Shown piece after piece: positions 1-64,000 of a stretch of 64,000 nucleotides of DNA (position 1 is its first letter; every line of letters begins with the position of its first letter). Source of the DNA: Acidobacteriota bacterium (lineage in GTDB: Bacteria; Acidobacteriota; Terriglobia; UBA7540); the NCBI GenBank assembly GCA_902812465.1, contig CADDZE010000001.1:1-64000 (forward strand), read 5' to 3'. The notes below the pieces were generated by a model. It was not told where the DNA came from and searched no databases. It was given only the letters and a program-made list of their open reading frames with translations. The position numbers were made by a program, and so were the translations under genes.

Positions 1-54
1 CAGCGCCACCTTGGCCTTGAACTTCGGGCTGTACTGCTTGCGCGTTGTCGTCAT
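1..54 (-). CDS. Transposase OrfA, N-terminal fragment (IS3 family type), partial
   Basis: The 18 visible residues, MTTTRKQYSPKFKAKVAL, match the usual beginning of IS3-family OrfA proteins, where a short basic segment with the pattern YSPEFK leads into the helix-turn-helix that binds the terminal repeats. In that family OrfA is joined to the DDE integrase OrfB by programmed frameshifting. Nothing beyond residue 18 can be seen, so it is unknown whether the element is intact. The ATG is at 52-54 on the complement. Confidence 0.6.
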   Translation of the reverse strand, partial: MTTTRKQYSPKFKAKVAL

Positions 55-120
55 CGCCGCTCCTGCGTTTACGACTGCGCCAGATTCTAACTTATTGGGT
101 GGTCTGAAATCCTGGGACCA
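1..120 (-). mobile_element. Left end of an IS3-family-type insertion sequence, cut by the window edge
   Basis: The first 120 bases look like the left end of an insertion sequence read leftwards. They hold the first 18 codons of an OrfA-like transposase, preceded by about 65 bases of leader. On the minus strand the leader begins at position 120 with TGGTCCCAGGATTTCAGACC, and IS3-family elements typically end in TG. The boundary fits because the neighbouring ATPase reading frame runs up to this point and then stops making sense. The right end and the target duplication lie outside the window, so the family and the exact end are inferred. Confidence 0.55.
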
Positions 121-596
121 CTATAAACTCCTCCGCCAGAAAAAAGGGGGGCAAACCGCCCCGCAGAAAACGGTGCCACAAGTCACGGCGCTTGAAATCT
201 TCCAAGTCCGCCAGACCCATGGGCGTGAGCCACAGGTCGCGCTTGCGCCCGGCAAGGGTGTCCCTGAACTTGGCCGAGGCGCCGAGCGTCGAGGCCTGTA
301 GCCAGGATTCGCAATTGTGGATAATGATCTGCCGCGATTTTCAGCAGCTCGGAAGGGTTGGGAAGCCGGTGGATTTCGTCCAGCACAATCCGGCGGCCTT
401 CGAGGCCGTCGAGAAACCCCTGGGCGTCTTCCATCATCCGCCGCACGCGCGGCAGTTCGCAGTCGAAATACTCGGTGTTGGGCAGCGTTTGGGACAGGCA
501 GGTCTTCCCGGCGCGCCGCACGCCCGCCAGCCAGACGACGGTCCGTTCGCGCCAAGCCTGCTCAATCCGCTGAAGCCAAAAGTGCCTCTGTACCAT
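121..596 (-). pseudogene. AAA+ ATPase of the DUF4143/AAA_14 type, frameshifted and truncated
   Basis: The N-terminus is a clear P-loop ATPase: Walker A GVRRAGKT at residues 25-32 and a Walker B-like RIVLDEIHRL at about 69-78, as in the AAA_14 ATPases that carry a C-terminal DUF4143 domain. After LRILATG (near position 300) the frame breaks. The next frame continues the same family (TLGASAKFRDTLAGRKRDLW, then LADLEDFKRRDLWHRF). A second shift in the C/T-rich run near 135-150 restores the sense of LAEEF just before the insertion-sequence end at 120. Family members are about 400 residues long, so more than half is missing. It is probably non-functional. Its usual role is uncertain, though such genes are often seen in accessory or toxin-like islands. 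Confidence 0.75.
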
Positions 597-702
597 ATGC
601 AGTCACACTTGCATATAGTGGCACTTAATGCAAGCAGATCACCGTTTGGCGCCGCGAGGGAGCAACCCGCGCCCGCGCGGGGCTCATCAACCCGGCCAGC
701 GC

Positions 703-1438
703 CTACAGCCCGTAAGGCGCATCTACACGCTCGTCGATTTCCTCTTCCTAACTTTTCGCAACCGACGCCCTTTGTATCGAGGCATTTCTGAGCGATGGCC
801 GCGCGCTCGCTTGCGGTAGGCGGCGGAATCGGAGTTGTCTCCACCAACGGCGTGAAGAACCCAAGGCGGCGTCACCCTGAACCGTGAGGAGCTCGCGGGG
901 ATAAGACCAAACAGGCCTCGAACTGAGTACGCCTAGTAGATAACGGCCGTCTCGAGGGATGAAGTATATCGTGTTAGTAACGTGCGTCGTCCGCGTGTCC
1001 AGGGCAAACCGCTGCTCCTTTGCGATATCAGGAAAGACCATCTTCGGTTTGTTGAACGCCTCGTGGTAGCCGCAGGGTCGCAGTTCCCACCAGTGGTTAC
1101 CCTTGTCCCATCGCTGCTCCAGCTCCCTCTTTCACCGTTTTAGGCGCGGAGATTCCGGGATACCGTTAAATGTCAATGCCGGCAGGGGTTACGATCAGCC
1201 AGCGGTCCTTTTTCTCGATTCGCTAGCACCGGATATCCTTGCCTACAACCAAGGGCTTGATGATCTCCTCCCTCTTTCTGTCGACGGCCATCAACTCTAC
1301 CCGCTTCGCCTCATTGCTAGGCCCCGCACTGGCAGCCAGAGGGCCAGCAGCATCTCCTTCAGCGGGATATTCATCGCCGGAAACGAGTGAATATCCACGA
1401 CTCAGAGCTTTTCGGCTGGGTGCTGCTGCACTACCCAT
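703..1438 (-). pseudogene. Remnant of an Eco57I/TaqI-type restriction-modification methylase, C-terminal specificity region
   Basis: Fragments in shifting frames on the minus strand align in order with the C-terminal target-recognition region of Eco57I-like restriction-methylases. From 5' to 3' they are: AVDRKREEIIKPLVVGKDIR (ends near 1223), an in-frame stop, RIEKKDRWLIVTPAGIDI, then after a shift HWWELRPCGYHEAFNKPK and MVFPDIAKEQRFALDT (about 1100-990), NTIYFIPRDGRYLLGVLSS, and in another frame PIPPPTASERAAIAQKC. The natural end, EEEIDERVDAPYGL, has its stop at 703-705. At least one stop and three frame changes show that the gene is dead. The catalytic methylase half is not in the window. 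The upstream limit of 1438 is approximate. Confidence 0.7.
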
Positions 1439-1679
1439 CCGCCTCCCCTAACCTGGGCGCGTCAGAAATTACTCGCTCCAGCGCCTTGCGGCGCGTCGCC
1501 GGGTCGGGGGATTTCGGCGCGAAAGGTCTTTCACCCGTTCGCCAGGCACACCGCAGCGGGAGGCGGCCTAGAGTGAACGAACTCCGAGCCCATTCAATGG
1601 CGCATGGGCTAGGTTGACTACAGCGGGTCGGGAATCACGGGGCAGGGTGGTCAAAGTATGTTAACTTTCTCTGGGGAAA
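1439..1679. other. Intergenic stretch, possibly more of the decayed accessory region
   Basis: No credible intact gene is seen here. On the minus strand at about 1437-1553 one frame reads PFAPKSPDPATRRKALERVI, which looks protein-like and may be a further scrap of the same decayed locus, but I cannot assign it to a family. Confidence 0.3.
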
Positions 1680-2033
1680 ATGGGTTACGTCTCATCGTTG
1701 CCGCGTTACGTGGCTGCGGCCGTCGCGATACTGGCGGCCCTGGTTGTTGTCTGTGGCGGACACAAGGCGGGAAACCAAAGTGAGAAGCGGCATTCGGTAA
1801 CCTTGACCTGGGCGCCAAGCAGGTCGGGAGCGGCCGGATACAATGTCTATCGGTCCGATAGCCCTCAAGGACCTTGCGCCAAACTTAATCATTCTCTCGT
1901 GACGACAGCCCACTACGAGGACCAGACTGTGCGAGCTGGCCGACAATACTGGTACGTGGTGACGGCGGTCGACTCCCGGGGCGTGGAAAGCCAGCCGTCG
2001 AACCAGGTTCATGTGTCCATCCCTTCTCCTTGA
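1680..2033 (+). CDS. Exported single fibronectin type III domain protein
   Basis: A 117-residue protein with an N-terminal hydrophobic segment (about residues 9-26, ending VVVCGG), which is either a signal peptide or a lipoprotein-like anchor. It is followed by one fibronectin type III fold (about 38-113). Typical FN3 landmarks are visible: LTWAPSRSGAAGYNVYRSDS at the first strands, YEDQTVRAGRQYWYVVTAVD near the end and a closing SNQVHVSIP. FN3 modules mediate protein or polysaccharide contacts at the cell surface, and no catalytic residues are present. It stands alone, before the radical SAM gene on the same strand. The ATG is preceded by a weak GGGG-containing site. The fold assignment is firm, but the role is unknown. 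Confidence 0.75.
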   Translation: MGYVSSLPRYVAAAVAILAALVVVCGGHKAGNQSEKRHSVTLTWAPSRSGAAGYNVYRSDSPQGPCAKLNHSLVTTAHYEDQTVRAGRQYWYVVTAVDSRGVESQPSNQVHVSIPSP

Positions 2034-2166
2034 CCGGTGCGGCGCGAAGCCGGCTCTGCGTTTCCTCGCCCTCTGGCGAACCGGCTGCGAAGGCCGCTAG
2101 CCGACACTCCGCCGCGATTTGCGGTATGCTAGGCAAGAAGCCGCTGAGACGACGGCTCCTGCTGCC

Positions 2167-3192
2167 ATGAAATACTCCTACATTGGCCGCTGCATGCTCA
2201 AGCAGATTGCTCACGGTTTCAAACTGCCTTACATGGTGATGTTTGAGACCACGTTGATGTGCAACATGTTCTGCGAGTACTGCATCTTCGGCGAGGAAGG
2301 CAAGTTCAACGACCTGAGCAGCCGGGCGGCGCGGGAGCGCATCTTCCGACGTATTGACGAGTTCTGCGACCTCGGAATCTTCGCCCTGAGTTTCTCTGGT
2401 GGCGAGCCGTTGCTGAATCCGCATACCTGCGACTACATCGCTTACGCGGCCGACCGTGGCTTGTGGACCTCGATGCCCACTAACGGGTTGCTCCTCCGCA
2501 AGTACGCGGACGGCGTGGCCCGCCTGGATATGCTCGAAGTCTCTATCGATTCCCTCGACCCCAACCGCTTTGCCAAGCGGCGCGGGCTGAATGGCCTCCC
2601 GAAAATACTGGATAACCTCGAATTTGTATTGGCCAAGCGGCGGCCCTTCACCACGCAGATCAATGCCGCGGTCAACCTGGAAAATTTGGATGACCTGCCG
2701 GCACTGGCCGAGTTCTGCCGCCAGCGCGACCTGGTTTTGCACCCCGAAGCGGTCCACAACGTGATGCGCGGCGGCGAGCTGTTGCCGGATTGCGAGCTGC
2801 ACGGCGCCGAGATTGACAAGGTGGAGATGAGCCTTCGTGAGCTGCGAGCGCAGTACCCCCGGAATGTAAGGTTCTATACGCATTACTATGAGTTCTACCG
2901 GCAGGGTGGCTTCGGCCCCAAGTTCCCCTGCCGTCACCCCTCGAAGCTCATCTCCATGAAGCCCGACGGGTCCATCCACCTGCCCTGCGCCTTCAAGACC
3001 CTCCACCAATCGCAAGCGCCTTTGCGGGAGATTTTGGCCTCGGAGGCTGCCCGCCGCCTCATTGCCCAAGAGGAAACGCTGTGGGACTTCTGCAGAGGCT
3101 GCAAGATCGGCTGCCCTTACGAAGTCAGCGCTTTCACCAACAGCCCTATGCTGGCGTTCGAGTCGGCGCTGGATTTCCTGAAGCTGGCGTGA
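2167..3192 (+). CDS. Radical SAM protein with C-terminal cysteine-rich (SPASM-like) region
   Basis: A radical S-adenosylmethionine enzyme. The cluster-binding motif C-x3-C-x2-C is at residues 32-39 (CNMFCEYC), and the SAM-contact motif SGGEPLL is near 77-83. The C-terminal third has five further cysteines (in FPCRHP, LPCAFK and CRGCKIGCPYE), the layout of an auxiliary iron-sulfur domain as in SPASM or twitch enzymes. The substrate cannot be read from the sequence, and no peptide precursor gene is seen next to it. I chose ATG 2167 (341 residues) because an upstream TTG at 2119 only adds a low-complexity tail. Tetrapyrrole, peptide or lipid modification are all possible. Confidence 0.85.
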   Translation: MKYSYIGRCMLKQIAHGFKLPYMVMFETTLMCNMFCEYCIFGEEGKFNDLSSRAARERIFRRIDEFCDLGIFALSFSGGEPLLNPHTCDYIAYAADRGLWTSMPTNGLLLRKYADGVARLDMLEVSIDSLDPNRFAKRRGLNGLPKILDNLEFVLAKRRPFTTQINAAVNLENLDDLPALAEFCRQRDLVLHPEAVHNVMRGGELLPDCELHGAEIDKVEMSLRELRAQYPRNVRFYTHYYEFYRQGGFGPKFPCRHPSKLISMKPDGSIHLPCAFKTLHQSQAPLREILASEAARRLIAQEETLWDFCRGCKIGCPYEVSAFTNSPMLAFESALDFLKLA

Positions 3193-3359
3193 CCCGCTGG
3201 CCGCGCCTGACGCGTCTGCAATCTGAAATCGCAGCCGTTGCGGCCACACTCAGCCCGGGCCATGGGAGAGAATCGGCTGCCGGAGGCCACGGGGGCGGCT
3301 TAGTATCTATAACGCCTTGGCTTATGAGCTAGATACGCTTCCCCCCTCCTTCGATTGGT

Positions 3360-3713
3360 TTACCTTTTCAAACCGGCATCAACGAGTTTCTGATTGTTTG
3401 GGGCATCGCGCCCTTCTGTGTGGAGCTGCGCGGTTGTAGGCTGAATCTCAAAGCGGCTACGGGGGTATTTGCGGGCGATGCGTTCGAGGCCCCACAGCGC
3501 GTTGTCCGACCCTTCGTCCTTAAGCTCCTGAAAGGATTTCGTGTTGGTGCTGTGGCAGCGAGGACAGGGCATCCAAGGACGGCCCAGAATCAGCGTCTTC
3601 TCGCCTTCCGAGTAAAAGATCGAGTTCAGCGCATCGTGTGAACTCTGCATCATGCAGTTGTAACAGACGAACCAGTACTGCCTGTTTCTCCGCCAGAGTC
3701 CCAAGAACCCCAT
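3360..3713 (-). CDS. Small zinc-ribbon-like hypothetical protein
   Basis: A 117-residue protein of unknown function. It has two Cys pairs, CYNC (residues 17-20) and CPRC (50-53), spaced as in a zinc ribbon. The region between them is hydrophobic and aromatic, and the C-terminal half is polar. No signal peptide or membrane segment is obvious. It is flanked by non-coding gaps of about 170 and 200 bases, so it is probably a single-gene unit. The paired cysteines support a real protein rather than a chance frame. It could be a nucleic-acid-binding or scaffold protein, but nothing in the context says which. Confidence 0.55.
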   Translation of the reverse strand: MGFLGLWRRNRQYWFVCYNCMMQSSHDALNSIFYSEGEKTLILGRPWMPCPRCHSTNTKSFQELKDEGSDNALWGLERIARKYPRSRFEIQPTTAQLHTEGRDAPNNQKLVDAGLKR

Positions 3714-3921
3714 CAGTAATCCCTCGCTCGTGGCACGCTGTTTTCATCCACTCATTTTCCCCATCCGGGCGGCCTGTTTCAAGACGGCGCCCTTGCCGAA
3801 TTCTAGACTTGCGCCCGGCGGCTTTGTGTAGTTCCATATACGCAGCCCGTACGAGGGGGCCGAACGATGCCCTGGTGTGGGGGGCTGGCGTCGGTGTTTG
3901 GGCAAAAAAGAGGGAGGACAC

Positions 3922-4323
3922 ATGGAGCGACGTAGGAAGAAAGTCTTAGCGATTTTGATGGGTTTGGTGATATCCAGTCTGAGCCATGGACAGCTCTCGA
4001 TCGCCGCCGCACTGCAGCCCGCCATAGCTCAAGCCGAAACTCGTTCCTTCACGGGCGAAATCATGGACGGCGCCTGCGCCGCGATGGGCGGGCACGAGGC
4101 TATGATGAAGGGTGAGGGTGCCAACAGCGCGAAGGAGTGCACGGACAAGTGCGTTCAGGGGGGTAGCAAATACGTCCTTTACGATGCGGGCAGCAAAACC
4201 ACTTACCAGCTCGATGACCAAGCCAAACCTAAGGAGTTCTCCGGTCAGAAAGTGAAGGTGACGGGAACTTACGACGAGGCCAGCAAGACTATCCACGTGA
4301 AAAAAATCGAAGCCGCATCATAG
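3922..4323 (+). CDS. Exported small protein resembling the DUF5818 type
   Basis: A 133-residue secreted protein. A basic N-terminus (MERRRKKV) leads into a hydrophobic signal segment ending near AIAQAE. The mature part begins TGEIMDGACAAMGG and contains KECTDKCV and a C-terminal beta-rich stretch with GQKVKVTGTYDEASKTIHVK. This is the architecture of small, OB-fold-like exported proteins common in Acidobacteriota (DUF5818-like, from memory). The three cysteines CAAMG, KECTD and DKCV may form a disulfide or metal site. A strong GGGAGG ribosome site lies about 7 bases before ATG 3922. It stands alone, and the function is unknown. Confidence 0.65.
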   Translation: MERRRKKVLAILMGLVISSLSHGQLSIAAALQPAIAQAETRSFTGEIMDGACAAMGGHEAMMKGEGANSAKECTDKCVQGGSKYVLYDAGSKTTYQLDDQAKPKEFSGQKVKVTGTYDEASKTIHVKKIEAAS

Positions 4324-4451
4324 CGGCTGACGAGCCGCGGAATCTGCTGTAAGGCAAGCGTTGGCGTGCTTGGCCAGCGGGTACTTTATGGTCTTTCCAG
4401 AGGGTTGAAGGCTGTGAGGACCCGCCGGTGACCCACACTTTCAGGGCTGTA

Positions 4452-5459
4452 CTAACGAGCGGACGGTTCCGGGCTTACAGCCCAGCGGTTCCGGCGCACA
4501 AAGTCTTCTACCAAGCCAACGTCACCCGCACTACAAAGGAGGATGCGGCAAAGGGTCCCGGCGCGAGTGAGGCGGGGGTCGTGCCGGGCGGCGGAAACGA
4601 AGAGGGTGCGCGACTCTTTCTTGCGGCCTTCGCGCCACAACGCCAGAGCTTGCAGGGCGATCGCCGGAAGGGAGTCCGGCTGGCTGTTCAGAGCCAGGGC
4701 GCACTCCGCCAGGCACGCTTCGTCATCGTGACGCTTCCAGAGGATGAGTGCCATCAGCCGGTGGCCTTCGGCGGCTTCGGGGTGCAGGGCAATGATGGAC
4801 TGGGCTTCTTGTTCGGCCTGCTGGGCATCGCCGCGCTGCAGCTTGATGATGCCGAGCTGCTCACGGGCAGCGAGGAAATCGGGCGCATCCTGCTTCACGT
4901 GTTCAAGGAGCTGAGTGGCGCGGCCGGGCTGGCCGGCTTCGAGCAGAAGCACCGCCAGCCGGTAGCTGCTCTGCCAGTCTCGAGGGTTCAGGCTCACCGC
5001 CTTTTCCAGCAATGGCCGGGCTTCTGCGCCGCGGCCCCGCTCGAGCAAGAGCCCGGCTAGCAAGGAACAAGCTTCGGACGAATCTGGGGCGAGCCTAACG
5101 GCCTCGCGATACTCCTGCTCCGCCTCCTGCAAGCGGTCTTGCGAGCGGCGGATAGCGCCCAGCCCGAGGTGGGCTGCGGCGCTCCCTGCATCTAGTTCGA
5201 GGGCAGTCTTGAATTCGAGTTCGGCTTTATCCTGTTCCCCTTGGCTTAGGTAAGCCTGACCAAGCCGAACGTGGGCCGCGGCGGCTTGGAAGGGCGTCGC
5301 CGCCTGGCGGGCAGCGTTTTGAGCGCGCGAGATCGAGTCTTGAGTAGCCAGCGGCTGAGGAAGCAGCCCAAGGTGCAGGAGGATGCATAGCCCCCAGACC
5401 GAAGGCAGGGTCAACGCACGCCAGCGGGGATAGCGCGGTTGTGTGCGAAGCTGGTCCAT
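4452..5459 (-). CDS. Exported tetratricopeptide-repeat protein
   Basis: A 335-residue protein with an N-terminal hydrophobic segment (about residues 17-36, signal peptide or anchor) followed by at least five TPR units (for example AHVRLGQAYLSQGEQDKAEL and AHLGLGAIRRSQDRLQEAEQ). TPR arrays are protein-interaction scaffolds, and no enzymatic domain is present. I start it at the ATG ending at 5459, seven bases after the smpB stop. A longer in-frame start at 5516 would overlap smpB. The gene therefore follows smpB closely and is probably co-transcribed with it. Its partner is not evident. Confidence 0.8.
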   Translation of the reverse strand: MDQLRTQPRYPRWRALTLPSVWGLCILLHLGLLPQPLATQDSISRAQNAARQAATPFQAAAAHVRLGQAYLSQGEQDKAELEFKTALELDAGSAAAHLGLGAIRRSQDRLQEAEQEYREAVRLAPDSSEACSLLAGLLLERGRGAEARPLLEKAVSLNPRDWQSSYRLAVLLLEAGQPGRATQLLEHVKQDAPDFLAAREQLGIIKLQRGDAQQAEQEAQSIIALHPEAAEGHRLMALILWKRHDDEACLAECALALNSQPDSLPAIALQALALWREGRKKESRTLFVSAARHDPRLTRAGTLCRILLCSAGDVGLVEDFVRRNRWAVSPEPSAR

Positions 5460-5466
5460 AATGCTG

Positions 5467-5952
5467 TCATGAGCGTCCGCGGCGGCGGTGTTCCCGAATG
5501 TCCTGCTGGATCTCACGTTCGATTGTGCGGCGCCGGATAGTCTCCCGCCGGTTCCACACGGTCTTGCCTTTGGCTAGAGCGATTTCGCACTTGATCAGGT
5601 TGTTCTTCAGATAAAGGCGCGTGGGCACCAGAGTCAAGCCTTTTTCCTGGGTTCGGCCCGCTAGCTTATCAATCTCTTGGCGGCGCAGCAGGAGCCTCCG
5701 CTCGCGCAGTGGGTCGGGATTGAAGTAGCTCCCGGCCGAGTAGCCGCCAATGTGGCAATCCACAAGCCAGACCTCCCCGTTCTTCACGACCGCATAACTG
5801 TCCTTCAGGTTGGCGCGGCCTTCGCGGATAGATTTCACCTCGGTGCCCGTCAGCTCGATGCCGGCTTCGAATTTCTCGAGTAGATGATAGAAATGGGGTG
5901 CGGCCCGGTTGACAGCGAAGTTCTGCATGCGAGGCTTGGGAGACGTTGCCAT
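5467..5952 (-). CDS. smpB: SsrA-binding protein SmpB
   Basis: SmpB binds tmRNA and brings it to stalled ribosomes for trans-translation. The sequence has the family hallmarks: NRAAPHFYHLLEKFEAGIEL at the N-terminus, TEVKSIREGRANLKDSYA, the GGYSAGSYFNPDPLRERRLL block, LTLVPTRLYLKNNLIKCEIA and a basic C-terminal tail EIQQDIREHRRRGRS that enters the decoding centre. With the ATG at 5952 the length is 161, normal for the family. A GTG at 5976 would add eight residues. It is followed by the TPR gene. The ssrA RNA gene itself is not seen in the window. Confidence 0.95.
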   Translation of the reverse strand: MATSPKPRMQNFAVNRAAPHFYHLLEKFEAGIELTGTEVKSIREGRANLKDSYAVVKNGEVWLVDCHIGGYSAGSYFNPDPLRERRLLLRRQEIDKLAGRTQEKGLTLVPTRLYLKNNLIKCEIALAKGKTVWNRRETIRRRTIEREIQQDIREHRRRGRS

Positions 5953-6011
5953 CCTTGCCGTAGCGGCGATCTGCACGCGGCGGATCGCTCTTCATGTTAG
6001 CACGCACACAT

Positions 6012-7547
6012 TCACCGGCTAGCAGGCAAGCGGCCGTAAAGCGCGGTGAATTCCGCTAGCCGCGCACACTTGGCCTCAGTGAGCAATTCGCGGTGGAAGC
6101 GCCAGCGCCAGTTGCCATGCGGCCGCCCAGGCGTGTTCATGCGAGCCTCGCTGCCTAGGTCGAGGACGTCCTGCAGGGGCGCGATCGCCGTGTCGGCCAC
6201 GGACGCCCAGGCGGCGCGAATGAGCGTCCAGTTCATTTCCCGGCCGTCGGTAGCCAGATAGGCGCGCGCAAAAGCCCTCTCGCGCTCGAACTGCTCACGC
6301 GTCAGGGTGGTACCCGCACCGTCGCTGTTCCACCAACCGAGCGTAGTGTCGTTATCATGTGTGCCGGTATAGACGACGAGGTTGTAATGATAATGGTGAG
6401 GCATGAAGTTGGGAGACTGGAAGGTGCCGCCGAAAGCAAACTGCAGCACCGCCATGCCCGGGAATCCGAGGCGCTCCCGCAGGGCTTCTACTTCCGGCGT
6501 GATCAGCCCCAAGGTCTCCGCCACAATCGCTACCTCGCCGAGGGCCTCGCGGACAGCGCGGAACAGGGCCTCCCCGGGTCCCGGCTTCCACTCGCCGTGC
6601 ATCGCGTGGGTGGCGTCGCCCGGCACCTCCCAGTAAGACTCGAAACCGCGAAAGTGGTCCAGGCGCAGGATATCGACGCGTTCGAGCATGGTGCGCAGGC
6701 GGTCGATCCACCACTGGTAGCCGGTTTCCGCCAGCACGGGCCAGCGGTAGAGCGGATTTCCCCAGAGCTGGCCTGTGGGGCTGAAGTAATCGGGGGGAAC
6801 GCCGCTCATGACCGTCATTCGCCCTTGAGCGTCAAGGTGGAAGAGCTCGCGGCGCGACCACGCATCGGCCGAATCGTGAGCGGCGAAGATGGGTACGTCC
6901 CCCATGATACGAATCTGGCGTGCGTGGCAGTAGGCACGCAGCCGGTTCCACTGCCTCCAGAACTCGTACTGCCAGTACTTCTGGCACTCCACCCGCGGCC
7001 GGTACTGGTCGGCCAGACGGGCGAGGTCCGCGGCGGCACCGGCAGCCAGCTCGCGTGGCCACTCGTACCACGGAGCGCCCCCTTGCAATTCCTTCAGCGT
7101 CATAAACACCGAATAAGCGTCGAGCCAGTGAGTATTATTCCGGCAGAACTGCTCGAAGGCACGGCGCTGTTCGGCCGATGCGTCCGCCTGAAAGGTTTCG
7201 AAAGCGCGGCGCAGCAAAGGCAGCTTTAGCTGGCGAGCCCGAACATAGTCGGCCGTTCCCTCCGGGAGGGAAGCGACACGCTCCAGCTCAGCCCGCGCAA
7301 GAATCCCCTCTTCTGCCAGGCGTTCGAGGCTGATCAGCAGGGGGTTGCCGGCGAAGACGGAGAAGGATTGATAAGGCGAATCGCCCCAGCCGGTGGGCCC
7401 GAGCGGAAGAACCTGCCAGATGCTCTGCCGCGCGGAAGCCAAAAAATCAACAAAGCGATACGCTTCGGGCCCGAGATCGCCCACCCCGAAGCGGCCGGGA
7501 AGGGAGGTAATGTGGAGAAGGATGCCGCTGGCGCGAGGCAGTCTCAT
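6012..7547 (-). CDS. malQ: 4-alpha-glucanotransferase (amylomaltase, GH77)
   Basis: This enzyme transfers alpha-1,4-glucan segments between maltodextrins in cytoplasmic glycogen or maltose metabolism. The 511-residue length and all GH77 motifs fit: the N-terminal SGILLHITSLPGRFGVGDLG, the nucleophile Asp297 in ILRLDHFRGF, acid/base Glu344 in VAETLGL and the third carboxylate Asp398 in YTGTHDNDTT. These match Asp293, Glu340 and Asp395 of the Thermus enzyme. WGNPLYRW and the 250s-loop region are present. It lies alone, about 60 bases before smpB on the same strand, with no glycogen genes alongside. Confidence 0.95.
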   Translation of the reverse strand: MRLPRASGILLHITSLPGRFGVGDLGPEAYRFVDFLASARQSIWQVLPLGPTGWGDSPYQSFSVFAGNPLLISLERLAEEGILARAELERVASLPEGTADYVRARQLKLPLLRRAFETFQADASAEQRRAFEQFCRNNTHWLDAYSVFMTLKELQGGAPWYEWPRELAAGAAADLARLADQYRPRVECQKYWQYEFWRQWNRLRAYCHARQIRIMGDVPIFAAHDSADAWSRRELFHLDAQGRMTVMSGVPPDYFSPTGQLWGNPLYRWPVLAETGYQWWIDRLRTMLERVDILRLDHFRGFESYWEVPGDATHAMHGEWKPGPGEALFRAVREALGEVAIVAETLGLITPEVEALRERLGFPGMAVLQFAFGGTFQSPNFMPHHYHYNLVVYTGTHDNDTTLGWWNSDGAGTTLTREQFERERAFARAYLATDGREMNWTLIRAAWASVADTAIAPLQDVLDLGSEARMNTPGRPHGNWRWRFHRELLTEAKCARLAEFTALYGRLPASR

Positions 7548-7697
7548 CCCAGCATGTTACGATCATTCCCTCGCCAGAGACAAGGATCGCGGACTCGTCC
7601 CCGATCGCGCGCCGTAGCGCGCGGCGAGCTCGGTAGAGGGTGGAAAACGCGCGTTCCTCTCCCTCCGGGGCTTGGGGTCGGCCGCCGCTCGGAGCAG

Positions 7698-8462
7698 CTA
7701 TTTGACGGGGGGCAGATCGAGCTGCTTGTGAATAGCGTAGAGGACGAGCTCGAGGCGGTCCGACACGCCGAGCTTGTCGAAAATGGAGCGCAGGTGGTTC
7801 TTAACGGTCTGTTCGCTGATCGAGAGGTGCCGTCCGATGTCACGGTTGCGCCAGCCTTGCACCAGCGCGCTGACAATCGCTTTCTCGCGCTTGGTCAGGG
7901 TGTCCGCCGGGCGAGCACCGGTGGCAGCGCTATCTTCCAGCAATTTTGCCAGGTGAGCCACGTGGCGTTTCGGGAGCCAGACCTCGCCCGCAGAAACCTT
8001 GCGGACACATTTGACGAACAGCGCAGGATCGGCTGACTTGAGGATCACGCCGGAAGCCCCAGACCTGGTGAACTCCACGGCGGCGTCATCGGAGACGCTG
8101 GAAGCAGTCACGACGACCTTGGCGGAACGGTTGGCGCGTCGCACCCCCACAACAAACTCCTGCGGCCTCTCCGCCAGCATCTCCGACTGGACAAAGAGGA
8201 CCTCGGGGCGAAACTGGGCGGAGAGGCGCAAGGCGGCTGAGCAGTCGTCGGTGTGGGCCACCACCCGGAGGTCGTCCTCGACGTCGAGCAGCCTTTTGAG
8301 GCCGATGCGGAAGATAGCCTCGCTATCCGCGATCAGTACCTTGATCTTTTCTTTCCCATCTTGGCCTGAACTCAGGGTCCGCTTCCGCCCGCCATGCCGC
8401 AGTCTTGTGGGAAGCTGAAGAACCTGCCCGCAGGGTGGCGGTGATTTTACATCGCGGTCCAT
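7698..8462 (-). CDS. LuxR/NarL-type response regulator with atypical receiver domain
   Basis: A 254-residue regulator with a receiver domain at about residues 40-160 and a LuxR-type helix-turn-helix at about 188-250 (TLTKREKAIVSALVQGWRNR, then ISEQTVKNHLRSIFDKLGV). The receiver keeps the first acidic pocket residue (Asp46 in LIADSE), the switch Thr119 and Lys142. The phospho-accepting Asp expected in RPEVLFVQ is Gln92, so classical phosphotransfer is unlikely. About 40 residues of low-complexity sequence precede the receiver. The ATG at 8462 is chosen because a further upstream extension overlaps the PilZ gene. No histidine kinase is adjacent. Being next to a PilZ protein suggests c-di-GMP-linked control, but this is an inference. 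Confidence 0.85.
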   Translation of the reverse strand: MDRDVKSPPPCGQVLQLPTRLRHGGRKRTLSSGQDGKEKIKVLIADSEAIFRIGLKRLLDVEDDLRVVAHTDDCSAALRLSAQFRPEVLFVQSEMLAERPQEFVVGVRRANRSAKVVVTASSVSDDAAVEFTRSGASGVILKSADPALFVKCVRKVSAGEVWLPKRHVAHLAKLLEDSAATGARPADTLTKREKAIVSALVQGWRNRDIGRHLSISEQTVKNHLRSIFDKLGVSDRLELVLYAIHKQLDLPPVK

Positions 8463-8575
8463 GAAAGTTCTCGTTGGCGCCTGGTGGCGGCTGCCTGCTT
8501 CACTTCTCTGCGGCGCGGAAAACCGCCAGGGCGAGCCTGAGCTGGACGAGCTAGCGGACATGCGAGGGGCCACCG

Positions 8576-8902
8576 CTAAGCGCGCGCGACAGCAGGCGTG
8601 AGCTCGTAGTCTTCGATCGTCGCGCCCACTTCCACCAGCCGACCGCGGCGGACGCAGCGCACCACCCGGCCGTGGCATCGCAGTTCGGCAGGTGTTGCCG
8701 TGGCGGTGGCCGGCAGAGAAACCGTACAGAGCACTTCGCTCTGCAGCCTGGGGTGGCCGGGAAGCATTACCAACAACCCGTTGCTGCTGATGTCGCTCGT
8801 CGTCCCCCGAACCTCCTGGGCCTTACCGGAGGGCGTGTTCCAGCGAACCCACGCCGGAAGGCGCACGGGAAACCGGATTGCCGAGCGGCGCTCTCTGATC
8901 AT
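8576..8902 (-). CDS. PilZ domain protein (probable c-di-GMP receptor)
   Basis: A 108-residue protein consisting of a single PilZ domain. The two c-di-GMP-binding signatures are visible: the arginine-rich start RERRSAIRFPVRLP (RxxxR) and DISSNG (D/N-x-S-x-x-G) near residues 37-42. The rest forms the expected beta-barrel (LRCHGRVVRCVRRGRLVEVG). PilZ proteins convert c-di-GMP levels into changes in motility, adhesion or exopolysaccharide production. It is co-directional with the LuxR-type regulator, with a gap of about 110 bases. No diguanylate cyclase is in the window. Confidence 0.85.
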   Translation of the reverse strand: MIRERRSAIRFPVRLPAWVRWNTPSGKAQEVRGTTSDISSNGLLVMLPGHPRLQSEVLCTVSLPATATATPAELRCHGRVVRCVRRGRLVEVGATIEDYELTPAVARA

Positions 8903-9167
8903 GCGGTTCGGAGCCAGCCAGGTCGCGGACGGGTCGCCTCATGCTGGCCTCGTCGATAAATCGAGCCTAAACGGAATCGGCCTTCCCGGGCAAGATCACT
9001 GCGGTACTAGTACCGACGTGCCAGCAACCTTCGCCGCGGCGGCACTGGCTACCCCTCCTCATGTTACCCTTGCGATGCGGCGGAGACCACTGGGGCAGTC
9101 CTCGCCGCGGCGGCTTCGTTGAGCAAACGTGCCGCCACAAGCATTATCGGCTGGAAGGAGAGGCGGC

Positions 9168-10187
9168 ATGAAACTGGGAGCATTGGCAGCACGTTTGGGA
9201 TGCACCCTGGAAGGGCCTGCCGACATCGAGATCAGTGGCGTGGCCGGCCTGGACGAGGCTACACCGAGTGACTTGAGTTTCGTCTCCAACCCCAAGTACC
9301 TTCGTAAGCTGGAAACCACGCGAGCCGGAGCGATCATTGTCAGTCCGGAGGTGGCCGCGCCCGGCCGGGCGTTGCTCCGCTCGCCCAATCCGTACCTGAG
9401 CTTTGCCCAGGCGCTTGAGCTGTTCCACCCTGTCCAGCGGCCGCCGGCGGGCATTCATCCTACGGCAGTGATCGGTCGCAACGTCAAAATCGGGCGCAAT
9501 CCTTCGATTGGCCCCTATACGGTGATCGAGGACGGCGTCGTACTCGGCGATGATTGCGTACTGAAGAGCTTCGTCGTTATCTATCGCGATGCGCAGATTG
9601 GCGACCGCTTCTTGGCCCACTCGCACGCTGTGGTGCGCGAAGGTGTGCGCATTGGCAACGATGTCATCCTGCAGAATGGGGCAGTGGTGGGGGCTGACGG
9701 CTTCGGCTTTGCGCGGCGGGCCGACGGCTCTTATCAGAAGATCGTCCAGTCGGGTACCGTGGTGATTGAAGACCACGTCGAGGTGCAGGCGAACTCCTGC
9801 ATCGATCGCGCGGCGGTGGGTGAAACGCGGTTACGCCGCGGCGCCAAGGTCGACAACTTGGTGCAAGTAGGGCACGGCAGCGACGTGGGAGAAAACACGC
9901 TGCTGTGCGGCCAAGTGGGACTGGCGGGCAGCTCGAAAATCGGGCGCAACGTGGTGCTGGCCGGCCAAGTCGGCGTCGCGGGTCATTTGACCCTTGGCGA
10001 CCATGTCATCGTCAGTTCGCAGTCTGGCGTCCACGGCGACGTGCCGCCAGGCAAAGTCCTCTCCGGCTATCCGGCCATCGACAATGCCCGGTGGCTGAAG
10101 TGCGCAGCCATTTACTCCCGCTTGCCAGAAATCTACGCGGCCTTCCGCAAGGTGCGCGAGATGTTAGAGCGCAACCAGCGCCGTTAG
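9168..10187 (+). CDS. lpxD: UDP-3-O-acylglucosamine N-acyltransferase LpxD
   Basis: LpxD adds the N-linked hydroxyacyl chain in the third step of lipid A synthesis, using acyl-ACP. The 339 residues show the N-terminal uridine-binding domain (KLGALAARLGCTLEG, then FVSNPKYLRKLETTRAGAII) and then a left-handed beta-helix of hexapeptide repeats (IGRNVKIGRNPSIGPYTVIE onward). The catalytic His lies in NLVQVGHGSDVG, and a C-terminal helix closes the protein (YSRLPEIYAAFRKVREMLER). A good GGAAGGAG ribosome site precedes the ATG at 9168. It is not in the usual lpx/fab operon, so it may be an additional or relocated copy. Confidence 0.95.
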   Translation: MKLGALAARLGCTLEGPADIEISGVAGLDEATPSDLSFVSNPKYLRKLETTRAGAIIVSPEVAAPGRALLRSPNPYLSFAQALELFHPVQRPPAGIHPTAVIGRNVKIGRNPSIGPYTVIEDGVVLGDDCVLKSFVVIYRDAQIGDRFLAHSHAVVREGVRIGNDVILQNGAVVGADGFGFARRADGSYQKIVQSGTVVIEDHVEVQANSCIDRAAVGETRLRRGAKVDNLVQVGHGSDVGENTLLCGQVGLAGSSKIGRNVVLAGQVGVAGHLTLGDHVIVSSQSGVHGDVPPGKVLSGYPAIDNARWLKCAAIYSRLPEIYAAFRKVREMLERNQRR

Positions 10188-10262
10188 GTTCTGGAGCCCT
10201 GGCGCCGACCGACCCACCAAAGCCCTTCCTGCACGCATTGCGTGGCAATGGCGGCGCTGCTG

Positions 10263-11000
10263 CTACCCCGCTGCCGCGACAGGCTGCTCGTCCGCGGCCA
10301 AACCTTGCAGAATGGCATGGCGCACCGCCTCCTGCAGTCGCGTCACGTCGCGTTCTTCACAGAGGCCCTGCGTCGGGATAGGAGGATGGAACGTGATGCG
10401 TATCGTCCCTGGGCGAAGCCGCATGGTTCCCTTGGGCATGATCTTGGCGCCACCCGAAACGGAGACCGGCACAATGGCAGCCTGGGCTCGAATGGCCATA
10501 ATAAACACGCCCTTCTTAAAAGGCTGCAGCCGCCCCTCTGCACTTCGCGTGCCCTCCGGAAAAACGAGGAACGAGTGTCCCGACTGGAGAGCCCTGACTC
10601 CCGCCTCGATCGCGGCGAAAGCGCGCTGGCGATTCTGGCGGTCGATGGGAATGAATCCCCGAAGGCGCATGCCCTGCCCCAAAATGGGCAGGCGGAAGAA
10701 CTCCTTCTTGGCCATCACCAGCACAGGCGGCAAAATGCTGAAAAGCGCGGGTGGGTCCGCGTTGCTCTGGTGGTTGGGCATAAAAACGAGCGGGCCTGGT
10801 GCCTGGATATGCTCCATCCCTTGCGTTTCCAGATTGACGCCAGCCAGCCGAAGAATCAGCTTGGCGCCCGCCACTCCTACCCGATAGAGCCGGTCAGTGC
10901 TTTTGGCGAAGAGGGCGTGCAGGAGAAACGGTCCGCCCACCAGGAACGTGTAAAGGGCGGCGACCACGGTTACTCCAAACGCGCGCAACATGGTCAGCAC
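10263..11000 (-). CDS. plsC: 1-acyl-sn-glycerol-3-phosphate acyltransferase
   Basis: A membrane-bound acyltransferase that makes phosphatidic acid from lysophosphatidic acid in phospholipid synthesis. The 245 residues carry an N-terminal transmembrane helix (about 5-30), the catalytic HX4D motif in MPNHQSNAD, the RGFIPIDRQN block, the glycerol-phosphate-binding FPEGTRS and the later VPVSVSGG. It lies convergent to lpxD and 11 bases after dapF on the same strand, so the two are probably co-transcribed. Substrate specificity within the PlsC family cannot be fixed from sequence. A lyso-ornithine or other lipid acyltransferase remains possible. Confidence 0.85.
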   Translation of the reverse strand: MLTMLRAFGVTVVAALYTFLVGGPFLLHALFAKSTDRLYRVGVAGAKLILRLAGVNLETQGMEHIQAPGPLVFMPNHQSNADPPALFSILPPVLVMAKKEFFRLPILGQGMRLRGFIPIDRQNRQRAFAAIEAGVRALQSGHSFLVFPEGTRSAEGRLQPFKKGVFIMAIRAQAAIVPVSVSGGAKIMPKGTMRLRPGTIRITFHPPIPTQGLCEERDVTRLQEAVRHAILQGLAADEQPVAAAG

Positions 11001-11011
11001 TCATATCAGCA

Positions 11012-11917
11012 CTAATAATAGTAGGCTCCTCGCGCCACCAATTTCACCGATCCGCTTAGCATTACACCCGACTTTTCAGGCCAGTCGACCTGGAGCACGC
11101 CCTTCTCCGTGAGGACCCGGAGGCGGCGGCCAGTCCGCCGGTTCAAAATGCAGGCGACGGCCGCCGCGCAGGCGCCCGTCCCAGATGAGCATGTCTTCCC
11201 TACGCCGCGCTCCCAAAAGCGAACCTCGATCTGGCGGCGCGAAACCACGCGAATGAATTCGACATTGGTACGGCGAGGAAACAACCGGTGAGTTTCGATC
11301 TCTCGGCCAAGAGCCACCCAGTCGAGGCTGTCGAAGGTGTCCACGAAAAGCGAGCAGTGGGGATTGCCCATGGAGGTTATGGTGACGGGGAAAGTGCCCA
11401 GGGTGGTAGCAAGCGGAAAAGCAACGACGGGAGCCTTAGCTGGGTCAAGGCAGCAGGGAATGCGCGAGGGGTCGAGTACAGGCCGTCCCATCGCCACCCG
11501 CATCGACCAAATGTGGTCCGCAGTCCTGCGTGCCGTGACGTGGCGTATCCCCGCCGCTGTCTCGATCTGCAAGCTCAGCGTAACCGAGTGGGCTGGGAGC
11601 TGCGCGCCAGCTCCTTCCAGCGCTACGAACGCCGCGGCGCACCGGACACCGTTTCCGGACATCTCTGCTTCACTCCCATCGGCATTGAAGATGCGCATGC
11701 TCGCGTCACGGCGCGGGTTCCGGGGGCTAGCGACCAAGATGAGACCATCAGCCCCTACACCCGAGTTGCGATCGCAGATGGCCTGCGCAAATCGTGAGCG
11801 CCAAGACGACCGGCATGAGATAGCTGTCAAGACCTCACTGCGCACCACCAAGAAGTCGTTTCCTACCGCGTCGAACTTAGTGAAAGGGATCTCGATCGGA
11901 TGTGAAGCGAGGGCCAT
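11012..11917 (-). CDS. dapF: DapF-like diaminopimelate epimerase homologue with Ser in place of both catalytic Cys
   Basis: By fold this is a diaminopimelate epimerase, which converts LL- to meso-DAP for lysine and peptidoglycan synthesis. Family blocks are intact: FTKFDAVGNDF, GVGADGLI, NADGSEAEM, GNPHCSLF, NVEFI, and ERG before the second active-site loop. However, the two thiols that do the chemistry (Cys73 and Cys217 in the Haemophilus enzyme) align with Ser in MSGNGVRC and in KTCSSGTGAC, and a Cys lies two residues before the second site. Either this variant works differently, it has another substrate, or it is inactive. Start ATG 11917 fits the family's N-terminus, and GTG 11956 is an alternative. 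The gene symbol is given by homology only. Confidence 0.8.
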   Translation of the reverse strand: MALASHPIEIPFTKFDAVGNDFLVVRSEVLTAISCRSSWRSRFAQAICDRNSGVGADGLILVASPRNPRRDASMRIFNADGSEAEMSGNGVRCAAAFVALEGAGAQLPAHSVTLSLQIETAAGIRHVTARRTADHIWSMRVAMGRPVLDPSRIPCCLDPAKAPVVAFPLATTLGTFPVTITSMGNPHCSLFVDTFDSLDWVALGREIETHRLFPRRTNVEFIRVVSRRQIEVRFWERGVGKTCSSGTGACAAAVACILNRRTGRRLRVLTEKGVLQVDWPEKSGVMLSGSVKLVARGAYYY

Positions 11918-11978
11918 TTTCAGAAGAACTGCGGCTGACTGAAGAGACGTTGCCACCTCATTCGCCTTACCGCCTTGC

Positions 11979-13604
11979 TCACCGTTGAGGGCGCTGGTAG
12001 ATCTCCAGGTTTTCCCGGTTCTGGAACGCCTCGGCTAGAACCCGGCGGAAATCACGAAAGGCACTGGGGTGTGCGCGCATCAGTTGATCGACACTATCGC
12101 CTTGGCTGCGCAAGATCCATCCCACCCAGAGCGGCGGTCCTGAAGCGAGCTGCTGCCAGGCTCGGTGATTCATTTCGGTGATGGTGCGACGATACGGGAT
12201 ACCCACTTCCGGCATTACGCAGGGCCACTGGCCTGCTGCCAGGATGATCCCGCGGCCGTCGTAATGCTGCAAGAGGTAACGAATTGCCGCGCGCTGCCGG
12301 CCGGAACGGCACGGCGTATTTAGCAAGCTCTCTTTGACCACACCCATCTCCTCGATACCCGCTGCCGTCATCGCCGCAGCCTGCCCGAGGTAAAGACACA
12401 GCACAATTGCGAGCGCCGCTGTCCTCCTCCGCGCCGGAAGGTTAGGGCCTAGGAGGAACGACGGGTACAGAGCCGCACCGGGCAGCATCTCGATGCCATA
12501 GCGGAGGTTGTAGTAGCTATGCGGAAACAGTGTGGGCACATAGAGCGGCACGCCCGCATGAGCCATCGACTCCGTGTAAAACACAATCGGCACCAGCAAG
12601 AGCAACGCCGCGGCACAGCGCCTCCGGCGAGCACTGCTGAAGAACAGTACCAGAAGGCCTAGCATGGCGAGTTCCAGCGACCACGCGCCCAGCACCAGCT
12701 TGCAATCCTCAAGGTAGTAGCGCAGAGATAGCAGCCAGGACCCGTCGGTTGGATAGCGAAATCCGGTAGTGGCGAGCTGGCGGGCATAGATGGCTGCTGC
12801 CGAGAAGGGGCCGTTATAGAACTCGAGTGGATTGCCGAAGCGGTAGGCGTTGTGTGCCACCCAAAGGGTAGGGCCGGCACCTCCGACCGCGGCGAAGAGG
12901 GTGGCGTGACGCAAGCGCGTTGCCCACTCCCGCGCAGCCGGGGCGCAGAGCAGGACGAACAGCGTGGCGAAGGGCAGCAGGAACCAGCCGTCATAGCGAG
13001 TCAGCGTGCTGAAGAAAACCGCTGCCGCCGCCCCCAATAGTACCCTGATGCGGCCGGACTGCTGGTAGCGAAACAGGCCGAAGACCACCAGCACGCTCCA
13101 CATGACCGCCAAGGGCTCGGTCAGGGGCGTAGCGGCAAGATAGAGTATGCTCGGGCACAAGAGCACAGCTGCCAGCGACACCCATCCTGCCACCTGGTTG
13201 TGGTTCATCTCGAACGCCAGGCGAAAGGTGAACCATGCCAGGACGAAAAACGCCGCGGAGGAAACGAAACTACCGGCCAGCCCGGTGCGCCACAGGTGGT
13301 CGTTGATGGCCAGCGGCGCGGCCAGGAGGTGAAACAACGGCAGCCAGGCGCTGCCGATCTCGGCATAGCCGGGAGTTTGGGAGTCGGAAAGGCGGCGGGC
13401 ACCCTCCATGTGAGCGATCGCGTCGCCGTAAATGTTGGTGAGGTGACGGGAATAGAAGTAGTGGAGGGCTCCGACGGTGGCGCACAGGATCAAAGCTCGC
13501 GCGGCCCATTGGCTGACGCGCTCAGCCGGTGCGCCAGCGGCGGGCGAGATAGGCTGACTCCTCGCGAGCGAGGTCCCGGAGTTCTTGGAAGCCAGGTCAA
13601 ACAT
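11979..13604 (-). CDS. GT-C fold glycosyltransferase-like integral membrane protein
   Basis: A 541-residue protein with a cytoplasmic N-terminal tail and around ten predicted membrane helices. The first periplasmic loop (YGDAIAHMEGARRL, then AWLPLFHLLAAPLA) has the early acidic residue and aromatic/proline pattern of GT39/ArnT-like lipid-linked sugar transferases. The soluble C-terminus (about 440-541) contains RRTITEMNHRAW and ends the protein. Such enzymes move sugars from polyprenyl-phosphate carriers to proteins or lipids at the periplasmic face. Its start overlaps the PfkB kinase stop by eight bases, so translation is likely coupled to mtnP and that kinase. The acceptor is unknown. Confidence 0.75.
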   Translation of the reverse strand: MFDLASKNSGTSLARSQPISPAAGAPAERVSQWAARALILCATVGALHYFYSRHLTNIYGDAIAHMEGARRLSDSQTPGYAEIGSAWLPLFHLLAAPLAINDHLWRTGLAGSFVSSAAFFVLAWFTFRLAFEMNHNQVAGWVSLAAVLLCPSILYLAATPLTEPLAVMWSVLVVFGLFRYQQSGRIRVLLGAAAAVFFSTLTRYDGWFLLPFATLFVLLCAPAAREWATRLRHATLFAAVGGAGPTLWVAHNAYRFGNPLEFYNGPFSAAAIYARQLATTGFRYPTDGSWLLSLRYYLEDCKLVLGAWSLELAMLGLLVLFFSSARRRRCAAALLLLVPIVFYTESMAHAGVPLYVPTLFPHSYYNLRYGIEMLPGAALYPSFLLGPNLPARRRTAALAIVLCLYLGQAAAMTAAGIEEMGVVKESLLNTPCRSGRQRAAIRYLLQHYDGRGIILAAGQWPCVMPEVGIPYRRTITEMNHRAWQQLASGPPLWVGWILRSQGDSVDQLMRAHPSAFRDFRRVLAEAFQNRENLEIYQRPQR

Positions 13605-14502
13605 CGAAATGCGTCATGTGCCGGAATTCGCGGAAGCGCTCCTCGATCTCTTCAGGTCTCAGGCGCAGCAGGCGGCGCAGCCCGAATTCCTCGACCGCAA
13701 AGCTTGCCATCACCGAGCCATAGACCATGGCGCGGAAAAGGCTGCAGTCCGAAAGGTCGCCGCAGCGCGCCAGATGTCCCATGAATCCCCCGGCGAAAGT
13801 GTCCCCGGCGCCGGTGGGGTCATGCACCTGTTCGAGGGGATAGGCGGGCGCAAAAAAAATGGCACGGTCCTTAAAGAGGCAGACGCCGTGTTCGCCCCGT
13901 TTGATCACTAGCACTCGCGGTCCCATGGCGCGGATGATCGCTGCGGCGCGCCGCAGGTTTTCCGTACCGGAAAGCATTCGCGCTTCGCCCTCGTTGATGA
14001 GCAGGGCGTCCACGTGAGCCAGCGTCTGGCGAAGTTCGGCCGGCTTTCTCTGAATCCAGTAGTTCATCGTGTCGCAGGCGCCAAGCCTCGTGCGAGCCAT
14101 CTGCTTGCGCACATGGAGCTGGAGCGGAGGATCAATGTTTCCGAGGAAGACAAATTCGCTGTCCGCGTAGGAAGGCGGAATCTTGGGCGAGAAGTGCTCG
14201 AAGACGTTCAACTGCGTGTCGAGGGTACGGGCAACGTTCATGTCGCCATCGTACTCTCCGCTCCAGCGGAAGGTGCGACCTGGAGCGCGCTGCAGGCCGG
14301 TGACGTCAATGCCGCGGTCGGTGAACACGCGCAAGTGCTCCTCATCAAAGTCGTCGCCCACAACGGCCACAAGACGTACAGGGGCGAAGAAACTCGCGCT
14401 CACCGCGAAGTACGTGGCTGAGCCGCCCAGAATATTCCTCTCCTGGCCGTAAGGAGTTTTGATGTCGTCAAAGGCGATGGAGCCGACTGCTAGCAAGGCC
14501 AT
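13597..14502 (-). CDS. PfkB-family carbohydrate/nucleoside kinase
   Basis: A ribokinase-fold kinase of about 301 residues. The N-terminal GSIAFDDI with GGSATYFAVSASFF corresponds to the substrate-binding region. The C-terminal DPTGAGDTFAGGFMGHLA is PfkB signature 2, with the catalytic Asp and the anion hole. INEGEARML precedes it, as usual. The substrate is unknown. Its position directly after mtnP suggests a sugar or nucleoside from methylthioadenosine salvage. I favour the ATG at 14502, with GGAG about 8 bases upstream. An ATG at 14562 that overlaps the mtnP stop (TGATG) would add 20 residues and couple translation. Confidence 0.85.
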   Translation of the reverse strand: MALLAVGSIAFDDIKTPYGQERNILGGSATYFAVSASFFAPVRLVAVVGDDFDEEHLRVFTDRGIDVTGLQRAPGRTFRWSGEYDGDMNVARTLDTQLNVFEHFSPKIPPSYADSEFVFLGNIDPPLQLHVRKQMARTRLGACDTMNYWIQRKPAELRQTLAHVDALLINEGEARMLSGTENLRRAAAIIRAMGPRVLVIKRGEHGVCLFKDRAIFFAPAYPLEQVHDPTGAGDTFAGGFMGHLARCGDLSDCSLFRAMVYGSVMASFAVEEFGLRRLLRLRPEEIEERFREFRHMTHFDV

Positions 14503-14561
14503 GGGGGGTCTCCGGGCTGTCGGAGGCGGCCAGGCGCGAACGATCGCACCGGGCGTCGCCA

Positions 14562-15425
14562 TCAGAGATACTTTCCTACCAGCAGTGCCAGCTTCTTCTT
14601 CGCGCGCACCGAAACCCGTCGGGGGTCAGTCAGAATAGCGTGCGCCAGTGCCGAGGAGCACTTGCATGTGCGCTCGGCAGGGAGCGCACGGATAGCGCCG
14701 CGAATCACGGCCTGAGCATTCCGAACGTTGCGGTTGAGATACTCGATCACCGTGCTCACCGAAACAGCATCGTGCTGCGGGTGCCAGCAGTCATAATCGG
14801 TGACCATCGCCAGGGTGGCATAACAGAGCTCGGCTTCACGCGCCAGTTTGGCCTCTTGCAGGTTGGTCATCCCGATCACGTCCATGCCCCAGGACCGGTA
14901 GACATTCGATTCCGCCTTGGTGGAGAAGGCGGGACCTTCCATACAAAGATACGTGCCACCGACGTGGCATGCTACCCCCGCTTCCGCGCAGCCGGCAGCG
15001 AGGGCTTGCTGTACAACCGGGCAGATGGGGTCGGAAAAGCTAATGTGGGCGACGATCCCACCCCCAAAGAAGGTGGAGGGCCGCGCTTGGGTGCGGTCGA
15101 AGAACTGCGATGGCAGCACCATGTCTAGGGGCTCGAGCTCCTCGCGCAAGGAGCCGACGGCGCTCACTGAGATGATCCGCTCCACGCCCAGCTTCTTCAT
15201 GCCGAAAATGTTTGCGCGGAAGTTGATCTCCGAAGGCAGCAGCACGTGTCCGCGGCCGTGCCGCGCGAGAAACGCGACCTTGCGGCCTTCCAGTATGCCC
15301 AGGCCGTACGCGTCAGACGGCTTGCCAAACGGGGTGACGACCTCTACCTCCCGGACGCGCTCGATGCCGGGCATTTCGTACAGCCCGCTTCCTCCAATAA
15401 TCCCAATCTCTGCCTTTGCTGCCAT
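14562..15425 (-). CDS. mtnP: S-methyl-5'-thioadenosine phosphorylase
   Basis: MtnP splits methylthioadenosine with phosphate into adenine and methylthioribose-1-phosphate. The 287 residues show the phosphate-binding [27 protein letters not shown], the [12 protein letters not shown] block and [13 protein letters not shown], where MEGP contacts the ribose. [12 protein letters not shown] and VTDYDCWH follow, the last holding an Asp typical of 6-aminopurine specificity in the MTAP branch. I begin at ATG 15425, which fits the family. An upstream in-frame start at 15479 adds 18 unconserved residues. The PfkB kinase and the GT-C gene follow with overlaps. Confidence 0.92.
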
Positions 15426-15540
15426 GCGAATCCTCAGTTCCACGAGCTGAGCAGCCGAGAGGGAATTTGCCCCACCCACCCCGTACCTCGCAGGGTTTCG
15501 ATTGATCTGTGTTTACGCCAAATTTCTGGCGCTTGCCTAC

Positions 15541-15777
15541 CTAGGACGCGATGGAATCGGCTGCAAATAAAATATCACCTGTTTCGAGGACTTCCCACTG
15601 GCTGTGGCTTGTAAGGTTCGAGAGCGGTCCGACCGCACCCGGTATGAAACACTGATATACCTCGGCCGTCTCTCCGTCAACCCGATGCCGGGATCGGCCT
15701 GCCTGAGGCCGCGTCCACACCAGGTTTTCTTCTAAGAGATTCCGCCTCGTGGCGGCGGGCAAGAGTCTGTGGCGCAC
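15541..15777 (-). CDS. Small hypothetical protein, uncertain
   Basis: A possible 78-residue protein whose GTG start shares one base with the stop of the MBL hydrolase gene (TAGTG), which is a common coupling arrangement. The C-terminal half (ETAEVYQCFIPGAVGPLSNL, then WEVLETGDILFAADS) has a protein-like composition, but I recognise no family and there is no strong ribosome site. It may be a chance frame. Confidence 0.25.
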   Translation of the reverse strand: MRHRLLPAATRRNLLEENLVWTRPQAGRSRHRVDGETAEVYQCFIPGAVGPLSNLTSHSQWEVLETGDILFAADSIAS

Positions 15778-16607
15778 TATGGCGCTACTCCTCGCACAAC
15801 GATTTTTCCATCGCGTTCCGCCAGACGCGCGCAGGGAACCTGGGGATCATGCGGAAACACAACCAGCACGTCTTCGGCAGCCAGGCGCGGCAGCAGGCGT
15901 TTCTTGCTAGCCAGCGTTTCCAGGGGATAAAGGTCGAAGGCCATGATCCAGGGATACGGCAGATGGGCTCGGGTGGGCACGACGTCCGATATAAAGCAGG
16001 CCCGTTCCCCCTGCGACTCGATCCAAACGATCTGCAGATGCCGCGTGTGCCCAGGTGTAACTTCCACCCGGACCCCGGGCACGACCTCCCCGTCGCCTTG
16101 TAGGAACTCCGTTTGACTCTCGGCGGCAGCGAAGAACTCCTCGATATAGCTAGCGCGATCCCGCTCGGTGGGGTTCAAGGCGTGCTCCCATTCACCTCGC
16201 TGAATGAAGTAGCGTGCCCGAGGGAAGGTAGGCATCAGGCGCCCTCCTTCCCGCCGTGTGTTCCAGCCACAGTGATCGAAATGGAGGTGTGAATTGATTA
16301 CGACGTCGACGTCCGCCAGGCCGATCCCCCGCTTCTCGAGTTCGGCGGGCAGCAGAGCCGAGTGGTCAATGGCGTAGATGTCTGCGAAGCGGGCATCCAA
16401 CTTGTCGCCGATGCCCGTCTCAATCATCACTTTGTGTGAGCCCGTATCCACTAAAACGCAGTTGAGACCCAGGCGGATGCGGTTGCGCGAATCGGCTGGC
16501 ATCTTCTTCTCCCACAAAGTCTTGGGAACCACGCCGAACATCTGTCCGCCGTCCAGGGCAAAGAAACCGTCCGAAAGGAGGTGAAAGTCGAAGGCGCCTA
16601 GTTTCAT
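15777..16607 (-). CDS. MBL-fold metallo-hydrolase
   Basis: A metallo-beta-lactamase-fold hydrolase of 276 residues. The metal-binding motif HxHxDH is in NSHLHFDHCGWN. Further ligands are in TPGHTRHLQI (His), CFISDVVPTRAH (Asp) and FPHDPQVP (His), which completes a binuclear site. The overall order, with a LGLNCVLVDTGSHKVMIETG start, resembles the lactonase/quorum-quenching-like and related MBL hydrolases. The substrate cannot be read from sequence. I start at ATG 16607, just before the conserved MKLGAFDFHLLSDG. An upstream ATG at 16688 adds a hydrophobic 27-residue stretch that looks less natural. Confidence 0.85.
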   Translation of the reverse strand: MKLGAFDFHLLSDGFFALDGGQMFGVVPKTLWEKKMPADSRNRIRLGLNCVLVDTGSHKVMIETGIGDKLDARFADIYAIDHSALLPAELEKRGIGLADVDVVINSHLHFDHCGWNTRREGGRLMPTFPRARYFIQRGEWEHALNPTERDRASYIEEFFAAAESQTEFLQGDGEVVPGVRVEVTPGHTRHLQIVWIESQGERACFISDVVPTRAHLPYPWIMAFDLYPLETLASKKRLLPRLAAEDVLVVFPHDPQVPCARLAERDGKIVVRGVAP

Positions 16608-16784
16608 TGGGAAGCCAAACCCAAGAATCAACTGTAAGGGCGAAGGATAGAAGCAGGGAACATAGAGCAAGGGGGTGCGATGCGTCAAGCGAGCGCGGGT
16701 GGAACCCTCTTACATTGGGCCTTCTGGATTACGCCGGTGTTGAACCGTCACTGGGCTGCCCTGAAACAGCGTGACCGGAGTTCG

Positions 16785-17189
16785 TTAGTCCGTGGCCGTT
16801 TCCTCCACCAGCTCGATCAGCACCCCCGCCGTGCTAGTTGGGTGCAGGAAAGCGATGCGCTTTCCGCCGGCGCCGATGCGCGGCGTCCGGTCAATCAGAC
16901 GGATACCGTGGTTTTCCAAGCGAGCGAGCGTGGCGGTGAGGTCCGGCACCGCCAGGGTGAGATGATGGATTCCGCGGCCGCCTTTAGCGATGAAGCGGGC
17001 AATGGGCGACTCAGGCGACGTGGCTTCCAGCAGCTCGATGCGGCTCTCCCCGACGCGGAACACCGCGACCCGTACCTTCTGTTCCTCCACCACCTCGCTT
17101 GGCTGGGGCGAGCAGCCCAGCAGCACCTCGAACACAGGAATCGCTGCGGCCAGCGATTCGACGGCGACGCCGATATGATGGATTCTCAC
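16785..17189 (-). CDS. mce: Methylmalonyl-CoA epimerase
   Basis: A 134-residue VOC-fold enzyme that interconverts the R and S forms of methylmalonyl-CoA in propionate and odd-chain catabolism. It begins MRIHHIGVAVESLAAAIPVF and keeps the metal ligands: His in IHHIGVAV, His in GIHHLTLAVPDL and the Glu in VLIELVEE. RIGAGGKRIAFLHPTSTAGV is the typical C-terminal block. Length and motif order match the family exactly. The mutase is not in the window. It lies about 95 bases after ilvE on the same strand, so both may form part of branched-chain amino-acid breakdown, where valine and isoleucine give propionyl-CoA. Confidence 0.9.
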   Translation of the reverse strand: MRIHHIGVAVESLAAAIPVFEVLLGCSPQPSEVVEEQKVRVAVFRVGESRIELLEATSPESPIARFIAKGGRGIHHLTLAVPDLTATLARLENHGIRLIDRTPRIGAGGKRIAFLHPTSTAGVLIELVEETATD

Positions 17190-17283
17190 AGGAGTGCAGC
17201 TTGACGAGAAGAAAGCGTTCGGTCCGGCCTTGCTCGACTTATCGCGGCGCCTGGCACACTAGATCGCCCTAAAATCGCGGACT

Positions 17284-18228
17284 TCATCGCGCGGCAGCTG
17301 CTGGCTGATTGCAGAACGTGAGCCAGCCATAGTGATCCTCGCGGCGCCCCTCGACCACCGCCAGGTAGCGCTCCTGCAACCGTCGTGTGATCGGGCCGGG
17401 TTCGCCGCTGCCGATCTTGATGCGGTCAATCGACCGGACGGGCGTAATCTCCGCCGCCGTGCCGCAAAAGAACACCTCGTCCGCAATGTAAAACAGCTCC
17501 CGGGGCAGGGCCTGCTCGAACACAGCGAGGCCCATCTCCTGCGCCAGGGTGATGACCGTGTCGCGGGTGATGCCAGGAAGCACGGCGGAGGTGAGCGGAG
17601 TGGTGAAGAGCTTGCCGTGCCGCACCGCGAAGACGTTGGCGCCGCTGGCCTCGCTCACGTTTCCGGCTGTGTCCAGCGCGATTGCTTCCGCGTAGCCGTT
17701 GGTTAGTGCCTCCATCTTGATGAGCTGGGAGTTCATGTAATTCGCAGCCGACTTAGCCATAGCCGGCAAGGTATTGGGCGCCATCCGCTGCCACGTCGAG
17801 AAGCAGACGTCGACGCCGCGCGTCAGGGAATCCTCACCCAAGTAGCGGCCCCACTTCCACGCCAACAGGTAGATCTCCACCGGGTTGTTGAGTGGGTTAA
17901 CGCCCACCTCGCCGTAACCGCGAAGCACCACCGGACGGATGTAGCAGTGGGGTGCCTCGTTCACCCGAACCAGGTCGACCATTGCTTGCTCGAGTTGTTC
18001 GGGCGAATAGTCGAGCGCGATACGGTAGATCTTGCAGGAGTCCATGAGGCGCTGGGTATGCTCCTTCAGGCGAAAGAGGGCCGGTCCGTGGGGCGTTTGG
18101 TAGCAACGGATGCCTTCGAACAGGCAGGAGGCATAGCTGATCACGTGCGATGCCACATGAACGCGTGCGTCTTCCCAGGGGATGAAGGCGCCGTTATGCC
18201 AAACGCGCGGGTAATTCTGGACCGGCAT
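17284..18228 (-). CDS. ilvE: Branched-chain amino-acid aminotransferase
   Basis: A fold-type IV PLP aminotransferase that makes or degrades Leu, Ile and Val. The 314 residues contain VWHNGAFIPWEDARVHVASH, SYASCLFEGIRCYQT, the PLP-lysine region PAMAKSAANYMNSQLI, EAIALDTAGNVSEASGANVF and TRDTVITLAQEMGLAVFE. The C-terminal DEVFFCGTAAEITPVRSIDR is diagnostic of IlvE and separates it from D-amino-acid transaminase. A TATAAT hexamer lies about 105 bases upstream of the start. It precedes the methylmalonyl-CoA epimerase gene. Confidence 0.93.
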   Translation of the reverse strand: MPVQNYPRVWHNGAFIPWEDARVHVASHVISYASCLFEGIRCYQTPHGPALFRLKEHTQRLMDSCKIYRIALDYSPEQLEQAMVDLVRVNEAPHCYIRPVVLRGYGEVGVNPLNNPVEIYLLAWKWGRYLGEDSLTRGVDVCFSTWQRMAPNTLPAMAKSAANYMNSQLIKMEALTNGYAEAIALDTAGNVSEASGANVFAVRHGKLFTTPLTSAVLPGITRDTVITLAQEMGLAVFEQALPRELFYIADEVFFCGTAAEITPVRSIDRIKIGSGEPGPITRRLQERYLAVVEGRREDHYGWLTFCNQPAAAAR

Positions 18229-18618
18229 CGATTGTCTCCTTGTGCGAGCTGGTCACCGGATGTCTCGATCTGGCTTCCGCTAGGTTGGACTGCTTCGCGC
18301 CTGGGCGGTCTGCAAGTCGAATGTTTAAATGCCATTATAACATGGGCAGGCGACCGAGCCTGGACAGGGACGGAAGAGCTGCGGGGAGCAGTGTTCAACC
18401 CGGCAGCCCGCTAAGGCCTGCTGCCGCAACCAGTCCCTCGCTCCACCCGCGGGTGAGGGAAACGCCTCTCTACCACGGAACGATCGGCTAGGGACGACCC
18501 AAGCCACGCGACTCTGGGTAGTGCCTCAAAGAACTGAGGGCAAGAGCGCGTGAAAGAGAACCAGGAGGTGTCACTCTTTCCCAGGCGCCCTTGCCCCCTC
18601 CGGCTGACTGAACGCTAG
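18229..18618. other. 390-base intergenic region upstream of ilvE
   Basis: No gene is supported here. It contains a TATAAT hexamer on the minus strand (18334-18339), a perfect 12-base palindrome (18444-18455) flanked by TCCCTC/GAGGGA, and a 7-base-stem hairpin near 18403-18428. The hairpins lie upstream of the proposed promoter, so they are not obviously part of an ilvE leader. They may instead follow the gene at 18619. Confidence 0.4.
18334..18339 (-). promoter_or_regulatory. Probable -10 hexamer for ilvE
   Basis: A perfect TATAAT on the minus strand, about 105 bases before the ilvE start, in a locally AT-rich patch within GC-rich DNA. No good -35 element is visible at the right spacing, so the assignment rests on the hexamer and its position. 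Confidence 0.4.
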
Positions 18619-19158
18619 CTAAGCGAACACATCCACTTGGGAGCGTCGTGACGATGCGGCCAGGGCTTCGTCCGACTCGCGCTGGGCGCGGAGCCATTCG
18701 CGGCGGCGCATCTCAGCCTTGATCATGGGGATTAACCGGCGCCGGCGCTGAGTGTCGGCAGAAGCAGTCACCCACCATCGGCCGATGTGACCCAAGTAGT
18801 AAAATGCTAGTTCGGCTTCGCGGGCTCCGAGGAACGTCTTGGCCAGTGTGTAGTGCGAATGCACGAACTGTTCCGGCGCCGATTTCTCCTGCAAGGGATG
18901 GTCCGCCGTAGCCACACCGATCAGGCAGCAGCACGACCGGTAGGAAAGCCTGCCGCTGCGTGCATGGGCGAGCAACCATGCCAGGCGCTCGTCCGAGTAG
19001 GCCGTGGCCAGAAATTTTCGAATGGCCCGCTTGCATTCCTTCAGTCGGATATCCACAAGCTCACCTCGGTTGACGGTCGGGGAGGCGCTTCGAACTGCCG
19101 CGCTCTGCGAGCCTTCGTCCGGCCGGTGGCATGCTAAGTGTCTTGCGCGATCAGGCAT
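18619..19158 (-). CDS. Conserved-looking hypothetical protein
   Basis: A soluble protein of about 180 residues with no recognised domain. Its core (about 45-150) is helical and looks well constrained: KECKRAIRKFLATAYSDERL, ARSGRLSYRSCCCLIGVATA, YTLAKTFLGAREAELAFYYL and a basic end. The Cys triplet SCCCLIG is striking and could bind metal or be structural. There is no signal peptide or membrane helix. The start is uncertain: ATG 19158 is used, ATG 19218 is also open, and the conserved-looking part begins only near residue 35. Confidence 0.6.
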   Translation of the reverse strand: MPDRARHLACHRPDEGSQSAAVRSASPTVNRGELVDIRLKECKRAIRKFLATAYSDERLAWLLAHARSGRLSYRSCCCLIGVATADHPLQEKSAPEQFVHSHYTLAKTFLGAREAELAFYYLGHIGRWWVTASADTQRRRRLIPMIKAEMRRREWLRAQRESDEALAASSRRSQVDVFA

Positions 19159-19496
19159 CGGCTCGGTCGATAACTCGCCACGACCTCGCTCTGCCCTGCA
19201 ATGCATCTGGTGCGCCAAACGGCCTGCAGGACCTTGATCGCTCTTCGAGCATTGAAGCGGGATGAGATTTTAGCGGGTAGAAACGTACACTTAGCGAGGA
19301 CCAGGACTACACTGCCCGCAACATGATGAGGTAGTCGCGAAGCTGGCATCAGGAGGAGAGGAGTGAAAGGAGTTGCAGCTAGATGCCAAAGTATTTCTCA
19401 GTTGCGGTTGTCTATTAACGAGTGGGTAAAGGAGCCCCGGCGCGGCTTTCCAACCCCATTCATGCCAGAGAGCGGGATCGGCATCACGGTGAACGG
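19159..19496. other. Intergenic region between divergent genes
   Basis: About 340 bases between the hypothetical gene on the minus strand and the TauE/SafE gene on the plus strand, which should hold promoters for both. I see no convincing promoter pair, repeat or RNA in it. Confidence 0.4.
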
Positions 19497-20258
19497 ATGG
19501 CGCGCGTAGCCTTACTGGTACTGGCAGCGATGGCGGGAGGAGCCGCCAACGCGGTGGCCGGCGGCGGAACCTTCTTGGTCTTTCCTGCCTTGCTATTCGC
19601 CGGAGTACCCTCCGTGGCGGCCAATGCGACATCGTCCGTAGTCTTATGGCCAGGCGGGGTAGCGAGCGCCTGGGTGTATCGCAGGCAAATGGAAGAGCCG
19701 CCCTCCCGGTTGGCCTTGCTCTCTCTGCTCAGCGCCGCGGGCGGATTGCTGGGGAGCCTGGTGTTACTTCGCACCTCCAGCCACACCTTTGACCGCATGG
19801 TTCCGTGGCTGCTCCTGTTTGCTACCTTGCTCTTTACCTTCTCGGAGCAAATCGGCCGCGCGTTGCCGCAGGCGCCGGGACGCGTTCATTCTGGTCCGCT
19901 GGCCGTGGGCCAGTGCCTCATCGCGTTCTATGGAGGCTACTTCGGCGGCGGCATGGGCGTGCTGATGCTGGCGTTGTACACGGCGGTGGGAGGCATGAAC
20001 GCTCACCGCGCCAACAGCCTGCGCGCCGTCTGCGCCTCGGTAATTAACGCCGTCGCGGTCCTGGTGTTTGTGGTGCGCCGGGCGATCAACTGGCACTTCG
20101 GCCTCCCGATGGTGGCGGGCGCGCTGGCGGGCGGGTATTTTCTAGCAGTGGTCGTCCGAAGCCTGCCAACGCGATCGGCCCGGCGCGTGATTGTGACCTG
20201 CGCGTGGGTGGTGACCGCTCTGTTCTTGGTCAAGGAGGTGATGCGCTGGGGTGCCTGA
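19497..20258 (+). CDS. TauE/SafE-family membrane transporter
   Basis: A 253-residue integral membrane protein with about eight helices. It has the TauE/SafE repeat pattern: AAMAGGAANAVAGGGTFLVF in the first half and FYGGYFGGGMGVLMLALYT in the second, each followed by an NA(T/N)S-like turn (ANATSSVVLWPG, HRANSLRAVCAS). The family exports sulfite, sulfoacetate or other organosulfur anions or takes up sulfonates, but specificity cannot be told here. ATG 19497 starts immediately before the first helix, whereas an upstream start would add a charged 25-residue tail. No sulfur-metabolism gene is adjacent. Confidence 0.88.
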   Translation: MARVALLVLAAMAGGAANAVAGGGTFLVFPALLFAGVPSVAANATSSVVLWPGGVASAWVYRRQMEEPPSRLALLSLLSAAGGLLGSLVLLRTSSHTFDRMVPWLLLFATLLFTFSEQIGRALPQAPGRVHSGPLAVGQCLIAFYGGYFGGGMGVLMLALYTAVGGMNAHRANSLRAVCASVINAVAVLVFVVRRAINWHFGLPMVAGALAGGYFLAVVVRSLPTRSARRVIVTCAWVVTALFLVKEVMRWGA

Positions 20259-20453
20259 GGGAAGTGTGGCTTGACCGAACGAACGCCAGCCCAAAAGCAT
20301 CAGAAAATAGCGCCTGATGGCTAGTGACGCGTGGTCAGCTCTAGGCGATCGGCGGCGAACAATCAGCAAGGCGGCCAAGCCCCCCATCAGACCGCTAAAA
20401 GCCGATGGCTCGCGCTGACCGCTCGCCACTAACCACGAACCACTGTTGCGAAT

Positions 20454-23400
20454 ATGTGGATCGTCCGTCTTGCCCTTCGACGTCCCTACACCGTGGCGGT
20501 GATGTGCCTGCTCATACTGGTGATGGGCCTGCTGTCGCTCAGCCGCATGATCGTGGATATCTTTCCCGCCATCAATATTCCGGTGGTGCTAGTGGCCTGG
20601 AACTATCCCGGCCTCTCGGCCGAAGAGATGGAACGGCGCGTGGTGATCATCAGCGAGCGCGCCTATTCGACCACGGTCAACGGCATCTCGCGCATCGATT
20701 CCGAATCGATTCCTGGCGTGGGCTTGCTGAAGATCTATTTTCAGCCTGGAACCGAGATTGGGGCAGCCATCGCCCAAATCTCTTCGGTGTCGAGCACCCT
20801 GCTGCGCATTGCCCCGCCGGGCATGCAGCCCCCCAATGTGATCCAGTTTAACGCTTCAAACGTACCGGTGGCGCAGCTCACCATGTCGAGCTCCACGCTG
20901 TCCGAGCAGGAGATCTTTGACTACGCGCTGAACTTCGTGCGTGTGAGGCTTTTCACCATACCCGGCCTCTCCACCCCGGCACCGTTCGGGGGCAAGCAGC
21001 GCCAGATCATGGTCAATCTCAATCCGGAGGCCATGGCCGCGAAGGGCCTCTCGCCGCTGGACGTGGTCAACGCCCTGCAGGCTTCGAACGTGATTGTGCC
21101 GGCCGGGACAGCACGCATGGGGCAGACCGAATACAACATTCTCACCAACTCAAGCCCGCCCACCGTGGAGGAATTCAATCGCATTCCCATCAAAGTGGTG
21201 GGCAACGCTCCGGTCTTGATTGGCGACGTCGGCCACGTTTCCGACAGCTTTGCCGTGCAGAACAACATCGTGCACATTAACGGCAAACGCGCCGCCTACC
21301 TAGCCATCCTCAAGCACGCGGACGCTTCAACGCTGGCGGTGGTGGACTCGGTGCGCAACGTGCTTCCCCTGATTAAGTCCACGGCGCCGCGCGGCATGGA
21401 CTTCAAGATTGACTTTGACCAGTCCGTCTTCGTGCGCGGCGCCATCCAAGGTGTGGTGCGCGAGGGCGTACTGGAAGCTTTGCTGGTGTGTTTGATGATC
21501 TTCATCTTTTTGGGAAGCTGGCGGAGCATGGTGCTGGTGACGCTGTCCATCCCGCTGTCGATTCTGACGGCGATCATCGGCCTTTTCCTGTCGGGGCACA
21601 CGATCAACATCATGACGCTGGGCGGTCTGGCGCTGGCCATTGGGATGCTGGTGGATGACGCAACCGTCGAAGTGGAAAACATCCACCGCAACCGCGCGAT
21701 GGGCAAGCCCCTAACCGTGGCCATTCTCGACGGCGCGCGACAGGTGGCAGTGCCAGCGATTGTGGCGACACTCTCCATCTGCATTGTCTTCTTTCCTGTC
21801 GTCCTGCTTTATGGCGTCTCCAAGTACCTCTTTACCCCTCTGGCGCTGTCGGTCGTGCTCTCCATGCTAGCTAGTTACCTGTTGTCACGAACACTGGTGC
21901 CGACCCTGGCGCGCTTGCTTATGGCCGGCGAGCGGCACATTCCTGGAGCTCTGGAGGGGGAGGAAACAAACTCGCCGGGCCGGCTCGCCCGCGCCATCGC
22001 GCGCTTCAACCACGCGCGCGACCGGGCGTTCGACCGCTTCCGCGAGGCTTACGGCCGGGCCCTGGAGGTGGTGCTGGACCACCGCGCCTTCGTCCTCTGC
22101 GTGGCCGCCTCCGTTGGGGGAGTGACGCTCTTTCTGGTGCCGGTGATCGGCTTCGATCTCTTTCCCAGCGTCGATGCCGGGTTGATGAAGCTGCACTTCC
22201 GCGCGCCGATCGGCACCCGCATCGAGCTGACGGAGCGCATGGTGCTGGCGGTCGAGGACCGCATCCGACAAATCATACCTCCCAGCGAAATCGACACCAT
22301 CAATGACATGATCGGCGTTCCGGTTTACTACAACCTGGCCTTCGTCCAAACCGAGAACGTGGCGGGCATGGACGCCGAGATCCTCATTTCGCTCCAGAAG
22401 CACCACCACCCTACGCGGGAATACATGCGCCGCATGCGGCAGGAATTGCCGCGGGACTTTCCCGGATCGGAGTTTTATTTCGAACCGGCCGACATCGTGA
22501 CTCAGGTGCTGAGTTTCGGGCTGGCTGCCCCGATCGACGTCCAGGTGGAAGACAATAAGCTCGAGCGCTCCTACAGCTACGCCCGGCGGCTGCGCGAGGC
22601 CATCAGCCAGATCCCCGGTGCGGCCGACGTGCATATCGCCCAGGTGCTGGACTATCCCACGCTGAAGGTCGACGTGGACCGCCTCCGCGCTGCCGAACTG
22701 GGCTTGAGCCAGCGCGATGTCGCCAACAGCATGCTGGTCTCGCTGGCCTCGAGCAGCTTGGTGAACCCCAGCTTCTTCCTGAATCCGGCCAACAACGTGA
22801 ACTACACGGTGGCCGTGCAAACTCCCATCCAGCGCGTCGATTCGGTGCGCAGCCTGATGTCTACGCCGCTGACTTCGGGCAGCGGAGGACTGGCCCAGCC
22901 GGCCAACTCTCCATCACCCACGGACCTGCCCCAGGCACCGGTCGAGACGCTGGCTAACGTTGCCAGTGTCCACCCGGAGATCAGCCCGGAGGAGATTAAT
23001 CACTACACCGTGCAGCGCGTCCTGGACGTTGAGGCCAGTGTGGATGGCCGCGACCTCGGCTCGGTGGTGAGCGGCATTCGCCGGAAGATTACCGCCCTGG
23101 GCAAGCTCCCCCCTGGGGTCCGCATCCTGCTGCGCGGCCAGAACGAAGTGATGGAGCAATCCTTCCGCAGTCTGCTGCTAGGGCTGATCCTGGCCATCCT
23201 GCTGGTCTACTTCTTGATGGTGACCCTATTCCAGTCATGGCTTGACCCATTCATCATTATGGTAGCCGTACCCGGGGCCCTGGTGGGCATTCTGTGGATG
23301 TTGGCGCTGACCCGTACGACCATCAACGTGGAGTCATTGATGGGGGCGATTATGGCGGTGGGAATCGCGGTGTCGAACTCCATCCTGCTAGTCAGCTTTG

Positions 23401-23720
23401 CCAATGATCTGCGCGCCGACCACACGGTTACAGCCCACCAGGCAGCCCTCGAAGCGGCGAAGACGCGCCTGCGCCCCGTGCTCATGACCGCCCTGGCTAT
23501 GGTGATCGGTATGATCCCCATGGCGCTGGCCATGGGGGAGGCAGGTGAGCAGAACGCCCCCCTGGGCCGGGCGGTCATCGGCGGACTTTGCGTCGCGACC
23601 TTTGTAACCCTGTTCATGGTGCCGGTAGTCTATTCTTTGTTAAGGACAAAATTGCCCGGGAAGCAGGTGATGGAAGAACGCTTCCTGGCCGAAGAGCGCG
23701 GTGAGACGTATACAACGTAA
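20454..23720 (+). CDS. RND efflux permease, AcrB/HAE-like (system 1)
   Basis: A 1088-residue inner-membrane RND pump subunit with the duplicated architecture: a first helix (about 10-30), a large periplasmic loop with the porter domains, a helix bundle (about 335-500), a second periplasmic loop and a final bundle (about 905-1070). In helix 4 both proton-relay aspartates are present (VDDATVEVEN, Asp401-Asp402). In helix 10 the AcrB Lys940 position is Ser974 (GIAVSNSILLV), while the Arg and Thr of TRLRPVLMTA remain. It is the first gene of permease-adaptor-TolC. Two direct repeats separate it from the adaptor gene. Substrate unknown. Confidence 0.92.
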   Translation: MWIVRLALRRPYTVAVMCLLILVMGLLSLSRMIVDIFPAINIPVVLVAWNYPGLSAEEMERRVVIISERAYSTTVNGISRIDSESIPGVGLLKIYFQPGTEIGAAIAQISSVSSTLLRIAPPGMQPPNVIQFNASNVPVAQLTMSSSTLSEQEIFDYALNFVRVRLFTIPGLSTPAPFGGKQRQIMVNLNPEAMAAKGLSPLDVVNALQASNVIVPAGTARMGQTEYNILTNSSPPTVEEFNRIPIKVVGNAPVLIGDVGHVSDSFAVQNNIVHINGKRAAYLAILKHADASTLAVVDSVRNVLPLIKSTAPRGMDFKIDFDQSVFVRGAIQGVVREGVLEALLVCLMIFIFLGSWRSMVLVTLSIPLSILTAIIGLFLSGHTINIMTLGGLALAIGMLVDDATVEVENIHRNRAMGKPLTVAILDGARQVAVPAIVATLSICIVFFPVVLLYGVSKYLFTPLALSVVLSMLASYLLSRTLVPTLARLLMAGERHIPGALEGEETNSPGRLARAIARFNHARDRAFDRFREAYGRALEVVLDHRAFVLCVAASVGGVTLFLVPVIGFDLFPSVDAGLMKLHFRAPIGTRIELTERMVLAVEDRIRQIIPPSEIDTINDMIGVPVYYNLAFVQTENVAGMDAEILISLQKHHHPTREYMRRMRQELPRDFPGSEFYFEPADIVTQVLSFGLAAPIDVQVEDNKLERSYSYARRLREAISQIPGAADVHIAQVLDYPTLKVDVDRLRAAELGLSQRDVANSMLVSLASSSLVNPSFFLNPANNVNYTVAVQTPIQRVDSVRSLMSTPLTSGSGGLAQPANSPSPTDLPQAPVETLANVASVHPEISPEEINHYTVQRVLDVEASVDGRDLGSVVSGIRRKITALGKLPPGVRILLRGQNEVMEQSFRSLLLGLILAILLVYFLMVTLFQSWLDPFIIMVAVPGALVGILWMLALTRTTINVESLMGAIMAVGIAVSNSILLVSFANDLRADHTVTAHQAALEAAKTRLRPVLMTALAMVIGMIPMALAMGEAGEQNAPLGRAVIGGLCVATFVTLFMVPVVYSLLRTKLPGKQVMEERFLAEERGETYTT

Positions 23721-23803
23721 ACGGGTGGCGGTTTGTCGTGGGTGGTCTGAAGAACCTGGTCCCGCACCGTGTCTTTTCGGACTCGGAAAACACGGGCCCA
23801 ACG

Positions 23804-23841
23804 AAAAATTTAAGGAACGAAGCCACCAAGTTATTGAAAAC
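23804..23841 (+). repeat. Intergenic direct repeat, copy 1 of pair A
   Basis: A roughly 37-base AT-rich sequence with the shared core GGAACGAAGCCACCAAGTT. It recurs about 175 bases downstream (23979-24015) with one base gap and a few substitutions. Both copies lie between the RND permease and its adaptor gene. Confidence 0.8.
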
Positions 23842-23978
23842 AGGCAGTGGACGTCGGTTCCAGGCTCTGAGTGCGAATACCTTCGTGTCAGCCTAGTTTT
23901 CGGACGCGAGAAGCAGCGAACGATCGAGCAATGTCTTCCATGATTCACACCGCGGGAAGAAACTGCTAACCAAAACGC

Positions 23979-24015
23979 AAAAATTGAGGAACGAAGCCAC
24001 CAAGTTGTTGAAAAT
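23979..24015 (+). repeat. Intergenic direct repeat, copy 2 of pair A
   Basis: The second copy of the repeat at 23804-23841, sharing the core GGAACGAAGCCACCAAGTT and flanked by A-runs. It ends about 100 bases before the adaptor gene. Outside the two copies the 393-base gap (23721-24113) shows no gene. Confidence 0.8.
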
Positions 24016-24113
24016 ACGTGGGGCGCGGAAAATCAGCGTGGAGTCAAAAAGCTAGCGACGCGGAACTAGAGGCTAGCAAGGACCCGCGAAAAAGCAAGCA
24101 TTAAGAAGCAAAG

Positions 24114-25271
24114 ATGCAGGTTCAAAGTCAAGAAGTTATTGAAAAAAAAGGAGAAGGCTTCGACCGTCGGCCGCGGCGGTCAGCAGCATGGCTATATGCC
24201 TCCGGCGTTCTGGCTGTATTGATTGTGCTCCTTGCTTACAACCGGCTGCTTAAGTCGCAGCGAGCGGGCGTAGCGGCGGAGGCTCAGGCTAGGGTGGCCA
24301 TGGTCAAAGCCGGCCCGGTAGTCCAGGTTATCCGGGCAGGTGGGGTCACCGGGGCACGGACTGTCAGTCTGATTGGGGAGGCAAGACCTTTCGTCAGCGC
24401 CACTCTGTATGCCAAGGTTAGCGGCTATCTAAAAGAAATCAGAGTAGATAAGGGTGACCACGTCGAGGCGGGCCAGGTGGTGGCGATCATTGAGTCCCCG
24501 GAGACTGACCATCAGTACCAGGCGGCGCTGGCAGATGCCAGAAACAAGCGGCTGAACGCGGATCGGGCTGCGACCTTGGTGAAAAGGAACATGATTTCTC
24601 AGCAGGACGCGGACACGGCGGAGGCGGATGCCAAGGTGGCCGAAGCTAATGTGGCGGCGCTCGCCACCCTGAAGTCCTACGAGATCATCCGCGCCCCGTT
24701 CTCCGGCACTGTGACAGCGCGCTTCGCCGACCCCGGCGCCTTGGTGCAGAACGCTGCTAACGCGCAGACCAGCGCCCTGCCGGTGGTCACCGTGTCTAAG
24801 ACCGACGAGCTGCGTGTCTACGTCTATCCTGACCAGCGCGACGCCGTCTTCGTGAAGGATGGCGACCCGGCGACCATAACCCTGCCTGAGCGGCCCGGCG
24901 TCAAGCTTGCTGCGCGGGTCACCCGCGTGAGCGGCGAGCTCGATCCCAAGACGCGTACCATGCTGACCGAAATCGACTTTGACAACCGCCGGGGCTTGAT
25001 CGTTCCTGGCAGCTTCGTTCAGGTAACGCTTTACCTTCACGCGCCGGGCTACGTCGAGATTCCTAGCAGCGCCCTGGTGATCCGGGATGAGAAGCCCTTC
25101 GTCGCCGTTGTGGATGATCACAACCGCGTGAGTTTTCGTCCGGTAACGATTGCCGACGACGACGGCCAGAACGTCCGCATTGTCTCCGGGCTGAAGCGGG
25201 GAGAACGTGTGGCGCTGAGTCTGGGGGAGCACGTCGCGGAGGGAGAGCAAATCCAACCTGTGGGGGAGTAG
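24114..25271 (+). CDS. RND periplasmic adaptor (membrane fusion) protein, system 1
   Basis: A 385-residue adaptor linking the RND permease to the TolC channel. One N-terminal membrane helix (about residues 25-45) anchors it, and no lipobox is present. Order of domains: the first half of the lipoyl motif (AKVSGYLKEIRVDKGDHVEA), a short coiled-coil hairpin (about 135-190), the second lipoyl half (IRAPFSGTVTARFADPGALV), a beta-barrel (about 230-310) and a membrane-proximal domain. It follows the permease after a 393-base repeat-bearing gap and is followed 48 bases later by the TolC gene. Its length is standard for the family. Confidence 0.9.
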   Translation: MQVQSQEVIEKKGEGFDRRPRRSAAWLYASGVLAVLIVLLAYNRLLKSQRAGVAAEAQARVAMVKAGPVVQVIRAGGVTGARTVSLIGEARPFVSATLYAKVSGYLKEIRVDKGDHVEAGQVVAIIESPETDHQYQAALADARNKRLNADRAATLVKRNMISQQDADTAEADAKVAEANVAALATLKSYEIIRAPFSGTVTARFADPGALVQNAANAQTSALPVVTVSKTDELRVYVYPDQRDAVFVKDGDPATITLPERPGVKLAARVTRVSGELDPKTRTMLTEIDFDNRRGLIVPGSFVQVTLYLHAPGYVEIPSSALVIRDEKPFVAVVDDHNRVSFRPVTIADDDGQNVRIVSGLKRGERVALSLGEHVAEGEQIQPVGE

Positions 25272-25319
25272 CAGGCAGCTTCGGTTCTTGGGACTGCCGG
25301 CTGCGGAAAGGAGGCGAGG

Positions 25320-26627
25320 ATGCTGAGGAATGCTGCGGTCTTAGCAATGATTATCACCCTCGACGGCGCCGTGGCCCTGGCGCAGCGGCCTTCCAAATCC
25401 TTGTCTCTCGCCGAGTGTATACGGATCGCCGAGGAGCGCCATCCGGATCTTGCGGCGGCACACGACCAAGTGCGCGCCGCGGAAGCCCGGCTGCGCGGGG
25501 CGCACGCGGCCTATCTGCCGCGGGTCGATTTCGGCGCTTCTTATATCCGCCAGACGTACAACTACGCCGGCACGCCTGGCACGCAGCCGCGCGTGTTCGA
25601 GCTCTTCTACAACGGAGAATCCTCGGCTACGGCCCCCTATTACTTTGGGGGCTTGACCCTCACGCAGATGGTCTACGATTTCGGGCACACGAAAGGGACT
25701 GTTCAGCGCAGCGAATCGGAGCTGCAGGCATCGCGCCGCAACCTGGAGCGGGAGCGGCAATTGATCGATCTGGGCGTGCGCACCGCCTATTACCAGGTGC
25801 TTGCGGCGAAAGAGCTGGTGAGGATCCGCCAAGATGCCGTGGACAACCAGTGCAAGCACCTCGAGCAGGTACAGGCTTTCTTCCAGGTAGGCACACGGCC
25901 AAAGATTGACGTCACGCGCCAGGAAGTCGCGCTGGCCAATGCGCGCGTCGATCTGCGTCAGGCGCAAGAGGATCTCGAGGTGGCAAAGGCGGCGCTGGCG
26001 ACCGCGATGGGCTTGCCCATCGAGCAGGCCCCCGAGCCCTCCGGCACGCTCACTGAGGAACAGGTCATACCATCGCTGCCCCAGCTTCTTGCCCAAGCCG
26101 AGCAGAACCGCCCTGATGTAGCGGCCCAGCGGGCGCAGTTGGACGCGGCCCGTGCCGACATCATTGTTGCCCACAGCAACTTCCGTCCGAACCTTTCGCT
26201 CAACGGCTTCTTCAACTATCGCAATTTGAAACTGCCTCTGGTTTACAACTGGAGCATTGGCCAGGTCGTCGCGCAGAACCTGTTTGCCGGCGGCACGGAC
26301 CGCGCGTTGATGGCCCAAACGCAGGCGCAGGCCGATGCCGCACAGCACCAGCTCGATTCTCTGATCCAGCAGGTGCGGCAGCAGGTGTTCACCGCCTATT
26401 CGGATTTGAACGTGGCCAGGGACCGCATCGCGCTCGCCATCAAGACCGAAGAGGAGGCCAAGGAGAATCTGGAGCTGGCGGAGGGCCGCTACCAGGCGGG
26501 CTATGGCAACATCATCGAGCTGACCGATGCGCAGTTACTCGAGACGGAGAGCCAAGCCGCGGTGATCACCGCGCGCTACGCTTACCAGACGGCTGCCGCA
26601 CGCCTGGACGCTGCCGTGGGAAGGTAA
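25320..26627 (+). CDS. TolC-family outer-membrane efflux protein, system 1
   Basis: A 435-residue outer-membrane factor. A signal peptide (about 1-22, ending ALAQ) precedes the duplicated OEP domain with long helical hairpins: SLAECIRIAEERHPDLAAAH at the first repeat and QVIPSLPQLLAQAEQNRPDV at the second. FFQVGTRPKIDVTRQEVALA and GRYQAGYGNIIELTDAQLLE are the typical inter-helix turns. With the preceding permease and adaptor it completes a tripartite pump. AAAGGAGGCG lies just before the ATG. The usual C-terminal length is reached, with no truncation. Confidence 0.9.
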   Translation: MLRNAAVLAMIITLDGAVALAQRPSKSLSLAECIRIAEERHPDLAAAHDQVRAAEARLRGAHAAYLPRVDFGASYIRQTYNYAGTPGTQPRVFELFYNGESSATAPYYFGGLTLTQMVYDFGHTKGTVQRSESELQASRRNLERERQLIDLGVRTAYYQVLAAKELVRIRQDAVDNQCKHLEQVQAFFQVGTRPKIDVTRQEVALANARVDLRQAQEDLEVAKAALATAMGLPIEQAPEPSGTLTEEQVIPSLPQLLAQAEQNRPDVAAQRAQLDAARADIIVAHSNFRPNLSLNGFFNYRNLKLPLVYNWSIGQVVAQNLFAGGTDRALMAQTQAQADAAQHQLDSLIQQVRQQVFTAYSDLNVARDRIALAIKTEEEAKENLELAEGRYQAGYGNIIELTDAQLLETESQAAVITARYAYQTAAARLDAAVGR

Positions 26628-26663
26628 TAGATCGTCCGACTCCATCTCTGGGAGAGAAAACCC

Positions 26664-27269
26664 ATGCAGAAGCAGTTACTCATCACCATTTTTTCGGCGA
26701 TCGTCCTTGGGACGGCCACCTCGTGCCGAGCCGCGGAGATTCCCGCCGCCAAAATCAAGGTGGGCGACATGATGCCCGACTTCACTCTTCCGGATCCCGG
26801 AGGCCAAATGCATTCGCTCTATGACTTGCGGGGCCACAAGGCGGTGGCGGTGATTTTCATCGCCACACGCTGCCCCTATTCGAACGCCTTCACCGGCGTC
26901 ATGTCGCGGCTAGCCCAGGAATACTCAGCCAAGGGCGTCGCCTTTGTGGGGATCAATGCGAACAAGACGGAGCCAGCGGCGGAAGTGGCCGAACACGCGC
27001 GAACCCACGGCCTCAACTTTCTGATCCTCAAGGATCCCGAGGACACGGTGGCCAACCGGTTGGGTGCCCGCGTGACGCCAGAGGTCTTCCTCATGGACAG
27101 CAACTGGGTGGTTCGCTATCACGGCGCTCTCGGCGGAAGCCAACACCCCACGACGGATCCTCAGCAGGCCAGCGACGAGGAGGTGCGTCCCGCTCTCGAT
27201 GCGGTTCTCACCGGGCAGCCCGTCGCCGTGAGCGAAACTAAGGCGTTCGGGTGTACCATCAAGCGCTGA
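26664..27269 (+). CDS. Exported redoxin (AhpC/TSA-like) with CPYSN active site
   Basis: A 201-residue thioredoxin-fold protein with a signal peptide (about 1-23). The redoxin domain opens with VGDMMPDFTLPDPGGQ and has the active-site Cys70 in IATRCPYSNAF, in the place of the CxxC motif. A second cysteine lies near the C-terminus (Cys197 in FGCTIKR) and could act as the resolving residue. VTPEVFLMDSNWVVRYHGAL contains the cis-proline. Probable role: periplasmic thiol redox or peroxide handling. It follows the TolC gene by 36 bases and has a distant relative at 46503-47228 with CPISN. Confidence 0.85.
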   Translation: MQKQLLITIFSAIVLGTATSCRAAEIPAAKIKVGDMMPDFTLPDPGGQMHSLYDLRGHKAVAVIFIATRCPYSNAFTGVMSRLAQEYSAKGVAFVGINANKTEPAAEVAEHARTHGLNFLILKDPEDTVANRLGARVTPEVFLMDSNWVVRYHGALGGSQHPTTDPQQASDEEVRPALDAVLTGQPVAVSETKAFGCTIKR

Positions 27270-27374
27270 ACAGACACGCCTAGAAACGCTGCTTCGCGCC
27301 CAGCCACACGGGGAGATCGAAGTCATGATGAATGAGCCCGCCTCCGCCCGCTCCACGCGAGTAAGGATGTTGCC

Positions 27375-27935
27375 GTGAAGCAAGTACCTTTCTGGCTGGT
27401 GATGACAGCCGCCGCGGTTCTTGTCGCTCGCTCGCACCGGTCTGTCGCTCCCGAGCCGGCGCCGCCTCAGGGTGTGCCTGCGCTAGACGAAGCGGGTTTT
27501 CACAAAGTGCTCGAGCAGTACCGCGGGCGCGTGCTGCTGGTGAACTTCTGGGCCACGTGGTGCGAACCGTGCCGTGAGGAGTTTCCCGGTATCGTGCGGC
27601 TATACCGCGTGTACCACTCGCGCGGCCTCTCCGTGGTGGCCATCTCGATGGATGAGCCCCATTCCGTCAATGCCATTCAGCAGTTTCTGAAGTCGCAGAA
27701 GGCGGCCTTTGGCTGCTATCGTCAGGAGTTCCACAACTTCCCTGCTTTGATCGACTCCATTGATCCCTCCTGGGGCGGTGGCATCCCGGCCAGTTTCCTC
27801 TACGACCGGCAGGGCAAGCGGGTCTCGAGCTGGGAGGGCGCAACTACCTACGACCAGCTGGAACGCGCCGTCCGCCCACTCCTGCCGGAAGGCAGTCAGC
27901 GGCGGGAAACAAGGGACCCTCTGGCCCGGGAGTGA
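27375..27935 (+). CDS. TlpA/ResA-like periplasmic thioredoxin
   Basis: A 186-residue exported thioredoxin-fold protein. An N-terminal hydrophobic segment (about 5-20) is followed by the domain with a canonical WCxxC site (NFWATWCEPCREEFPGIV, residues about 57-74). The cis-proline region is GGIPASFLYDRQGKRV. Such proteins reduce disulfides in the periplasm, for example during cytochrome c maturation or copper-site assembly. A ResA-type extra helix is plausible between 100 and 135. It follows the CPYSN redoxin on the same strand, with about 105 bases between them. Confidence 0.88.
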   Translation: MKQVPFWLVMTAAAVLVARSHRSVAPEPAPPQGVPALDEAGFHKVLEQYRGRVLLVNFWATWCEPCREEFPGIVRLYRVYHSRGLSVVAISMDEPHSVNAIQQFLKSQKAAFGCYRQEFHNFPALIDSIDPSWGGGIPASFLYDRQGKRVSSWEGATTYDQLERAVRPLLPEGSQRRETRDPLARE

Positions 27936-28077
27936 GCTGAGTCAGCTCGCGGCAGTTGACCGTCAGATGCCATGGCCGATAGAATGAAGCCGAGAGCCGT
28001 GGTATGGATGATACGCTCTGTTCCAGGCTTGCATTCCTCGCTGATCGGATGTGGACCCAGGCCAACTGGGCTCGCCC

Positions 28078-28419
28078 ATGACTGAGCTTTCGAGACTTCC
28101 CGCACCGAAGCTTCAACGGCAGCGCCCTTCATTTTCGGCCGCGGTCCTTCTGCTGGTGATAGGGCTGGTCTCGCTGTTCACCTTGGCTAAGAATGGGCCG
28201 TATTGTACCCATTCCAACGCCCGCGCCTCGGTCTCCAAGACCATCAAGCTGGCCGAATGGTGCCGGAAGGCGGAGGGCGAGCGCACGGCTCCGCGCGTGG
28301 AGCCGGAAGCTATTCCTGCCCTCTGTGAAGCGGCGCAAACTCCGCGGCTCCCAGATCGGATCTTTCATCCGCAGGCGCCGATCCTGCGATTGACCCTGCT
28401 TCGCTCCCCGCCTCGCTAG
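28078..28419 (+). CDS. Small hypothetical protein with one membrane helix
   Basis: A 113-residue protein of unknown function with a polar N-terminus and a hydrophobic helix at about residues 23-39 (AAVLLLVIGLVSLFTLAK). A short Cys-containing region (GPYCTHSNARA, KLAEWCRKAEG, ALCEAAQ) comes next, then a Pro/Arg-rich tail. The orientation suggests the cysteines could face the periplasm, next to the two thioredoxin-fold genes, but no family is recognised. Codon use looks normal. ATG 28078 is used. An alternative upstream start at 28051 adds nine residues. Confidence 0.45.
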   Translation: MTELSRLPAPKLQRQRPSFSAAVLLLVIGLVSLFTLAKNGPYCTHSNARASVSKTIKLAEWCRKAEGERTAPRVEPEAIPALCEAAQTPRLPDRIFHPQAPILRLTLLRSPPR

Positions 28420-28503
28420 CTCGCCTAGTCCTTTGGCTTCTCACGAATTCGTCCAGTCTCATCCGTCCTGGCCGCTTTCAGGTCGGAGCTCAAGGGGGTT
28501 GAC

Positions 28504-29226
28504 ATGGCCGCAGCCCAAACGCTCCTTGGCCCGCAGCAGCTAGAGTCGATCCGGCAGCTTGGCACCTGCCGGGCCGCCGATGCCATCGATCTGCTGAACG
28601 TGCGCCTGCGCAACGAAGGATTCATGGATTCGAGCATCCGGTGCCTGTTCGAGCATCTTCCGCCGGTCATCGGCTATGCCGTCACCGCCCAGGTCCGCAC
28701 GGCCGAGCCGCCCATGAGTGGAAGGACGTATCCGGACCGTACCGACTGGTGGAATTACTTGCTCACCCTCCCGGCGCCGCGGATCGTGGTCCTCGAGGAC
28801 CTCGACCGCCGTCCCGGCGTCGGTTCGTGCGCCGGTGAAGTACATGCCCACATCTTCCGGGCTCTGAGCTGTAGCGCGTTGGTGACCAATGGAGCGGTGC
28901 GTGACCTGGATGCCGTCGAGTCGATCGGTTTCGGGTTTTTCGCCGGAAGCGTCGCTGTCTCGCGCGCTTACTACCACATGATCGATTTCGGCGTGCCAGT
29001 GGAGGTGGGTGGACTGAGAGTTCGGCCGGGAGATCTTTTGCTGGGCGACCGGCATGGCGTCATCAGCATTCCCGCCTCGGTTGCGGCGGAGATACCGGCG
29101 GCGGCTGCAAAGGTTGCAGCCCTCGAGCGGCCTGTCCTCGAAGTGGCGGATTCACCCCATCCCTCCTTGAAGGACCTCCGGGAGGCGGTTCGCCAGTCCG
29201 TGCAAGAGGACATCTTTCGACGCTGA
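28504..29226 (+). CDS. RraA-like / HMG aldolase-like family protein
   Basis: A 240-residue protein of the fold shared by RraA (an RNase E inhibitor) and 4-hydroxy-4-methyl-2-oxoglutarate/oxaloacetate aldolases. The signature VTNGAVRDLDAVESIGFGFF holds the Arg-Asp pair that binds metal and substrate in the aldolases. PVEVGGLRVRPGDLLLGDRHGVISIP is the typical C-terminal block. A Glu/Asp-rich segment LEDLDRRPGVGSCAGEVHAH precedes it. Aldolase or decarboxylase activity is more likely than RNase regulation, given the retained Arg-Asp, but the substrate is unknown. It lies 51 bases before the adaptor gene of RND system 2. Confidence 0.8.
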   Translation: MAAAQTLLGPQQLESIRQLGTCRAADAIDLLNVRLRNEGFMDSSIRCLFEHLPPVIGYAVTAQVRTAEPPMSGRTYPDRTDWWNYLLTLPAPRIVVLEDLDRRPGVGSCAGEVHAHIFRALSCSALVTNGAVRDLDAVESIGFGFFAGSVAVSRAYYHMIDFGVPVEVGGLRVRPGDLLLGDRHGVISIPASVAAEIPAAAAKVAALERPVLEVADSPHPSLKDLREAVRQSVQEDIFRR

Positions 29227-29277
29227 CACAGGCATTCTGCAGAAACAAGAGCGAAAGAGATGTATGGGAGAAGGGTC

Positions 29278-30654
29278 ATGAATGAAAGATCAGGTGCAGC
29301 TTCGCCGTTCGATGGTTGGCAGGGGCGCCACTCTTCCGGCGTACCGCCAAGACCCCTAATTCCCGCCCCTTTTCTGGGCAACAGAAGCGAACCGCGGCGC
29401 CCCTGTGGCCAGCTGGCTGACCCCAACCTGTTGGTGAATCCGCGCGCTTTGAGGGCCCTGATCCTAGCCGTCGCGCTGGCGGCCGTTTCCTGCTCGCGGC
29501 AGGCAGCCCGCGGATCGGCCGTGGATGCGGAGAAAGTAGTACGCGTCGCCGTGACCCGGGTAGTGCGCACGGACCTTTCCCAGAGTCTTCGTATCGCCGC
29601 CGAGTTTCGCCCCTTCCAGGAAATCGACGTTCACGCCAAAGTGGCGGGCTATGTGAAGCATATTTACGTGGATATGGGCGACCGTGTGAAGCAGGGTCAG
29701 GTGCTGGCCATCCTCGAAATCCCCGAGCTCGAGGATGAACTCAGCCAGGCTGACGCCCAGGTGCGACAGAGCGAGCAGGAAATTCTGCGTGCGCAGAATG
29801 AATTGAAGCGGGCACAGGCGGACTACGGAGTAGCCCACCTCGAGTACACGCGGCTGAAGGGCGTCATCCAGACGCGGCCCGATCTCGTGGCTCAGCAGGA
29901 AGTCGACGACGCCCAGGGCCGAGACAACGCCGCTGAGGCGCAGGTAGCCGCGTCGAAAGCCGCTCTGGCAGCCGCGCAAGAGCACTTGCGGGAAGCAAAG
30001 GCAAACCGCGAAAGAGTGCAGGCCCTCTTCGATTATTCGCGCATCGTCGCTCCCTTCGATGGCGTTGTGACCTGGCGATACGCGGATACGGGAGCGATGC
30101 TGGCAGCAGGCACGTCGTCGGAGAAGCAGGCGTTGCCGCTGGTGAAGCTTTCCCAGAACGGCTTGCTCCGGCTGGACATTCCTATCCCGGAGGCGGAGGT
30201 TCCCGCGGTCCGTTTGGGTAAACAGGTGGACGTAGAAGTAGAGGCGCTGAAGCGGACGTTTCAGGGCAGGGTCGCGCGCTTCGCTGACAAGGTGGACCCT
30301 AACACCCGCACCATGATGACAGAAATCGAGGTGCCGAATCCGAAGCTGGAGATCGTTCCCGGCATGTATGCCTACGTCTCGTTTCCTACGGTAGAGAGGA
30401 AGCAGACCCTGGCCGTGCCCGTCCAAGCTGTGTCGCGGGACGGAAACCGCGCGACTGCCTACTGCGTGACCCCGGACAACCGGATCGAGGTGCGCCCCGT
30501 CACCGTGGGAATCGAGACCCCAAGCCAGATCGAAATCCTGTCGGGCTTGGCAGAGGGCGACCGCGTGGTGGTGGGCAACAAGAGCCGGTTGCGGCAGGGC
30601 CAGGTGGTGGCTCCTCAGCTCGTCGGGATGCCCCAGATTGAAGGAGGAAGTTAA
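29278..30654 (+). CDS. RND periplasmic adaptor lipoprotein, system 2
   Basis: An adaptor protein for the second RND pump. A lipobox, LAAVSC, follows a hydrophobic stretch, so the mature protein is probably lipidated. Lipoyl halves are DVHAKVAGYVKHIYVDMGDR and IVAPFDGVVTWRYADTGAML, with a long coiled-coil hairpin between them (ELKRAQADYGVAHLEYTRLK onward) and a beta-barrel after. ATG 29278 has a strong GGAGAAGG ribosome site, but it places about 50 polar residues before the signal. A GTG at 29434 would give a normal signal peptide. Its stop shares one base with the permease start (TAATG), which indicates translational coupling. Confidence 0.88.
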   Translation: MNERSGAASPFDGWQGRHSSGVPPRPLIPAPFLGNRSEPRRPCGQLADPNLLVNPRALRALILAVALAAVSCSRQAARGSAVDAEKVVRVAVTRVVRTDLSQSLRIAAEFRPFQEIDVHAKVAGYVKHIYVDMGDRVKQGQVLAILEIPELEDELSQADAQVRQSEQEILRAQNELKRAQADYGVAHLEYTRLKGVIQTRPDLVAQQEVDDAQGRDNAAEAQVAASKAALAAAQEHLREAKANRERVQALFDYSRIVAPFDGVVTWRYADTGAMLAAGTSSEKQALPLVKLSQNGLLRLDIPIPEAEVPAVRLGKQVDVEVEALKRTFQGRVARFADKVDPNTRTMMTEIEVPNPKLEIVPGMYAYVSFPTVERKQTLAVPVQAVSRDGNRATAYCVTPDNRIEVRPVTVGIETPSQIEILSGLAEGDRVVVGNKSRLRQGQVVAPQLVGMPQIEGGS

Positions 30655-33600
30655 TGTCCCGGTTCGCCATTCGCAATCCTTACTTCATGATCGTCTTGTG
30701 TCTGTTCGTCGTGGTAATTGGCCTCACCAGCCTGGCCAGAATGCCGGTAGATCTTTTTCCTGTCATCAACATCCCGGAGGTGGTTGTCGCCACTTTTTAC
30801 AGCGGTATGCCCCCCGAGGAGATGGAGGGCGACATCACCGGCCGGTTCGAGCGCTTTTTCACCCTGGGTGCGGGCATCGACCACATGGAGTCCCGCTCGC
30901 TCGAGGGAGTGAGCATCATCAAGATCTACTTTCAGCCGGGGACCAACGCCGATGCGGATGCCACGGAAATCTCGAACTTGGCCATGGCGGACCTCAGTCG
31001 TTTGCCGAAAGGAACGTGGCCTCCGGTAGTGATGAAGTTTGACGCCTCGAGCTTCCCCGTCTGTTTGGTCACTTTAAAGGGCCAGGGACTCTCCGAAGCG
31101 GAGCTTCGCGACACGGGGCAGTACGCGGTGCGCGACCAGTTAGCGACCGCCCGAGGGGCATCGGTGCCGCCGCCGTTTGGCGGCAAGTACCGCCAGATTA
31201 TGGTCTACGTCGATCCGCTGAAGCTGCAGTCGCACGGCCTGAGCGTGATGGATGTAGTCCGGGCGGTGAACAACGCCAACCTGATCCTGCCCGCCGGCGA
31301 CGCCAAGATCGGCCCGTATGACTACGATATTTATACCAACAGCGAGATCGAGCGCGTGCCTGACATAAACAAGATTCCGCTCAAGACAGTGGGAGGCCAG
31401 TACGTGACGGTGGCTGACGTCGGTACAGCTCAGGATGCTTCGACCATCCAGCTTGGAATCGTCCGCGTGGACGGCCAGCGCTCAGTCTATTTGCCCATTA
31501 TGAAGCAAGGGGGGGATACGAACACGATAGCGGTGGTCGACGCCATCAAGTCCACGTTAAAGCACCTCGTGGACGTGCCGAAGCAACTCGTCACCAACGT
31601 GGTCTTCGACCAGTCCGAGTACGTGAAGAAGGCCATCAGTACCCTAATCCACGAGGGAGCCATCGGGCTTCTGCTAACCGGTCTGATGGTGCTCCTCTTC
31701 CTCGGCAGCCTCCGCGGCACAGCGGCAGTCTTCCTCTCCATCCCCCTCTCCGCCCTCGCCGCGATTATTGCTCTGTACTTTGGGGGAAGCACCATCAACA
31801 GCATGGTGCTGGCGGGCCTGGCGATCGTCTTCTCCCGCTTGATCGACAACTCCGTGATCGTGCTGGAGAACATCTTCCGCCATATGGAGCTCGGTGAACC
31901 TCCGGAAGTAGCAGCGGAGAAAGGCGGGCAGGAGGTCAGCCTGGCCGTGCTGGCCGCGACGATTGCCAGCGCCGTCGTCTTTTTCCCCGTCACCTTTCTC
32001 TACGGGGTCAGTAAGTTTCTCTTCTCCGCCCTGGCGCTGGCCGTCGTCCTGGCGCTCTTTGCTTCCTATTTCATCGCCATGACGGTGGTCCCCCTGTTCT
32101 GTGCCAAGCTCATCCACGGTTTACCGCACGGGGGGCAGGAACGGCGCGCCGAAGCCGCCGGGGAAAGCGGTGCTGCCCGTTTATGGGGTGCCCGCTTCAA
32201 CGCCGCATTTAATCGCCGCTTCCACCAGGTGCTGGACTGGTATGAGCAGACCGTCGACCGCTCGTTGCTCCGTCCCTGGCAGGTGGTGATAGCCATCATG
32301 GGCATCTTCTTGGTGAGCTTGCTGATCTTTCCCTTGCTCGGCGTAGCTTTCTTCCCGCGCAGTGACGCTGGCCAGTTCGTGATCAACATCAAGGCTCCCA
32401 CCGGCACGCGTGTCGAGCTGACGGAGAAATTGGTAGCGCGCGTGGAAGAGATCATCCGCCAGGTGGTTAGCCAGCATGACCTGAGGCTGATCGTTTCGAA
32501 CCTCGGCGTGGTGCCGGACTTCACCGCCATCTACACCTCGAATTCAGGGCCTCACACCGCTACCATCCAAGTCGCCCTCACTGATGACCATAAGGTCGGG
32601 AGCTACCAATATATGGAGCGCGTGCGGGAGAGATTGGCAAAGGAGATGCCGGAAATCAGTACCTTCTTCCAATCGGGCGGTCTGCAGGATGCGGTCCTGA
32701 ATCAGGGCCTGCCTGCCCCCATCGACCTTCAGGTGACCGGACAGGACTTGCACGCCACCTATGAAGTGGCCGCGGACTTAGCGGGCCGCATTCGCAATCT
32801 GCCCGGCGTCAGCGACGTCTACATTCCCCAGGACATTGATTATCCTGCCTTGCAGCTCCAGGTCGATCGCGTGCGAGCCGGGGAGCTGGGTCTGAGCCAG
32901 CAGGAGGTGGTGGACAACGTCATTACTGCCCTCACCTCGAACCAGATGATCGCCCCCAGCTACTGGATCGATCCACGCACGGGCAACGACTACTTCCTTA
33001 CCGTCCAATATCCCGAAAGCGCGATCAACAGCCTCTTCTCGATCAAGGGTATCCCCATCCGCGGACCTTCCCAGAATCAGCCGGCTTTCCTGGACCAGGT
33101 GGTTCACGTTACCAATTTCAAGGCTCCCACCGAAGTTGATCACTACCAGATCCAGCGCGTTATCGACGTCTTCGTGACTCCTGCCACCGAGGATCTGGGC
33201 CGTGTGGCCAAGGCCATCGAACGTGTCGCCGCGGGTGTACGCCTGCCGGAGGGCGTTAGCCTGGCGACGCGCGGCATGGTGGAAGGCATGCGGCAGTCCT
33301 TCCGGAGCTTCGCTTTTGGCCTGATCCTGGCGCTCGCCCTCTTGTACCTGGTGCTGGTGGCTCAGTTCCGCTCCTTCGTCGATCCGTTTCTGATCCTACT
33401 GGCGGTGCCGACCGGCCTGACGGGCGTGCTGGTATTTCTCTGGATCACTGGGACCACGATCAACGTGATGTCGCTGATGGGCGTGATAATGATGGTGGGC
33501 ATCGTCACGTCGAATAGCATCCTGATTGTAGAGTTTGCCCATCACCTGGAGACAGAAATGTCCGCGCGCGACGCGGTGGTCACCTCCTGCCGCATCCGGC

Positions 33601-33818
33601 TGCGGCCAATTTTGATGACCTCGCTGGCCACCATCTTCGGCTTGATCCCTATGGCCCTGAAGCTCGAGACCGGCAGCGAAGCTTATGCTTCCCTGGGCCG
33701 CACCATTATCGGCGGCCTGCTGGTTTCAGTTGCCCTCACGATTTTCATCGTGCCCGCCGCCTACCTGCTGGTTTACGGCAGGAGCGCCAGGCCGGCGGCC
33801 CAGGAGGAAGTGCAATGA
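30654..33818 (+). CDS. RND efflux permease, HAE-like with altered proton relay (system 2)
   Basis: A 1054-residue RND permease with the same two-fold layout as system 1. The helix-4 motif reads SRLIDNSVIVLEN. The first relay Asp is kept (Asp398), but the second is Asn399, and in helix 10 the Lys position is Ser953 (GIVTSNSILIVEFA). The Arg and Thr of RLRPILMTS are present. It is strongly related to but clearly different from the system 1 permease. A good AAGGAGG site lies inside the end of the adaptor gene. Its stop overlaps the TolC gene by four bases (ATGA), so adaptor-permease-TolC is one operon. Confidence 0.92.
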   Translation: MSRFAIRNPYFMIVLCLFVVVIGLTSLARMPVDLFPVINIPEVVVATFYSGMPPEEMEGDITGRFERFFTLGAGIDHMESRSLEGVSIIKIYFQPGTNADADATEISNLAMADLSRLPKGTWPPVVMKFDASSFPVCLVTLKGQGLSEAELRDTGQYAVRDQLATARGASVPPPFGGKYRQIMVYVDPLKLQSHGLSVMDVVRAVNNANLILPAGDAKIGPYDYDIYTNSEIERVPDINKIPLKTVGGQYVTVADVGTAQDASTIQLGIVRVDGQRSVYLPIMKQGGDTNTIAVVDAIKSTLKHLVDVPKQLVTNVVFDQSEYVKKAISTLIHEGAIGLLLTGLMVLLFLGSLRGTAAVFLSIPLSALAAIIALYFGGSTINSMVLAGLAIVFSRLIDNSVIVLENIFRHMELGEPPEVAAEKGGQEVSLAVLAATIASAVVFFPVTFLYGVSKFLFSALALAVVLALFASYFIAMTVVPLFCAKLIHGLPHGGQERRAEAAGESGAARLWGARFNAAFNRRFHQVLDWYEQTVDRSLLRPWQVVIAIMGIFLVSLLIFPLLGVAFFPRSDAGQFVINIKAPTGTRVELTEKLVARVEEIIRQVVSQHDLRLIVSNLGVVPDFTAIYTSNSGPHTATIQVALTDDHKVGSYQYMERVRERLAKEMPEISTFFQSGGLQDAVLNQGLPAPIDLQVTGQDLHATYEVAADLAGRIRNLPGVSDVYIPQDIDYPALQLQVDRVRAGELGLSQQEVVDNVITALTSNQMIAPSYWIDPRTGNDYFLTVQYPESAINSLFSIKGIPIRGPSQNQPAFLDQVVHVTNFKAPTEVDHYQIQRVIDVFVTPATEDLGRVAKAIERVAAGVRLPEGVSLATRGMVEGMRQSFRSFAFGLILALALLYLVLVAQFRSFVDPFLILLAVPTGLTGVLVFLWITGTTINVMSLMGVIMMVGIVTSNSILIVEFAHHLETEMSARDAVVTSCRIRLRPILMTSLATIFGLIPMALKLETGSEAYASLGRTIIGGLLVSVALTIFIVPAAYLLVYGRSARPAAQEEVQ

Positions 33819-35098
33819 GAAAATCCTGGCTTCTGCTGGTGATGGTCCTAGGATTCACTGGCTCTGCACCCGCGCAGTCGGCACAGCCCCTCACCCTGAG
33901 ACAGGCTGAAGACATTGCGCTGAAGAACCATCCTCAGATCCAGTCGGCTCGTTTGTCTGCCCTGGCGGCGAACGAAGTGACGCGCCAGGTGCGCTCGGCT
34001 TACTATCCGGTCGCCTCGGGCGCACTGACCGGCGCCGGCGCCACCCCGGAAAGCCGTATCGCCGCTGGCTTTTTGAACAACCCCGTCATCCTGAATCGCT
34101 ATTCGCAGGGAATCGTGGTAGACCAACTGATCACCGACTTCGGACGGACCCAGAACCTGGTCGCTAGTGCCCGCTTCCGGGCCGCGGCCGCCAACGAAGT
34201 GCTGCAGGCCACGCAAGAAGACATCCTCCTCCAGGTTAACCGGGCCTACTTTGACACCCTGCGCGCCCAAGCCGTTCTGAGGGTGGCTCAGGAGACGGTG
34301 CGAGAGCGGCAATTGGTGGTCGAACAGGTGACAGCCCTGGAGAAAAGCAAACTCAAGTCGGGGCTGGACTTGAGCTTCGCTAAGGTCAACCTAGCTCAGG
34401 CGGAGCTTCTGCTCGCTCAGGCGGAGAACAACTTAAAGGCTTCCAGCGCACAGCTCGCGGAGGCCTTGGGTTATCAAGATCAGCGAAACTTTCAGCTCGC
34501 CGAAGAACCCCTTCCCGGTCCTCCCCCGGCCGATGTAACCATCTTGATTGCCGAGGCCCTTCGCCAGCGCCCGGAGCTTGCCAGCCAGCGCTTCACCGAA
34601 CAAGCAGCGTTGAGATATGCCAAGGCGGAGCGCGACCTCTGGCTTCCCACCATCAGCGCCGTCGGCGCCGCTGGGCTCACTCCGCTCCACCAAGTAGGGC
34701 TGGCTGATCATTATGCGGCCGCCGGAATGACTATGACCCTACCCATCTTCAACGGACACCTCTTTTCGGCGTTGCGTGCCGAGGCCAGTCTGAAAGCACA
34801 AGCCGAAAACCGCAATCTCCGCGAGCTCGAGGATCGCGTGACGCGTGACGTGCGCGTGGCCTGGCTCAACGCTCAAACCGCCTACCAGAGGCTGGGATTG
34901 ACGCAGCAGCTTTTGGACCAGGCTAGCCTAGCTCTGGACCTGGCCCAGGCCCGATACAAGCTGGGCCTCAGCTCGATCGTCGAGCTTAGCCAGGCCCAGT
35001 TGAACCAGACTCAGGCCCAGATTGACCAAGCCAGCGCCAAGTACGACTATCAGACCCAGATGGCGTCGCTCGAATACCAGCTCGGCAGCCTGCATTAG
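33815..35098 (+). CDS. TolC-family outer-membrane efflux protein, system 2
   Basis: A 427-residue outer-membrane factor with a signal peptide (about 1-21, ending APAQS) and the duplicated helical-hairpin OEP domains (LTLRQAEDIALKNHPQIQSA, then DVTILIAEALRQRPELASQR). LEKSKLKSGLDLSFAKVNLA and ARYKLGLSSIVELSQAQLNQ mark the characteristic turns. It overlaps the permease by four bases and ends the operon. The protein is only distantly similar to the system 1 channel, so the two pumps were probably acquired or diverged separately rather than by a recent duplication. Confidence 0.9.
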   Translation: MRKSWLLLVMVLGFTGSAPAQSAQPLTLRQAEDIALKNHPQIQSARLSALAANEVTRQVRSAYYPVASGALTGAGATPESRIAAGFLNNPVILNRYSQGIVVDQLITDFGRTQNLVASARFRAAAANEVLQATQEDILLQVNRAYFDTLRAQAVLRVAQETVRERQLVVEQVTALEKSKLKSGLDLSFAKVNLAQAELLLAQAENNLKASSAQLAEALGYQDQRNFQLAEEPLPGPPPADVTILIAEALRQRPELASQRFTEQAALRYAKAERDLWLPTISAVGAAGLTPLHQVGLADHYAAAGMTMTLPIFNGHLFSALRAEASLKAQAENRNLRELEDRVTRDVRVAWLNAQTAYQRLGLTQQLLDQASLALDLAQARYKLGLSSIVELSQAQLNQTQAQIDQASAKYDYQTQMASLEYQLGSLH

Positions 35099-35302
35099 GC
35101 ACACGCTTAGCCAGGAAGGCGCCGCGAGCACACTCGGGGGGCTAGCTTTTTGGTTACCCCGTGTGGCGTGATTCTTCGTCTGCCGATGGAACTGGCAGGA
35201 GCACGATTTCATTGTCTGAGGTGAGCCGCCAAGAAGTTGCTCAATTGGAAAGTACGATCGATCCAGACCTTAGGCGTTCAGAGCTTATAATGATCTTGGT
35301 CA

Positions 35303-37474
35303 ATGCCTGTCATGCCGGCCGCTTCTCTCAGCCTGACCACGGACATCAAGTATCTTAAGGGAGTGGGTCCGGCGCGCGCCCAGCTATTCGCCTCGCGTGG
35401 CATCCGGACCGTCGGAGACCTGCTTTATTACACGCCCTTCCGCTATGAGGATCGGCAGCGGATCACGCCCGTGCGCGCTCTCATTCCTGGCCAGACCGCG
35501 ACGGTACTAGTGAAGATACTCTCCGGGGGATTGATGCGTACACGCACCGGCGCATACATCTACGACCTTTCAGCCGTCGACGCAAGTGCGCCCGCCCACG
35601 AGCCACCAGACAAGCATTGGGCACCCGGGATGATCCGGCTGAAGTGGTTCAACGCCGTCTACCTCGAGAAGAACAAGGTGTTCCGCCCAGGGCAGCGCGT
35701 CTTCTTCTACGGCAAAGTGGATTACGACCGCTTCGGGTCTGGCAACCTGCAGATGGTGCAGCCGCAATTTGAGATCCTGCCGGATGGCGAAACGCCCAAC
35801 GGCCATTCACTCGAGGTCGGCCGTGTCGTGCCCATTTATGAGTCTGTCGGAAAGATGAGTGCGCGGGTGATTCGCCGCCTCATCTGGACAGGGCTTGAAC
35901 TTCTCGATGGCCAGATCGATGATCCTTTGCCGCCATCGGTTCGCCACCGAAACCGCTTACTTGACCGTTCCGCGGCGCTTCGGCAGGCTCACTTTCCGCA
36001 GCCCGACGTTTCCCTCGAAGACTTGGCGAACTTTCGCACGCCAGCCCAGGTGCGGCTGATCTTCGAAGAATTCTTCAACGTGACGGCCGGCCTGGCCCTC
36101 AAGCGCCGGCAGGCCACGCGAGCGCACGGCATCGCCTTCCGTGTCACCGAAGAGATCCGCCGCTCGGTCAAGAGAATGCTCCCATTTCATCCGACGGCGG
36201 CACAGAAGCGCGTGATCCGGGAGATCGTCACGGACATGCAGGCGTCCCGTCCGATGGCGCGCCTTCTGCAGGGCGACGTCGGCTCGGGCAAGACCATCGT
36301 GGCCCTACAGGCGGCGTTGGTGGCTATTGGTAACGGCTACCAGGTGGCTTTCATGGCGCCGACGGAAATCCTGGCCACGCAGCATTACCTGTATGCCAAG
36401 CAGCTGTTCAAACCTCTCACCTGCCGGCTGGACTTGCTAACCAGTGCGCGTAGTTCCTCGGAGAAAGCAGAGCTGAAGAGGCGGCTGGCGGCCGGTGAAA
36501 TCGACCTCATTTTCGGCACTCATGCACTGATCGAAAGCGACGTGGCGTTCGCTCAGCTCGGGCTGGTGGTTGTTGACGAACAGCATCGCTTTGGAGTCAT
36601 GCAGCGCTACGAGCTGATCCGCAAGGGGCAGCCGCCGGACGTGCTGATCATGACCGCGACGCCCATCCCGCGCACTTTGGCCCTCACCCTCTACGCCGAT
36701 CTCGACGTGTCGGTGATCGATGAGGCTCCTCCCGGGCGTCGACCCATCATCACGCGGATCATTCCCGAAGCCGAGCGCGCCCAAGCGTTGGAGTTTGTCC
36801 GAGGGCGAGTGCGGCGCGGCGAGGGGGCCTACATCGTCTATCCGCTGGTCGAGGAGGCGGAAACCCTGGACCTGCGCCCGGCGGTTCGCATGTACGAGCA
36901 CCTGTCGCGCAACGTCTTCCCGGAGTTCCGACTCGGCCTGCTGCACGGCCGGCTGCGCAGCCAGGAAAAAGAAGCAGTGATGGAGAGCTTCAAAAGGGGT
37001 GAGGTGCAAGTCCTGGTGTCAACAAGCGTCGTAGAAGTGGGCGTTGATGTCCCCCATGCCACGGTGATGCTTATCGAGCACGCCGAGCGCTTCGGCCTGG
37101 CACAGCTTCACCAGCTCCGCGGGCGGGTCGGCCGCGGCCAAGCGCAGTCTTATTGTCTGTTGGTGGCCGGTGACAACCGTACCGAAGCGGCCGAGGAGCG
37201 CTTGCGAGCTCTGGCCGAGACCACCGACGGCTTCCGCCTGGCCGAAACGGACCTGAAGATTCGCGGCCCGGGCGAATTCTTCGGCACCCGCCAGGCGGGC
37301 ATGGCGTCACTGCGCATCGGCAACCTGGTCAGGGACCAGGACATTCTAGAATGGGCGAGGCGCGAAGCCCACGAGTTCCTGCAGCGTCCCGAGTCTGACC
37401 CGGAGCTGCAGGCATTCGTCAGCCGTCTGCAGCGCGAGTGGCCTCACCGCTATGGCCTCGCGCAGGTGGGATGA
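35303..37474 (+). CDS. recG: ATP-dependent DNA helicase RecG
   Basis: RecG remodels stalled replication forks and branch-migrates recombination intermediates. The 723 residues begin with the wedge region (IKYLKGVGPARAQLFASRGI) and then carry the helicase motifs: I LLQGDVGSGKTIVALQAA, Ia MAPTEILATQHY, II VVVDEQHRFGV, III TATPIPRTLAL, IV to V LHGRLRSQEKEAVM and VSTSVVEVGVDVPHATVM, VI QLHQLRGRVGRG. The C-terminal TRAG-like region has DLKIRGPGEFFGTRQAG. Two ATGs, at 35303 and 35312, are possible, and no strong ribosome site distinguishes them. rsmD follows. Confidence 0.96.
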   Translation: MPVMPAASLSLTTDIKYLKGVGPARAQLFASRGIRTVGDLLYYTPFRYEDRQRITPVRALIPGQTATVLVKILSGGLMRTRTGAYIYDLSAVDASAPAHEPPDKHWAPGMIRLKWFNAVYLEKNKVFRPGQRVFFYGKVDYDRFGSGNLQMVQPQFEILPDGETPNGHSLEVGRVVPIYESVGKMSARVIRRLIWTGLELLDGQIDDPLPPSVRHRNRLLDRSAALRQAHFPQPDVSLEDLANFRTPAQVRLIFEEFFNVTAGLALKRRQATRAHGIAFRVTEEIRRSVKRMLPFHPTAAQKRVIREIVTDMQASRPMARLLQGDVGSGKTIVALQAALVAIGNGYQVAFMAPTEILATQHYLYAKQLFKPLTCRLDLLTSARSSSEKAELKRRLAAGEIDLIFGTHALIESDVAFAQLGLVVVDEQHRFGVMQRYELIRKGQPPDVLIMTATPIPRTLALTLYADLDVSVIDEAPPGRRPIITRIIPEAERAQALEFVRGRVRRGEGAYIVYPLVEEAETLDLRPAVRMYEHLSRNVFPEFRLGLLHGRLRSQEKEAVMESFKRGEVQVLVSTSVVEVGVDVPHATVMLIEHAERFGLAQLHQLRGRVGRGQAQSYCLLVAGDNRTEAAEERLRALAETTDGFRLAETDLKIRGPGEFFGTRQAGMASLRIGNLVRDQDILEWARREAHEFLQRPESDPELQAFVSRLQREWPHRYGLAQVG

Positions 37475-37545
37475 GAGTTGTTCCCAGGAACTAAGGCCGC
37501 TGCCACCGGGTGTGAGGCAGGCGCGGACAGAACCAGGAGCACTGA

Positions 37546-38100
37546 ATGCGTGTCATTGCTGGAACATATCGCGGGCGGCATCTCAAGGCATCCCACAGCG
37601 CGAACTTGCGCCCGACGTCAGACCAGCTGCGCGAGACCCTCTTCGACGTGTTGGGACCGGGTGTTTCCGGCTCCCGCTTCCTCGACGCCTACGCCGGCAC
37701 TGGCTCCGTGGGAATTGAGGCTTTGAGCCGCGGTGCCAGCGAGGTGGTCTTCATCGAGCGTCACCGGCGTGCGGCTGACCTGATCCACGCCAATTTAGAG
37801 CGGCTCGGGATTCACTCGGGATACCTAGTGATGGCGTGCAAGGTCGAAACAGGGCTGGAGCGCCTTGCTAGCCAGAGCTTCTGCTTCCAGTATGTTTTCC
37901 TGGATCCACCCTATTCCGAGATTCGCGAGTATCATCACGTGCTACGCCAATTGGGGCGGTCACCGCTGATCGGTCCCGAGTCATGGGTGATTGCAGAGCA
38001 TTCACGCCACTGCTATTTGGAGGAACGGTACGGAAATCTCGCCCGCACCCGCACGCTGCGTCACGGGGATGCGCAACTCTCCTTCTACAGGCTGATTTAG
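37546..38100 (+). CDS. rsmD: 16S rRNA (guanine(966)-N(2))-methyltransferase RsmD
   Basis: RsmD methylates N2 of G966 in 16S rRNA during 30S assembly. The 184 residues start MRVIAGTYRGRHLKA, the characteristic N-terminus, then RPTSDQLRETLFDVL. The SAM-binding region is RFLDAYAGTGSVGIEALSRG, with EVVFIERH as the ribose-contact acidic loop. The catalytic motif DPPY is in VFLDPPYSEIREY. Length is normal. It lies 71 bases after recG on the same strand, and recG-rsmD adjacency is common in bacteria. Confidence 0.93.
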   Translation: MRVIAGTYRGRHLKASHSANLRPTSDQLRETLFDVLGPGVSGSRFLDAYAGTGSVGIEALSRGASEVVFIERHRRAADLIHANLERLGIHSGYLVMACKVETGLERLASQSFCFQYVFLDPPYSEIREYHHVLRQLGRSPLIGPESWVIAEHSRHCYLEERYGNLARTRTLRHGDAQLSFYRLI

Positions 38101-38224
38101 CCGACAAGGAGGCCGGTTTCTGGAAAGAGGAGGATACGGTCCCAAGGGAGAAACACCGATAGGCGCTTTCGATCCTTGATGGGGTCTAAACTGCTTTGCC
38201 GGGTTGTGGTATCGTGACTGTGCT

Positions 38225-39109
38225 ATGAGACAACGCATCCTGTTGAACCGGCGTTCCTTCCTCGGCCTGATGGCGGCTTCGCCACTCGCCGCTCACCTCC
38301 AGGCCCACTCCTCCGGCTCGAGCGGGTCCAAGGCTTGGGTAAGGGAGGAGAAACAGCTTCCGGTGGGACTCGAACTCTATTCCGTTCGGGACGAACTGAA
38401 GAAAAACCTGATGGGGACACTCGAGGGCGTAGCCAGGATGGGCTACCAGTGTGTGGAGTTCTTCGCTCCCTATTACGAGTGGACGCTCGAATATGCTCAG
38501 CGGGTGCGGGCAGAACTGGACCGGCTGAATGTTCGCTGCTATTCGACCCACAACGACCCCGGGTCGTTCCATCCGGACGGCATTGGCAAGGCTATCGACT
38601 TGAACCAGGCTCTCGGCGCCCGCTACGTGGTGTTAGCTTCGGCCGGCCAGGTCCAAGGGGTTGACGGCTGGAAGCGGGTGGCCGACATGTTGAACCGCGC
38701 CCACGCCACGCTCACGAGCCACCACCTCAGCGCCGGCTACCACAACCATGAGGCGGAGTGGAGACTGGTGGACGGCCAAAAGCCCATGGGGATCCTGGCA
38801 GCCAACACCGACCGGAGCATCATGCTGCAGCTTGACGTCGGCACGTGTCTTGAGGCCGGCAGCGACCCGGTGGCTTGGATCAAGCAGAACCCCGGACGCA
38901 TTCGATCCATGCATGTGAAGGAATGGTCGCCGCAGAAAGGCTATCGCGTGTTACTCGGCGAAGGCGCCGCACCCTGGAAGGAGATCTTCGCGGCTGCGGA
39001 AACCACCGGAGGCATCGAGTATTACCTCATCGAGCAGGAGGGCAGCGACTACTCTGAGATGGAGACAGCAAAGCGCTGCCTGGAAATCTTCCACAAAATG
39101 CACACCTAG
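38225..39109 (+). CDS. Tat-exported sugar phosphate isomerase/epimerase-like TIM-barrel protein
   Basis: A 294-residue protein of the xylose isomerase-like (AP endonuclease 2) fold. The N-terminus carries a twin-arginine signal, NRRSFLGLMAASPLAAHLQA (about residues 8-27), so it should be folded in the cytoplasm and exported. The barrel begins LPVGLELYSVRDELKKNLMG and has candidate metal ligands in STHNDPGS, GYHNHEAEW, MLQLDVGTC, SMHVKEW and the C-terminal IEQEG. The substrate is unknown; a keto-sugar or inositol derivative is typical. The start ATG 38225 is preferred because it begins directly before the Tat motif. Confidence 0.82.
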   Translation: MRQRILLNRRSFLGLMAASPLAAHLQAHSSGSSGSKAWVREEKQLPVGLELYSVRDELKKNLMGTLEGVARMGYQCVEFFAPYYEWTLEYAQRVRAELDRLNVRCYSTHNDPGSFHPDGIGKAIDLNQALGARYVVLASAGQVQGVDGWKRVADMLNRAHATLTSHHLSAGYHNHEAEWRLVDGQKPMGILAANTDRSIMLQLDVGTCLEAGSDPVAWIKQNPGRIRSMHVKEWSPQKGYRVLLGEGAAPWKEIFAAAETTGGIEYYLIEQEGSDYSEMETAKRCLEIFHKMHT

Positions 39110-39147
39110 GATACCGCCGCCCTGGCTACCCGAAGACGGCCTGCCTA

Positions 39148-40266
39148 ATGAACAGCGCGCGTTGCCAGATGGGCTCGCCCTATATCGAGTGGGCCAAGAC
39201 TCAGGCCCACGGACGTTTCAACTTGGCCACTAGCGGCGTTAGTCAGTATCCCATCGCCGAGCTGGCGAACTCGGGAGGCCTGCGCCTGGAGGATATCGAG
39301 CTTTCCGGCCCCAGCTGGTATGGATATGAGCCGCTGCAGCGCGCCTTGGCTGCCAAGGCTGGCGTGCCGGCGGAATGCGTCGTGGCGGCCCACGGTACTT
39401 CGATGGCCAACCATCTCGTGATGGCGGCGGCCCTTGATCCGGGCGACGAAGTGTTGATCGAAGAGCCGGCGTATGACCCCCTGCTTCACACAGCACGCTT
39501 GCTCGGGGCTCACGTCCGGAAGTTCCGGCGCCCCTTCGAGGAGCAGTTTCGCGTCGACCCGCGCGAGATCGAACGCGCTATCACGCCCTGTACGCGACTC
39601 ATCGTGCTCACCAACCCCCATAATCCCAGCGGGGCCTTCACCGAGGAGGCCACGTTACAACGAATCGGCGAGATCGCGCGTGGCGCGCATGCCCGCGTGC
39701 TGGTGGATGAGGTTTACCTGGAGGCGTCTTTTTCGAATGCCGCGCGTTCGGCCTTCCACCTGGGCAATCAATTCGTCGCCACGGGCAGTCTCACCAAAGC
39801 TTACGGCCTCGGCGGGCTACGCTGCGGCTGGATTCTGGCCGAGCCCGATTTCGCGCGCGCCATCTGGCGGCTGAACGACCTCTACGGAGTCATCCCCGCC
39901 CACCCCGCGGAGCGTCTCAGCGTTATTGCGCTACAACACTTGGACAGAATCCGCGAGCGTGCCCGGAGCTTGCTGGATGCCAATCGCCGGCTGCTGGATG
40001 CCTTCCTGGATAGCCAGCCTGATCTTCAATGCTTGCGGCCTCCTTTCGGAACTGTCGTCTTTCCTCGCCTCGCCTGCGGCAATGCTGACGCCTTCTGCCA
40101 AACCCTGCGCGAGCGCTTCGAAACGGTGGTTGTACCAGGGCGCTTCTTCGAGTCGCCGGAGCACTTCCGTATCGGGATAGGTGGTGAGACCGCGACCCTG
40201 GCTGAAGGTCTCCGGAGAATGGGCACCGCCCTGCAGGCGCAGGCCCGACGCGAAGTTTCGCCTTGA
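39148..40266 (+). CDS. PLP-dependent aminotransferase, class I/II
   Basis: A fold-type I aminotransferase of 372 residues. Visible sites are SWYGYEPLQRALAAKAGVPA, the NPHNPSG motif that contacts PLP (LTNPHNPSGAF), the Asp/Tyr of RVLVDEVYLEASFS and the PLP lysine in SLTKAYGLGGLRCGW. A conserved Arg for the alpha-carboxylate is in HFRIGIGG near the C-terminus. The substrate is not identifiable. The protein resembles valine-pyruvate or broad-specificity branches. It lies 38 bases after the TIM-barrel gene. Confidence 0.88.
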   Translation: MNSARCQMGSPYIEWAKTQAHGRFNLATSGVSQYPIAELANSGGLRLEDIELSGPSWYGYEPLQRALAAKAGVPAECVVAAHGTSMANHLVMAAALDPGDEVLIEEPAYDPLLHTARLLGAHVRKFRRPFEEQFRVDPREIERAITPCTRLIVLTNPHNPSGAFTEEATLQRIGEIARGAHARVLVDEVYLEASFSNAARSAFHLGNQFVATGSLTKAYGLGGLRCGWILAEPDFARAIWRLNDLYGVIPAHPAERLSVIALQHLDRIRERARSLLDANRRLLDAFLDSQPDLQCLRPPFGTVVFPRLACGNADAFCQTLRERFETVVVPGRFFESPEHFRIGIGGETATLAEGLRRMGTALQAQARREVSP

Positions 40267-40472
40267 AGGCCTGTGGCTTCTTCCGCTTTGCCCCTCTTGA
40301 GCTGGCGGCCCACAGCCGTCTGTAAAGACGGGATTCAGCCCTCATCAGACCATAGCTCTCGAAACCAGAGACCTGGATCGATTTGTGATAAGCTGTGCGT
40401 CAGCAAACGCGCTGCTCTGCCAACAAACTGGGTCAGGCCGGCGATCCTATCGGCCGGAAAAGGAGGAGCCGT

Positions 40473-41468
40473 ATGACGCACCATGAATCCAGGGCACTCT
40501 TGCTGGCGGTGGTGTTTTCAATGGCGCTCCTGGCTGCGTGCCAGCCGTCTTTTCACGATAAGAACGAACGCTACGTCCTGGTGGCTGCCAACATCAAGCT
40601 GCCCTATTGGCAGGAGGTTGAAGCCGGCTTTCGGGACGCCGCCAAGTCGCTGGGCGTGCAAGCCCAGATCTCCGGACCCGATCGCTACGCGCCAGATGAA
40701 GAGGTGAAGGACTTTCAATCTGCAGCCGGCGCAAAACCTTCGGGCATTGTGGTTTCACCGGCGCGCCCGGAGCTCTTCAACAGTGCCATTGACGGAGCCA
40801 TTCAGGCCCAGATTCCGGTGATCTGTGTAGATTCGGACTCACCGGCTTCGCGCCGCATTCTGTTCATTGGCACGGACAACTACCGCGCCGGGCGTGAGAG
40901 CGGTGCTCGCATTGCCGCGCTCATGCACGGCCATGGCAGCCTGGTGATCATCTCGATTCCGGGGCAGTTCAATCTGGACGAGCGTGCCCGCGGACTTCAC
41001 GACGCGCTGAAGGACTATCCTTCCATTCACACTACCGAGATCATCAACGATAGCGGCAGTTCGCAAATGGCTAAGGACGCGCTCACCGGTCTTCTGCAGA
41101 ACCACGTTCCCATTGACGGCATTGTCTGCCTCGAGGCCTCGGGCGGGCCGGGCGCGGCAACCGCCCTCGACGATCTGGGGATGGCGGGAAGAATTCCTGT
41201 GGTGGCGATGGACGCCAATCTGGAGACGCTGAACTGGATTTCCAAAGGCGCCATCGCCGCGACCATTGCCCAGAAGCCCTATACCATGGGGTTCTACGGC
41301 CTGAAGTTGCTTGACGACTTGCATCACAACGTGGTGCACGAATTTAAGGACTGGCGGACTGCTCCTACGTCGCCGCTTCCCACCGTCATTGACACTGGCA
41401 CGGCGGTGGTCGACTCGCGGAACGTCGAAGAGTTCAAGGACGCGCTCTTCGCTCACGCCAGCCGGTGA
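40473..41468 (+). CDS. Sugar-binding lipoprotein of the ribose/LacI-like type (orphan)
   Basis: A 331-residue periplasmic binding protein of the type I fold used for ribose, galactose and other sugars. A lipobox, LLAAC, is at residues about 17-21 after MTHHESRALLLAVVFSMA, and AAGGAGGAG precedes the ATG. The first domain has YVLVAANIKLPYWQEVEAGF. Later blocks (PVICVDSDSPASRRILFIGT, INDSGSSQMAKDALTGLL, GIVCLEASGGPGAATALDDL) fit Peripla_BP_4. No ABC ATPase or permease gene is near, so it may serve a transporter elsewhere or act as a sensor. Confidence 0.88.
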   Translation: MTHHESRALLLAVVFSMALLAACQPSFHDKNERYVLVAANIKLPYWQEVEAGFRDAAKSLGVQAQISGPDRYAPDEEVKDFQSAAGAKPSGIVVSPARPELFNSAIDGAIQAQIPVICVDSDSPASRRILFIGTDNYRAGRESGARIAALMHGHGSLVIISIPGQFNLDERARGLHDALKDYPSIHTTEIINDSGSSQMAKDALTGLLQNHVPIDGIVCLEASGGPGAATALDDLGMAGRIPVVAMDANLETLNWISKGAIAATIAQKPYTMGFYGLKLLDDLHHNVVHEFKDWRTAPTSPLPTVIDTGTAVVDSRNVEEFKDALFAHASR

Positions 41469-41639
41469 GCGGGAAGGACCGGCCGGGGGCTGCCAGGTTG
41501 CTAAGTGGTGCGGCCGGGCAGCCAAAGGTCCCATACCGCCTAGCGGCTCGGGAGAACCTAGCCTGCTCACCCTCCATCTGAATAGACTGGAGGTAAATTG
41601 CGCGGCGCCCGAAGTTGGCCGCGCTAACAGGAAGGTGCG

Positions 41640-42560
41640 ATGCGCGACGTGGTGATCATGGGCTCCGGCTGCGCAGGGCTGACGGCAGCCATTTATGCGG
41701 CGCGAGCCAATTTGAAGCCGCTGGTGATTCGCGGCGTGGAGGCGGGCGGCCAGCTCACTCTGACCACGCTGGTGGAGAACTTTCCCGGTTTCCCCAAAGG
41801 CGTGCAGGGGCCGGAGCTCATCGAGCGGATGATGGAACAGGCGGCCCAATTTGGCGCCGAGTTCCTGGAGGGTGATGTGACGCGCGCTGACCTCTCGCGG
41901 CGTCCGTTTATTCTCGAAGTGGGCAAGGAACAGATGGAGACCCGCACCCTGATCGTGGCGAGCGGAGCCTCTGCCAAGCTTCTCGGCCTTGAATCGGAGC
42001 GCAAGCTGCTGGGGCATGGCGTCTCGACCTGTGCCACTTGCGATGGCTACTTCTTCCGCGGAAAGCCGGTGGTGGTGGTGGGCGGCGGCGATACCGCCGC
42101 TGAGGATGCCTTGTTCCTCACCCGCTATGCCACGGAGGTCTGCCTCATTCATCGGCGCGACCAGTTGCGGGCTTCGAAGATCATGCAAGACCGCCTTTTC
42201 CGCAACGAGAAGATCAAGCCGGTGTGGAACACCGTCGTCACCGACGTGCTCGATGCCGCCAAGGGTGAAGTCACCGGCGTGAAACTGAAGAACGTGCAGA
42301 CCGGTGAAGAGCGGTTCCATCCTTGCAGTGGCGTCTTCATCGGTATCGGTCATGCGCCGAATACGGCGCTGTTCCGCGGCCAGCTGGAGATGGACGAGCT
42401 CGGCTACATCGTCACCCGAAACGGATCGAAGACCAATGTGCCCGGTGTCTTCGCCGCTGGCGACGTGCAGGATCGCGTCTACCGGCAGGCAGTGACGGCT
42501 GCGGGCTCCGGATGTATGGCCGCCATGGATGCTGAGCGCTTTCTCGAAGCCGAACACTGA
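41640..42560 (+). CDS. trxB: Thioredoxin reductase
   Basis: A 306-residue flavoprotein that reduces thioredoxin with NADPH. The FAD-binding GxGxxG is GSGCAGLTAAIYAARANLKP near the N-terminus. The redox-active disulfide is in CATCDGYFF. The NADPH fold GGGDTAAEDALFL follows, and the C-terminal GVFAAGDVQDRVYRQAVTAA closes the FAD domain. Length and motif order fit low-molecular-weight TrxB. It ends convergent to the O-methyltransferase with only 26 bases between. The thioredoxin gene itself is not adjacent. Confidence 0.95.
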   Translation: MRDVVIMGSGCAGLTAAIYAARANLKPLVIRGVEAGGQLTLTTLVENFPGFPKGVQGPELIERMMEQAAQFGAEFLEGDVTRADLSRRPFILEVGKEQMETRTLIVASGASAKLLGLESERKLLGHGVSTCATCDGYFFRGKPVVVVGGGDTAAEDALFLTRYATEVCLIHRRDQLRASKIMQDRLFRNEKIKPVWNTVVTDVLDAAKGEVTGVKLKNVQTGEERFHPCSGVFIGIGHAPNTALFRGQLEMDELGYIVTRNGSKTNVPGVFAAGDVQDRVYRQAVTAAGSGCMAAMDAERFLEAEH

Positions 42561-42586
42561 CCGGTGGTGCTTGCTGACTCTCGCCG

Positions 42587-43228
42587 CTAACCGCCGTCCT
42601 TCAGGCACACCGCGAAGCCATCCCTTAAGGGAATAATGGTCGTAAACAGGTCGCGGTCGCGGTAAAGCAGCTGATTGAACTTGTGGATGGCCCGGCTCTG
42701 CGCATCTAGGCGCGTGGCGGGCTGCGAAACGCGGCCGGACCAGAGCACATTGTCCGTCACGAACAGGCCGCCGCGGCGCACGCGGGGCGCGGCACAGCGG
42801 TACGCGTCCGGGTACTGCCGCTTGTCGATGTCGTTGAAAATGAGATCGAACTCTCCTGGCGTGGACGCCAGCAAGTCCAGCGCATCCCCCACCAGCAAGC
42901 GCACGCGGTTTAACACGCCGGCGCGCTCCAGGTACTCTCTCGCCCGCGCGGCGTTCGCAGGATCGCCGTCGGTATAGTACACCTTCCCTTTCGGTCCCAC
43001 CGCCCGGGCCAGCCAGAGTGTGGAATAACCGATGGCCGAGCCCATCTCGAACACGCGCCGGGCACGCACCGAGCGCGCCAGCAGATACAACAAGCGGCCA
43101 CAGGCTGGACCGATAATGGGCACCTCGTGGCGGGCGGCGTACTGCTCCATCTCGCGTAGGATTCGGTCGCGCGCGGGTAACAGGGAGTAGACGTACCGTT
43201 CCGTCTTCGCTTCGATGATTCCCGGCAT
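42587..43228 (-). CDS. SAM-dependent O-methyltransferase (COMT-like class I)
   Basis: A methyltransferase of about 213 residues similar to the caffeoyl-CoA/catechol type. The SAM-binding motif is FEMGSAIGYSTLWLAR, preceded by GPACGRLLYLLARSVRARRV. Acidic ribose and metal contacts are in YYTDGDPANA and FDLIFNDIDKRQYPDAY. FVTDNVLWSGRV follows, with an Asp-Asn pair as in cation-dependent members. No substrate can be named. ATG 43228 is chosen because it is preceded by GGAG and matches the family's short N-terminus. An upstream start at 43417 would add a 63-residue unlikely extension. Confidence 0.85.
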   Translation of the reverse strand: MPGIIEAKTERYVYSLLPARDRILREMEQYAARHEVPIIGPACGRLLYLLARSVRARRVFEMGSAIGYSTLWLARAVGPKGKVYYTDGDPANAARAREYLERAGVLNRVRLLVGDALDLLASTPGEFDLIFNDIDKRQYPDAYRCAAPRVRRGGLFVTDNVLWSGRVSQPATRLDAQSRAIHKFNQLLYRDRDLFTTIIPLRDGFAVCLKDGG

Positions 43229-43421
43229 AACGTTTGCTCCGCGCTGATGATACCCTTGCCCCGACCGTGCTTCCCTGAGCACTTCGTCCTCCGCTTGGGT
43301 AACGTGGAGCCTCAGCCCCTGTCTCGAGCGGGGGAGAGCTGGCTCCGAGGCATTTGGAAGCTTGGTCGACCGCTGCCAGCTTTCCGCCGAGTCAATTGGC
43401 AAAGCCGGACGCAACACCCCT

Positions 43422-44465
43422 TCACGGCTCCTCCTGCGACCGGCTCCTGCGGCTCAGCTCGAATTCGCGCTCGGCGCTCTGCGTGCGTCCCAGCTCACGG
43501 TAAGCCGTGCCGAGCAAATAATGCGCCGACGCGTTGTTCGGATCCATTTTCAGCGCTTGCTGAAGGAACTCCGCTGCCAGGGCCGCATCGCCCTTCTTCA
43601 GTTGGACCTTGCCCATCAGGATGAACGAGCCGCTGAAATCGCGGTTGAGCCAAATCGCCTGCTTCAGAGCGCGCTCTGCATCGTTCCAGCGTTCCAGGCG
43701 GGCGTAGGCGTCCCCCAGGCGCCAGTAAGGCATCCACAGAACTGGGTCGAGCTCGAGTTCCTTGCGAAACTCATCGATGGCCTGTGCGATATGCGAGCGG
43801 TAAAGCTCGATTTCGCCGATCAAGAAGTGGGCCATGGGGAGGCGGGGATCCAGGGCCAGGGCACTTTGCAGCTCCTTCATGGCCTGATCCTCGAAGTTCT
43901 GCCGGATCAGCATTTGGCCGAGCACTAAATGCGCCTGGGCGCTGTTCGGCGGGGTACCAAAAACCCGGGCAAAGGCGTTGCGCGCCTTCTCGTACTGATA
44001 CGTCTGGATATAACTGATCCCCAGCAGAAAGGTACCGTTGACCTCAGGTTCGGGCAGCCAGGACTGGACCTTTTCCAGCAGGGGGATCGCCTGGCGGGCG
44101 TGCCCCAGCTGGTAGTAGGAAAGGCCCAGGAGTTGCGTCGATTCGCCATCATCGGGCTTCTGTTGCAGCGCCGCTTCCAGGTGCTTGGCGGCCTGCACAT
44201 AGTCGCGCTTGGCGTAGTAAGCTTTGCCCAGTGCTGCCTCGAGCCCGGGCGTTTGCAGACCGGCCTGAGCAGCCTGGTTAAGCAGCGCGATTGCTTCGTC
44301 AGGCTTCCCCTGTTCGACTAGGGCCTTGGCGCGTGAGATATCGTTGGCAGGTGACGCTGAAGGCGGCGCAGCCTGCGGCACAGAGGGTCCGCGGGCGCTG
44401 CAGCAGAGGCAGACCGTCAGAAGGGTCGGAAGAATTCTGCCTGCCGTCCTGCCCGCCTTCTCCAT
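43422..44465 (-). CDS. Exported TPR protein of the PHM-like cluster
   Basis: A protein of about 347 residues with a signal-like N-terminus (TAGRILPTLLTVCLCCSARG) and around eight TPR units (for example LEAALGKAYYAKRDYVQAAK and AHYLLGTAYRELGRTQSAER). TPR arrays mediate protein contacts, and no catalytic residues are present. ATG 44465 begins 25 bases after the stop of the heme-PHM-TPR gene. A start at 44522 would overlap it by 32 bases. The cysteine pair CLCC could be a lipidation site, which is uncertain. It is the last gene of the block running from 47.2 kb to 43.4 kb on the minus strand. Confidence 0.8.
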   Translation of the reverse strand: MEKAGRTAGRILPTLLTVCLCCSARGPSVPQAAPPSASPANDISRAKALVEQGKPDEAIALLNQAAQAGLQTPGLEAALGKAYYAKRDYVQAAKHLEAALQQKPDDGESTQLLGLSYYQLGHARQAIPLLEKVQSWLPEPEVNGTFLLGISYIQTYQYEKARNAFARVFGTPPNSAQAHLVLGQMLIRQNFEDQAMKELQSALALDPRLPMAHFLIGEIELYRSHIAQAIDEFRKELELDPVLWMPYWRLGDAYARLERWNDAERALKQAIWLNRDFSGSFILMGKVQLKKGDAALAAEFLQQALKMDPNNASAHYLLGTAYRELGRTQSAEREFELSRRSRSQEEP

Positions 44466-44490
44466 GAACTTCGCCACGGCAATGAGCAAC

Positions 44491-46500
44491 TCAGTTCCTT
44501 TCTGCAAGCCTCGCCTGCGCACGCTTCAGATTCTCGCGCGCGACCGTGAGTCCGGGGTCGATCCGAAGGGCCGCTTCAAACTCGGCTACTGCCTGCTCGA
44601 GCCTACCCTGGATGGCGTAGACTGCACCCAGGTCGCTGTGGGCGCTTGCGTTCGCGGGATCAAGGCGCAGCGCCGCTTCGAACTCGAGGATAGCGCGGGC
44701 GAAATCGCGCTGCTCGGCCAAGATGCGACCCAGATCATAGTGAACCACGCCGTTCTGGGGATCGAACTTCAGCGCTTGTTCGAACTGTGCCGCTGCCTCG
44801 GCATTTCTTCCCTGGAGGGCAAGGGCCCGGCCAAGGTTGGCGTGTGCTTCGGAATCGCCTGGTCTGGCGCTTAACACCTGTCGAAACTCGCGGCATGCCT
44901 CCTCCGCTTTGCCCTGTGAAAGCCACGCACTACCCAGGTTGTAGTGCGCCTGCAAGTAGTCTGGCTGGGCCTTCAAGGCCCTCTGGTATTCGGCGATGGC
45001 GTCCTCGGTGTTGCCCATGGACTGCAGCGCCGCACCCAGATTGTTGTGCGCCACAGCGTCCTCCGGGCGCACCTCGAGGACGCGGCGATACTCCGCGATC
45101 GCCTCGGCGGGTTTGCCCATTGCCTCGAGGGCAGCGCCCAGGTTGAAGTGGGCGAGGTAATCCCCGGGGTCCTGGGCGGCGCGATGTCGCATGAGAGCAA
45201 GCTGAAGGATCAACCGGGGATCCGTCTTCGAATCCGGGCTGCTAACCGGCAGCACTTGGAGCCATAGGTGACCCATCTCGTCGGTGGCCTGATTGCCAGC
45301 CACCACGCGCTTCGGCGGATGGCTGGGATTGCGGACGTTAGCGCTTGAATTATCGTACGTCCAGCGCATGTGGAGAATCGTACCGCGGGGCAGCGCCACT
45401 GGCTGCCGGTAGCGGAACACGCCTTGCCAATCAAGGTTCCAGTCTTTGATCCAGATGAGCCATTTGCGTGCTCCGCCGGGCAGGGTGGCGAATCCTTGAA
45501 CCTCCTTGCCCAGATAGTGAGCGTGGGGATAAATGGCCTGCACCTGCACGTCCAGCGGCAGTGGGAAGTCGTCGCTCACCACGAAGTTTCTCGCGCCGGG
45601 GGGAATCGAAATCGCGCGGTCGTTCTCAAGTTGGAGCAGCATGGGAAGACGGGACGGGGGCTGGTCCGTAAAGTAGAGCGCGACTTCCGGCTGGATCAGC
45701 TCGGGCTTGCCGCTGGGTCGCATGTGAAGGTTCAGGACGAGATCGGTGCCAGGGTCGAGCCTCCACTGCATTCCAGGAGGCTCAAACACGGGCGGCGTGC
45801 CGGGCTTCCAGAAAAGGAAGTGGCTGTCCGGATCAAATCGGTCGGACTCGATCTCCAGGTCCATCCCGGCAAAGCCGGGCTGCCCGTCCTTCCCATCGCG
45901 CAGCCTTGACCATCCCGTACGGTCGAGCAGGATGTTGGCGTGGTGAAAAGTCTGCACGTTGCCGGGACGGAGCTCGATGGCGCGCACGTACCGTGGGCTC
46001 GAGACGGGTGCGGGAATGATTAGGTTGCGGAAGACATCTCGGCTTCCCTCGGCTCGCTGCGGAAGCTCATAGGAGCGCGGCGGGCGCACCACCAGGTCCG
46101 GCTTGCCGAGCTGCCAGCCTGCCGAGATGTGAGGCAGCGGCGGCCGACTCCGCAAGTCGCCTTCCACGGCTCCCTGCTCTACCCACCGCTGAATCAGCGC
46201 GATCTCACGGGCGCTGAGGCGTCCCGGCCCCTCAAAGTGCCCGTAACCCGGCTCAGGCAGCCAAGGCGGCATGAAGCGGGTGCGGGTGACCGCGGCGATT
46301 TGATGTGCGTGTCTTCGCGCATCAGCGTAGGTCAGCAGCGGGAACGGTCCGGATCCGCCGGGGCGATGACACGGTACGCAGCTTCGGTAAATGAGAGGAG
46401 CGATGTCCTGGTTGTACGTAACCCGGGTTTGTGGCAAGGCGACGGCAGCAACTGCTAATGCCACGATGAGCAGCGCGCAGCTCACACGCTTCGCGGCCAT
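44491..46500 (-). CDS. Cytochrome c - PHM-like copper monooxygenase - TPR fusion protein
   Basis: A 669-residue exported fusion with a signal peptide (about 1-24), a c-type heme site Cys41-x2-Cys44-His45 (CVPCHRPG), a two-part copper fold and five or more TPRs from about residue 450. The six copper ligands of peptidylglycine hydroxylating monooxygenase have clear counterparts: His186-His187 (TFHHANILL), His259 (LNLHMRP), His326-x-His328 (YPHAHYLGKEV) and Met409 (TDEMGHLW). That suggests oxygen activation on a carbon substrate, with the heme as a possible electron source. The start is ATG 46500; TTG 46506 also reads in frame. The preceding redoxin gene ends three bases before it. Annotators may call it a tetratricopeptide or ascorbate-dependent monooxygenase protein. 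Confidence 0.85.
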   Translation of the reverse strand: MAAKRVSCALLIVALAVAAVALPQTRVTYNQDIAPLIYRSCVPCHRPGGSGPFPLLTYADARRHAHQIAAVTRTRFMPPWLPEPGYGHFEGPGRLSAREIALIQRWVEQGAVEGDLRSRPPLPHISAGWQLGKPDLVVRPPRSYELPQRAEGSRDVFRNLIIPAPVSSPRYVRAIELRPGNVQTFHHANILLDRTGWSRLRDGKDGQPGFAGMDLEIESDRFDPDSHFLFWKPGTPPVFEPPGMQWRLDPGTDLVLNLHMRPSGKPELIQPEVALYFTDQPPSRLPMLLQLENDRAISIPPGARNFVVSDDFPLPLDVQVQAIYPHAHYLGKEVQGFATLPGGARKWLIWIKDWNLDWQGVFRYRQPVALPRGTILHMRWTYDNSSANVRNPSHPPKRVVAGNQATDEMGHLWLQVLPVSSPDSKTDPRLILQLALMRHRAAQDPGDYLAHFNLGAALEAMGKPAEAIAEYRRVLEVRPEDAVAHNNLGAALQSMGNTEDAIAEYQRALKAQPDYLQAHYNLGSAWLSQGKAEEACREFRQVLSARPGDSEAHANLGRALALQGRNAEAAAQFEQALKFDPQNGVVHYDLGRILAEQRDFARAILEFEAALRLDPANASAHSDLGAVYAIQGRLEQAVAEFEAALRIDPGLTVARENLKRAQARLAERN

Positions 46501-46502
46501 CT

Positions 46503-47228
46503 TCAATGCTCCAGATCCGAGATGAAGCAGCCTACCGCAGGGGTCGTCCTGGGGGCAACGGGTTGCTTGGCCGCGATCGCCTTCAGTACCTGCTCGAGGT
46601 CGTGAGTGGTGGGCTGAATGCGTTCCTGGCCAAAGTCCACGTACTTGTCGTCGATGCGGCCGCGATAGACCATCTTGGCTGCAGGTCCGCCGGGGACAAA
46701 GACTGCTGCCTCAGGAGTCACGCGCACGCCCGTCAACCGCACCAGCGCGTGCGTGGGGTCGCGCAGCACCTTGAGGTGATATCCGTAGGCGTTTAGGTAT
46801 CGGCGGATCGCTTCCGGTGGCTCCTCCGGGTCGACGAAGACCAGCCAGAAGGTGACCTGCGGAAACTCTTTGTCGAGCCGCTTGATCTCTGGGGCGTAGC
46901 GATTCGAAATGGGGCAGTCGGTGCGAAGGAATATGAATACCGTGGCCTGTCGGCCGCCCGCCCCTGCCAGCTTGGCAAAGCTAATCGAGCGGCCGGAAAG
47001 ATCGACCACGTTGATGCTCGCCGCTTGTGCTGCGGCCGCCGGTTCGTCTCCCGAGGCCGCTCTGGCGCGAGGAGCCAGGCCCGCCAGGAGCAATATTGCG
47101 GAAACTGCCCCGATGACCAACGTCGGCGGCTGGCCGAGGGAGCCTGTTGGCCGTCCTCCGAGCCTCGGCACGCGAGCAACAGGCGAGTCGACTGGGGCCC
47201 AGTCGATCGAGTAAGATATGGAAAACAT
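46503..47228 (-). CDS. Exported redoxin with CPISN active site
   Basis: A thioredoxin-fold protein of about 241 residues in this reading. The hydrophobic export segment is at LVIGAVSAILLLAGLAPRAR (about 37-56), so the first 36 residues may not be real. A TATAAT hexamer coincides with the apparent ATG, and a TTG near 47120 is an alternative start. The catalytic Cys105 is in FLRTDCPISNRY. A second Cys234 near the C-terminus (VGCFISD) matches the paralogue at 26664-27269. Probable role: thiol or copper handling for the PHM-like protein encoded just downstream. The two genes abut. Confidence 0.8.
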   Translation of the reverse strand: MFSISYSIDWAPVDSPVARVPRLGGRPTGSLGQPPTLVIGAVSAILLLAGLAPRARAASGDEPAAAAQAASINVVDLSGRSISFAKLAGAGGRQATVFIFLRTDCPISNRYAPEIKRLDKEFPQVTFWLVFVDPEEPPEAIRRYLNAYGYHLKVLRDPTHALVRLTGVRVTPEAAVFVPGGPAAKMVYRGRIDDKYVDFGQERIQPTTHDLEQVLKAIAAKQPVAPRTTPAVGCFISDLEH

Positions 47229-47342
47229 TATAGATATGGTGGCTATACGTTCATTTTAAAACAAGAGACTTGCCACCATTTCCGCCTCGGGACAATCGAA
47301 GACGAGCGGGCGAACCTTGGGTCTTCGTTGCCGCCAACTTCC

Positions 47343-47401
47343 ATAAAATGTAACCGATTGATTCTGAACTACATTACGGCTTTGTTCGTAAAAAATTGTT
47401 C
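47343..47401. repeat. Intergenic direct repeat, copy 1 of pair B
   Basis: A 59-base AT-rich sequence beginning ATAAAATGTAA and containing CATTACGGCTTTGTT, then GTAAAAAA. It recurs at 47525-47585 with about 80 percent identity by eye. It lies in the 630-base gap between the redoxin gene and the second heme-PHM gene. Confidence 0.75.
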
Positions 47402-47524
47402 AACCCTGCCCAAGGCTCCTGACACCGCCAGTTCTGGCTGAGTAGCTCCCCACCCGCTGAGGATTCCAGGGCAAGAGCCGCGACTTTCAAAACACGAAGC
47501 ACGTACCTCCTTGCCCAAAAAGAC

Positions 47525-47585
47525 TATAAAATGTAAACCATTGATCCCAGGCAGCATTACGGCTTTGTTTGTAAAAAAATCGTTC
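47525..47585. repeat. Intergenic direct repeat, copy 2 of pair B
   Basis: The second copy of the repeat at 47343-47401, with the same ATAAAATGTAAACC start, CATTACGGCTTTGTT core and trailing A-run. The rest of the gap 47229-47857 contains no gene that I can support. Confidence 0.75.
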
Positions 47586-47857
47586 CGCCAGCTCGAACAG
47601 ACTTGCCGTTTAGGGTTCTTGCCTTGGTCTGCCGGACGGGCAGTGGAGGAAGCCGAGCCTGGCAGTCCGAAGTTTCGGCTCCCTCCGTCTCGGTCGGATC
47701 TTCGGGCTCAGTAGATGGCTGCTGCCGAGGCTGAGCACCCTTCTCGAAACCGTTGGCTCCATTCCTGGCATAAGTGCGTTCCTCACATGTATTTACCATG
47801 TAGTAATATAGGGCGGAAGCTCCCTTCCGATCAATCACGACGCCCGGTCACCAGCTT

Positions 47858-49141
47858 CTACTTTCCCGCTTTCGCGGGTGAGGCCTTTACCATCTCCAGA
47901 TGGAATTCACACATTTCATCCGTGCTTTGTTCACCCCAGGTCACCAGCTTGGGTGGGTGGTTGGGGTTGCGGGGATTCTCGGCCGAATTATCGTAGGTCC
48001 ATTGGACATTGATGCGCGTGCCCTGCGGCAAAAAGACGGGGTGACGGTAGCGGTATTCCTCCTGCCAATTGAAATCCCAGTGCTTGATCCAGATCAGCGG
48101 CTGGACGGTGCCGTCTGGCAAGGTGGCCGTGGCCTTAACCTCCTTGCCTAAGAGGTGTGCATGCGGTATCACTCCCAGCAGTTCCCCATCTTCCAGGGTG
48201 TAGGCGTAGCTATTCACCCTATAAGCCGGATCGCCAGGCAGGATATTGAGAAACTCAGTGCCCACCGTGATGTCGAAAGGTACTTTCTCTGCCGGCTCCT
48301 TGGCAAAATACAACCCTATTTGAAACTGCTCCTTTTCAGGCTTTCCGTCCGGATGGAAGTGGACCTGTACGACCAGGCCTGCGCCCTTGCGGATCCGGGT
48401 TGCCACACCCGCTGGCCAAGGTCTTGGGGTGGTGCCAGAGGTCCACAATCCGAGGTAGCCAGGCACCGGGAATCCGAAGCTCCCAAAACAGTCGTAACCC
48501 GATGCCGTACTACCCTGCAGGCGCTGCGCGGCGCCGTAGCGGTCTTCCACGATAATCGCATGGTGGACCACCCGGGCGTTTCCGGGGCGGAACTCGTAGG
48601 CGGAAATATACCGATCCTCGGGCAAGTGCAAGGGAATGACGAAACACCGATAGAGATCATTCGGGCCCGCGGGCACGTCGAAAGGCTGCCTAAGGCTGAC
48701 CACCAGATCGGGTTTGCCCAGGTACCAGGTATCAGCGAAGTGCGGGGGCGGGGGAAGATCATGAGGCTCGCCCGGCGGCATGCCCTCGGCGACCCACTTT
48801 TGAAAGGTCTCAATCTCTTCTTCGCTGAGCCTGCGGCTGCCGGCGAAATCGCCGAAGTTGGGCTCGGGCTTCCAGGGTGGCATGAAGCGGCTCTTGGTAA
48901 CAGCGGCTATCAAACTGCCATGAGCCCGGGCATCCGCGTAGCTAAGAAGTGAAAAGGGCGCCACCTGGCCCGGGCGATGGCAACCCGCGCAGTGGACAAA
49001 GATGATGGGAGCCACGTCTTTGGTGAACGTGGTGGGGGACTCGCCCCGGGCTGGAGGACTAAGGCGTGTTGCGGCCTCTGTGATGGCCATGGTGAAGCCG
49101 AAGACCACCACGAGCACGAGGAGATTCTTCGATCCCTGCAC
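47858..49141 (-). CDS. Cytochrome c - PHM-like copper monooxygenase
   Basis: A 427-residue exported protein with the same heme-PHM architecture as the 44491-46500 fusion but without TPRs. Signal peptide about 1-24. Heme c motif Cys51-x2-Cys54-His55 (CAGCHRPG). The PHM copper ligands line up as His193-His194 (VVHHAIIVED), His261 (VQVHFHPDG), His327-x-His329 (IPHAHLLGKEV) and Met410 (STDEMCEF). The C-terminal block WTYDNSAENPRNPNHPPKLV is shared with the fusion. The start is a GTG. The reaction is not known, but oxidation of a peptide, alkane or polysaccharide substrate is conceivable. An Oar-like receptor gene precedes it on the same strand, ending about 170 bases upstream behind a terminator. 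Confidence 0.85.
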   Translation of the reverse strand: MQGSKNLLVLVVVFGFTMAITEAATRLSPPARGESPTTFTKDVAPIIFVHCAGCHRPGQVAPFSLLSYADARAHGSLIAAVTKSRFMPPWKPEPNFGDFAGSRRLSEEEIETFQKWVAEGMPPGEPHDLPPPPHFADTWYLGKPDLVVSLRQPFDVPAGPNDLYRCFVIPLHLPEDRYISAYEFRPGNARVVHHAIIVEDRYGAAQRLQGSTASGYDCFGSFGFPVPGYLGLWTSGTTPRPWPAGVATRIRKGAGLVVQVHFHPDGKPEKEQFQIGLYFAKEPAEKVPFDITVGTEFLNILPGDPAYRVNSYAYTLEDGELLGVIPHAHLLGKEVKATATLPDGTVQPLIWIKHWDFNWQEEYRYRHPVFLPQGTRINVQWTYDNSAENPRNPNHPPKLVTWGEQSTDEMCEFHLEMVKASPAKAGK

Positions 49142-49251
49142 GGACCTAACCGGGCCTACTTGGGGGCCGTACGTCTGGGCACCGAGCCCGCTACTCGAGC
49201 TAACGGACTGGCACTCTGCGCATCAGATGTCCCGCGCCGTCGCTGGGTCAA

Positions 49252-49282
49252 ATAAAAAGGGAGCCCCGGAAATAGGGCTCCC
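49252..49282 (-). terminator. Intrinsic terminator downstream of the first TonB-dependent receptor
   Basis: On the minus strand an 8-base perfect stem (GGGAGCCC and GGGCTCCC, at 49275-49282 and 49259-49266) with an 8-base loop is followed by TTTTTATT. This is the standard form of a rho-independent terminator. It lies 28 bases after the receptor stop. Confidence 0.85.
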
Positions 49283-49309
49283 GTGGCTGAAGAGCTGGCT
49301 AGCAAAAGA

Positions 49310-52300
49310 TTAGAACTCGATGCGCAGGCCGAACTGCCATTCGCGCATATTGGCGTTGCTGAGGATGTCGGTAATCCTGCCCGCAGTTGAACAGTCGACG
49401 CAGCTATCCGGGTTGGCCAAGTTCACGTGGTTGAAGAAGTTGTACGACTCGGCGCGAAGCTGGGCTGTGACCCGCTCGCTGATATGAAAGTTCTTAAACA
49501 GGGAGATGTCAGCGCTGAAGAAGCTCGGACCCCATAGGGAGTCCACGCCAGCGTTGCCAAAAGTGCCCACCGCTGGCCGGGTCCACGGCCCACTGGTGCA
49601 ACCTGGGTCAGACGGACAAGTGCCCCCGGGTCCGGGCGCCAGCGTATGGGTCGCGACCTGGTACCAATAGCCCGGGATTGCAGGATTTCCGGAGCGCGTG
49701 CCGGCGTGAACGGGTCCGTTCCGGATGGGATAGTTCTCCCCGGTATCGCGATCCTGCCCGGCGTCCTGGTAGCCGGGAGTAAAAGGGGAGCCGCTCAGAA
49801 CTGACCAGGCACCGTTGAGCTGCCAGCCGCCAACGAGCAAGTCGGCGAGCCGCGAGGCGTGGCCCATAAACCTCTGGCCCCGGCCGAAGGGCAAGATCAA
49901 AACATTGGCAACCGTCAGCGTGTGATGGCGTTGAAAGTCAGAAGGTCCGTAGGTCGTCGAGGCGTCGTAGATGAAATACCCGTTGCCGTCATACTGGTTG
50001 GCGTGGGCGAAGGTGTAATTGGCCGAAATCTGGTAGCCACCGCCAAAGCGTTTATCGACTCTGGCCTGCAGCGATTCATAGTTGTTGCTGGCGTCGTTGC
50101 CATAGTAGTTGGTGCTTTGAGTCCAGCCAAAACGTGGATAGTAGGGTTGCCGCAAAAAGGTGGAAATCCCCTGGGCAAATCCCACGATGGTGGCCTGATT
50201 GCTGTTGTAGTTGGGGCCGTCGCCAGCAAACACGTGCGTCCCCTTGTTGGCCACGTACCCCACTTCAGCCGACAGGGTATTGCTGAAGGCGTGCTGCACG
50301 GTGACGTTCCAGGCGTCGACCGTTAGCAGGCGCTGGTTTTTGGGGTGAATATGCGGGCTAACCTTGTCGGGGAGGAGCGGGCGCCCGGTGGCACCCAAGC
50401 ACTGGGTGCCAACGATTTTGCTGGCCGTAACCAGGGTGATGGCGTTGCAGTTGTCCTGCAGGATGGTGCTGGGGTTCAGAGGGGGTGGTCCAGTGGCCAG
50501 GTCGAAGACGTCCGAGTAATTGAACGGCGCACTTAGACTCTGATTGGCCAAGACGGGAAGGTTCTGAGTCACCGTGTGGCCAAAGATCGAGCCGAAGGTT
50601 CCGATATCAAAGGAACGGCCGTAACCCATGCGAATCACCGTGCTCGGCTTGATCTGGTAGGCGATGCCGAGGCGCGGGGCGAAGTTCGTCCAACTATTCC
50701 CGACATTGCCGTTGGAGGCGATGCCCGGGCTGCCGGCCACCCACACTTCGCCGGTATCAGCCTGTACCCAGCCGCCGTTGCCAGGCGCATTCACGGTCTG
50801 TGGGAAGTAGATTTCCCAGCGCAAGCCGTAGTTGACGGTGAGCTTGGGAGTAACGCGGTAGGTGTCCTGACCAAAGAAAAAGAAGCGCTTCTGCCGCTCG
50901 GCGGCGTTGGTAACGTTGCTGACGTAGCGGTTGAAGGAAGTCACCGCACCGAGCAAATAGGTGGCCAAGGCCAAGCCCGCCCCGTTAGGGCCCTCGGTGA
51001 AGCTGTTGTTGAAGTAGAGTTCACCGGCGCGGTGCGAATCGCTTGGGACGCGCAGGTTCATGGCATAGCGGAGGTCGGTGCCGAACTTAATGCTATGGTT
51101 GCCACGGATGTTCGTCCAGTTGTTGACGAACTGGAATTGCTGCTCCTGTTCATTCAGGGGGCAATTACACTGGTTGGCCCCCAGGCTATAGCCCCAGTCG
51201 AAAGTTCCCGGCCCGTTCGTGAGGGCGAAGTATGGCATGCCGGAGGTGTAAGTCTTATCGAGGTTCAGGCCGGGAATACCAGCGTCGGCGGCGGGGCTGG
51301 TGCCGAGACCGTTGGGATTCACAAACACGCGGTAGCGCATGAACCCAAAGCGGAAGTCGGTGAGCCAGGTAGGCTTGAGGGTGTAGTCAAAGCCGTAGGC
51401 GACGCTTTGATTGCGGACGCTGGACTGCCCGGCGAAACCCCCTACGCTGGGATCGACGTTGAACGCCGGTCCGCCCACCAGGGTGCCGAAGAGTCCAGGC
51501 CCCTGGCGAGCAAACTGCTGGAGACTGTACCGGCCAAACATGTGCAACTTTTCGGTGATGTACCAGTCGTTGCGAACGTCGAAGCCATCACTGTTGAACA
51601 CCTGGCTGCCGGAAGCAAAATAGTTGTTAGCCGTCGGATCGCTGGGTGTCGCGTTGGGCATCGGGATGTTAGCCAGCATTTTGGCCGCTGCCACGGCAGC
51701 CGGCGTCTGAAGCATGGATGGCGGAATCTTGTTGCCGGGGAACTGCTGTCGCTGGTTTGGGGGAAGGATATTGCCACTGGCGTCGAAGGGATTGTAGATA
51801 TTCGTCCCGCCAGCGGCAGCCAGAGCGCTCAGGTCGCCCGCCCGTTCCGCCGCGGTTGGAACGCGCGCCTGGCCGGACCCGCCGAGGGAGCGGCGGGTGC
51901 CCTGATAGTCTCCGAAAATGAAAACCTTATCCTTTTTGATCGGTCCGCCTAAAGAGCCGCCGAACTGGTTCCAAACGCTGTGCGGGACCGTGTCAATACC
52001 GCCGCAAGCCGCGCCGCACTGCGTGAACGGGTCACGGGCGCTGGTGGCATTCACACGGTTGAACTCGAAGACGTCACCATGAACCTCGTTGGTCCCGGAT
52101 TTGGTCTGGGCGGTGACGACTCCGGCGGTGGCCTCGCCAAACTCCGCGTCGTAGTTCTGCGTGGTCATCTTAGCTTCCGTCACCGAATCCAGGTTGGGAT
52201 TGATGACGATGATTCCCAGAATGGGGTCCTGGTTTGAGGTGCCATCCAGCTGGTAGTCGGTGCCACTAAAGTGCTGCCCGTTCACCATAATTTGAATGGC

Positions 52301-52840
52301 GCCCTGCGGGTTCTCGCTGGCGGCATGTTGCCAGCCGAGCCGCTGGGTGCCAGGCGTCAACAGCTCAAAGGCCGTGAAGTTGCGGTTGAAGATGGGCAGG
52401 TCCTGAATCTGCCTCTCGTTGAAGGTCTGGGCCACATCCGTCTTCTCGGTCTTGAGCAGCGGGACGGAGGCTGTGACCTCCACGGTTTGGGTCACGGCAC
52501 CGAGCTTCAAAGTCGCATTGACCTGTACGGCGGCGTCTACGTTCACCTGCACGTTATCCTGGACGTAGGTTTCGAAGCCCTCCTTCTCCACGCGAACCTG
52601 GTAGGCACCCACGACCAGATGCGTCTGCTCGTAGTTCCCCGAGGCATTAGTCACGGTTTCATACTTCACCCCCTTGGAAACCGACGTGATGATAACCTTG
52701 GCGCCCGGTACCGCCGCCCCTTGCTCATCGGTCACGGTTCCTACGATGCTGCCGTACACGGCCTGGCTGAAGGCGCGAGGCATCCAGCACGCCAGCATCA
52801 ATCCAATCAAGCCCGCGGCACGCAATCCTTGCTTTCGCAT
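49310..52840 (-). CDS. Oar-like TonB-dependent receptor with carboxypeptidase-regulatory-like domain
   Basis: A 1176-residue outer-membrane protein. The signal peptide (MRKQGLRAAGLIGLMLACWM) ends near AFSQAVYG. A carboxypeptidase-regulatory-like beta-sandwich (about 27-115; GSIVGTVTDEQGAAVPGAKV and GAYQVRVEKEGFETY) precedes a plug (about 140-260; LDGTSNQDPI and GEATAGVVTAQTKSGTNEVH) and a long barrel ending FGLRIEF with the terminal aromatic. This layout is that of Oar/SusC-like receptors, which are abundant in Acidobacteriota and take up oligomers using TonB energy. ATG 52840 fits the signal peptide. Substrate unknown. A terminator follows. Confidence 0.9.
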   Translation of the reverse strand: MRKQGLRAAGLIGLMLACWMPRAFSQAVYGSIVGTVTDEQGAAVPGAKVIITSVSKGVKYETVTNASGNYEQTHLVVGAYQVRVEKEGFETYVQDNVQVNVDAAVQVNATLKLGAVTQTVEVTASVPLLKTEKTDVAQTFNERQIQDLPIFNRNFTAFELLTPGTQRLGWQHAASENPQGAIQIMVNGQHFSGTDYQLDGTSNQDPILGIIVINPNLDSVTEAKMTTQNYDAEFGEATAGVVTAQTKSGTNEVHGDVFEFNRVNATSARDPFTQCGAACGGIDTVPHSVWNQFGGSLGGPIKKDKVFIFGDYQGTRRSLGGSGQARVPTAAERAGDLSALAAAGGTNIYNPFDASGNILPPNQRQQFPGNKIPPSMLQTPAAVAAAKMLANIPMPNATPSDPTANNYFASGSQVFNSDGFDVRNDWYITEKLHMFGRYSLQQFARQGPGLFGTLVGGPAFNVDPSVGGFAGQSSVRNQSVAYGFDYTLKPTWLTDFRFGFMRYRVFVNPNGLGTSPAADAGIPGLNLDKTYTSGMPYFALTNGPGTFDWGYSLGANQCNCPLNEQEQQFQFVNNWTNIRGNHSIKFGTDLRYAMNLRVPSDSHRAGELYFNNSFTEGPNGAGLALATYLLGAVTSFNRYVSNVTNAAERQKRFFFFGQDTYRVTPKLTVNYGLRWEIYFPQTVNAPGNGGWVQADTGEVWVAGSPGIASNGNVGNSWTNFAPRLGIAYQIKPSTVIRMGYGRSFDIGTFGSIFGHTVTQNLPVLANQSLSAPFNYSDVFDLATGPPPLNPSTILQDNCNAITLVTASKIVGTQCLGATGRPLLPDKVSPHIHPKNQRLLTVDAWNVTVQHAFSNTLSAEVGYVANKGTHVFAGDGPNYNSNQATIVGFAQGISTFLRQPYYPRFGWTQSTNYYGNDASNNYESLQARVDKRFGGGYQISANYTFAHANQYDGNGYFIYDASTTYGPSDFQRHHTLTVANVLILPFGRGQRFMGHASRLADLLVGGWQLNGAWSVLSGSPFTPGYQDAGQDRDTGENYPIRNGPVHAGTRSGNPAIPGYWYQVATHTLAPGPGGTCPSDPGCTSGPWTRPAVGTFGNAGVDSLWGPSFFSADISLFKNFHISERVTAQLRAESYNFFNHVNLANPDSCVDCSTAGRITDILSNANMREWQFGLRIEF

Positions 52841-53368
52841 ATCGCCCCCCGATTCGTTAGCGTGGCGCGAGAGCCCATCGCAGCAGGAGAAGTCCCACTC
52901 ACACCAGGGCGGCCACACAACCCGCCGCAAAACCCTCCACGCCCGGTATCTCGCGCTTCGCCATTGCTGTTCTGACCTGCTTTGGCGCTCGACCAGAGAC
53001 TATCCTGGCGAAGCTACCCTTTCTGCTTTCGCTGAAAATGACTACCCGCAGCCTGGTTTCTGTTTGCTTGCCAATTGCCCGCTCGCAGCGCGGGCTCCCG
53101 GTTGACGGACGTTGGGGCCTACCCGACCCCGACGTGCCGATAAAATGCCTTAGCGTAGTTCAGCTTGTCAAGAGAAATATTGCACGGCGCGGTTGCCGCA
53201 ACGGACGGAGGTGGCACCCGCCACCTCCGGCTCCTTGCGGCAGAAGGCGAGGCTGAAGAGTCTGCGCAACGTAAAGTACTGGTCCCCCTCAAAGGCACCC
53301 CGGACCGTGTGGTAGGATAACTGGCTTGGAGTTGCGCTCATCACGGCGACACGCTCCTCGCTATCACC
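52841..53368. other. Intergenic region between divergent genes with a large palindrome
   Basis: About 530 bases separate the receptor (minus) from the TPR/jelly-roll gene (plus). A two-tier inverted repeat lies at 53194-53242. CGAGATAC on the minus strand at 52946-52953 also occurs in the leader of the second receptor. I see no gene in the stretch. Confidence 0.5.
53194..53242. repeat. Two-tier palindrome (REP-like)
   Basis: An inner 9-base perfect stem (CGGAGGTGG and CCACCTCCG, 53206-53214 and 53221-53229) is enclosed by an outer 8-base stem (TGCCGCAA at 53194-53201 and TTGCGGCA at 53235-53242). The shape resembles repetitive extragenic palindromes. No second copy is seen in the window. Confidence 0.7.
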
Positions 53369-54649
53369 ATGACGATTACGCTCAAAAGCCCGGCATCCAA
53401 GATGGCGGCGGTGATTCTAATTTCGCTGGGGTTTCTGGCGCCCATCCTGTGGGTGGCCAAGACGGCGCTCGCCAGTATGGTCTCGGAGCACCCAACGGTG
53501 CAAAGCCTTCAACTGGCGGCACAGCTTGATCCCACGAACGCTGAGTATGCCTTGTACCTGGGCCGGCAGCTTCAATACAACGTAGCCGACATCGATAGTT
53601 CCCGGGCAGCGGCTGAGCTTCTCCATGCCATTGAGTTGAACCCCTTCGAACCTCAAGCCTGGCTGGATCTCAGCCGGAATCTCGATCTACAGGGGAAGAC
53701 AGCGGAGGCTGAGGTGGCGCTGCGTGGATCCGATTACATGGCACCACACCTCCCAGGGTTTCAGTGGTCCATCGCTAACACTTTCCTGCTGCATGGCGGC
53801 ACCGATGAGGCTTTTCGTCACTTCAAAGCGGTGCTGATGGCGGCCCCGGATTACGGCGCGCAAATCTTCCGGATCGCCTGGAAGGCGGCCGCCAACCCTC
53901 AGCAAGTTCTCAATGAGGTCCTCCCGGACAGCCCGTCCGTGCAACTCGACTACCTGAATTTTCTCCTCGCGCAACGCCACGAAGATGCAACCGACAGTGT
54001 CTGGAAGCGCGTCGAAGCTACACCCGGCTCCTTTCCCGTGACCAAAGTCTCCCCCTATTTCGACTATCTCCTCGGCAAACACCGGCTCGATGACGCCAGC
54101 CGCGTGTGGGCCGATCTGGTGCGGCGCGGCCTGGTCCCTTCGACTGACCAAGCCAATGAGGCAAATATGGTCTTGGACGGCGATTTCGAAGAGCCGGTGC
54201 TCAACCTGGGATTTCAGTGGCGGTTTTCCAACGTCGACGGGGTGCAGGTGTCAATTGACAACACCACCTTCCGCTCGCCCGGTCACTCCCTGAGGGTCGA
54301 GTTCGAAGGGAAGAGCAACCTCGACTACCACGACTTTCACCAGCTGGTCCGCGTTCAGCCCGGCCACCGCTACCGTTTAACGTGGTTTATGAAGACGGAC
54401 GACATCACCACCGATAGCGGTGTACGCGCTGGCGTCCGAGACGCTTATAACCTGCACGCCCTCGATCAAGATTCAGAATCTGTGACGGGCACCACGGCCT
54501 GGTCCCCCTATAGCATGGACTTTACGACCGGCCCCAAGACGGATCTGGTGGTGTTGTCACTTCCCGTTCGGGTGCCCACTCCCAAACTGGACAATCTGGT
54601 CAAAGGACGAGTGTGGATCGACGACGTGCAACTGGTCCCTCTTAAGTAA
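53369..54649 (+). CDS. TPR protein with C-terminal jelly-roll (carbohydrate-binding-like) domain
   Basis: A 426-residue protein with one membrane helix near the N-terminus (about residues 12-34, MAAVILISLGFLAPILWVAK) and TPR-like helices (about 40-250; LAAQLDPTNAEYALYLGRQL, LNPFEPQAWLDLSRNLDLQG). The C-terminal beta-sandwich (about 270-426; NMVLDGDFEEPVLNLGFQWR, DYHDFHQLVRVQPGHRYRLT, GRVWIDDVQLVPLK) resembles a galactose-binding-like fold. This combination is seen near polysaccharide biosynthesis genes in Acidobacteriota, but none are adjacent here. A cell-envelope scaffold role is an inference. Confidence 0.75.
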   Translation: MTITLKSPASKMAAVILISLGFLAPILWVAKTALASMVSEHPTVQSLQLAAQLDPTNAEYALYLGRQLQYNVADIDSSRAAAELLHAIELNPFEPQAWLDLSRNLDLQGKTAEAEVALRGSDYMAPHLPGFQWSIANTFLLHGGTDEAFRHFKAVLMAAPDYGAQIFRIAWKAAANPQQVLNEVLPDSPSVQLDYLNFLLAQRHEDATDSVWKRVEATPGSFPVTKVSPYFDYLLGKHRLDDASRVWADLVRRGLVPSTDQANEANMVLDGDFEEPVLNLGFQWRFSNVDGVQVSIDNTTFRSPGHSLRVEFEGKSNLDYHDFHQLVRVQPGHRYRLTWFMKTDDITTDSGVRAGVRDAYNLHALDQDSESVTGTTAWSPYSMDFTTGPKTDLVVLSLPVRVPTPKLDNLVKGRVWIDDVQLVPLK

Positions 54650-54813
54650 CGGCCCGCCGCTGACGGATCGAGGGGCGGCTCTCCTTCCGGCCTGGAACTT
54701 TCCCCCTGCTACCTCATCGGGCAGCCAGCTCTGGTCAGACAAGAGGAAGCATCTGGCGGTCAAGGGTGGTAGAGGTATATTTCCGGCGGGGCACGGGCGG
54801 CCTCGGCGAGGGC

Positions 54814-54847
54814 GGCCTCGCAGCGCCTAGGACGGCTCTGCGAGGCC
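54814..54847 (-). terminator. Strong hairpin after the second TonB-dependent receptor
   Basis: A 10-base perfect stem (GGCCTCGCAG at 54814-54823 and CTGCGAGGCC at 54838-54847) with a 14-base loop lies 22 bases beyond the receptor stop. No T-run follows on the minus strand, so it may act as a rho-assisted or mRNA-end-protecting hairpin rather than a textbook terminator. Confidence 0.55.
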
Positions 54848-54869
54848 GGATGGTGAGAATAGATGGAGC

Positions 54870-57800
54870 TTAGAAGTTCACCCGCAGCCCGAACTTGATG
54901 GCGCGCTGGCCTTGCACCGTGCTGTCGATATTCGATGCCAGAGTTGAGCCAGTGAAGAGCGAGGGGATGCCGAATCCCGTGCCCTCGGCGGCCAGGCCAG
55001 CGTCGTCCAAGAAGGGATCGATGCTGCTGAAGTTGGGGTGGTTGAAGATATTTTGGATGTCCATGTGGAAGCGGACGCTGACGCGTTCGGAGACCTTCAC
55101 CGTCTTGAATAGGCCGAAGTTGCCCACGTTGGTGTGGTAATCCCGCACGATATTGCGGCCGGCATTCCCATATGGCGTCCCGAAGATGGTATCGGCCTGC
55201 GGGCCGTTGACGATGAAGTGCACTTGACCCGGCGAGACCGTCTGCTGTGCCCCGCTGGCGTTGATCGCGTTCAAACTCAGCAGGGTGCTAGCTCCCAGAC
55301 TACAGCCCACGCCGAAGTCAGCGCAGGCGTCGGCAGCATAGATGCCCACGTTGGGGATCGGCGCGACCGGGCTGCCGAGGAAGGGACGGAGCCCTTCAAC
55401 ACCACTGTTGAAGGCGCCCATAAAGGCCGAATCGGCGTACGTATTGTTCAGCGCGAATTGGATTGGCGTGTACGGCTGGCCGGAAGCGAGGATATAGGAT
55501 CCCGAAAGTCCCCACCCACCCAGCACTTTGCCCAGCAGCCCGTGCTGATCCCGCAGGAAGGGCAAGTTCTCGACAAAGCTAATCGTGAAGTTCTGCGGGA
55601 TATCCAACCCCGAAAGACCGTGTTCGGCCCTCACGAAGTCGAGGGGATTCTGCGAGAAGGCGACGGTGTTCGCGCCGGCGAAGGTACCGAAGATTTCGCT
55701 TACGTTATCCGTTGTCTTGCTCCAGGTGTAGGCGGCGTGGACGGTCAATTGATGAGCCAGGTTGGTGGCCCGCAACTCCGTCTGCAGCCCTTCGTAGTCG
55801 GAAACACCCGTGTTGGTGCGCTCACGAACAACGCCCAGGTTGCAGTTGACCCGGCCCACCGCCGAAGGTACTACGGCCTGGGAGTCCGGGCACGGTGTCA
55901 CGCCGGAAGGCAGGAGCCCGGGAAAGATAGGCGTCAATGAGCCACCTGTGCTGGTAAAGAGCTGCGCAATCTCCGGATTCTCGTTGATCGATTGGAAAAG
56001 GTTAGCGCCGTGGTTGCCCACGTAACGGGCCTCGAACACGGCTCCCGGCGCCAGCTCGCGTTGCACTCCGAAGGACCACGACTGGACATGGTCGGCGCGG
56101 AAGTTCGGGGTGATAGTCGTCTGGTTGAATGACCGGGGGTCAGCTACACCCAAAGTGAGGAAGGGCGCCAATTCAGCGCGGACCGTCGGGCCAAAAGGTG
56201 CCGAAGGCAAGGGGTTGTTGGCCGCTGTGGCTCCAGTGAGTGTCTGCGCCAGCACCTGGGGCGCGGAGCTGGCGATGTTGAGATAAATGTTATAAAAGGG
56301 AGGATCGTAACTTAGGCGGTATCCGCCGCGCAGCACCAATTTGCCACCTCCCCACTGCGGCGTGTACGCGAATCCAGCGCTGGGCCCGAACTCGTTTTTC
56401 GGCGCGGGAATGATGGGGAAAGTTCGGACGGAAAGCGGCAGAGCCGGATTGAAGAATGGTTGAGAGCTGGTCTCATTCTTGACCGTCAGGGTGTGGAACA
56501 GGTTCGCGGGCTGGCCGAAGTAGGTGTAGGTCAACCCCAGGTTGAGGGTCAGGTTGGATTTCACTTTCAGGTCGTCACCAAAGTAGAAGAAATTGTCATG
56601 CTCTCGGAAATCGAGTGTCGGGGTTCCCAGGGTGATCGAAATTCGTCGAGGTCGGTTGAGCGCAAAGGCCGAGAAGCCTGCCGCCCCGGGAGTCGTAAAC
56701 TGAAAATTGCCATTGAAGTTGGGCAAGAACACGTTGGGGGAACGCTGATAGGTAATGTTCGCTCCGGCCTTGAAGGTATGGAGCCCGCGGGCGTAAGTCC
56801 AGTTGTCCTGAAATTGGTAAGTGTTGACGATACGCCCCTGAGGAGCATTGGTTGCCGGACCGAAACTCAGGAATCCCGATGGCAAGGTCACACGCGTCAG
56901 CGCCGTGGCCAGCGAGCCCTGATTGGGAACCGTGTTGCCGATGCCGTTGCCACCAAACTCCACGTTCAGGCGCCCGTAGCTCAACCGCAGTTCATTGACC
57001 ATAGCTGGAGTGAAAGAACGAGTCCAGCTGAAGCCGAAGTCAGTGCCGAACGAGGGCACGTTGGCCGGATAACCGGCGGCCGCGGTGCCAAAGGGGTCGC
57101 CGTTCAAGGGCGTAATCTTCTGATAGAGATACCGGCCGTAGAACCGATTCTTTGCGGTGTTGTAGTCCAAGCGAGTCGTCCAGTCGTATTCGTGGGTTGG
57201 AGTGCTGAGTGTGCGCTCCACACCCGAGAACTCCACATCGCATGAGCCGCCGCTGGCCGTGGTGAGGGTCTCAACCTTGGGGTTGATGGGAGTTGGGTTG
57301 CCTCCCTTAATTCCGAAAGGGCCAAACTGCTGCAGCGCCGCCACCGACGCGCTGCCAGGATAGCAAGCCGCCAGCTGGGTCAGCCCCGTAGGATCGGGTG
57401 TCAAATTACCGCTAGAATATACCGAAGAAGAATTCAGTACATCCGCGTCAAAGCCACCGAAGACAAACAGTTTGTCCTTGATGATCGGTCCTCCGGCGCT
57501 CGCCCCACTGAATGTCTCCGTAAAGGAAGGCACTTTGTGTAGCCCCTCGAAAGCCTTCTGAGTATTGGAGAGGCTGTTGAGCTTGGAATCTCCCAGAGTG
57601 CCGAAGACATCTCCGTGCCAGTTGTTAGTGCCGGACCTGGTGATGATGTTCACAACCGAGCCTGAATTCCGGCCGTATTCAGGCCCAAAGTTGTTGGTGA
57701 TCACCTGGTACTCTTGGACGAAATCGGGGTTGCCCAGGAACAGGTAAGGGCCTGCTACAGAGTTGTCATTATTGTTCTGCCCGTCGATTTGCTGGTCGTT

Positions 57801-58391
57801 GTTCCGCCCTCGCACACCATTGACAGCGAACCCTACGCCATTCGCATTCGAAAACGAGTTGTCACGGCTTTGGACGACGCCCGGCAACTGAAGGGCCAGG
57901 AAGTCCAACCCCTGATTCTCCATGACGCCCGGGAACTGCATGATGGTCGTGTTGCTGATGGTGTTTGATATTTGTGCCTGCGTGCTCTCCAGCAGTGGCG
58001 GAGCGGCCGACACCTCAACCGTGGTCGTCACCTCTCCCACCTCAAGCCGGATGGTGCCTAAGCCGGTGTCGGCCGCGGCGTTCACTTGGACGCCGCTTAG
58101 CGTGCTCTGCCGGAACCCCTGTTTGGAAATCGATAGGTTGTAAGTGCCGACAGGAAGCAGTAACAAATGGAAGACGCCGCTGGAATCTGTTTTCGTTACA
58201 GACACTTGGTGGGTCGCGGTGTTGGTGGATGTTACCTCCGCACCTGGCACGGCCGCTCCGGATGGATCGACCACCGTGCCGGAAATCGACCCCAAGACCA
58301 CTTGCGCTTCTGCCTTAGGGAGGTAAAGGCCATAAGTCAGGCAGGCAAGCAGGCCGCCAAGCAGAATCTTGTTTGATCGTTGGCTGGTCAC
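54870..58391 (-). CDS. Oar-like TonB-dependent receptor, second copy
   Basis: A receptor of about 1173 residues with the same layout as the one at 49310-52840. Signal peptide MTSQRSNKILLGGLLACLTY ending near KAEAQ, then a carboxypeptidase-regulatory-like domain (VLGSISGTVVDPSGAAVPGA onward), a plug with ALQLPGVVQSRDNSFSNANG, the DGQNNNDNSVAGPYLFLGNP loop and NSGSVVNIITRSGTNNWHG. The long barrel ends KFGLRVNF. GTG 58391 is chosen because GAGGAGG precedes it at the right distance; an ATG at 58424 lacks a site. The two receptors are diverged paralogues, not a recent copy. Substrate unknown. Confidence 0.9.
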   Translation of the reverse strand: MTSQRSNKILLGGLLACLTYGLYLPKAEAQVVLGSISGTVVDPSGAAVPGAEVTSTNTATHQVSVTKTDSSGVFHLLLLPVGTYNLSISKQGFRQSTLSGVQVNAAADTGLGTIRLEVGEVTTTVEVSAAPPLLESTQAQISNTISNTTIMQFPGVMENQGLDFLALQLPGVVQSRDNSFSNANGVGFAVNGVRGRNNDQQIDGQNNNDNSVAGPYLFLGNPDFVQEYQVITNNFGPEYGRNSGSVVNIITRSGTNNWHGDVFGTLGDSKLNSLSNTQKAFEGLHKVPSFTETFSGASAGGPIIKDKLFVFGGFDADVLNSSSVYSSGNLTPDPTGLTQLAACYPGSASVAALQQFGPFGIKGGNPTPINPKVETLTTASGGSCDVEFSGVERTLSTPTHEYDWTTRLDYNTAKNRFYGRYLYQKITPLNGDPFGTAAAGYPANVPSFGTDFGFSWTRSFTPAMVNELRLSYGRLNVEFGGNGIGNTVPNQGSLATALTRVTLPSGFLSFGPATNAPQGRIVNTYQFQDNWTYARGLHTFKAGANITYQRSPNVFLPNFNGNFQFTTPGAAGFSAFALNRPRRISITLGTPTLDFREHDNFFYFGDDLKVKSNLTLNLGLTYTYFGQPANLFHTLTVKNETSSQPFFNPALPLSVRTFPIIPAPKNEFGPSAGFAYTPQWGGGKLVLRGGYRLSYDPPFYNIYLNIASSAPQVLAQTLTGATAANNPLPSAPFGPTVRAELAPFLTLGVADPRSFNQTTITPNFRADHVQSWSFGVQRELAPGAVFEARYVGNHGANLFQSINENPEIAQLFTSTGGSLTPIFPGLLPSGVTPCPDSQAVVPSAVGRVNCNLGVVRERTNTGVSDYEGLQTELRATNLAHQLTVHAAYTWSKTTDNVSEIFGTFAGANTVAFSQNPLDFVRAEHGLSGLDIPQNFTISFVENLPFLRDQHGLLGKVLGGWGLSGSYILASGQPYTPIQFALNNTYADSAFMGAFNSGVEGLRPFLGSPVAPIPNVGIYAADACADFGVGCSLGASTLLSLNAINASGAQQTVSPGQVHFIVNGPQADTIFGTPYGNAGRNIVRDYHTNVGNFGLFKTVKVSERVSVRFHMDIQNIFNHPNFSSIDPFLDDAGLAAEGTGFGIPSLFTGSTLASNIDSTVQGQRAIKFGLRVNF

Positions 58392-58866
58392 GACGAACCC
58401 TCCTCTTGATCGCTTTCTGAGCATGGCGCAGCCGTTGCCACTTGGGCGCTAGGAAGCGCGACTGCCAACCACCCGGATGAGCCGTTCGTGTGAGGAGTCG
58501 CCCAGGCCGCCACGCGCAGGCGTGATACTTCCCTGCACAACCCCTGCCAAACCATCCCTCAGCAGCTAAGTTCTTGGTGCGGCGGGGGACTTGCACCCTT
58601 TAGTATCTCGGTGAATGGCGTGGTCTGATGAAAAATGGAAGCCCGATACTGAATTTCATAACACGCCGCGCCCTCCCAACAGGCAGACTAAGCCGGAGAT
58701 TCGAGTGCCCAACGGAGCCAATAACCCCAAACGTCTAGGCATGAGATAGGGTTCAAGTCTTACAATGCTGGAGATGACGCACGCAAACTGGGAAGATACC
58801 AGTCCCGCTGGCGTGTGATGACGCGCAAGGAAGCAAGTAAGACTTTGGAAAGGGCGGACTTGCGAA
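58392..58866. other. Intergenic region between divergent receptor and amidase genes
   Basis: About 475 bases with the receptor leader on the minus strand (58510-58610) and the amidase upstream region on the plus strand. No gene is supported. No clear promoter hexamer pair is visible for the amidase. Confidence 0.45.
58510..58610 (-). promoter_or_regulatory. Candidate structured leader of the second receptor gene
   Basis: On the minus strand the stretch beginning CGAGATAC (58603-58610) includes GGTGC and GCACC arms (58593-58597 and 58576-58580) around AAGTCCCCCGCC, then a small CTTAG/CTGAG hairpin and G-rich runs. It ends about 120 bases before the receptor start. The shape suggests an RNA leader, but it matches no riboswitch I can identify with confidence. 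Speculative. Confidence 0.25.
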
Positions 58867-60291
58867 ATGGAAACGCTGGTCACCTACAGCGCCTGTGAGA
58901 TGGCGGCGATGGTGCGTGCCCGCAATGTTTCACCCCGCGAGCTGGCTGAGGCGCATCTGGCACAGATTGAACGCGTGAATCCCATGATCAATGCGTTTGT
59001 CGATGTCGACGCGGAGCGGGTCCGAAAGGCAGCTGGCGATGCGGAGGCCGCAGCGATGAAGAATGAAATGCGCGGGCCACTGCACGGGGTTCCCCTCACC
59101 ATTAAGAGCTCGATTGACGTGGCCGGGCTCCGCTGCGAGGCCGGCTCACGGCTTCGGTCCGGCTACGTCGCGGCGAAGGACGCGCCGCTAGTGAGCCGGC
59201 TCAAGTCCGCCGGTGCGATTATTCTCGGCAACACTAACATCCCTGAGTTCCTCATGGCATACGAAACGGACAACCTGATCCAGGGGCGCACCAACAACCC
59301 TTGGGACCCGGCGCGGACGCCGGGCGGCTCCAGCGGCGGCGAGTCCGCGGCAATCGCCGCGTGTTGCTCAGCCGCGGGTGTCGGCAGCGATGGCGGCGGG
59401 TCCATCCGTATCCCGGCCCACTTCACCGGGATTTGCGGACTGAAGCCGACCCCAGGGCGCATTCCCGCCACCGGGCATTTCCCGAGCTGCACTGGAGCCC
59501 TCGCACAACTGGGCGTCGTGGGACCGATGGCCAGGACCGTGGAAGACCTTCGAATGATGTTTGAAGTGATGGCCGGCCCAGACATCGGCGACCCCTCGGC
59601 AGCACCTGTGCCGCTGCGGCGGATCAGCGAGGATGACCTCCGCAAGCTACGCATCGGCTATTTCGAGGACGACGGCCGCACGGCCGTCACGCCCGAAACC
59701 CGCGCGGCCGTGGCTACCGCGGCGCGTGCTTTGAGTGAATGCGGCTTTAGAGTGGTCCCGTTCCGTCCGGGTGGCTTGACCCGTGCCCGAGAACTCTGGT
59801 GGACGTTGTTCGGACCTGGCGTGGCCGCGGCTTTCGCCTCGATGCTGGCGAGCCGCGAGGCAGAGCTCAGCCCGCTTTTTCTCGAATATTTGGGGCGGGT
59901 ACGTGCGTCGCCGCCGCTGACTCTGCAAACACTGATGAACACCCTGGCGGAGCGCGACACTCTTCGCGCCGAGGTTTTGGAGCAGATGCAACAGATTCCG
60001 GTATTGCTCTGCCCCGTCTGCGCGATTCCCGCCTTCCGCCACGGCGAGCGCGAATGGGTCGTTGGCGGGCAGCGCGTTGCCTACCTGGAAGTTGACTGCG
60101 ACGTGATGACCTATACCCAATGGTGGAACCTGCTGGGCTTCCCGGCCGTCGCTGTGCCCGTTGGGCATTCTCCCGAAGGCTTGCCGATCGGAGTCCAGGT
60201 GGTCGGCCGCCCATGGGAAGAGGAAGAGATTCTTGCTGTGGCGCGAACGATCGAGCGGGCCGTCGGCGGGTGGCGGCCGCCGTTTCAGTGA
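58867..60291 (+). CDS. Amidase signature family hydrolase
   Basis: A 474-residue amidase with the Ser-Ser-Lys triad: Lys80 in GVPLTIKSSID, Ser155 in TPGGSSGGESAAIA and nucleophile Ser179 in GSDGGGSIRIPA. AGAIILGNTNIPEFLM is the usual preceding block. The C-terminus (NLLGFPAVAVPVG, GVQVVGRPWEEEEIL) is typical. It could hydrolyse fatty amides, aryl amides or other small amides. Without a gatB/gatC neighbour and with FGP-type differences, it is unlikely to be GatA. A single-gene unit by context. The start ATG 58867 fits the family's N-terminus, although the ribosome site is weak. Confidence 0.88.
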   Translation: METLVTYSACEMAAMVRARNVSPRELAEAHLAQIERVNPMINAFVDVDAERVRKAAGDAEAAAMKNEMRGPLHGVPLTIKSSIDVAGLRCEAGSRLRSGYVAAKDAPLVSRLKSAGAIILGNTNIPEFLMAYETDNLIQGRTNNPWDPARTPGGSSGGESAAIAACCSAAGVGSDGGGSIRIPAHFTGICGLKPTPGRIPATGHFPSCTGALAQLGVVGPMARTVEDLRMMFEVMAGPDIGDPSAAPVPLRRISEDDLRKLRIGYFEDDGRTAVTPETRAAVATAARALSECGFRVVPFRPGGLTRARELWWTLFGPGVAAAFASMLASREAELSPLFLEYLGRVRASPPLTLQTLMNTLAERDTLRAEVLEQMQQIPVLLCPVCAIPAFRHGEREWVVGGQRVAYLEVDCDVMTYTQWWNLLGFPAVAVPVGHSPEGLPIGVQVVGRPWEEEEILAVARTIERAVGGWRPPFQ

Positions 60292-60869
60292 CCCGCCGAG
60301 AGAACCTAGGCTTTGTCGCCTACTGCGATGGTTCCGAAGGTCTTTGAGGAACCTGGCGCGCCCGAGGGAGTCCGCCGGGTAGCAGCAGGGCGGTTTGGCA
60401 GCGAACTTCATCAACGCGAAGGCCAACCGCGGACGCAGTCGCCGGATGAATTAGTCCAGCTCACGCCCGCCGCGGCGGACACTTTTCCTGGCCGGACACC
60501 GGCAAGAGACAGGCCAACCCATACTGCGCATCAGCACTTTCTCATGCTTCTCATCGCTACGACTCCCAACGGCTAAGGGTCAACGGCCGTGACCCGGAGG
60601 ACCGCCTCGCTGCGTGGCTCAAAGGCCGGCTCGTTCCTCCGAAACTCAAGATCGGTAATCCTCGGCTTCCTTCCGGAAAAAGGTCGACTTGGCATGTTGC
60701 GACCCAACACGGACACATACGACAAGGGTGCCCCACAAGGAGTACGCAGCACGCGTCCCGACTTGCGAGCTCATTCCACTCCTGATTCTGGCGGGCCCGC
60801 GGATTGCTAGACGCCGTCGAGGCACGTAAGTCCCAGCTCCGTCAGCCTTTCTCTTAGGCGGTTGTCCTT
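60292..60869. other. Intergenic region between convergent genes
   Basis: About 580 bases between the amidase (plus) and the cytochrome c gene (minus). I see only a short hairpin (GGGTCA/TGACCC at 60577-60595, no T-run). No intact gene, repeat or RNA is supported, and small open frames here look random. Confidence 0.4.
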
Positions 60870-61247
60870 TCACGGGCCCAGGGACTTCAGGTAGCTGATA
60901 ATCTGCCACCGTTCCGGGTCAGGTAGCTTGGACCACGACGGCATACCACGACGTAGGTTGCCGTTCACCAGCAACCAGTGCAGATCTCCCTCTGTGGCTT
61001 GTTGCTGGACGCGCAGGCTCCGGAGGGATGGGGCCTTGCCCAGGCCTTGGGCGTTCTTGCCGTGGCACTTGGCGCAATGCTCAGCGTACAGACGCCCGCC
61101 CGCCGCGACCGCATCGGGCTGGCCACGAAGCGGATTCGGCCGCGCGTGCTCGCGAGCTGGCACCTCTTTCAACCAGGTACCGTTGGCAGCCGCCAGTAAC
61201 CCTATGGCCGAAGCGAACACCAGCAAGATGAGTCGTGGGCGGATCAC
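60870..61247 (-). CDS. Mono-heme cytochrome c, class I
   Basis: A 125-residue exported cytochrome. Signal peptide about 1-22 (RLILLVFASAIGLLAAANGT). Heme attachment at Cys58-x2-Cys61-His62 (CAKCHGKN) and probable axial Met102 in RRGMPSW, with the C-terminal helix PERWQIISYLKSLGP that packs on the heme. It carries electrons in the periplasm. Its start overlaps the stop of the outer-membrane-type protein gene by four bases, so the two are translationally coupled, which suggests a shared redox or porin role. Partner oxidase not seen. Confidence 0.88.
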   Translation of the reverse strand: MIRPRLILLVFASAIGLLAAANGTWLKEVPAREHARPNPLRGQPDAVAAGGRLYAEHCAKCHGKNAQGLGKAPSLRSLRVQQQATEGDLHWLLVNGNLRRGMPSWSKLPDPERWQIISYLKSLGP

Positions 61248-62347
61248 CGGGTACCTCCGCGGCGAAAGGCGGAGACGGCGCGGCCTAGCGCTTGGCCGAT
61301 TTCGTAGGAGACGCCGAAGCGGTAGATCAGCGGCAGGCTGTAGCTGTTCAGCCCGAACTGGGGCGAGAGGGACAGGGCAAGGCCGTTCGGAGACTTCCAG
61401 TTGAGGGTTGGACCCAGGTAATGAGAGGTCAGTCGGGTGCCAAAGCGGTAGCGATCACCTAACCCGCCATACATTTCCACTCCCGCGACGAAGCGCTCAC
61501 GGCAGAACCCGCAGGGGCGCGGGCTTGCCATCAGGCGGAGGGGCCGACTAAGCCCCAGGGCATAGCCAAACTCCCAGGGATTATTGGCAAGATTCTTTTC
61601 GGCAATGAAATTCTCGCTGATGTTCCACCCTCCCACATTGCTGCCCAGAATCAGTCTCAGTTCTATCTCCCGTTCTTTCTCCTGGCGCGCTTCACCGTTG
61701 GGATTGGTCAAGTCGGCCTTGCCGTCGTGCCCTACCACTTCGCGCAGCGCCTTATCTGCGCTGATGTTTGCGAATTCGGTGTATAGAACCGGGTTAATCC
61801 AGTGCTCCCGCAGCAGGGGGCGCAGGCGATTCTCCCAGCGGTAGCCGGTAAAGATGGTGCTATCGTGAAAGGTGGACTGGCCATCCAAGTAAAACTCGGA
61901 TGTCCACCAGCCCTTCACCCCGTACTCGAATTCCAGGGTGCTCCCTACAAAGCGATTCCCTCCAAGCGGCTTGCCGGTGGCGCTGAGGAATGCGATTTCG
62001 AGATTGCCCGGCTCCTCCATATCATGGCTGTAAGTAACGAAGTACGGCCATTCCTGCGCCACAGAAGTGCTTGGACTGGCCGCTAGGGTGACGGCCACCC
62101 AAAGGGCGCATTGCAGGCCTGAAAGCGTCGTAGACAGAACTCTTTTTGACCACTTCCTGTTCCCGTCTGTGGAGAGGACAGGACGGGGACTCGCCAGAAT
62201 GGATGGCTCGAGTGAAGTTGGCGCCCCTACGCGGGCACGCGAGGTTGAAGTAATGTCGGCTCCACAAAGTTTCCGCGGGCGGACGGAGGTAAGAAGGGGC
62301 GAATCGGGAAACACACTAGCTGGACTGCAGAGGCTTCCGCCAGGCAT
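61244..62347 (-). CDS. Outer-membrane beta-barrel-like protein of unknown function
   Basis: A 367-residue reading with a late hydrophobic segment (LSGLQCALWVAVTLAASPST, about 75-94) and a mature part rich in alternating aromatic beta-strands (EWPYFVTYSHDMEEPGNLEI, EYGVKGWWTSEFYLDGQSTF, HWINPVLYTEFANISADKAL, GLSRPLRLMASPRPCGFC). The strand pattern suggests a barrel or secreted beta protein, coupled to the cytochrome c gene. The first 70 residues do not look like part of it, although a strong AAGGAGAG ribosome site precedes ATG 62347. An undetected frameshift or an internal non-ATG start is possible. No family is named with confidence. Confidence 0.65.
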   Translation of the reverse strand: MPGGSLCSPASVFPDSPLLTSVRPRKLCGADITSTSRARVGAPTSLEPSILASPRPVLSTDGNRKWSKRVLSTTLSGLQCALWVAVTLAASPSTSVAQEWPYFVTYSHDMEEPGNLEIAFLSATGKPLGGNRFVGSTLEFEYGVKGWWTSEFYLDGQSTFHDSTIFTGYRWENRLRPLLREHWINPVLYTEFANISADKALREVVGHDGKADLTNPNGEARQEKEREIELRLILGSNVGGWNISENFIAEKNLANNPWEFGYALGLSRPLRLMASPRPCGFCRERFVAGVEMYGGLGDRYRFGTRLTSHYLGPTLNWKSPNGLALSLSPQFGLNSYSLPLIYRFGVSYEIGQALGRAVSAFRRGGTR

Positions 62348-62490
62348 CGGTTCTCTCCTTGGTTGAAGTGCTGGCAGACTTCGCCTATACTGCAGACGGT
62401 CGCCAGCCCTAGGTTGTCGATCAGGGGGCCCCTACAGCGCTTCGCCACAAGTCCCTGTATGGGGCCCGCTCGTTGCTGTCAAGCTTGAGT

Positions 62491-62976
62491 TCACGGGCAG
62501 GGGGAAGGCTTTTCCCCTCCTTCCGGCCCAACTGCTCTGGCGCGACAAGCCGGGCAGCGCCCACCGATTTCAAGCCGGGCCACCTCCACGTCAAAGCCCT
62601 GGCGCACGATCTCCTCTTTGAGCTGTTCGAAAAGGGGGCTGGTGGATTCTTCGATTCTCCCGCAGATCAAACAAGCCAGGTGAAAGTGGTCGCTGCCTGT
62701 CTTGGCCTCGTAATAGTGCTTTTCTCCGTTCAGGTGCATCAGGTCGAGTTCATCGATCAGACGGTGCCGTTTGAGCAGGTCAAGCGTGCGATACACCGTA
62801 GCTCGATGGATGCTAGGCAAGCGCTGCTGGGCGAGCCGGAGAAGCCCGGCCGCGTCCAGGTGCTCCTGAGCCCCCTGGATCAGCTCGAATAGGAGTCGGC
62901 GCTGCGCCGTGATGCGGAGCCCATGCAAGCGAGCATCGGCTAACAGGGAGCGGTGTTCAGAGGGTTGGTTGGCCAC
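62491..62976 (-). CDS. Fur-family metal-responsive transcriptional regulator
   Basis: A 161-residue regulator of the Fur/PerR/Zur family. The N-terminal winged helix has LHGLRITAQRRLLFELIQGA and HRATVYRTLDLLKRHRLIDE (recognition helix). The metal-binding part contains HYYEAKTGSDHFHLACLICG, with the His/Cys ligands, and a second CxxC in RCPACRARAV, so both structural zinc pairs are present. Which metal or peroxide it senses cannot be told. It is followed on the same strand by the outer-membrane/cytochrome c pair and has its own promoter upstream at 63084-63112. Confidence 0.9.
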   Translation of the reverse strand: MANQPSEHRSLLADARLHGLRITAQRRLLFELIQGAQEHLDAAGLLRLAQQRLPSIHRATVYRTLDLLKRHRLIDELDLMHLNGEKHYYEAKTGSDHFHLACLICGRIEESTSPLFEQLKEEIVRQGFDVEVARLEIGGRCPACRARAVGPEGGEKPSPCP

Positions 62977-63307
62977 TATGGCTAGACGCGACTGAGTCGC
63001 ATGATTTCACCTTGGCACTCCCTCTTTCACGCGACGGTGTCGCATAAACCATTCAAAATAAACTTTCTATACCAAACAGTGCAAATTAACCTCTCGCCCT
63101 CCGCCGTGTCAAGAACTTTTTCACCCTTACCCGCCATCGCCACGCTCTCTCCGGTCCGTCGACGAGCGGCGCAGGCTGCTTCCCGGCCGCGGGAGGCCTC
63201 AGCGTTTACGCCTGTTGTCGGCAACTTCCGGCGCAACGCCTTCTCCCCCTTGCCCGGGCATGAAGGCAGGATGGGGGCAGTCATCGAGGCCGCGAATTAC
63301 CGTCTCT
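62977..63307. other. Intergenic region upstream of the Fur-family gene
   Basis: About 330 bases between the VWA gene and the Fur-family gene, both on the minus strand. It contains a good promoter (63084-63112) and an AT-rich patch (63040-63080) that could hold an operator, but I see no clear inverted repeat of the Fur-box type. Confidence 0.5.
63084..63112 (-). promoter_or_regulatory. Sigma-70-type promoter of the Fur-family gene
   Basis: On the minus strand a perfect TTGACA (63107-63112) is followed after 17 bases by TTAATT (63084-63089), giving a start of transcription near 63077 and a leader of about 100 bases. The -10 matches the consensus at three of six positions, including the first and last T. 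Confidence 0.6.
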
Positions 63308-64000
63308 TCACTGGGAAGGGGCGAAATAGCCGTTTTTGGCGCGGACGCGGAGCCCCTTTTGCAGAGGTTCCAGGGTAATGGTGCGGAAGGTTCCGTCGCG
63401 CGCTGGATTGGAGGAAATGTAAGCCAAGCTGTACTGGCTGCGGAGCTCGCGAGAAATCTCCTGAAAGTTCTCAGCGAGGTCGCTGGCTTCAAAGGGGAAG
63501 AAAGCTTGGCCGCCGGTCTGGTCGGCGAGGTATCGCAGCACCTTGTCGCCGTGGGTGTCGATGCCGGAGCGGTTGGTACTGATGGCGTAGATCGTGACTT
63601 CGGCCCGCTGAGCCATGGAGAGGGCTTCGTCGCGCGAGTGCTGGCTGTTATTGTCACGCCCGTCGCTGATGAGGATCATGACGCGGCGGAGGTAGGGTTC
63701 GGGTGGGGGCAGCAGCATCATTTTTTCCTTGCAGGCGAAATAGATCGCATCGTAAAGCCCGGTACCGCCGCCTGCCTGCAAGCTACGAATGGCCTGCGAA
63801 AGCTTCTCCAAGTCGTCGGTGTAGTCCTGTAGAAGCTGCGGCTCGATGTCAAAGCCGACCACGAAGGCCTGATCCTTACCCGGGCGGAGGATATCGTTCA
63901 GAAAGTCGATGGCAGCTTCTTCTTCAAAGCGCAGGCGGTCGCGGATGCTATTGCTGGTGTCGATGAGGATGCCGATGCGCAGCGGCAGATTAGTTTCGCG
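63308..64000 (-). CDS. VWA-domain protein, C-terminal part (runs off the window)
   Basis: The visible 230 residues are the main part of a von Willebrand factor A domain. The MIDAS metal motif DTSNS (in GILIDTSNSIRDRL) appears just inside the window edge, the threonine site is GGGTGLYDAIYFACKEK and the second acidic site is ILISDGRDNNS. The end (SLAYISSNPARDGTFRTITL, RVRAKNGYFAPSQ) matches secreted acidobacterial VWA proteins that finish with this short beta module. It probably binds a partner through metal. The N-terminus with any signal peptide lies beyond 64000. Confidence 0.85.
   Translation of the reverse strand, partial: RETNLPLRIGILIDTSNSIRDRLRFEEEAAIDFLNDILRPGKDQAFVVGFDIEPQLLQDYTDDLEKLSQAIRSLQAGGGTGLYDAIYFACKEKMMLLPPPEPYLRRVMILISDGRDNNSQHSRDEALSMAQRAEVTIYAISTNRSGIDTHGDKVLRYLADQTGGQAFFPFEASDLAENFQEISRELRSQYSLAYISSNPARDGTFRTITLEPLQKGLRVRAKNGYFAPSQ

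Follow-up and report, generated by a model that had tools for sequence, protein, structure and literature searches.

We analysed a 64,000-nucleotide stretch of DNA from an Acidobacteriota bacterium (contig CADDZE010000001.1, hereafter the window), in which the list of open reading frames places two relatives of peptidylglycine hydroxylating monooxygenase (PHM), a redoxin and a TPR protein in succession on the minus strand. The frames, strand and coordinates given in the initial annotation proved correct. In order of transcription the four genes, and a hairpin that precedes them, are:

49259..49282, minus strand: terminator-like hairpin (9 pairs and a T run), separating the heme-PHM genes from an outer-membrane receptor gene upstream of them
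47858..49141, minus strand: heme-PHM protein 1, 427 aa, with a signal-like start, a cytochrome c domain and a PHM-type copper module; GTG start
46503..47228, minus strand: exported redoxin of thioredoxin fold with CPISN and a C-terminal GC (reading frame, Pfam, alignment and profile match)
44491..46500, minus strand: heme-PHM-TPR protein 2, 669 aa counted from the ATG at 46500
43422..44522, minus strand: separate TPR protein with a signal-like N-terminus, probable last gene of the unit, included by position only

By inspection, the proteins of the locus begin with signal-like stretches. Protein 2 most likely starts at the ATG at 46500 and not at the TTG at 46506; this ATG lies two bases past the redoxin stop codon, so that the redoxin gene does adjoin the TPR fusion, as first described. 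The longest reading of the separate TPR gene overlaps the 3' end of protein 2. Because of this overlap and the two-base gap, the redoxin, protein 2 and the downstream TPR gene are likely to form a co-translated unit. Some 630 bases separate the protein 1 gene from the redoxin downstream of it. Membership of the outer-membrane receptor gene in the unit was set aside, since the terminator-like hairpin lies between; such receptors are moderately enriched beside PHM genes (23 of 61 stretches, 5 of 40 controls). An Rfam search gave no match, nor did a plasmid search with the redoxin as query. Near the unit, on the opposite strand, a frame at 41640-42560 (plus strand) resembles thioredoxin reductase by inspection (TCATCDGYFF).

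A CxxCH heme site had been claimed near the N-terminus of both PHM-like proteins. It is present in each, and the cytochrome c domain also holds an invariant methionine:

48977..48991, minus strand: CAGCH heme attachment motif of protein 1
48881..48883, minus strand: Met of MPPW in protein 1, candidate sixth heme ligand with a putative axial role
46366..46380, minus strand: CVPCH heme attachment motif of protein 2, from the alignment of homologues

CxxCH and the MPPW methionine are both invariant in 99 of 99 complete homologues, and Pfam Cytochrome_CBB3 matches all 23 members of a family profile weakly. The domain has the features of a c-type cytochrome, namely CxxCH and a distal, putatively axial ligand in an exported helical domain, and cytochrome c assembly genes were found in the same genome. 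Among loci picked up solely through the PHM C-domain model, MPPW begins exactly 36 residues past CxxCH in 23 of 29, the other six being incomplete or unrecognised by the motif scan. Since 23 loci chosen only for their copper domain carry this arrangement, the heme is not a by-product of profile choice.

Downstream of the heme domain, each protein carries the residues that would bind the two coppers, CuH and CuM, of a PHM:

48560..48565, minus strand: HH of protein 1 (CuH), equivalent to rat PHM H107/H108
48359..48361, minus strand: H of protein 1 (CuH), equivalent to rat PHM H172
48155..48163, minus strand: HAH of protein 1 (CuM), equivalent to rat PHM H242/H244
47912..47914, minus strand: Met of DEM in protein 1 (CuM), equivalent to rat PHM M314
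45940..45945, minus strand: HH of protein 2 (CuH), by alignment
45724..45726, minus strand: H of protein 2 (CuH, H172 equivalent), by alignment
45517..45525, minus strand: HAH of protein 2 (CuM), by alignment
45274..45276, minus strand: Met of DEM in protein 2 (CuM), by alignment

These ligands had been assigned by eye, and the profile alignment bears the assignment out, putting HH, H, HxH and DEM on H107/H108, H172, H242/H244 and M314. Against PDB sequences, the 23-member family profile found rat PHM at an E-value of about 5e-15 and dopamine beta-hydroxylase (DBH) at 4e-6. Searched with the PHM domain models themselves, protein 1 passed the Pfam Cu2_monoox_C cut-off (29.3 bits against 23) and protein 2, which TPR models match, stayed under it (14.7 bits). 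AlphaFold models of both (pLDDT 89.5 and pTM 0.85 for protein 1, 90.0 and 0.84 for protein 2) have the predicted double jelly-roll fold of PHM. Foldseek gave rat PHM as the top PDB fold match of the protein 1 model (3mll, E 9.6e-16, TM 0.69 by target length), with human DBH matched too, and paired the protein 2 model with TPR and PHM structures. Superposition on rat PHM had been proposed as a check; structure prediction returned a fold match, and the profile alignment put the six ligands in register.

None of the six copper ligands varies in any of 100 homologues. The sample, drawn from the window's phylum, Planctomycetota, Verrucomicrobia and one unclassified bacterium, was mostly recruited with a heme-including profile, therefore leans towards intact members, and is counted without regard to relatedness. 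As only 14 of about 390 columns in this alignment are fully invariant, the motifs are not there by chance. The equivalent of PHM Gln272 is kept in 95 of the 100. Judged by predicted fold and copper-ligand sites, both proteins are members of the PHM/DBH copper superfamily, and profile, fold and conservation together support an exported heme-PHM family in which both predicted copper sites are complete. The same genome also holds, at 6726-7289 (minus strand) of locus L130 (around G000:C10:30770-31009), a short remnant of a third cytochrome-PHM gene, which is without CxxCH, has DEI in place of DEM and looks degenerate.

Heme-PHM shares with rat PHM (PDB 1PHM, 3MLL) the two jelly-roll domains, the six copper ligands and the Gln272 equivalent. 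It differs in being bacterial, in its additional N-terminal covalent heme domain and its redoxin and TPR partners, in the absence from most members of Cys equivalents of the PHM disulfides, and in not conserving the Arg240 clamp. DBH (PDB 4ZEL) shares the copper fold; it has a DOMON domain, whereas heme-PHM has a heme c domain in that place. Bacterial members of Pfam PF03712 and PF01082 are also comparable: protein 1 passes the PF03712 cut-off and members of the family match both models, although the enzyme named by these models is ascorbate-dependent. In NCBIfam, protein 1 has no matching model.

The initial annotation knew of no characterised heme-PHM-TPR protein. In protein 2 this fusion lies at:

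44494..45225, minus strand: C-terminal TPR domain of protein 2 (model, fold match and Pfam survey)

C-terminal extensions longer than 100 aa occur in 56 of 80 heme-PHM frames read, and Pfam finds TPRs in 53 of these 56, so that an oddity of the window or a frame error was rejected. The fusion is far from rare, forming a large clade in the window's phylum and occurring at Planctomycetota and Verrucomicrobia loci. In a FastTree tree, most TPR-tailed members appear to make up one large clade, with a few long-tailed members elsewhere and the TPR-less protein 1 just outside it; many heme-PHM members are without TPRs. Two 895-aa heme-PHM proteins (L021, L034) have a C-terminal extension of about 440 aa that is not TPR-like by eye.

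Two cysteines of the redoxin are invariant among 18 relatives, as is the proline of the active-site motif:

46902..46916, minus strand: CPISN active-site motif of the redoxin
46527..46529, minus strand: second invariant redoxin cysteine, that of the C-terminal GC, by alignment

Pfam AhpC-TSA matches the redoxin, and its profile best matches the 2YWI/2CVB/ResA group of thiol-disulfide oxidoreductases (E 8e-24 to 2ywi), with which it shares the fold and, in the case of 2YWI, also the C-terminal GC. The window redoxin differs from these proteins in that CPISN is a CXXS variant and in being fused or linked to heme-PHM. Its thioredoxin fold and two redox cysteines fit a thiol-disulfide oxidoreductase of the ResA/2YWI kind, in which the cysteines are predicted to form a disulfide. 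A peroxiredoxin identity was rejected by inspection, as PxxxTxxC is absent and variable residues precede CPISN. The window holds another redoxin that belongs to the same broad family, with CPYSN and a C-terminal GC, at 26631-27266 (plus strand); no PHM gene adjoins it.

The proposed linkage of CPISN redoxins with heme-PHM was borne out across genomes. In 396 genomes of the window's phylum, a group of 40 high-scoring redoxins (158 bits and up) contains at least 29 with a heme-PHM gene no more than 2 kb away; 11 of the 40, among the matches listed, are not near one, which counts against the interpretation that we favour below. A heme-PHM gene is present in 39 of 40 redoxin genomes, compared with 90 of 396 overall (hypergeometric p about 1e-27, ignoring relatedness), and the redoxin occurs in 21 of 61 PHM stretches and in 0 of 40 control stretches from the same genomes. 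Among 20 Planctomycetota loci, a sample biased because long frames were part of the selection, 17 encode redoxin, cytochrome and PHM as one chain, and another two have the redoxin adjoining. Redoxin fusions also occur in the window's phylum, at the N terminus (L127, L129) or the C terminus (L100), and in an unclassified bacterium (L008). On this genomic evidence, the CPISN redoxin is a genuine functional partner of heme-PHM.

Six of the Planctomycetota single chains (L139-L141, L144, L145, L149) have CPxC where the window has CPIS. FG-GAP/UnbV_ASPIC genes lie near heme-PHM genes at L078, L087, L090, L092, L106, L111, L116 and L119, an association that is suggestive only (8 of 61 stretches, 1 of 40 controls, p 0.06).

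We consider it on balance probable that heme-PHM is an exported PHM-type (non-coupled, two-copper) monooxygenase that receives electrons via its own covalent c-type heme. The protein would be exported, with heme attached at CxxCH and a copper loaded at each of the HHH and HHM sites. The heme would be reduced by a periplasmic one-electron donor, either the cytochrome c pool or the redoxin, and would pass electrons to CuH and, through CuH, to CuM, where bound oxygen would hydroxylate a substrate C-H bond. The heme would thus stand in for ascorbate, and the TPRs may hold partner proteins. The redoxin would act with the enzyme itself, by way of the heme cysteines, peroxide, an electron partner or the substrate, and not on the copper ligands. 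A domain that keeps its ligands can still be a sensor or a copper store, which counts against this reading.

Arg240 in PHM binds the substrate carboxylate. Its equivalent is I in protein 1 and mostly Y, Q, A, T or M across the 100 homologues; that of Tyr318 is H in protein 1, Y in 19 homologues and W or F in 63. Since the Arg240 position varies and Tyr318 is kept only in part, the substrate must be another than that of PHM and is not readable from homology; to judge by these residues, it is probably not a glycine-extended peptide, and the lack of a conserved Arg240 led us to reject peptide amidation as the probable role. It is therefore highly improbable that these are true PHM/PAM enzymes catalysing peptidylglycine hydroxylation, the first step of amidation, with heme in ascorbate's place, even though fold and copper ligands are those of PHM and M28 peptidase genes lie close to four related loci; Pfam, moreover, finds no lyase domain in protein 1 or protein 2. 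The M28 genes (L118, L121, L123, L124) encode PA and dimerisation domains and come from one bacterial family. Common TPR fusion and the frequent presence of several paralogues per genome would suit a copper or heme redox sensor or scaffold, in which the ligands bind metal and the TPRs signal without catalysis. We think such a role quite unlikely, as both copper sites are invariant and the Gln272 equivalent is nearly so, as catalysis would demand, and many members are TPR-free.

Other readings turn on the redoxin. Its tight linkage to heme-PHM and its match to the AhpC-TSA family would fit a heme-copper module that hydroxylates no substrate but is an oxidase, or produces or eliminates peroxide, while peroxide is eliminated or used by the redoxin; the missing peroxiredoxin motif and the profile match to thiol-disulfide oxidoreductases make this unlikely. 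The initial annotation had suggested thiol or copper maturation. The copper part of that suggestion is weakened, as the copper ligands are His and Met, and as the PHM part lacks any Cys besides those of the heme motif in 15 of 19 redoxin-paired proteins, the window's among them, so that the redoxin probably does not target the copper sites. In most redoxin-paired proteins these heme cysteines are the only ones that the cytochrome-PHM part contains, and ResA proteins are among the redoxin's relatives; both would suit a maturation factor whose sole task is to hold the CxxCH thiols in the reduced state so that heme can be attached. That reading is compatible with a heme-driven monooxygenase, and we regard it as possible if doubtful: a dedicated helper that acts only once is less to be expected, given that Planctomycetota fuse the redoxin permanently to the enzyme and that the window's genome has general cytochrome c assembly genes at other sites. 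We give only a small chance to an extension of the monooxygenase reading in which electrons would flow from the redoxin dithiol to the heme and on to CuH, making a self-contained, thiol-driven copper monooxygenase that needs no ascorbate.

Heme-PHM genes occur in 90 of the 396 genomes surveyed from the window's phylum, in 43 of 119 Planctomycetota genomes and in Verrucomicrobia. Searches of the full text of open papers yielded no description of the family, and heme-PHM is apparently an undescribed, widespread variant of the PHM enzyme kind. Because the family is this common, unrecognised exported oxidation chemistry may be widespread. If the thiol-driven chain is true, the PHM superfamily would gain a new design of electron supply, built as one polypeptide in many Planctomycetota and as separate genes in the window. 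PHM and DBH, studied in animals, are textbook examples of copper oxygenases; the electron route to and across their copper sites is still debated. In a natural PHM that carries its own heme donor, visible by spectroscopy, this route could be traced directly.
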